Of a stretch of DNA of 22,225 bases, positions 1 to 22,225 are shown in pieces. The notes beneath the pieces are model-generated. The model made no database searches and had not been told where the DNA came from. It saw nothing but the letters and a program-made list of their open reading frames with translations. The translations under genes and the position numbers were made by a program. Within the stretch, counting starts at the first letter, position 1; the number at the start of each line of letters is the position of its first letter. This DNA comes from a virus: positions 1 to 22,225 of IMG/VR virus record IMGVR_UViG_3300027985_000573; one strand, written 5' to 3'.

Positions 1-288
1 TATGCCATTGAAACGATAGCCACGGCTCTTCAGGTCGCCCTTGATCGAATATGCATTGTAGACGCTGACCCTCACCAATAGACCGGAATCGGTGATCGTG
101 GCGCCGATGCAGATGCTCGGACTCGGGGCAACCCTAGCAGTTGATGTGCGGGCATCGCCGTCCGCGGGCATATTGGATACGTATTTACTAAGCAGGTTCT
201 GGTTGATTTCGCAACAGGCCTCAATCATCTTTTCGTATTCCGCCGCCCGTGCCTGCTGTTCCGGGGTGCGATTTGCTTTCGTCCACAT
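1..288 (-). CDS. Truncated hypothetical protein (N-terminal 96 residues)
   Basis: An open frame runs from ATG at 288 off the left edge of the window, so the C-terminus is missing. The start is preceded by an AGGGAAA ribosome site and, about 55 bases further up, by a good sigma70-type promoter. The protein begins MWTKANRTPEQQARAAEYEK, giving a charged helical N-terminus. Residues near the cut read IKGDLKSRGYRFNG, which resembles the short 'LKARGYRW' segment found at the ends of some phage and bacterial nucleic-acid enzymes. That likeness is a recollection and too short to assign a function. It has its own promoter and follows the lysis-like genes, so it may open the early or replication region. 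Reality of the gene is likely; its function is unknown. Confidence 0.65.
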   Translation of the reverse strand, partial: MWTKANRTPEQQARAAEYEKMIEACCEINQNLLSKYVSNMPADGDARTSTARVAPSPSICIGATITDSGLLVRVSVYNAYSIKGDLKSRGYRFNGI

Positions 289-309
289 TTCAATTTCCCT
301 TTTTGTTTT

Positions 310-322
310 GGAGCTTCGCTCC
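310..322 (-). other. Small hairpin in the 5' leader of the left-edge gene
   Basis: GGAGC and GCTCC form a perfect five-pair stem around a three-base loop. It lies between the predicted promoter and the ribosome site of the gene starting at 288. No U-run follows on either strand, so it does not look like a terminator. It may stabilise the leader mRNA. Confidence 0.35.
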
Positions 323-344
323 GTGGCTTGCTTTCCTTATTTAT

Positions 345-372
345 AGTATACTCGTTATTTATGCAGTATCAA
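345..372 (-). promoter_or_regulatory. Sigma70-type promoter reading leftward
   Basis: On the minus strand TTGATA (367-372) is followed after 16 bases by TATACT (345-350). Each hexamer matches its consensus at five of six positions. The surrounding DNA is clearly more AT-rich than the neighbouring genes. Initiation near 338 would give a leader of about 50 bases before the ATG at 288. This is the best promoter I see in the window. Confidence 0.6.
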
Positions 373-451
373 TACCTATCCAGGATTTATTTTGGGAAAT
401 TTTGAATATGGGGAACTCCCTACAGACAAATAGTCGTGAGCGTACTAATGT

Positions 452-616
452 ATGCGTATGGGAGAGGAATTGTCAGAGCTGATTTTGAGCATGTTCGACG
501 AGGGATCGCCGAGAGAGAGGGCGTTTCTCTGGCGGCTGGCGCTGGGGACGGCTATCGTGGCGCTGATTGGCCTGTTCCGCCTGGGGGTGTGGATAGGGGA
601 ATGGCTGGTTGGGTAA
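452..616 (+). CDS. Possible 54-residue single-pass membrane protein
   Basis: This short plus-strand ORF (ATG 452, or ATG 458; stop TAA 614-616) encodes an acidic amphipathic N-terminus (GEELSELILSMFDEG) followed by a hydrophobic helix (about residues 29-53) rich in Leu, Ala, Ile and Trp. That layout is typical of small phage membrane proteins such as holins, antiholins or toxins. It lies head-on to the surrounding leftward genes, between the holin-like gene and a leftward promoter. The ribosome site is weak, and I see no convincing plus-strand promoter. The antisense 65-residue frame at 445-642 is Ser/Pro-rich and much less protein-like, which favours the plus-strand reading. No family is recognised. 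Confidence 0.4.
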   Translation: MRMGEELSELILSMFDEGSPRERAFLWRLALGTAIVALIGLFRLGVWIGEWLVG

Positions 617-652
617 GGTGGGAAGGCAAGGGAGCTACCCAAGGGGGGGGTG

Positions 653-1144
653 TTATTCGATCTTGCCTACAGTATAGGCTCTGCAGCCGGTGCAGTAGCC
701 GTTGCGATCGACGAATTTGCCGCACTTGGTGCAGTGCTCGCCACTGGAGGCGGAAGATTGTCCGGCTGGGGCTTCGATGCGGGGCACCTTGGGGAGAGAT
801 TCATCGCCCGTGATTTTTGCTCTGAATCCCCAAGTGAGCGCGCCGATGACGCCGCTGGTGATGGCGATCAGAATTACCGAGACAACCACGCCGATAGCCC
901 AGATGATTGCCTTGCCGAATTGCGCGAGCCATTTTTCAATGGTCAGCAACCTGGCTTCGTGATCGCGAGCGGTCTGGCGCAGTCCGAGGTTATCTCGATC
1001 GCCAACCACTTCGGTATGAATTTCCCGCAACAACTTGAACGATTCCGCGCCCTGATCGAGCCTGGCCTTATTTGCGGAAACATCGAGTTTGAGCTGTTCA
1101 ATATCGTCTCCACATTTCTCGCAATCGGTCTTTTTTGGAGCCAT
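653..1144 (-). CDS. Holin-like membrane protein with coiled coil and C-terminal zinc ribbon
   Basis: The 163-residue protein has three parts. A charged helical region (about 10-75) looks like a coiled coil. One strongly hydrophobic helix follows (about 78-106). The tail ends in a zinc-ribbon-like motif with C138, C141, C151 and C154. A further Cys pair, C8 and C11, sits at the N-terminus. The coiled coil followed by one membrane helix resembles XhlA-type phage membrane proteins, but those are usually about 90 residues and lack the ribbon. It starts 11 bases after the lipoprotein gene, so the two are probably co-transcribed in a lysis-like module. Holin function is inferred from architecture and position; a membrane-anchored assembly factor is possible. 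Confidence 0.7.
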   Translation of the reverse strand: MAPKKTDCEKCGDDIEQLKLDVSANKARLDQGAESFKLLREIHTEVVGDRDNLGLRQTARDHEARLLTIEKWLAQFGKAIIWAIGVVVSVILIAITSGVIGALTWGFRAKITGDESLPKVPRIEAPAGQSSASSGEHCTKCGKFVDRNGYCTGCRAYTVGKIE

Positions 1145-1155
1145 GGCGCAATCTT

Positions 1156-2085
1156 TCAGGTTGTGGGCGGGGTTTGGCGGGCGGAACGGAGGGGCTGTTT
1201 GATCTCGGCTATTTTCTCCTGCACCTGGGCAGGCTGGTCGCGCTGGGCAAGGCGTTTTGCCGGATCACTCCCGAGGGCCTTTTCGTCCTCGCGGAATTTC
1301 ACGGCGGCAACGGCGGTTTGTTCGGCCAGTTCGGCGCGCTCGCGCTGGCGCAGATAGCGGCGATGCAGTGCCCATGCCAGCCAGCAGAGGCCCGCAATCA
1401 CCCCGGCGGTGAGGACGATCTGAACGATGAGGGCGATCCACTGAGCGTAGGCGTAGGCTGCAGCAGCGACCACGATACAAACGAATGCGGCCCCGGCGAG
1501 GCGTTCCGAGCGGAACCAGGTCGCCGCGATGCCGCAGCCGACAGCACCAACCAGCATGATCCCGGCGAGCCAACGGGCGTACTGCTGGCCGTAGGCGTTC
1601 GATTTGAGTTCCGCGACCTCGGCGCGGGCCTCGTTCGCAGCCTCGGCGGCGGCGCTGGCTTCGGCCTTGGCGACGGGGATCACCACGAACATCTGCTCGG
1701 AGCGCGAGCCGATGGCGTTGAATCGTTGATCGGCGGTATCCAGCCCGACGTTCACGGACCCGACGGCCTCGGCAGGAACCCCCGGCGTAGCGGCGATCTC
1801 AGGCATCGCGGCCTTGGCCTTGCTCACGGCCTTGAGCCCGGCCCTGGCGTCGTCGGCGTTGGCTTTGGCCGCGGCTCCCAGGAACTCGTGTTGACGTTCA
1901 GCCGGGACCGGAACCGGCTCGCCTTCGGCTGCCTTGGCAGGCGGCGCGGTGAGCGAATCGGGGATCGGATTTCCGGTATACGAGAACGTCGATTTCCCGC
2001 AGCCGGTGAGCAGCAGGGCGATGATTACGAGGACGATTACGCTAAACGCCAGATAGGCGAGGCGGGATTGAGTTTCAGGGCGCAT
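1156..2085 (-). CDS. Membrane lipoprotein, candidate spanin-like lysis protein
   Basis: The start is placed at ATG 2085 behind a GGAG ribosome site, giving 309 residues. The N-terminus is a lipoprotein signal: a hydrophobic stretch ending in the lipobox LTGC, with C29 as the lipidated residue. The next residue is Gly, not Asp, which favours outer-membrane sorting in Gram-negatives. A Pro/Ala-rich linker (35-65) and an Ala-rich helical region (65-165) follow. Then come about three hydrophobic helices (about 172-190, 197-214, 216-240) and a basic, helical C-terminal tail. A lipidated N-terminus plus membrane helices in one chain recalls unimolecular spanins such as phage T1 gp11, although those have one transmembrane segment. 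No endolysin is visible nearby, so the lysis role is an inference. Confidence 0.7.
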   Translation of the reverse strand: MRPETQSRLAYLAFSVIVLVIIALLLTGCGKSTFSYTGNPIPDSLTAPPAKAAEGEPVPVPAERQHEFLGAAAKANADDARAGLKAVSKAKAAMPEIAATPGVPAEAVGSVNVGLDTADQRFNAIGSRSEQMFVVIPVAKAEASAAAEAANEARAEVAELKSNAYGQQYARWLAGIMLVGAVGCGIAATWFRSERLAGAAFVCIVVAAAAYAYAQWIALIVQIVLTAGVIAGLCWLAWALHRRYLRQRERAELAEQTAVAAVKFREDEKALGSDPAKRLAQRDQPAQVQEKIAEIKQPLRSARQTPPTT

Positions 2086-2335
2086 GGTCAGGCTCCTTTG
2101 CACTTGGTACTGTTTCCCATATTCCTCGTTTCAAATATCCATGCCATTTTTCGTTGTGCCCGGTTACCAGAATTGATGGCGATACTGTTATGGTTCCATC
2201 TTCATGCTCGACAACACTATGCTTTATAAGATTCCCAAAAAGTCCATTTGGTGTTCGGCACAACCAAACACCGTCTTGTTTCCAATAGGCCCCCCCCGGT
2301 GGCCATTCCCCCTCTCCGTTATAATTCACGCGCAT
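2075..2335 (-). CDS. Small conserved phage protein of unknown function
   Basis: The frame can be extended upstream, but the start is ATG 2335: it follows AAGGAGCC and lies two bases after the preceding stop. The 86-residue product has several Trp and Gly residues. Its core reads DGTITVSPSILVTGH and then WHGYLKRGIW. I recall a similar 'TLSPSI...WHG.L..G.W' signature in small phage proteins (possibly DUF6527-like), but cannot confirm the family. There is no signal peptide or membrane helix. Base composition is less GC-rich than in the structural genes, which suggests a separately acquired accessory gene. Its 3' end overlaps the lipoprotein start by 11 bases. Confidence 0.65.
   Translation of the reverse strand: MRVNYNGEGEWPPGGAYWKQDGVWLCRTPNGLFGNLIKHSVVEHEDGTITVSPSILVTGHNEKWHGYLKRGIWETVPSAKEPDHAP
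2081..2107. repeat. 27-bp start-site repeat, copy 1
   Basis: These 27 bases match 2331-2357 with one difference. The unit holds the end of one gene, the ribosome site AAGGAGCC and the ATG of the next gene. The two copies are exactly 250 bp apart and give the upstream reading frames the same residues, RSLTMR. Confidence 0.9.
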
Positions 2336-2357
2336 GGTCAGGCTCCTTTGCAGTTGG
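2331..2357. repeat. 27-bp start-site repeat, copy 2
   Basis: This is the second copy of the unit at 2081-2107 and differs at one base. It covers the stop of the 151-residue gene, the AAGGAGCC ribosome site and the ATG of the 86-residue gene. A repeated translation-start unit bracketing a small gene suggests insertion or duplication by recombination at these short homologies. Confidence 0.9.
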
Positions 2358-2793
2358 CGCACACGGGGTTGGTTGCCTCGAGTTGATCCATGTAGGCGTC
2401 TTCGTCGACGAACTGGCCGCAGCTTGGGCATTTTATTGGTTCGGCCCCAACGAAAATCGGATCATCCCGGTTGACCTTTTCGGTGAACCAGAGTTCAACC
2501 GCCTTGACCCAGGCAATGGCTTCTGTTGGTGACTGCCATATCCCGGACATTTCCGCCTCATTCATGATCAACAGGGTGTCATATATCTGTTGATAGATGC
2601 CTGGCGGCAGATCGATCATGGGAGGATAAGAGATGTCTTTCATGGCGACGGAAATCGGCCCCCATTTGTCATAAACCAGGATGCGCATGGCGCGGAATCG
2701 GTCCCAGGTGCAATCCATGGGCGGGCATGGCGTGCCGTCCGGCAGGGGGGCGGCGCGGCGGTCGCCGTTGTCGCAGTCGGTCCAGTCAGTCAT
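2338..2793 (-). CDS. Hypothetical protein with C-terminal zinc ribbon
   Basis: The start is ATG 2793, behind GAGGGTGAC. An upstream in-frame ATG at 2940 would overlap the tail fibre gene and add shadow-like sequence. The 151-residue product begins MTDWTDCDNGDRRAAPLPDG. It has a helical middle (about 75-110) and ends in a zinc-ribbon-like motif with C122, C125, C145 and C148. It lies ten bases after the tail fibre gene, so the two are co-transcribed. Position after a fibre gene allows a tail-fibre assembly or lysis accessory role, but no family is recognised. It is one of several small zinc-ribbon proteins in this phage. Confidence 0.7.
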   Translation of the reverse strand: MTDWTDCDNGDRRAAPLPDGTPCPPMDCTWDRFRAMRILVYDKWGPISVAMKDISYPPMIDLPPGIYQQIYDTLLIMNEAEMSGIWQSPTEAIAWVKAVELWFTEKVNRDDPIFVGAEPIKCPSCGQFVDEDAYMDQLEATNPVCANCKGA

Positions 2794-2803
2794 AATGTCA
2801 CCC

Positions 2804-4120
2804 TCAATAATCGAACAGTTCGTATTCGGCCTCAAAGTTGGCGGCGGCGTCGTACACCTGGAGCTGGACGGTGTCCATCTGGTTCGCGCTTTGCGCGATG
2901 ACGCGTTTGCAGGAACCCCATCCGGAGAAATCCGGCCCATCCCAGCGGCAGACCATGGCGACCTTGTCGTCAGCGTCCCACCAGAAACAGATTTCCAGGC
3001 ACACCCATTGGGCGTTGGGGGTGTGGCAGACGCGGTTGTCGCTGTTGTTTTGATTGGTCAGCGTGGCCGTACTGAAATAGTGCATCTGGCTGTAGTAGTC
3101 CGCCTTGGTGGTATCAACGGTGCCGGCGCCGTTGTCCAGCAGCAGGCTCATGGCATAGCCTGCCGAGGCGGCGCTTTTGATCCTGAGTTTCAGGCGGCGG
3201 CGCGTGCTGTTGGTGAGGCCAAATGTAGTGATCTGGTAGCTGGAAACACTGCCCCCGGTGTTCCCGGATTTGATCGGCGTGAGGCTGGCCCCGCCACCTC
3301 CGGATTCGGCGGCCCAGGTCGGCACGCCGGAAGCGAGTTTCAGGATCTGCCCATCGGTGCCCTTGGCGAGGCGGGAGATGATGCCATCGGCGGCGCAATA
3401 GAGGACGTCTCCGGCGACCAGCCCGGCGAACTGCTTGATGCGCTTGCCCGTGGTGCCGTCGAGAACGACCAGCCCGCCGTCTGTGGCGCTGGCAGGTCCG
3501 ACCACGTCGCCGGTGCCGGCGGCGGTCACCCAGCCGTCATAGCCGAGGATCTTCCCGGTGGCCCCGCCGGTGATGTAGGTTTGCAGGGCCGACAGCAGCG
3601 TCTTGCGCGCCCAGGCAACGCCGGTGTGGAACCAGCCCTCGCCGATGGCGCCGGGGTTGGCGCTGGTGGGCTGGCCCTCGGTGTTGCGGCCAAGGTCCTG
3701 GTTGATGGTGAGGGCGCCGATGGCGTAGGTGTCCACCTCCACCCCGGTGTCGTCCTCGGCATCGATTTCCGCGACTTCCAGGCGGGCGATCTTGCTGTCC
3801 GCATCCATCCAGGCGGTGAGTTCGGCGGTGTCGAGGTCGAGGGTTAGGGTGCAGGGGTTGGCCCAGGCGGCATAGGCCGTGGCCAGCCAGTCGCCGGAGA
3901 GAGCGGCAGGGTCTTTGATGCCCAGGCGGATGCCGACTTCGACGGCTTGCTCGGCGAGGGCCGAACCGTCGTACAGGGTGACCTGTACAGCCTGAGAGGC
4001 TTCGCCGCGAAGCAGCTCGCCAAGGGCGGTGTCGAGGTCGAGGAAGCGTCCGGACCCATCGCGAAACGCGTGGTACTCCGGGCGGCGGCGGTCGAGGCTG
4101 AGCTTGAGGGTGTAGGCCAT
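2804..4120 (-). CDS. Tail fibre / host-recognition protein
   Basis: The 438-residue protein ends the tail gene series, where siphoviruses encode receptor-binding parts. The N-terminal 180 residues probably attach to the tail tip; residues 20-60 contain a 'LDLDTALGELLRG' helix. From about 195 to 275 it has short Gly/Ala/Asp-rich segments such as GDVVGPASATDGGLVVLDGT and KGTDGQILKLASG, which resemble shaft or collar repeats of trimeric fibres. A Gly-rich hinge (about 273-277) leads into a beta-rich C-terminal domain (about 280-438) with many aromatic residues, a likely receptor-binding head. Start ATG 4120 lies 12 bases after the previous stop. No enzymatic motif is seen. Confidence 0.75.
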   Translation of the reverse strand: MAYTLKLSLDRRRPEYHAFRDGSGRFLDLDTALGELLRGEASQAVQVTLYDGSALAEQAVEVGIRLGIKDPAALSGDWLATAYAAWANPCTLTLDLDTAELTAWMDADSKIARLEVAEIDAEDDTGVEVDTYAIGALTINQDLGRNTEGQPTSANPGAIGEGWFHTGVAWARKTLLSALQTYITGGATGKILGYDGWVTAAGTGDVVGPASATDGGLVVLDGTTGKRIKQFAGLVAGDVLYCAADGIISRLAKGTDGQILKLASGVPTWAAESGGGGASLTPIKSGNTGGSVSSYQITTFGLTNSTRRRLKLRIKSAASAGYAMSLLLDNGAGTVDTTKADYYSQMHYFSTATLTNQNNSDNRVCHTPNAQWVCLEICFWWDADDKVAMVCRWDGPDFSGWGSCKRVIAQSANQMDTVQLQVYDAAANFEAEYELFDY

Positions 4121-4132
4121 GGGGTTACTCCG

Positions 4133-5335
4133 CTATAGGCTGAATTCGGTGGTCCAGAAACTGTCGAGGGCGGCGCGGACGGTGGATGAGAGGGCGCGGG
4201 CGTAAACCCGCAGTTCGGCAATCTGCATGTCCGGCGCGTCGGTGTCGGGATCATAGGAACCGCCATCGCCGCCGCCGACCTGGAGGGCGAGGTTGTCGGC
4301 CCCGGCCGCGCCGCCGCCGGTGTAGGTGGCGCTGTCGGCCAGACTGTTGTTGACGTAGATCGAGAACGAGCCGTTTTCGTAGATGGCGACGAGGCGATAC
4401 CAGGTGGAGCTGCTGAGGGCGGCGGTACTGACGGACTGCGAGCCGTTGTCCTGATTGACGAGGTTGAAATCAACGACGCCGGTGGAGTTGAGGAGCAGGC
4501 GGAACCAGAAGCGGCCGGTGGTCGTGTCGATGCGGGCCAGGATGTAGCTGTCCGACAGGGCGTTGAAGCGGACGACCATGCCGATGGTGAACGAATCGGA
4601 AGGCCCGAACTGGGTCAGGGTGTTGGCGGGCGTCTCGATGACGTCATTGGCGCCGTCCCAATCGACCACGGGATAGCCGTTGAGGACGTTGCCAATGATG
4701 CTCGGCTGGTTGGCGGCGACGGCCTGGGTGAGGTCGTTGCTGTTGCCGCTCTGGTCTGCCCAGGTGCCGATGGCGCCGGTGCCCAGCTCGTCATGCCGCA
4801 CGTAGAGGCGCATGCCGGTATCGAAGGGAATGTCGGTGACGGTGCCGGTGACCCACTGGATCACGTCGTCCACGTGCCCCAGAAGTTGGGTGTCGTCGGC
4901 GGCGTTGTAACCGGGCAGGGCGCGGAGCCAGGTGGCGAAATCCATCTCGGTGAGGATGATGCCGACCACGTAGGTGCTGTTTACCTGCACGGCCTCGGTG
5001 GGGATGGGGAGCCAGGCGAGGACGTCGTCGACGGCGGCAGGCAGGTTTTCCCAGGTGGCGGGCAGGGGCCAGGCCCACGTCAGGTAGACGTCGGCGCTGC
5101 CGTCGGTAGCCACGTCGGGCGGGATGGTGCCGTCCACATAGCAGGGGCGGACCTCGACCACGTAGGGGTAATCCTCCTCCGGCAGGGCCGTGACGACCTT
5201 GCCGAAGCGGACGCCCGCCGGAGGCAGGCCGGGAAGCCCGAGGTTGGCGCCAGACTGGCCGCGCTCGACGATGGCGACGGCGTTGCCAAGGCGATTCCAG
5301 GCGGCGGCGGTGGGGAGGACGTATTGCTCGGGCAT
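4133..5335 (-). CDS. Distal tail protein with LamG/concanavalin-like domain
   Basis: The start is ATG 5335, which overlaps the preceding stop as TGATG; longer in-frame starts would run through the upstream gene. The 400-residue product has an N-terminal domain (about 1-180) rich in Trp and Pro, probably for attachment to the tail tip. Its C-terminal half (about 185-400) looks like a laminin-G/concanavalin-type sandwich. The entry segment TWADQSGNSNDLTQ (191-204), the WYRLVAIYENGSFSIYVNN strand pair (312-330) and the closing AELRVYARALSS helix are typical of that fold. Such domains bind carbohydrate, so a role in host surface recognition is likely. Confidence 0.75.
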   Translation of the reverse strand: MPEQYVLPTAAAWNRLGNAVAIVERGQSGANLGLPGLPPAGVRFGKVVTALPEEDYPYVVEVRPCYVDGTIPPDVATDGSADVYLTWAWPLPATWENLPAAVDDVLAWLPIPTEAVQVNSTYVVGIILTEMDFATWLRALPGYNAADDTQLLGHVDDVIQWVTGTVTDIPFDTGMRLYVRHDELGTGAIGTWADQSGNSNDLTQAVAANQPSIIGNVLNGYPVVDWDGANDVIETPANTLTQFGPSDSFTIGMVVRFNALSDSYILARIDTTTGRFWFRLLLNSTGVVDFNLVNQDNGSQSVSTAALSSSTWYRLVAIYENGSFSIYVNNSLADSATYTGGGAAGADNLALQVGGGDGGSYDPDTDAPDMQIAELRVYARALSSTVRAALDSFWTTEFSL

Positions 5336-6231
5336 CAGGAGTCCTCCAGGCTGAGGGCGCCGAAGTCGGCGGAATTGTATTGATCGAAGGTCAGCCAGAT
5401 GGGCGTGCTTGCCGGGTCGAGGATCGCGCCGGAGTTGTCCAAATCGACCATGCCGTTGATCTGCTGGCCGGTTTTGTTGCTGTCGGTGATGGGGACGCGT
5501 TTGCCGCTGGCGAGATACCAGGTGCCCGCATTGCGGATCCGGGCGGTATGCTTGGGGGTGGTGGCATCGCGGTCGTTGCGCGGCATGGCCACGAGGAATT
5601 CGTAGGTGACTTTCCAAAACTGGTAGTTGGTGCCCTCGAAAGTCTCTTCGGTATAGTCCTGGCGGACGTCGATACAGCGGACGCGACCGGCGGCATAACC
5701 TCGGAAAGTACTTGAATTGACCTTGTTGCGATAACTCGCATAGGCGGTGCGGCTGGCCTCGTTGCGCTCGATGGATATACGCTCGTCGCTGTGGTCGATG
5801 GTGACGGGAAAGACCTGGCCAGCCTTGTTGGCGATGGGATCGCCATTGGCATCGGTGTCCACCTGGACGTTGGCCGGAGCGCCGCTCACACTCACTTTCA
5901 TCGGCCGATCGAGGGGGGCCAGGGAGTCGCTGCCGGCGCTGGTGTAGTCGGTGACCTCATAGGTCAGGGTGACGTCGACCTCGGTGGATTTGCTGATGCG
6001 CAGGGCGCGGCGGCTCTTGAGCCGGAGGGTGGTGTAGGTGCCATTCCAGGCGCTGCCCTGGCTGGGGATGGCGGTAGTGCCGTCGTCGGCGAACATGGCG
6101 GCGGCGGTGTCGACGTTGGCCGGCGAATCGAAAGTCACGCGGTAGGTGCGGGTGCCCTTGGTGGGGACGCTCTTGCCCTCGGCGGTTTCGCCCGGCTGCA
6201 ACAGGACCTGGTTGACGTTGGCGGTGGCCAT
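5335..6231 (-). CDS. Tail-tip or virion structural protein, function unassigned
   Basis: The 298-residue protein follows the tape measure gene, where siphoviruses encode distal tail and baseplate hub proteins. It is beta-rich throughout with no signal peptide, membrane helix or enzyme motif. A central segment reads DIRQDYTEETFEGTNYQF-like sequence with alternating polar and aromatic residues (DVRQDYTEETFEG is visible). The ATG at 6231 starts three bases after the tape measure stop, and its own stop overlaps the next start, so it sits firmly in the tail operon. It could be a distal tail protein or a hub component. I do not recognise the family. Confidence 0.65.
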   Translation of the reverse strand: MATANVNQVLLQPGETAEGKSVPTKGTRTYRVTFDSPANVDTAAAMFADDGTTAIPSQGSAWNGTYTTLRLKSRRALRISKSTEVDVTLTYEVTDYTSAGSDSLAPLDRPMKVSVSGAPANVQVDTDANGDPIANKAGQVFPVTIDHSDERISIERNEASRTAYASYRNKVNSSTFRGYAAGRVRCIDVRQDYTEETFEGTNYQFWKVTYEFLVAMPRNDRDATTPKHTARIRNAGTWYLASGKRVPITDSNKTGQQINGMVDLDNSGAILDPASTPIWLTFDQYNSADFGALSLEDS

Positions 6232-6234
6232 GGC

Positions 6235-7773
6235 TTAGAGGTTCCCTGGCTGGAGGTTGACGGCGCCACCGGTGAACCCGGCGACGAGGGCCTGGAGCAC
6301 CTGGTCGAGGGTGACCTGGTTGCGCTCGAGAAGCTGGTTCGTTTTCTTGGTGTTGGTGGCGGTCTGGCGGGCCTGTTCGACGGCGGGGTCCACGAAGCTG
6401 CGGCCGGTGAGGAAGCGGGCTTCGATGGCCTGGCCGGCGGCGAAGCTCTGGCCGCCCCCGGTTCCGGCGGTCTGGTTGCGGGCGTCCTCGGCAGTCTTGC
6501 GCCACTGTTCGATGGCTTTGTTCTGAATCGCCCCCTCGCGCTGGGCGATGGTGCCTTCGAGCAGGTTTTTCATGAAATTGGTGGTATCCGCCATGCCGGC
6601 CAGGAACTGGCGGACGGGGCCATCCGGGCCAGTGGTCCAGAGCGGGGCAATGGGGGGCAGCTCGCGCTTCGGCGGGGGCGGCGTGTCGGGAACGCCTGGG
6701 CGGGCTTCCGGGGCGACGAAGGCGGAAGGGAGGTTGCCCTTACCCAAAGCCTTGATGGCGTCGACGGCCCACTTGGCGCGGGCGACGACGTTGTCCCACA
6801 AGTCCTGGAATTCCAGGATGAGGTTGGCGATCATATCGCTGGCCGACTCTTTGAAGCTGTCCCACATGTTGAGCATGACAGCGGCGCCGCGGGCGGCGAG
6901 GCTGGGGAGGACGGCGGTGAAGAAGTTGGCGACGAAGCCGCCGATGTTGGCGAAGATGTTGGCGAGGGAGAGGAGCTGACGGACGCCTTCGAGGGCGAAG
7001 ATCTGGAGCAGCTCTTTCCAATTACGGATACCGAAGGCGATGTAGTCGATGACGGTGGTGTAGGCGCGGGAGCCGGTGATGGCCTCGCCGAGGTTGCCGA
7101 GGAAGTCGTCCCAGGCATTGGCGAGGTCGGCATGGACGCCCTTGGTGGCTTCGCCGATGCCGCCGACTTCGCGCTTGAGCTCGTCGAGGATGACGCGCTG
7201 GGCGCGGTAGAGATCATTCTGGGCCATGGCGTTGCGGATCTGGAGCTGCTGTTCGGCAGTGAAACTGACGCCGACGTCGGCGAGGGCGCTCATGCCCTTG
7301 ACGGGGTCGTTGAGGGCCTTGCCGAGCTGGATGGTGGTGCCCTGGAGGGAGTTGCCGAAGGCGGCGGACATGTCGCTGACGAGCTGCATCGCCTCCGCAA
7401 AGACAGTGTTGTTGACGTTGGTAAAAGTGAGCATGACGGCCTGGGCGTTGTCGAGCTCGGCGAGGGGCAGGCCGGTGCGCTGGCGTTCGATCTTGGCGAG
7501 TTCCTTGAGCTCGTCGGCGGCGAGGCCGGCGGCGTTGCGGGTGGCGCGGAGGACGGCGGCGCGCTTGAGGTCGGCGCGGCGCGCTTCCTCGAAAACGCGG
7601 ATGGACTCGCGGGCGACGTCGAGGAGCTGGCGGAAACTGAAGTAGGCGGCGGCGGCCCCGGCGAGGTTCTGGAGGGAGTTGCCGAACGCGCCCAGGGAGC
7701 CACCGGCTTTGTTGAGCTGGGCGCTGGCGTTGTCGCGGGCATTGATCAGGATGTTAACGTCCTGCCGGGGCAT
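6235..7773 (-). CDS. Tail tape measure protein
   Basis: The 512-residue protein sits directly after the tail chaperone gene, the usual place for the tape measure. It is mostly helical. The N-terminus (DVNILINARDNASAQLNKAG) is typical of tape measures, and there is a hydrophobic central stretch (about 245-315) containing FANIGGFVANFFTAVLPSLA. A Pro-rich linker (about 360-385) and a helical C-terminus with Gln/Asn-rich heptads follow. At roughly 1.5 angstrom per residue it would set a tail of about 75-80 nm, short for a siphovirus. The start is ATG 7773 behind AGGAG. It builds the inner rod of the tail. Confidence 0.85.
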   Translation of the reverse strand: MPRQDVNILINARDNASAQLNKAGGSLGAFGNSLQNLAGAAAAYFSFRQLLDVARESIRVFEEARRADLKRAAVLRATRNAAGLAADELKELAKIERQRTGLPLAELDNAQAVMLTFTNVNNTVFAEAMQLVSDMSAAFGNSLQGTTIQLGKALNDPVKGMSALADVGVSFTAEQQLQIRNAMAQNDLYRAQRVILDELKREVGGIGEATKGVHADLANAWDDFLGNLGEAITGSRAYTTVIDYIAFGIRNWKELLQIFALEGVRQLLSLANIFANIGGFVANFFTAVLPSLAARGAAVMLNMWDSFKESASDMIANLILEFQDLWDNVVARAKWAVDAIKALGKGNLPSAFVAPEARPGVPDTPPPPKRELPPIAPLWTTGPDGPVRQFLAGMADTTNFMKNLLEGTIAQREGAIQNKAIEQWRKTAEDARNQTAGTGGGQSFAAGQAIEARFLTGRSFVDPAVEQARQTATNTKKTNQLLERNQVTLDQVLQALVAGFTGGAVNLQPGNL

Positions 7774-7798
7774 GCTCTGGCTCTCCTGGGGTTGGCGG

Positions 7799-8472
7799 TC
7801 AGTTGATGAGTTCGGCGAGGGCGGCCAATGGGCCTAGGCGTTTGAGGCGATAGGGCTGGCGGAGGGCGTTGACGTGTTCACAGGCATGGGCGAGGTGGGC
7901 GGGCTGGTCGAGGTAGCCTCCCGACTCGGGCAGAGTTCCGCGGTGCCAGGCCTCGGCAAGGCGGAGGAGCCCGAAGGCGGGCTGGGCGTAGCGGTGGGGG
8001 CACTGGTCAAGGGTCCAGGTGCCGGCGTCGTGGCAGTCGGGGCAGCCATGGCCATGGCATCCGGGGCACTGGAACTCGAGGCCGGACTGGGCGCCGAGAC
8101 GGTCGACGTCGCAAGCCCCGGGCTGACACTGGTGATTGAGCTCTCCTTCGGCGAGGGCGACGGCGACGGCGATTTTTTTTTATCGGCGAGGCTCATGCTC
8201 TCGCAGGCGAGGGTGGCCATGGCCAATTCGATGTATGACGCTGGATCGAGGAGATCGATAAGGTCTTTCCCGGGCGGATCAATGACGCGCTTTTCAAGTA
8301 GTGGGTTGATGAGTTCAAAACCCTGGCGGGTATTGCGGCACTGTTCGAGACCAGCGATTGCATCCTCCAGAGCGATGCGCTCGCGGATGGTGCCGGCGCG
8401 GCAAAGGAATACGGGGGACTGGTCGCCCAGGCTGGGGAGCCTGGCCTCGTAGGTTCTGGGGTTGAGCTGCAT
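7799..8472 (-). CDS. Tail assembly chaperone, G/GT-like, read through a -1 frameshift
   Basis: ATG 8472, behind AAAGGACA, opens a frame whose first 100 residues (MQLNPRTYEARLPSLGDQ to SLADKKK) look like a tail chaperone 'G' domain with an acidic helical core. Codons 98-100 are AAA AAA AAA. If the ribosome slips back one base it enters a well-formed frame of 124 residues starting IAVAVALAEGEL and ending with TGA at 7799-7801, 25 bases before the tape measure start. That extension contains CPGCHGHGCPDCH, a clear metal-binding motif, and conserved-looking aromatic residues. The unshifted frame stays open to 7834 but is Ser/Pro/Ala/Thr low-complexity. Programmed -1 shifting here is standard in lambda-like phages. 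A homopolymer sequencing error is the main alternative. Confidence 0.75.
8173..8181 (-). promoter_or_regulatory. Slippery A9 site for -1 ribosomal frameshift
   Basis: Nine consecutive A's on the coding strand follow GAT and precede TCGCC. In the start frame they read AAA AAA AAA; a -1 slip joins the 100-residue chaperone domain to the 124-residue zinc-binding extension. A-runs of this kind are strong slip sites. Confidence 0.65.
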
Positions 8473-8501
8473 GGGGGTTTGTCCTTTCGGGGTTGTCCAG
8501 C

Positions 8502-9464
8502 TTAGGAGCCGGAGGTGAAGTTGAGGGTGAGCTCGTCGTCGTTGGCGGCGGAGCGGCGAAGGGCGAAGGTGAGGTCGTCGGTGATGAGGCCATTGCGATC
8601 GCCGGACTTGACGTCGTCCACCTGGGCGGCGGGGGCGGCCCATTCGAGCTTGTTCCAGGTGGCGCCGCCAAGGGCGATGGCGAGGGCGCGGGTGGTGCCG
8701 GCGGTGAAGTCGGCCCAATGGTTCTGGGTGGCCAGGAGGACTGCCTCGCGGGAGAGGGTGACGGTGGGCTGGCGGTCGGTGATGATGTAGTAGCCGTAGC
8801 CGCTGGCGGCGGTGACGTCGGGGCGTTCGGATACCTGGTTGCCGAGATCGATCTCGATTTTGTCGGTGGTGAGGCCGAGGGTGGCGACGGTGCAGGTGCA
8901 GCCGCGGACGGCGGGGGGGATGATGCTGGGCATGGTGGGGGCCAGGAGCGTGGCGTCGGTCGGCTCTACCCAGATGCCCATGAACTCGAACTCGGCATAG
9001 CCTTTGACCCCGGCTTTGTCGAGGACAAACTTGACGTTGCCCATGGCGCCGTAGATAGCTTTGCGGCGGCCGTCTTCGTACATGGCGATGGTGACGGTGT
9101 GGGGCACGTCGTCGGTGGCGCTGCCGGCGGGGGCGAGGCTGCGGAGGATGAAGTTGGTGATGGTGCCGGAATCGGGGACGAGGCCGCAGGCGGGCAGGAG
9201 GGTGTTCGCCCAGGTGGGGGCGGTATCGGTGGTGCCGGAGCCGTGGAGGTCGACCTTGAAAGTGGCGGTGCCCATGCGGGCGCCCATGGCGGCGGCGAGC
9301 TCGGAGAAGGCGCCGGGATAGGGGCGGGCGACCTTGTCGACGGTGGGGACGATGTCCGCTTCCCAACCGAAGAAGGCGGCTTCGGCGGCGGTGATGGTTT
9401 CGGCGGTGCCGAGGGTGGCCTCGAGCTTGGCGCCGATGACGATCTTTTTCTTGAAGAGAGGCAT
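8502..9464 (-). CDS. Major tail tube protein
   Basis: The 320-residue product lies between the tail completion genes and the tail chaperone, where lambda-like phages encode the tube protein. It begins MPLFKKKIVIGAKLEATLGT, and the 'K.E...GT' opening is common in siphovirus tube proteins that recognise an input sequence and wrap it into the tube. The rest is beta-rich with alternating Thr, Val and Gly and no enzymatic motif. The start ATG 9464 follows GAGGAG. Cysteines CTC near residue 190 are unusual but have no obvious partner motif. A separate Ig-like decoration domain is not clear. Confidence 0.8.
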   Translation of the reverse strand: MPLFKKKIVIGAKLEATLGTAETITAAEAAFFGWEADIVPTVDKVARPYPGAFSELAAAMGARMGTATFKVDLHGSGTTDTAPTWANTLLPACGLVPDSGTITNFILRSLAPAGSATDDVPHTVTIAMYEDGRRKAIYGAMGNVKFVLDKAGVKGYAEFEFMGIWVEPTDATLLAPTMPSIIPPAVRGCTCTVATLGLTTDKIEIDLGNQVSERPDVTAASGYGYYIITDRQPTVTLSREAVLLATQNHWADFTAGTTRALAIALGGATWNKLEWAAPAAQVDDVKSGDRNGLITDDLTFALRRSAANDDELTLNFTSGS

Positions 9465-9467
9465 GGG

Positions 9468-9944
9468 TTACTCCTCGGCGTTGGCCGCGGCGGGGGCCGG
9501 GGCGGTGGTGATGGCGGAACCGTGGGCGGGCCAGGGCTCCCAGGCGCGGGCCATGAGGAGGAGGTCCTCGGGCTTGACGGCGTGGGTGTTGCGCTGGAGG
9601 GCCTGGGCGTGGGTGATGACGTGGTCGTAGACGCGGAGCTCGTACCAACGGCCCTCGGCATCGGCGGGGCGGTGGGAGAGGAGCATGGATTCGAAAGCGT
9701 GGACCTCGTCGATGGTGGCGAAGACTTCGGCAACGGCGACGTCGCGGCCCTGGCGGAGGTAGAGCCCGGCGCACTCGGCGGCGCTCCAGAGGGCGGCGGT
9801 GTCGGCATCGGCATCGTAGAAGTAGCGGCCCTGGCGGATGGAGAAATCGTCGTTGGGGTTGAGGACGAGGCAACCGTGCTGGAGGGCGGCGGCGGTCTTG
9901 CCGGCGCCGGGGAGGCCGCGGTGCACGTGGAGGATGGGGATCAT
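9468..9944 (-). CDS. P-loop kinase-like ATPase inside the tail operon
   Basis: ATG 9944 is chosen over an in-frame GTG at 9959 because AAAGGA lies six bases before it; the product has 158 residues. The N-terminus contains a textbook Walker A, GLPGAGKT (10-17). Then come NDDF (31-34), GRYFYD (39-44) and GRDVAVAEVFATIDEVHAFE (about 66-85). This order matches small P-loop kinases of the AAA_33/N4BP2-like group, whose members phosphorylate nucleic acids or small molecules. The usual DNTN after the second strand is replaced by AEVF. It lies between the tail terminator and tube genes, with tight spacing on both sides, so it is expressed as part of the late operon. Tail assembly itself needs no such enzyme; the substrate is unknown. 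Confidence 0.75.
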   Translation of the reverse strand: MIPILHVHRGLPGAGKTAAALQHGCLVLNPNDDFSIRQGRYFYDADADTAALWSAAECAGLYLRQGRDVAVAEVFATIDEVHAFESMLLSHRPADAEGRWYELRVYDHVITHAQALQRNTHAVKPEDLLLMARAWEPWPAHGSAITTAPAPAAANAEE

Positions 9945-9955
9945 GGGATGTCCTT

Positions 9956-10435
9956 TCACTTGACGGTGTAGGGGTCCGTCGCGTCGGTGCGGTAGCGGAC
10001 GTTGAGGGTGTGGGTGATCATCATCAGGCCGTTGAGCTGGTTGATGCCCCAGGTGGGGGCGTCGGGCTCGGTGTCGAGGGCGAGGCCGTCCCAGGTGGTG
10101 TTGCCCATGGTGGCCTTGACGATGTCGGCCCAGAAGGTGTTGAGCATCTGCTCGACGGGGTCGGTGGCTTTGTCGCTGGGGCGGTAGACGAGGTCGAGCT
10201 GGATGGGCTGGAGCCAGAGGGCGTAACGGCCCTGGCCGAAGTCGATGGTCTCGAGGGTGGGGTCGGCAAGGATGAGCTGGACGACGTAGTTCTGCGCCGG
10301 GGTGCGGCCGATGCCATCGGTGGTGGCGGGACGGTAGACGCTGTCGACGGTGACGTTGTAGCCGTTGGCGACGGTGACAGCCTGGATGGCGGCGACGACC
10401 TTGGCGACGATTTGCTCGACTACGGGGAGGCTCAT
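9956..10435 (-). CDS. Tail terminator / completion protein (gpU-like)
   Basis: The 159-residue protein starts with a helical MSLPVVEQIVAKVVAAIQAV segment, followed by alternating beta strands and aromatic residues. This layout is usual for tail terminator proteins that cap the tube and join it to the head. Its ATG overlaps the stop of the gpZ-like gene as ATGA, and it ends just before the P-loop gene. The order gpZ-like, this gene, tube protein mirrors lambda Z, U, V. No enzymatic motif is present. The assignment rests on length, fold-like pattern and position. Confidence 0.7.
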   Translation of the reverse strand: MSLPVVEQIVAKVVAAIQAVTVANGYNVTVDSVYRPATTDGIGRTPAQNYVVQLILADPTLETIDFGQGRYALWLQPIQLDLVYRPSDKATDPVEQMLNTFWADIVKATMGNTTWDGLALDTEPDAPTWGINQLNGLMMITHTLNVRYRTDATDPYTVK

Positions 10436-11073
10436 GCGTTACCTCCGGGAGTGGCGCGATCGCGTTGGCGCTTTAGTTCGACCTCGACCTGGCGGGCGAG
10501 CTCAAGGCCGAGGCGCTCGCGGAGGGTGCGCTCGTAGACGCCGCGGGCGAAGCCGGGGAGGTCGCGGAAGAGGCTAGCGAGGCTGGGGCCTTTGCGGTGG
10601 ACGATGGGGAGGCGGGGGACGAATTGGCCGCCCTCGACGAAACGCTGCATGACCTGGCCGGCGCCCTTGCTGGCGCTGGGCGGAGGGATGAAGCCGTGGG
10701 GGATGAGCTGCCAGCCCCTGGACTTGGAAACTTTGTACTTGACGCCCTTGGCGGTCTGGCGGTGGGGGAACTGCTCGAGTCCAGGGCGACCGCCGGCGAG
10801 GGTGATGGTGGCGCTGGGCGACTTGCGCGTGGCTTTGCGGAGGCGGATGAAGTCGGCCTTGAGGGCGCTGGCCTTGATGGGGACGTCGCGGCGGATGGTG
10901 GAAACAATCTCGGCGCGAGCCTTGACGGCGACCTTGTTGACGGCGCGGGGCATGGCGCGGGTAACGGCCTGGGGGCCGAGCATGGCCTGGGCGCGGGCGA
11001 GCTCTTTTTTGTTGAAGCCGATGGAGATCGGGGCATCGGCGCGGGAGCGGTAGGCGCGGTTGGTGGCGGCCAT
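10432..11073 (-). CDS. Minor tail protein Z-like (tail completion)
   Basis: The 213-residue, very basic protein resembles the gpZ family. Helical N-terminal residues SIGFNKKELARAQAMLGPQA precede an Arg/Lys-rich middle typical of the family (KVAVKARAEIVSTIRRDV, then KASALKADFIRLRKAT). A C-terminal part with FVEGGQFVPRLPIVHRKGPS and a long helix follows. In lambda, gpZ is needed to finish the tail and to position DNA for ejection. Its ATG lies two bases after the stop of the upstream attachment gene, and its end overlaps the gpU-like start by four bases, so translation is coupled across this cluster. Confidence 0.8.
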   Translation of the reverse strand: MAATNRAYRSRADAPISIGFNKKELARAQAMLGPQAVTRAMPRAVNKVAVKARAEIVSTIRRDVPIKASALKADFIRLRKATRKSPSATITLAGGRPGLEQFPHRQTAKGVKYKVSKSRGWQLIPHGFIPPPSASKGAGQVMQRFVEGGQFVPRLPIVHRKGPSLASLFRDLPGFARGVYERTLRERLGLELARQVEVELKRQRDRATPGGNA

Positions 11074-11075
11074 GG

Positions 11076-11423
11076 TCAGCGGAGCTCCAGCTTGATGGTT
11101 CCGGGGTTGATCTCGATGACGGTGTGGACGCGGCGGGCGACGAGGGGCTGGCCGGGGCGTTCGGCGACGTCGATGGCGTCGGCGCCGGCGTCGAGGAGCT
11201 TTGAGTCGATGCCGAGGACGGGGTCGTTGAGGACGGTGACCTGGATGACGGGGGCGGCGGCCTGGCCGTAGGCTTCGGGGGTCTGGCGGGCGACGATGGC
11301 CTGGATGGTGCGACCGCCGTTGCCGCCGGGGCGGTAGCGCAGGGCCTCGCCGGCGTAGCTTTTGCTGGCCGGGTTGAGGACGGTGCGGCGGATGACGGCG
11401 GCGGCTCTCTGGTAGGCGTCCAT
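11076..11423 (-). CDS. Head-tail attachment protein (probable FII-like)
   Basis: The 115-residue protein begins MDAYQRAAAVIRRTVLNPAS and is otherwise beta-rich, with VIQVTVLNDPVLGIDSKLLD and a closing TVIEINPGTIKLELR strand pair. Length, beta-rich ending and place between the head genes and the gpZ-like gene fit a lambda FII-type connector joining head and tail. It lies downstream of a large hairpin at 11466-11502. No motif settles the family, so the role is inferred mainly from gene order. Confidence 0.65.
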   Translation of the reverse strand: MDAYQRAAAVIRRTVLNPASKSYAGEALRYRPGGNGGRTIQAIVARQTPEAYGQAAAPVIQVTVLNDPVLGIDSKLLDAGADAIDVAERPGQPLVARRVHTVIEINPGTIKLELR

Positions 11424-11465
11424 CGGTTGGCGGTCCTGGCTCTCGCGGTTATGGGTTCAGGGTGA

Positions 11466-11502
11466 GGCGCGTCGGGGAAGGAGGCCGGAAACCCGGCGCG
11501 CC
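11466..11502. other. Strong GC-rich intergenic hairpin
   Basis: The arms at 11466-11476 and 11492-11502 pair over 11 positions with a single G-U, around a 15-base loop. It lies between the 128-residue gene and the head-tail attachment gene. No U-run follows, so it is not a standard terminator. It could slow polymerase or protect the mRNA end. Confidence 0.6.
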
Positions 11503-11513
11503 ACACACGTGGG

Positions 11514-11900
11514 TTAGCTGCGATACTTCTTGCGGCCGGTGATGGAGACGGCGACCTCGAAGGCGGGGCTGTCGGTGCCGCCGATGGTGAGCTTGACCTG
11601 GAGGTAACGCTCGATGGCGCGGGTGTCCAGAACGATGGTCTGGGTGGAGGCCGCGGCGTCGGTGACCTGGGTGAAGCCGCCGCCGGTGATGGCGGCGTAG
11701 GCGTCGGCGACGCCGTCGTCGCTGGAGCCGTGGCAAGCCACGTCGAGGGTGGGGTCGGTGCCGGCCTGGTTGTTGGCCTGGAGGGTGACGCGGACGTCGC
11801 CCTCGTACTGGGAGAGGTCGATGGGGTTGTCGATGAGGGCGGTGGCGGCGTAGGTGTCGGCGCTGACGATGTTGCTGGTAGTCAATTCGGCGAGGCGCAT
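11514..11900 (-). CDS. Small head protein, possible decoration protein
   Basis: The 128-residue product follows the major capsid gene. It is rich in Thr, Ala and Asp with alternating strands and no membrane or enzyme motif: MRLAELTTSNIVSADTYAAT, then VRVTLQANNQAGTDPTL, and a basic tail GRKKYRS. Small beta-rich proteins at this position are often capsid decoration or head-stabilising proteins. The gene has a GGAG ribosome site and is bracketed by two large intergenic hairpins, a sign that its expression may be set independently from its neighbours. The decoration role is an inference. Confidence 0.65.
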   Translation of the reverse strand: MRLAELTTSNIVSADTYAATALIDNPIDLSQYEGDVRVTLQANNQAGTDPTLDVACHGSSDDGVADAYAAITGGGFTQVTDAAASTQTIVLDTRAIERYLQVKLTIGGTDSPAFEVAVSITGRKKYRS

Positions 11901-11963
11901 GGCTGGTTTCTCCTGCTGGTTTGCCGATCGGTTGTCATGGTTGAGGGATCACGTCCCAGGGCG

Positions 11964-11999
11964 GCGGGACCGGGGGGAAAGGACAAGCCCCGGCCCCGC
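11964..11999. other. Strong GC-rich hairpin after the capsid gene
   Basis: Arms 11964-11975 and 11988-11999 pair at 11 of 12 positions, all but one mismatch being G-C, around a 12-base loop. It lies in the 111-base gap after the capsid stop. No U-run follows on the transcribed strand. It probably blocks 3' exonucleases or partly attenuates transcription, which would favour high capsid expression. Confidence 0.65.
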
Positions 12000-12011
12000 T
12001 ACCTGCTGGGC

Positions 12012-13274
12012 TTACTGAGCGCCGGAGTCGGTGGAGGCGCAGAAGCTGACCGCATGGCGGCAAGCGACGTTGGCCAACTGGTTGATGACGACGCGGCGCT
12101 GACCGTTGGAGGCCAGGGTGTAGGGGTCGACGACGATGTCCATCCCGTCCCACAGGCCGATGATGAGGTCCTGCCAGTTGCCGAAGATGACCTTGTTTCC
12201 GGGCATCTGGCTGGTGACGGCGGCGGGGTAGCCGTTGGGGGCGTTGTCGGCGCCCCAGAGCCAGCGGGCGGCGCCGGTGGCCTGGTCGATGGAGCGCCAC
12301 TTGCCGCGGACGCCGGGGCTGGTGATCCAGCCCATGGAGCCGCGCAGGGCGTTGTCGGTGGAGACTTCGGTTTCGAAGCTGACAACCTTGGCCCAGGTGG
12401 CGGCGGCGCCGAAGGTGACGGTGTTGATGCCGGTGGTGTTGAGGATGCCGAGGGGTTCGGCGTTGCCGTCGCCATCAATGGCGGCCAGATCCAGGGCCAG
12501 AGCCAGGACCTCCATGAGCTCTTCGCGGACCATGGACTCGACATCGACGCTGGCCTGGGCGAGGAGCTGGAGGGTGTAGGCGGTCTGGGCGCCGAGGCGC
12601 TTGGGCGTCATGCCGACCTGGGCGAAGGTCTGGTTGCTGGTGGTGATGGAGCCGGTCTCGCTGAGCCAATAGGCAGTGGCGCCGCCAGCCTTGGAGGGGA
12701 TGGCGATGTTGCCCATTAGGCCAGTGAGGACGCGGGCGCCCATGCTGGAGACAACGGGCATGGCGCGCAGCAGCTCGATCATGCCCTGGCCGGCGTCGTT
12801 CTCGGTGACGAGGTAGCCACCGGCGCTGGGCGTTTCGGCGTTGAGGGCGCGGCGGCGAATAGGCGCGGTGAGCACGTCGTGAGGGACGAAGAATCCTTCG
12901 GGACTCTTTCCGGTGCGCTTGGCGACTTCCTGGGAGAGTTCGGCCTCGAGGCCGTCGACCTTGCGGCCGCTGCCCATGGCGGCCATGGCGCGGCAGAGGG
13001 AGTAACGCTTGAGGTCCTTCTGGGACACGCCAATATCGGGGGACTCGGTGACCTTCTTGCCGCCGGCCTCGGTGATGGCCTTGATGCGGAAATCGTCGAG
13101 GGGGGTGCCGTCGTCGATGTGCTTGGCGGCGAACTCGGGGGCGAGGCGGAGGTTGGCGGCGATGGCCTTGATCTCCTTGGCGCGCTGGCGCTCTTCCTTG
13201 GCGGCGGTGGCGCGCTCGGCGACGACGTCGATCTGGGGAGCGGCGGGCTCGGTGGCGGTGGGGGTGGGAGGCAT
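12012..13274 (-). CDS. Nested major capsid product from an internal start
   Basis: Within the fused gene, codon 199 (ATG 13274) is preceded by AGGAG with eight bases between. It lies exactly at the end of the Pro-rich linker after the protease domain. Translation from here would give a 420-residue protein made of the delta-like region plus the complete capsid domain. That would let capsid subunits greatly outnumber protease fusions, as needed for a head. Nested starts in head genes are known (lambda C/Nu3). Use of this start is inferred from sequence only. Confidence 0.5.
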   Translation of the reverse strand: MPPTPTATEPAAPQIDVVAERATAAKEERQRAKEIKAIAANLRLAPEFAAKHIDDGTPLDDFRIKAITEAGGKKVTESPDIGVSQKDLKRYSLCRAMAAMGSGRKVDGLEAELSQEVAKRTGKSPEGFFVPHDVLTAPIRRRALNAETPSAGGYLVTENDAGQGMIELLRAMPVVSSMGARVLTGLMGNIAIPSKAGGATAYWLSETGSITTSNQTFAQVGMTPKRLGAQTAYTLQLLAQASVDVESMVREELMEVLALALDLAAIDGDGNAEPLGILNTTGINTVTFGAAATWAKVVSFETEVSTDNALRGSMGWITSPGVRGKWRSIDQATGAARWLWGADNAPNGYPAAVTSQMPGNKVIFGNWQDLIIGLWDGMDIVVDPYTLASNGQRRVVINQLANVACRHAVSFCASTDSGAQ

Positions 13275-13868
13275 GGTGCGGTTCTCCTGGGGCTTGGGGG
13301 TTGCCCCGTTCGGGGGCGGGTTGTTGTGGGGAGAGGGTTCGTGGGCGCGGCCGACGCCGACGGTCTCGTCGGCAGGCACGGCGACGATGGAGATTTCGTA
13401 GGGCATCCAGTTGGTGACGCGGTACTCGTCGATGCCGTCGGGGTTGGATTTGACGAGCTTCATTTCGTTGACCTTGTAGCCAACGGAGACGTTGCGGCGG
13501 ATGCCGTCGACGATCTCGCCGAAGACCTGTTTGGCGTAGTCGGAGCGCTTGGAGAAGCGGAGCTTGGCGCGGAGCTTCTTGCCGGTGGTGTCGATGGTGA
13601 CGCTGTCGACAACGCCGACCTGGTCGGAGTGGTGCTCGACCATGACGGCGGCGCCGTCCTGCATGCGGTGGAGGTCGACCTCGGACTTTTTGCAACCGAG
13701 GACCTCGAGGCCGAAGTAGCGCTGGTAGGGGACTTCGCTGGCGAAGGAGAGTTCGACGGTCTGGGCTTCCTCGTCGATGGCGAGGGCGCGCTGGTCGCCG
13801 GTGGGGAGCTCTATGCTCCACTGGCGCTTGGCTTCGTAGTCCTTGGGGACGGTGATGGGGTCAGGCAT
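12012..13868 (-). CDS. Fused prohead protease and HK97-type major capsid protein
   Basis: The 618-residue protein joins two head functions. Residues about 35-175 match the S78 prohead protease pattern: VELSFASEVPYQRYFG, the catalytic His in VMVEHH (H79 or H80), the nucleophile in NVSVGY (S128), and the closing PYEISIVAVPADETVGVGR. A Pro/Asn-rich linker (about 175-200) leads to a charged helical delta-like region (about 215-260). The HK97-fold capsid domain follows (about 320-618), with FFVPHDVLTA and PSAGGYLVTEN near its start. The protease normally cleaves off the delta region after assembly. ATG 13868 overlaps the portal stop by eight bases. An internal ATG at 13274 could yield capsid alone. 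Confidence 0.88.
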   Translation of the reverse strand: MPDPITVPKDYEAKRQWSIELPTGDQRALAIDEEAQTVELSFASEVPYQRYFGLEVLGCKKSEVDLHRMQDGAAVMVEHHSDQVGVVDSVTIDTTGKKLRAKLRFSKRSDYAKQVFGEIVDGIRRNVSVGYKVNEMKLVKSNPDGIDEYRVTNWMPYEISIVAVPADETVGVGRAHEPSPHNNPPPNGATPKPQENRTMPPTPTATEPAAPQIDVVAERATAAKEERQRAKEIKAIAANLRLAPEFAAKHIDDGTPLDDFRIKAITEAGGKKVTESPDIGVSQKDLKRYSLCRAMAAMGSGRKVDGLEAELSQEVAKRTGKSPEGFFVPHDVLTAPIRRRALNAETPSAGGYLVTENDAGQGMIELLRAMPVVSSMGARVLTGLMGNIAIPSKAGGATAYWLSETGSITTSNQTFAQVGMTPKRLGAQTAYTLQLLAQASVDVESMVREELMEVLALALDLAAIDGDGNAEPLGILNTTGINTVTFGAAATWAKVVSFETEVSTDNALRGSMGWITSPGVRGKWRSIDQATGAARWLWGADNAPNGYPAAVTSQMPGNKVIFGNWQDLIIGLWDGMDIVVDPYTLASNGQRRVVINQLANVACRHAVSFCASTDSGAQ

Positions 13869-15516
13869 TGGGATCCTCCTGGTGGGTGACGTCTTGGTAG
13901 TCGGCGGGGTCGAGGCCGAGCAGGGGGGCGGCGTCGGCGGGGTCGATGGTGAGGGCGTAGGCGAGCCCGGCGACGGCGGCTTGCTCGGAGAGCTTGCCGT
14001 CGATGAGGAGCCCGGCGAAGTTGGCTATGGTGAGGGCGACGGCGTTGGCGGTGCCTTTGTCGATGCCGCCATCGGCGGTGGCGCCCTGGGGGTTGAGCTT
14101 GGCTTTGAGGGCGGCGTCTTTGGCGCGGCGCTGTTCGACGGTGGCGAGTTCCTGGCCGTGGAGCTGGGCTATGACGTCGGAGTTGGCCATCCAGCCGCGA
14201 TCGACCTGCATGCCGTAGGCCATGAGGTCCTTGACTGGGTCATGCATCTGCCAGCGTTTGCCCTGGAAGCGGGGGCAGTTGAGGCGGTCGAAGGCGGAGG
14301 CTTCGAGGTTGCCGAGGCGCATGGAGAGGCGGACGCGGAGCCAGTTGGTGAACTGGGGGCGCTTGGCGCGGTTGGCGTAGAGGGTCTGGATGCGGCGCCA
14401 GTTGGAGCGCTCGATGAGGACGCCGGCGCGGATGCTGGAGAGGTTGACCTGGTCAAGGGCGCCGGTGAGGGTGGGGTAGCTGAGCATGAGGCCGGCGGCG
14501 ATCTCGCCGGCGACCTGCTTGTGGAAGTTGACGTAGGAGCCGTTGGGATGGGTGGGATTGTGGCTGACGAGTTTGCGACCGGGGCCGCCGTCGTTGATGG
14601 CGCCGGGGCTGAGGTCGAAGCTGGGCTTGGTGACGAGGCGGTCGTCGCTCTGGCCGGCGCCGTTTTGGTCGTATTCCCAGCTCCAGATTTTGCAGGCTTC
14701 GGCGCGGGCGGCGACGAGCTCGGCCTCGGTGTAGCGCTCGAGGTGGATGAGGCGGAGCATGACGGGGGCGAGCCAGGAGAGGCCGATGCAGTCGGTGGCG
14801 TGGAGGGGGTCGTAGACCATGGCGACGCGGTCGGCGGGGATGCGGATGAGCTGGCGGTCGAAGGAGGCGAACTCGCCTTCGCCGGGGGTGGTGCCTTTGA
14901 AGTGGTAGGCGATGGGGCGCATGGTCTCGAGGTCGTACTCGATGGAGGCGACGAGGCGGTTGCCGTTGGGGAGCTTTTTGCGATGGCGGTCGACGTCGAG
15001 ATAGGTGGCGTCGAGGACCTGGATGGCGATGCCCTGGGCGTGGGGGTGGAAAATCTGGATGGCGAAGCCGTCGCGAGCGGTGAGGAGGAGGGTTAGCTGG
15101 TCGAGCTCGGCAATGGTGAGCTGCCCGCGGTAGTCGCAGAGGGATGGGGTGTTGCCCCAGCGGTGCCACTCGGACTCAATGAGGTTGTTGGCGTAGTCGT
15201 CGGCGATGGTGATGGGCTGGCCATTGGGGTCGGCGGCTTCGAGGGTGGCCTCGTTCTGGAGGGTGTAGCCTTCGGCGCCGATGACCTCGGAGCGGAGGAG
15301 GTCGAAGTAGCGACGGGCGTAGGGGCTGTCGACCGCGAATTTACGGGCGCGGCTGCGGATGGCCTTGTGGTCTTTTAGGATGTCGTCGCCGAAGCTGGAC
15401 AGGGGCGTGCCCCAGTCGGCGGAGAGGCGGTCGATGCGGGCGCCGTCGAAGACGCGGACGACCTTGGGCACGAGGTGGCGGGTGATGAACTTGGGGAGGT
15501 AGCTGGTGATGCCCAT
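13861..15516 (-). CDS. Portal protein (lambda gpB-like)
   Basis: The start is ATG 15516, overlapping the preceding stop as TAATG; a longer in-frame reading up to 16032 covers the upstream gene and is a shadow. The 551-residue product begins MGITSYLPKFITRHLVPKVV and has a typical portal body. FGDDILKDHKAIRSRARKFA and SPYARRYFDLLRSEVIGAEG form the early helical wing region. RIPADRVAMVYDPLHATDCI and GLSWLAPVMLRLIHLERYTE (about 255-295) form the conserved core. A Trp-rich stretch NWLRVRLSMRLGNLEASAFD lies later. It forms the dodecameric DNA gate of the head, binding terminase during packaging and the joiner protein afterwards. Confidence 0.9.
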   Translation of the reverse strand: MGITSYLPKFITRHLVPKVVRVFDGARIDRLSADWGTPLSSFGDDILKDHKAIRSRARKFAVDSPYARRYFDLLRSEVIGAEGYTLQNEATLEAADPNGQPITIADDYANNLIESEWHRWGNTPSLCDYRGQLTIAELDQLTLLLTARDGFAIQIFHPHAQGIAIQVLDATYLDVDRHRKKLPNGNRLVASIEYDLETMRPIAYHFKGTTPGEGEFASFDRQLIRIPADRVAMVYDPLHATDCIGLSWLAPVMLRLIHLERYTEAELVAARAEACKIWSWEYDQNGAGQSDDRLVTKPSFDLSPGAINDGGPGRKLVSHNPTHPNGSYVNFHKQVAGEIAAGLMLSYPTLTGALDQVNLSSIRAGVLIERSNWRRIQTLYANRAKRPQFTNWLRVRLSMRLGNLEASAFDRLNCPRFQGKRWQMHDPVKDLMAYGMQVDRGWMANSDVIAQLHGQELATVEQRRAKDAALKAKLNPQGATADGGIDKGTANAVALTIANFAGLLIDGKLSEQAAVAGLAYALTIDPADAAPLLGLDPADYQDVTHQEDPNA

Positions 15517-16097
15517 TAGCAGGCCCTCGTGAAACGGATGCCAATGGTCTCGGGAACGGTCTTGCCGGCGGTGCGGGCGGCTTCGGCAAGCTCCTTGCGG
15601 TAGAGGACGGCGTAGGCGTCGCGCCATTCGAGGAGGAGCTGGGGGGACATCTGGCCGATGGTGACGCCGTTGAGGGTAGTGGTGAGGACGGCGTCGGAGG
15701 CGTTTCCCTCGATGGTGGCGTTCAGGGCGTCGAGAGTGCGCTTGACCTGGGAGCGGGGATCGGCGTCTGAGGTGGCGAAGTTGGGCTTGACGATGACGCG
15801 GCCGGCATCGATCTGGAAGCGGTCGGAGTCGGCGCGGTGCGTGACGTATGCCTGATAGGAGTACTCGCCAGGAGGATAGGCCGAGGTGGCAGTGTGGGCG
15901 GCGGCAATGACGTGGGTGTCGCTGTCGGCGGCGGCGGTCAGGACAACGGGAGTTGAGGGGTTGCCATGCAGGCGCAGGACATAGGAGAGTTCCCAGGCCG
16001 AAGCGGGGTAGTCGCCGAGGTCGCGAGTCCATTGCCAGCTATCGCCGGCGACCAACTCGGTCGGGATGTCTGCGGGTCGATTCGGGTTCGTTGCCAT
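15516..16097 (-). CDS. Head-tail joining protein: Ig-like domain fused to gpW-like domain
   Basis: The 193-residue protein has two parts. The N-terminal 110 residues are beta-rich, with LVAGDSWQWTRDLGDYPASA and PPGEYSYQAYVTHR, resembling an Ig-like or beta-sandwich module often found in this phage position. The C-terminal part (about 113-193) resembles gpW: DPRSQVKRTLDALNATIEG, a short beta hairpin, then SPQLLLEWRDAYAVLYRKEL. In lambda, gpW binds the portal and is needed before tails attach. The gene starts the head operon after the non-coding stretch, behind a GGAG site, and its stop overlaps the portal start. Confidence 0.75.
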   Translation of the reverse strand: MATNPNRPADIPTELVAGDSWQWTRDLGDYPASAWELSYVLRLHGNPSTPVVLTAAADSDTHVIAAAHTATSAYPPGEYSYQAYVTHRADSDRFQIDAGRVIVKPNFATSDADPRSQVKRTLDALNATIEGNASDAVLTTTLNGVTIGQMSPQLLLEWRDAYAVLYRKELAEAARTAGKTVPETIGIRFTRAC

Positions 16098-16175
16098 CTG
16101 CGCTCCTGCGGTTTGCAGGTACTATTCCAGCGCGATGGCATGGTCGTTGACTTATAGATTCTTCATTGGCAGCAG

Positions 16176-16200
16176 GTGGCGCAACATGGCGTAACGTGGC
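16176..16200. repeat. Short 10-bp tandem units
   Basis: Two adjacent 10-bp units, GCAACATGGC (16181-16190) and GTAACGTGGC (16191-16200), differ at two positions and follow a partial unit ending at 16180. They could bind a regulator. The array is short and chance is possible. Confidence 0.45.
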
Positions 16201-16217
16201 TTAAGCGAAAAACGCTC

Positions 16218-16294
16218 AAAACTGTTGCAGGATAGAAACTGTGCTACACTCCAAGACTGAGAACGTAGCGGATGATGTGCCTAAAACTGTTGCA
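16218..16294. repeat. 12-bp direct repeat pair
   Basis: AAAACTGTTGCA occurs at 16218-16229 and again at 16283-16294, 65 bp apart in the same orientation. Two perfect copies in non-coding DNA suggest a protein binding site, perhaps for integrase, excisionase or a late regulator. Confidence 0.5.
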
Positions 16295-16439
16295 AAACCG
16301 TTCTATAGAAATTTCGCGGTTTTCCGGGCTCTTTAAACGGTCGCAGTTTGCGGCGCCAGGAAGGACCCGCAAAAATCCCTCGATATGGTCATTTTAGGGC
16401 CGTTCTTCCCTCTGACTTGTGACGCTTGGGACACGCTTA

Positions 16440-16459
16440 GTTATCATATATAGCATAAC
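16440..16459. promoter_or_regulatory. 20-bp palindrome, operator candidate
   Basis: The site pairs at eight of ten positions around its centre, with outer arms GTTAT and ATAAC perfect. It overlaps the -10 element of a minus-strand promoter candidate, the arrangement expected of a repressor operator. The protein that would bind it is not in this window. Confidence 0.45.
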
Positions 16460-16481
16460 CTAATATAAAACATTGTTTCAA
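16452..16481 (-). promoter_or_regulatory. Promoter candidate for the head operon
   Basis: On the minus strand TTGAAA (16476-16481) precedes TATGCT (16452-16457) with an 18-base spacer in AT-rich DNA. It reads toward the joiner, portal and capsid genes about 350 bases away. Matches are moderate, so the call is tentative. Confidence 0.35.
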
Positions 16482-16530
16482 CTTAGGTTTTTGATTGTGG
16501 GATATGCGGTCTGTCTCGCCTGTCACAATA

Positions 16531-17697
16531 CTATCTGTTTGAGCTCAAAATAGCGGCGAGGTGTTTTAGATCGACCTCTTTTGCATGATCGCTATACAGC
16601 CGCGTCAGAGAAGCCGAACCATGCCCAACGACCGCCTGGACGATGGGGAGCGGAACGCCCAAGCGCGCGGCGCGCCAGACAAACGTATGTCGCAGGGAAT
16701 GAAAATCTTTGATTGCGAGAGGGGAGCCTGTGATGGCTCTCGCTGGTATCTTTGCGGCGGCGAACGTATTCCGCAACCTATAGGAAACTCCTGATCGATT
16801 TGATAAATACATATCAGCCTGAGTCGGTAGGAGATACGTTTCGGACGGCGGCAAGCCGGCTATCAATGACCTTACCTCTGGCAGCATTGGGACAAGCACT
16901 GATTGCCCTGTCTTTCGCTGAGCCAGCCGGCGGATCCAGCCACCATCAGTGTCTATTTCTGCCCAGGTAAGTGTGCAGACGTCTCCCAACCGTAATCCGG
17001 TATTCGCCCCAATAATGATCAACGGCCGCGTGAAATCATCGGCATGGTTGATGATAGTTTTCAACTCGCTTTCCGAAAACACATCGCGGTGCGCACCGCT
17101 GGCGGCGGGAATAGGAACGTCCTCAAATGGATTCTCTGTAAGCCCGGCTGACCGGCGGCAAACGCGAAACACATGCCTAAGCTGAATCAGATATTCCCGT
17201 CGCGACTTCTGGCCAAGGGCTGCCGTGCTGTTCTCATATTCCGCCTCGTGTCGGCGGCCCGGCCTGTTCAGCTTTATGGTACGAACAAATCGCCCATACT
17301 TCGCGAGCTGCTGGGCATACCCGCGAGCCATCTCCGGAGACACGTCGGCGAGCACGTCGACAGCCGGATGCTTGGCGGCCAGCCAGGCTGACCAATCACG
17401 CCATATCGATTCAATTTGCTGCCGCGACCTATCCGACAACGAGCCCCGACGCGGAACGTTCAGCCGCAGAAAATGAGTCATGGCATTATCGATCGTCACC
17501 TCTGCCGAGCCCATTCGTATCCGCCGGACCGTCTCTGCCAATTCTGCCGCTGACTTTTTCCCTCGCAAATCAGAAACAAAATCCCGTTCCCACTGCTCAG
17601 CTTCCCGTTTCACGGTTTTCCCGGTGCTTTTTCGTATCTCCCGGCCATCTATTTGTACTCGTACCCAATAAACCGTTCCACGCTGATACAGTCCCAT
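16531..17697 (-). CDS. int: Tyrosine-family site-specific integrase
   Basis: The 388-residue enzyme has the full tyrosine recombinase set. R236 lies in NTGLRLGDVCTLTW, K262 in QRKTGQ, H333 and R336 in HSLRHTF, H359 in VVGHG, and the nucleophile Y368 in LTRLYSDH. The N-terminal 60 residues form an arm-binding-like domain (YWVRVQIDGREIRKSTGKT), and residues about 65-180 are the core-binding SAM-like domain. It joins attP with the host attB by a covalent phosphotyrosine intermediate. Start ATG 17697 follows AAGGAAAAG. The attP with tRNA-His sequence lies 155 bases upstream, with repeats matching arm-type sites. It interrupts the usual terminase-to-portal gene order. Confidence 0.93.
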   Translation of the reverse strand: MGLYQRGTVYWVRVQIDGREIRKSTGKTVKREAEQWERDFVSDLRGKKSAAELAETVRRIRMGSAEVTIDNAMTHFLRLNVPRRGSLSDRSRQQIESIWRDWSAWLAAKHPAVDVLADVSPEMARGYAQQLAKYGRFVRTIKLNRPGRRHEAEYENSTAALGQKSRREYLIQLRHVFRVCRRSAGLTENPFEDVPIPAASGAHRDVFSESELKTIINHADDFTRPLIIIGANTGLRLGDVCTLTWAEIDTDGGWIRRLAQRKTGQSVLVPMLPEVRSLIAGLPPSETYLLPTQADMYLSNRSGVSYRLRNTFAAAKIPARAITGSPLAIKDFHSLRHTFVWRAARLGVPLPIVQAVVGHGSASLTRLYSDHAKEVDLKHLAAILSSNR

Positions 17698-17740
17698 GTC
17701 TTTTCCTTACTGTGCCGACTTTTTTGATAGTTGCCGCGGG

Positions 17741-17757
17741 TGTGCCGGGTTTTGTGC
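17741..17757. repeat. 17-bp repeat, probable integrase arm site, copy 1
   Basis: TGTGCCGGGTTTTGTGC occurs here and at 17929-17945 in the same orientation, one on each side of the tRNA-derived core. A weaker relative starting TGTGCCG lies at 17711. Repeats flanking an attP core are typical arm-type integrase binding sites. Confidence 0.7.
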
Positions 17758-17852
17758 GATTTCTTGAATCTACACCAGCGATAATCAGGAGCAAGCAGGG
17801 GTTAGCGTGGACGGCAATATTGATGGCATTAGGTAAGAAAAAGGGGGGAAAT

Positions 17853-17906
17853 TGGGGTGGATGACCGGACTTGAACCGGCGACCTCCTGGGCCACAACCA
17901 GGCGCT
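17853..17906 (-). other. attP: attP core: 3' half of a tRNA-His gene
   Basis: On the minus strand this segment contains an anticodon stem CCTGG/CCAGG around loop TTGTGGC (anticodon GTG, His). It then has a T-arm with TTCAAGT and a 3' acceptor end CATCCAC followed by C and an encoded CCA. The discriminator C73 is characteristic of bacterial tRNA-His. The 5' acceptor and D-arm are absent and replaced by unrelated phage sequence, so this is not a functional tRNA gene. A tRNA 3' fragment next to an integrase is the standard attP arrangement: integration restores a complete host tRNA at one junction. The exact crossover point within the identity block cannot be read from one side. Confidence 0.85.
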
Positions 17907-17928
17907 TCACGTAAGCAGAGGCGGCCAC

Positions 17929-17945
17929 TGTGCCGGGTTTTGTGC
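17929..17945. repeat. 17-bp repeat, probable integrase arm site, copy 2
   Basis: This perfect copy of 17741-17757 lies 22 bp beyond the tRNA-derived core, on the terminase side. The other copy lies on the integrase side. The pair marks the P and P' arms of attP. The gap from 17946 to the terminase stop at 18000 shows nothing else recognisable. Confidence 0.7.
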
Positions 17946-17999
17946 TGGTTTGATGTTTTTGAAACCAGAGAGTGGCAGGGGCGGTCAGGGGCGGGAAAA

Positions 18000-19841
18000 T
18001 CAGCGACCAGTAATGAAATTGCGGCGGATTACTCGCGGCATCGGCGTGGCTGCAGAGGCAGCCAAATCCGTTGATCTTGGCGCTTCCGTAGACGGTGGGG
18101 GAGCCGCCGGCGGGGGCGGTTTGCTGAGCTGCGCATGGAACGCCATGAGCAGGACCTGGATCATCTTCTCCACGTCGAAATAGTGGTCGTCGGCCCCATC
18201 GGCCGGGCGCCATTCGCTGATGTCAGCCTTGGGCTTGTTCGCCGGCGGCCGGACGCTGAGGAGCTGCTCGAGGTACTCCGCATCCGGGGTCGGCGGCAGG
18301 TGGAAGAACGACGCCCGCCCGTCCGCGATGCGGTGCATATGCCATAGCAACCGGTGCTGGAAGATATGCGGGTTCGCTCGGATGAGCCTGTACTTGTTGC
18401 GGCTGAGTTCCCATGGGATCGACTGCCGCCCCACGCCCTTGTAGCTGTAGCAGTTTGGCAGCCGCCGAATCAGCGCGTCGACCTCCAGCGTCCGATGCCC
18501 GCCCTCGTCGATGATCCCGTAGCGGCATTGTTTCCCGGCGTACAGCGCGTTGTACGCCCGTTCCAGGTCGTCGTCGGTCGCCGCGAACCCATTCCCCAGC
18601 CGCCAGGTCTGGCCGCCCTCGCCGAGCCCAACCGCGCCCCAGTACCAACCGGTATCCTGGGTATCCGCGCCGAACAGGACATAGCGCACCTCGTCATCCG
18701 CCGGCAACGCCCGGCAATGCGCCCGTTTGAACTCCTCCATCGACTGCCCGCGCGTCCCCCGCAGCCGAAACGGCAGACCCCGGATCGACTGGTCCAGGAA
18801 CATCTGCCCCTCGATCGTTCCCTTGCCGCCGCCGTCCCGCAGCGCCTCGCAGATGTCCCGCCACGAGATGAACGGGCTTGCCAGCGCGCTCCATTGAAAC
18901 CCCCGATGCTCCCCCAGGCGCTCCGGGTGCCGGTGCACGAACTCCCCGGCCAGGTTCATCGCCTGGCGCTCCCCTTCCACGTGCTTCCGCCCGCAGCTCG
19001 GGCACACCCAGCGGATCGACAGTTCCAACACGTTGCCGCTCTCGTCCATCTCAAACCGCATTGGCCGCATGTCGTGCGCCACCGTCAGCCCCCCGCACCC
19101 CAGGCACCGCACATGCCATTCCCCCTGGCTCGACCGCGCGTACTCCTGATTGATCGGGCCATTGGGCAAGGTCGGCGAGCAGCTCAGCCAGCGCAGCGAC
19201 TCCGCGAACGTCCGCGTCCGCTTATCCAGGTTGCGGATGTTCGAAACGTTCTTCGCGCTCTCCAGCGCCTTGATGCTCGAATTGTTCGCCTGGCTCGGCA
19301 GGTTCCAGAAATCCACCTCGTCCCCAACCACGATCGCGGCCGGGTGACTCGTCACCGGCGACCCCGACCCGCAGAAGTGCACCACCATGTCGCTGAACAG
19401 ATACCGATCCGCCCGCTTCGACCCCGGCGAATCCAGTTCCCGGCGCAGCTTCGGGATCCCCCGCATCAACGGCTCAACCTGTTCCTGGTTCTTCTCCGCC
19501 GCGATGTCGTCGTTCTGCCATACGATCAAGGCCGGCGCCGGGCGCCGCTCCATCCGGTACATCAAACCCCACACCCAGGGCGACGTCTTCGCCGTCTGTT
19601 CCGGCGCCATCACCGTCACCTTCAGCCGCTTCCCCCGCTCGTTCCAACACCGCAGCGGCTCCCGCAGGTACGGCGTCAGGTCCAGATTCACCAATCCATC
19701 CGCCGCGCTCGTCGTATCCAGAGTCAGGTCGATGTTTTCCTCCACCCACTCATCGCAAGGCATCTCCTGCCCGGGCAACAGCCAACCCGCCAGGTACTGC
19801 GTCAACGACCGCCGCGCGTCCGGAAGAATCGGTAAGCTCAT
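18000..19841 (-). CDS. Terminase large subunit (GpA family)
   Basis: The 613-residue packaging motor begins ATG 19841, which directly abuts the TAG of the overlapping ORF upstream. The ATPase half has a Walker A-like loop APEQTAKTS (79-87), deviating from the usual G-K-T pattern, and Walker B AAIVVGDEVDFW (168-179). Two Cys pairs, CLGC (246-249) and CPSC (280-283), form a zinc-binding insert common in GpA proteins. The nuclease half has FGADTQDTGWYWG (390-402) with acidic D393 and D396, and YGIIDEGGHRT (441-451) with D445. It cuts concatemeric DNA and pumps it through the portal. The GpA family usually works with a small subunit and cos sites; cos is not identified here. Confidence 0.9.
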   Translation of the reverse strand: MSLPILPDARRSLTQYLAGWLLPGQEMPCDEWVEENIDLTLDTTSAADGLVNLDLTPYLREPLRCWNERGKRLKVTVMAPEQTAKTSPWVWGLMYRMERRPAPALIVWQNDDIAAEKNQEQVEPLMRGIPKLRRELDSPGSKRADRYLFSDMVVHFCGSGSPVTSHPAAIVVGDEVDFWNLPSQANNSSIKALESAKNVSNIRNLDKRTRTFAESLRWLSCSPTLPNGPINQEYARSSQGEWHVRCLGCGGLTVAHDMRPMRFEMDESGNVLELSIRWVCPSCGRKHVEGERQAMNLAGEFVHRHPERLGEHRGFQWSALASPFISWRDICEALRDGGGKGTIEGQMFLDQSIRGLPFRLRGTRGQSMEEFKRAHCRALPADDEVRYVLFGADTQDTGWYWGAVGLGEGGQTWRLGNGFAATDDDLERAYNALYAGKQCRYGIIDEGGHRTLEVDALIRRLPNCYSYKGVGRQSIPWELSRNKYRLIRANPHIFQHRLLWHMHRIADGRASFFHLPPTPDAEYLEQLLSVRPPANKPKADISEWRPADGADDHYFDVEKMIQVLLMAFHAQLSKPPPPAAPPPSTEAPRSTDLAASAATPMPRVIRRNFITGR

Positions 19842-21053
19842 CTATTTCTCAGCCCTTCCAGCCTTCGATTTTTGCGATGGCCGCGAGCGCTTCCTGGAGG
19901 AAGAGCGCCGCGAGCTGCGGAACGATCGCATTGCCGTAACCGCGCAAGCGCACCACTCGGGCGGGAAGCCCATGAGCCAACGGGAAAAATGTGGGTTCAA
20001 CTGGGATGCGGCGGGCTTTCCCGTCGAGGTATCGGTGCAACCGGTACTCGCTCCACGGGCCTGAGATTCCAAGTCTCCGCCGCCGCTCTGGATTCTCCCA
20101 AGTTCCTTTTTCCGTTCCGCACTTTCCGCGCCGCCGGTTGGTGTCCTCGGTGTTGCATACCCCGCCAGCAAAGCGCTCTCCGTCAACTGGCCACGGCGCT
20201 GGCCGACCTGGCTGCTGCCCTTGTAATCCGTCGCCGAGGGTGTCGGGCTCCCCGCCAATTGCGAAACATTCCCCAGTGTTACCGTTGCCTTTGTTCCATT
20301 TGGTCTTTTTCCCGTGCTGCTTGTCCCCTCTGGATTGGTTTGGCCTCCGCTCGGTGTTGTTGGTGTCGGATGCCCCGCCAACAGACTCAGCGAGGCCGTC
20401 GAATGATTGCCCTTCCCGAAGGCCGCTTTCCCCCGTTTGCCGTCTCCGGCTGTTGGGCTCGGTTGACCCGCCAACGTCGCACTGCTCACCAACCCGTTGC
20501 GCGGATCGATTGAGACGTCCCCACGCTTCTCGGCATCGTTCGCCCGGGGTGTAGGCGATCCAGAACAGCCGTTGCCGGATATGGGGCGCGCCGACGCCCG
20601 CAGCGCACAGATCCGCGGCTCCGAACCGATATCCCATTGCTTCCAGGTCAAGACGTATTCCGGCGAGCCATTCGCGGCCATCCGCGCTTGCAACCTGTTC
20701 GCCAACGACGATTGGAGGACGGTGCTGGGCGATAAGCCAGCGAAAAGCGGGCCACAGGTGGCGCGAGTCCTCAGTTCCTCGGCGCAAGCCGGCGTCACTG
20801 AATGGCTGGCAAGGGCATGATCCGCTCCACAGGGGGAAGTCATCGGGCACACCAGCCAATCGCGATGTGATTGCCCAGCCGCCAATGCCTGCGAAAAAGT
20901 GGCACTGCTCGTACCCGCAAAGCTCTCCTGGGGGCACGTCCTCGATACTCCGCTCATCGACGACTCCCGCCGGCAAGTGTCCCCGCCCGACAAGCTCCCG
21001 CAACCACGCTGCCGTTTTCGGCTCGAACTCGTTGTAGTACTGCATGGCATCAT
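19842..21053 (-). CDS. Overprinted ORF within the methyltransferase gene, conserved-looking phage protein
   Basis: This 403-residue frame runs the whole length of the methyltransferase gene on the same strand. Its ATG (21053, or 21050) overlaps the preceding stop as ATGATG, behind GGAGGGGG, and its TAG abuts the terminase ATG. It is not random: TCGPLFAGLSPSTVLQSSLA, then NGSPEYVLTWKQW, RICALRASARPISG, and LNPHFSRWLMGFPPEW match, from memory, a widespread phage protein family and the C-terminal segment of other cytosine methyltransferases. Residues 165-310 hold five 'S/H/Y-x-TP' repeats spaced 30-41 residues apart, and the tail is Ser/Arg/Lys-rich. Function is unknown. A methyltransferase specificity partner or a non-translated shadow are alternatives. 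Confidence 0.6.
   Translation of the reverse strand: MMPCSTTTSSSRKRQRGCGSLSGGDTCRRESSMSGVSRTCPQESFAGTSSATFSQALAAGQSHRDWLVCPMTSPCGADHALASHSVTPACAEELRTRATCGPLFAGLSPSTVLQSSLANRLQARMAANGSPEYVLTWKQWDIGSEPRICALRASARPISGNGCSGSPTPRANDAEKRGDVSIDPRNGLVSSATLAGQPSPTAGDGKRGKAAFGKGNHSTASLSLLAGHPTPTTPSGGQTNPEGTSSTGKRPNGTKATVTLGNVSQLAGSPTPSATDYKGSSQVGQRRGQLTESALLAGYATPRTPTGGAESAERKKELGRIQSGGGDLESQARGASTGCTDTSTGKPAASQLNPHFSRWLMGFPPEWCACAVTAMRSFRSSRRSSSRKRSRPSQKSKAGRAEK
19849..21045 (-). CDS. DNA cytosine-C5 methyltransferase
   Basis: The start is ATG 21045 (MQYYNEFEPKTAAWLREL), nine bases after GGAGGGGG; an upstream in-frame reading from 21126 overlaps the previous gene. The 398-residue enzyme shows motif I HFFAGIGGW (49-57), motif IV with catalytic C79 in CPCQPFS, motif VI as GEQVAS, motif VIII IRQRLFW (156-162), and a C-terminal motif X-like GYGNAIVPQLAALFL. 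The GEQV form instead of ENV is common in phage relatives. The region between motif VIII and X (about 170-345) holds degenerate repeats and must contain target recognition. It probably protects phage DNA from host restriction. Another open frame covers the same DNA. Confidence 0.88.
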   Translation of the reverse strand: MQYYNEFEPKTAAWLRELVGRGHLPAGVVDERSIEDVPPGELCGYEQCHFFAGIGGWAITSRLAGVPDDFPLWSGSCPCQPFSDAGLRRGTEDSRHLWPAFRWLIAQHRPPIVVGEQVASADGREWLAGIRLDLEAMGYRFGAADLCAAGVGAPHIRQRLFWIAYTPGERCREAWGRLNRSAQRVGEQCDVGGSTEPNSRRRQTGESGLREGQSFDGLAESVGGASDTNNTERRPNQSRGDKQHGKKTKWNKGNGNTGECFAIGGEPDTLGDGLQGQQPGRPAPWPVDGERFAGGVCNTEDTNRRRGKCGTEKGTWENPERRRRLGISGPWSEYRLHRYLDGKARRIPVEPTFFPLAHGLPARVVRLRGYGNAIVPQLAALFLQEALAAIAKIEGWKG

Positions 21054-21352
21054 GCCCCCTCCAGTGGTAGGCCATGCGGCGGCGGCGGAAACGGAACGGC
21101 GACAAAGAGCTTGGTAAGCCCCACAAAACCCGCTGCCCGCGCCCAATGCCCCTTCGGCGTCAGGAAAGCGACTTCGCCAGTTCTCCCATTGGGATACCAG
21201 TACATTTCCTCATGCGGCTTCGTAATCTCCTCATACCGCAACACCGGGAACAGCTCGCACTTCGGGATACCCTCCGGCGGGGTCGCTTCGATCCTTGTTT
21301 CGCTTTGCGCATTTGCATCTTCGCGTCTTGGCGTTGACTTCTTGGTATTCAC
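21050..21352 (-). CDS. Hypothetical 100-residue protein
   Basis: The start is a GTG at 21352 that overlaps the preceding TGA as GTGA, with AGGAGG about seven bases upstream. The N-terminus is polar and disordered-looking (MNTKKSTPRREDANAQSETR). A compact part follows with KCELFPVLRYEEITKPHEEM and YWYPNGRTGEVAFLTPKGHW. A Pro-rich end closes the protein. It has no membrane helix or known motif. It lies between terminase small subunit and the methyltransferase, and its stop overlaps the start of the overprinted ORF. Translational coupling is therefore likely. I do not recognise the family. Confidence 0.65.
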   Translation of the reverse strand: MNTKKSTPRREDANAQSETRIEATPPEGIPKCELFPVLRYEEITKPHEEMYWYPNGRTGEVAFLTPKGHWARAAGFVGLTKLFVAVPFPPPPHGLPLEGA

Positions 21353-21879
21353 GATTCGTCCTCCTCGGTTGGTTCGGTCGGTTCGGGGTCGGCGGTCAGT
21401 TCGAAGTCGCTTTCCTCGGCGATCTGCAGGCCCTTGGCGGCGGCGGCGGCCACCTTGTCCCGGCAGGAGTCGCAGAGCTCCGGCCCATGCAGCAGCGCCC
21501 GGATGTGGACGAGGATGTCCTGCGCCAGCGCCGCGATGTCCCGGCGATACCGCAACACGATCTCCCGCTCCCCCTCCTCCAACTTCTGGCGCTTCAGCAA
21601 CGCCGAGAACCGTTCGTTCTCCTCCTTCCAGCTCGCGCCCTGGCCCAACTCCGCCCCTTCCTGCGGCCCCGGCAACGGCCCGGCCTGCAGCAAGGGCAAC
21701 GGCGGGTTATCGACGGCTACCCGCGCCGGCAAGGTCTGGCCCTTATACTCCCGTATCCAAGCCTGCTGCACCTGCGCTGTCGTCTCGCCAGGCATCCCCG
21801 CCTTGCGGTAGCGGTAGTACGTCGTCCGATCCACCCCCAGCTCCAGCGCCCGCCGCGAAACGTTGACCTTCTCAGCCAT
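21349..21879 (-). CDS. Probable terminase small subunit
   Basis: The 176-residue protein begins with a helix-turn-helix-like segment, VSRRALELGVDRTTYYRYRK (7-26), resembling the DNA-binding domain of small terminases and Mu- or lambda-type Nu1 proteins. A Pro-rich linker follows (about 50-75), then a long charged helix (about 84-130) suited to oligomerisation, a CDSC pair, and a very acidic tail. In lambda-like phages the small subunit binds cos and recruits the large subunit. It lies two genes upstream of the large terminase, separated by the methyltransferase locus. Its ATG overlaps the zinc-ribbon gene by eight bases. A transcriptional regulator is the main alternative. Confidence 0.65.
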   Translation of the reverse strand: MAEKVNVSRRALELGVDRTTYYRYRKAGMPGETTAQVQQAWIREYKGQTLPARVAVDNPPLPLLQAGPLPGPQEGAELGQGASWKEENERFSALLKRQKLEEGEREIVLRYRRDIAALAQDILVHIRALLHGPELCDSCRDKVAAAAAKGLQIAEESDFELTADPEPTEPTEEDES

Positions 21880-22141
21880 CGCAAATACCGCCTTTCGCCA
21901 TTCTTTCTATGCCCTCCTCTATCCAGAAATTCCCGATCATTTCTTTGCACTCAGGACAGAATCGGCAATTCAAAACGATCCCGGTGTCGATCTGAATCCA
22001 ATTGCAGATCAGGTCTTCGTATTCCTTCCCCATAGCCTCTACCTGTTCGTCGTCGGCATCCCAGTCGATAACCGCAGCCGACGCTAATACTGGCTCGATC
22101 ATTTGGTTGCATGATGGACAGACTTCGGTGACCCTACTCAT
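21872..22141 (-). CDS. Small zinc-ribbon protein
   Basis: The 89-residue product has C8 and C11 (CPSC) and C59, C62 and C65 (CRFCPEC), which together fit a zinc-binding fold. The segment between is acidic (DWDADDEQVEAMGKEYEDL). The start ATG 22141 lies immediately after the stop of the truncated gene on its right, behind GGAGG. Proteins like this are common beside phage terminase genes, but their role is unclear. Nothing suggests a membrane location. Confidence 0.7.
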   Translation of the reverse strand: MSRVTEVCPSCNQMIEPVLASAAVIDWDADDEQVEAMGKEYEDLICNWIQIDTGIVLNCRFCPECKEMIGNFWIEEGIERMAKGGICDG

Positions 22142-22142
22142 G

Positions 22143-22225
22143 TCAGTTCCTCCACATACTCGAATTCGATCCGGGTTACCTCGGTGCAGGGAGTGCAGCC
22201 CCGATTCGCCTTGCAGAAGAACGCC
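22143..22225 (-). CDS. Truncated Cys-rich protein (C-terminal 27 residues)
   Basis: The open frame enters from the right edge and ends at TGA 22143-22145, overlapping the next gene's start region. The visible residues include CKANRGCTPC followed by an acidic end (EFEYVEELT). The Cys spacing suggests another small zinc-binding protein. Too little is present to say more. Confidence 0.55.

Follow-up and report, generated by a model that had tools for sequence, protein, structure and literature searches.

C5-cytosine methyltransferases are assembled from a set of conserved motifs, with the target-recognition domain sitting between motifs VIII and IX (PMC3404938). Not all of them are single chains. 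M.EcoHK31I (YGGCCR) is a natural two-polypeptide enzyme in which the large polypeptide carries motifs I–VIII and X together with the predicted recognition domain, and motif IX is found in a separate small polypeptide (PMC3404938). M.AquI (CYCGRG), also made of two polypeptides, is split after motif VIII, its second half carrying IX and X (PMC3404938). In phages, the multispecific C5-methyltransferases of temperate Bacillus phages carry several recognition modules in a row on one polypeptide and act against restriction (PMC12707154), and methylase genes may also conceal an HNH endonuclease, the ShiLan domain (PMC11855218).

The window considered here, the whole 22,225-nucleotide stretch of viral DNA that was analysed, contains two overlapping minus-strand frames, A and B. 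We interpret the locus as a two-subunit C5-methyltransferase made from nested genes, with A as the catalytic subunit and B supplying target recognition and motif IX, and we estimate the probability of this reading at about 0.84. Many other phages, forming a large family, have the same A/B geometry; in most of their records only one ordinary methyltransferase gene is annotated.

Results

Layout of the locus

The two frames and the methyltransferase motifs are placed as follows.

19849-21045, minus strand: frame A, predicted catalytic subunit of a C5-cytosine methyltransferase, 398 aa (PF00145, phrog_363, alignment)
19842-21053, minus strand: frame B, longest ATG-started frame, 403 aa, +1 relative to A
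20901-20875, minus strand: motif I, frame A (from sequence)
20797-20820, minus strand: motif IV with the catalytic PCQ, frame A (from sequence)
20709-20692, minus strand: motif VI, frame A (from sequence)
20592-20563, minus strand: motif VIII, frame A (from sequence)
19953-20003, minus strand: putative motif IX, frame B, QLNPHFSRWLMGFPPEW (position, weak alignment)
19918-19947, minus strand: motif X, frame A, LRGYGNAIVP (from sequence)

Frame A matches PF00145 (E 5.5e-13) and phrog_363 (E 1.2e-72), and motifs I, IV, VI, VIII and X, which the initial annotation had assigned to a C5-cytosine methyltransferase, were all located in it. Its start at 21045 (MQYYNEF) is the conserved one, with a further in-frame ATG upstream at 21075, and it ends with a TGA at 19851-19849. 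Frame B, from an ATG at 21053 to a TAG at 19844-19842, corresponds to the second same-strand frame that had been described as 403 codons long and ending seven bases after A. The third frame of this stretch contains 11 stops. The window's frame A has no motif IX and consequently does not conform to the usual single-chain form, where recognition region and motif IX share one chain.

The TAG of B abuts the ATG of the terminase large subunit gene (19841) in a TAGATG junction at 19839-19844, which could permit translational coupling of B and terminase. A tyrosine integrase gene (PF00589, phrog_1) is located at 16531-17697 of the window, between the terminase large subunit and portal genes, an unusual place for an integrase, among packaging and head genes.

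Openness of frame B

Long shadow reading frames occur elsewhere in the window, for example one of 493 aa opposite the terminase gene, and B could be no more than an untranslated chance shadow of a GC-rich methyltransferase gene. As a null model, synonymous codons were shuffled within A, keeping both the A protein and its codon usage fixed. Only about 1% of such shuffles leave the window's B frame open between A codon 40 and motif X, and across 95 loci found mainly through B, the same span contains 6 B-frame stops against 256 expected. Because those loci had been found through B, we also tested a set found only via the A motifs QCHFFAG and PCQPFSxAG. Its 60 loci hold 2 B-frame stops, with 166 expected from synonymous shuffling, and B is fully open in 58 of the 60, where about 7% would be expected.

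The control frames behave as the null model predicts: the +2 frame has 1062 stops versus 997 expected in the first set and 713 versus 640 in the second. For the longest other gene at these loci, the +1 frame has 959 stops versus 1007 expected and is open at 0 of 124 loci. Some contigs contribute loci to both sets, which makes the counts partly non-independent, and pairwise tests were made on a reduced set. A scan of genome contigs with one protein yielded two loci only.

The shuffle tests and controls rule out a chance shadow frame. Shuffles with A protein and codon usage fixed reproduce neither the openness of B nor its conservation, the stretch in which A lacks conservation is precisely where B is conserved, and in actinobacteriophages B runs on past the end of A; the probability that remains for a mere shadow is in our judgement negligible.

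Selection on the two frames

Constraint is distributed along the overlap in three main stretches upstream of motif IX.

20797-21045, minus strand: stretch constrained in A only, with motifs I and IV (shuffle test, pN/pS)
20563-20796, minus strand: dual-constrained stretch, approximately A codons 84–160 (Z scores, codon choice)
20004-20562, minus strand: VIII–IX variable region, B-coding, with five PTP-type modules (region tests)

For 250 pairs drawn from 77 non-redundant loci, alignment scores in each frame were compared with shuffles that keep the protein of the other frame. Upstream of approximately motif VI only A exceeds the null (median Z 11.9 for A, 0.4 for B), while over motifs VI–VIII both frames do so (A 10.9, B 5.1). 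The balance is reversed between VIII and IX, with a Z of 7.7 for B and 0.9 for A, scarcely above the null, and here A is only a shadow of B. Both frames are again selected around motif IX (A 4.5, B 3.9) and around motif X (A 4.0, B 2.4). The ratio pN/pS gives the same reversal of roles, from 0.29 for A and 1.65 for B in the N region to 1.40 for A and 0.50 for B in the variable VIII–IX region, although the alignments of the latter were chosen for similarity in B and so lean slightly towards it.

Around motifs VI–VIII, the residues of B dictate which codons A uses. A-Gly142 is encoded by GGG at 104 of 109 loci (13.7 expected), at a place where Gly is also found in B; A-Val130 is encoded by GTA in 86 of 110 (9.8 expected), giving Tyr in B, with Phe in 19 more; and for A-Pro110, 119 of 123 loci use CCT (34 expected), which gives Leu in B. 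In the window, the dual-constrained stretch comprises motifs VI and VIII of A and the B segment SLANRLQARM...EYVLTWKQWD...ICALRAS. A conserved DNA element in place of a conserved protein can be ruled out for the modules of B, as the third codon positions of B vary: identity in GxPTP is 51% at third positions versus 94–98% at positions 1 and 2, so it is the protein, not the DNA, that is conserved.

Between VIII and IX, A is an unconserved linker that nevertheless remains open, and the stretch of A leading from VIII to X has no conservation beyond the shadow of B. A test of A openness between VIII and IX would be circular where loci are picked for motif X in the frame of A, and a tally made without selection for X was used instead: at 182 loci, some of which are one contig fetched twice, A is open past IX, with IX in the +1 frame and X in A.

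The resulting map has A alone constrained upstream of approximately A codon 84, both frames from about 84 to 160, B between VIII and IX, and both around IX and X. The proposal of dual coding is therefore upheld by openness, conservation, codon choice, pN/pS and start sites, but not for the overlap as a whole, which is not uniformly dual-coding; strict double constraint is confined mainly to about 75 codons around VI–VIII and to the IX–X end. Stop codons in relatives and a lack of constraint beyond that of the methyltransferase, both named among the observations that would refute dual coding, are contradicted by the 2 stops in 60 loci and by the conservation of B beyond the shadow of A. As far as comparison of sequences can establish it, both frames are open and selected at the protein level, motif IX is present only in B, and the geometry is shared by many phages.

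Motif IX and modules in frame B

B matches phrog_1008 (E 2.7e-28) and phrog_31772 (E 2.1e-10), and phrog_1008, labelled "DNA methyltransferase", is matched by 23 of the 23 B proteins tested. Neither Pfam families nor solved structures gave a match to B, and a sequence search of the PDB with a B profile was likewise without a match.

The end of B, QLNPHFSRWLMGFPPEW, is assigned to motif IX, an identification that rests on position and weak alignment only. The segment LNPHFSRWLMGFPPEW, which the initial annotation had singled out in B, is motif IX on the same grounds, its position and a weak resemblance to M.HhaI. That resemblance, to M.HhaI residues ~272–289, runs via a single-chain relative: RLIPQFEEWMMGFPPGW of Rabbitrun gp78 aligns, with a weak score, with M.HhaI KLHPRECARVMGYPDSY and is followed by motif X, in the correct order. 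At the A-found loci motif IX is nearly always in frame B and never in A.

The modules of B between VIII and IX begin with an LAGxPTP-like sequence. Their number differs, with five in the window (starting near 20564, 20471, 20378, 20255 and 20165 on the minus strand), one in locus L021 and others elsewhere, and the window's B thus has the module array between VIII and IX that defines the multispecific type. One module, AERKKELGR, occurs in 6 of the 95 B-found loci and 0 of the 60 A-found ones, but it was enriched by the search pattern and we claim no frequency for it. Automatic clustering of modules by single linkage merged most of them and was not used.

Relatives and alternative layouts

TaylorSipht, Conboy, Twister, Vash and PeaceMeal1, all actinobacteriophages, have an A frame that ends shortly beyond motif VIII, whereas B, in +1, continues by itself through modules, IX and X. 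A single frame carries motifs I–VIII, IX and X in Stultus, prophi91-4, Quico and Rabbitrun. B homologues confined to methyltransferase overlaps would have spoken against dual coding, and this is not what is found: at five actinobacteriophage loci (L197, L198, L310, L311 and L313) B lies mostly beyond A.

These relatives bear on the possibility that B is a real, selected protein that is not a methyltransferase subunit, such as one for DNA binding, regulation or anti-restriction whose gene has been overprinted on that of the methyltransferase. The absence of any match to a solved or Pfam family, and of biochemical data, leaves room for such a protein. However, B has the motif IX that A lacks, single-chain relatives fuse modules, IX and X to I–VIII, and PHROGs files the family as DNA methyltransferase, and we consider an unrelated function unlikely.

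In the single-chain forms the +1 frame over VI–VIII is still conserved (median Z 6.2), with 0 stops versus 9.4 expected, which is not explained if the role of B is purely that of a missing half. In ten single-chain actinobacteriophage methyltransferases (L290, L294, L295, L297-L299, L308, L309, L312 and L314) this conservation covers VI–VIII and the first module or modules. This pattern would fit continued production of a short B protein.

A second methyltransferase subfamily (L031, L033, L201-L279) has the same +1 geometry, although few of its loci were tested. In this subfamily B reaches back over motif I of A (L031 2437-3354, L033 2368-3624, L199 2501-2671), where it has a conserved segment of its own, xPASEDS...WRGKPSPARSW, with a Z of 3.9 for B given A (four loci).

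Two further kinds of variation were observed. At L002 (~2630-3030) and L084 (~3790-4250) a long extra segment of A, possibly an insertion element, lies between the IX region and X, past the end of B. At L026 (1260-1540), L027 (3369-3650) and L032 (1-1200) an indel shifts both frames, so that the +1 relation is kept and A is broken, pointing to a pseudogene or an assembly error. The GenBank entries of K1ind2 (ADA82428 and ADA82427, the second labelled "Mte8-like") and PhiXhv-5 each list the two overlapping ORFs.

Start of frame B

The best-supported start of B in the window lies inside A.

19842-20957, minus strand: frame B from ATG 20957, 371 aa (start inferred)
20964-20968, minus strand: GGGAG, Shine-Dalgarno-like, six bases before ATG 20957 (from sequence)

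ATG 20957 is the only B-frame ATG or GTG with a Shine-Dalgarno-like upstream sequence in that part of the window. With this start, the constrained part of B would be preceded by about 54 residues that are not conserved, and no selection was seen on the N-terminal part of B, whether taken as these ~54 residues or as the 86 from ATG 21053. A B-frame ATG or GTG inside A, with a Shine-Dalgarno-like sequence and no later stop, is present at 95 of 124 loci against 23 expected, most commonly at A codons 36, 30 and 92.

B is always in +1, and canonical C5-methyltransferases and the single-chain actinobacteriophage forms have just the order of parts that would arise if programmed +1 frameshifting joined A (I–VIII) to B (recognition region, IX) as one chain. 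Nevertheless, selection on B over VI–VIII implies that B is translated there, upstream of the required shift site, which disfavours a simple frameshift fusion near VIII. Shine-Dalgarno and start sites are moreover enriched in the B frame (no search for slippery sites was made), and motif X would stay in the other frame after a shift, yet A is open through X. Frameshifting is consequently, in our view, very improbable.

Structure prediction

AlphaFold2 predicts a confident helix and beta-hairpin for the B protein of L021, in the dual-coded part only, with low confidence for the modules and the motif IX part. In a fusion model, A joined to B via a four-base word at A-Phe161, the large domain is predicted confidently and the modules again with low confidence. 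Rows from the phage collection were excluded from the input to these predictions. The best VIA-align matches of this model are C5-methyltransferases: 1dct (Z 11.4, rmsd 2.9, 141 aligned) and 2uz4 (Z 11.1, rmsd 3.6, 157 aligned). Some alignments with M.HhaI reach residue 300, but at such low pLDDT they lend only weak support to motif IX. Foldseek with B alone found nothing significant.

Discussion

A two-subunit model

The suggestion that the products of the two frames divide catalysis and target recognition between them is supported by inference: B holds motif IX and the variable VIII–IX region, and relatives have the same parts in one chain. In this two-subunit reading, A would be the catalytic large domain, with I–VIII, an unconserved linker and motif X, which would bind AdoMet and carry out catalysis. 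B would be initiated separately in the +1 frame from a ribosome-binding site inside A. Its contribution would be the small domain, consisting of a short helix-hairpin segment, the modular region for target recognition, and motif IX. The two subunits would then come together on DNA, with B determining the sites at which cytosines are methylated. M.EcoHK31I is described as working in this manner, except for where its recognition domain lies (PMC3404938). The expression and exact start of B, the assembly of A with B, methylation activity, the reading of targets by the modules and the biological role are all inferred. The phage would probably use the enzyme to escape host restriction enzymes, a role suggested because the module array recalls the Bacillus phage multispecific methyltransferases.

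B may go further and be an interchangeable, multispecific recognition subunit, in which each LAGxPTP module has its own target and modules are swapped between phages, making a combinatorial anti-restriction methyltransferase. We put this forward tentatively, at somewhat below even odds; if true, a large class of phages would have a nested and often unannotated specificity half.

If the two-subunit reading is correct, many database entries for phage "DNA cytosine methyltransferases" would represent only half of an enzyme. In that case A cloned alone may be inactive, and specificity would reside in a gene that annotations often miss or label hypothetical. The locus would also be an unusually well-documented case of dual coding, with measurable borders between one-frame and two-frame constraint. 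Because relatives have these parts fused in one chain, in two genes that are almost separate, or fully nested, it would also offer a direct test of how an overlapping gene originates.

Comparison with known systems

No description of the A/B overlap was found in the open-licence literature (subscription journals and REBASE were outside the search). By profile match, B belongs to the same family as PHROGs 1008 and 31772 and the "Mte8-like" ORF28 of Escherichia phage K1ind2, but these annotations do not mention a +1 partner or the missing half of a methyltransferase. The ShiLan domain is likewise a protein that had been overlooked in a different frame of a phage methylase gene; it is, however, a homing endonuclease encoded by a mobile insertion and not the recognition half of the methyltransferase itself. 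In the multispecific methyltransferases of Bacillus phages, modules share a chain with the catalytic motifs, whereas the window's modules are in a separate, overlapping gene.

M.AquI has a comparable split between catalysis and recognition after motif VIII. It differs from the window, where X is in A; the M.AquI layout, with IX and X together, is met in the actinobacteriophage relatives. M.EcoHK31I resembles the window in having I–VIII and X in one polypeptide, as in A, and IX in the other, as in B, a likeness of layout only, without sequence comparison. Its small-subunit gene is said, in work by Lee, Kam and Shaw in 1995, to lie inside the large one in another frame. In the window, by contrast, the VIII–IX region is selected in B only and not in A, and B proteins of this type have variable numbers of modules. 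Split C5-methyltransferases are thus already known; what seems to be new here is a nested form found very widely, in which the overlapping gene encodes the proposed recognition half.
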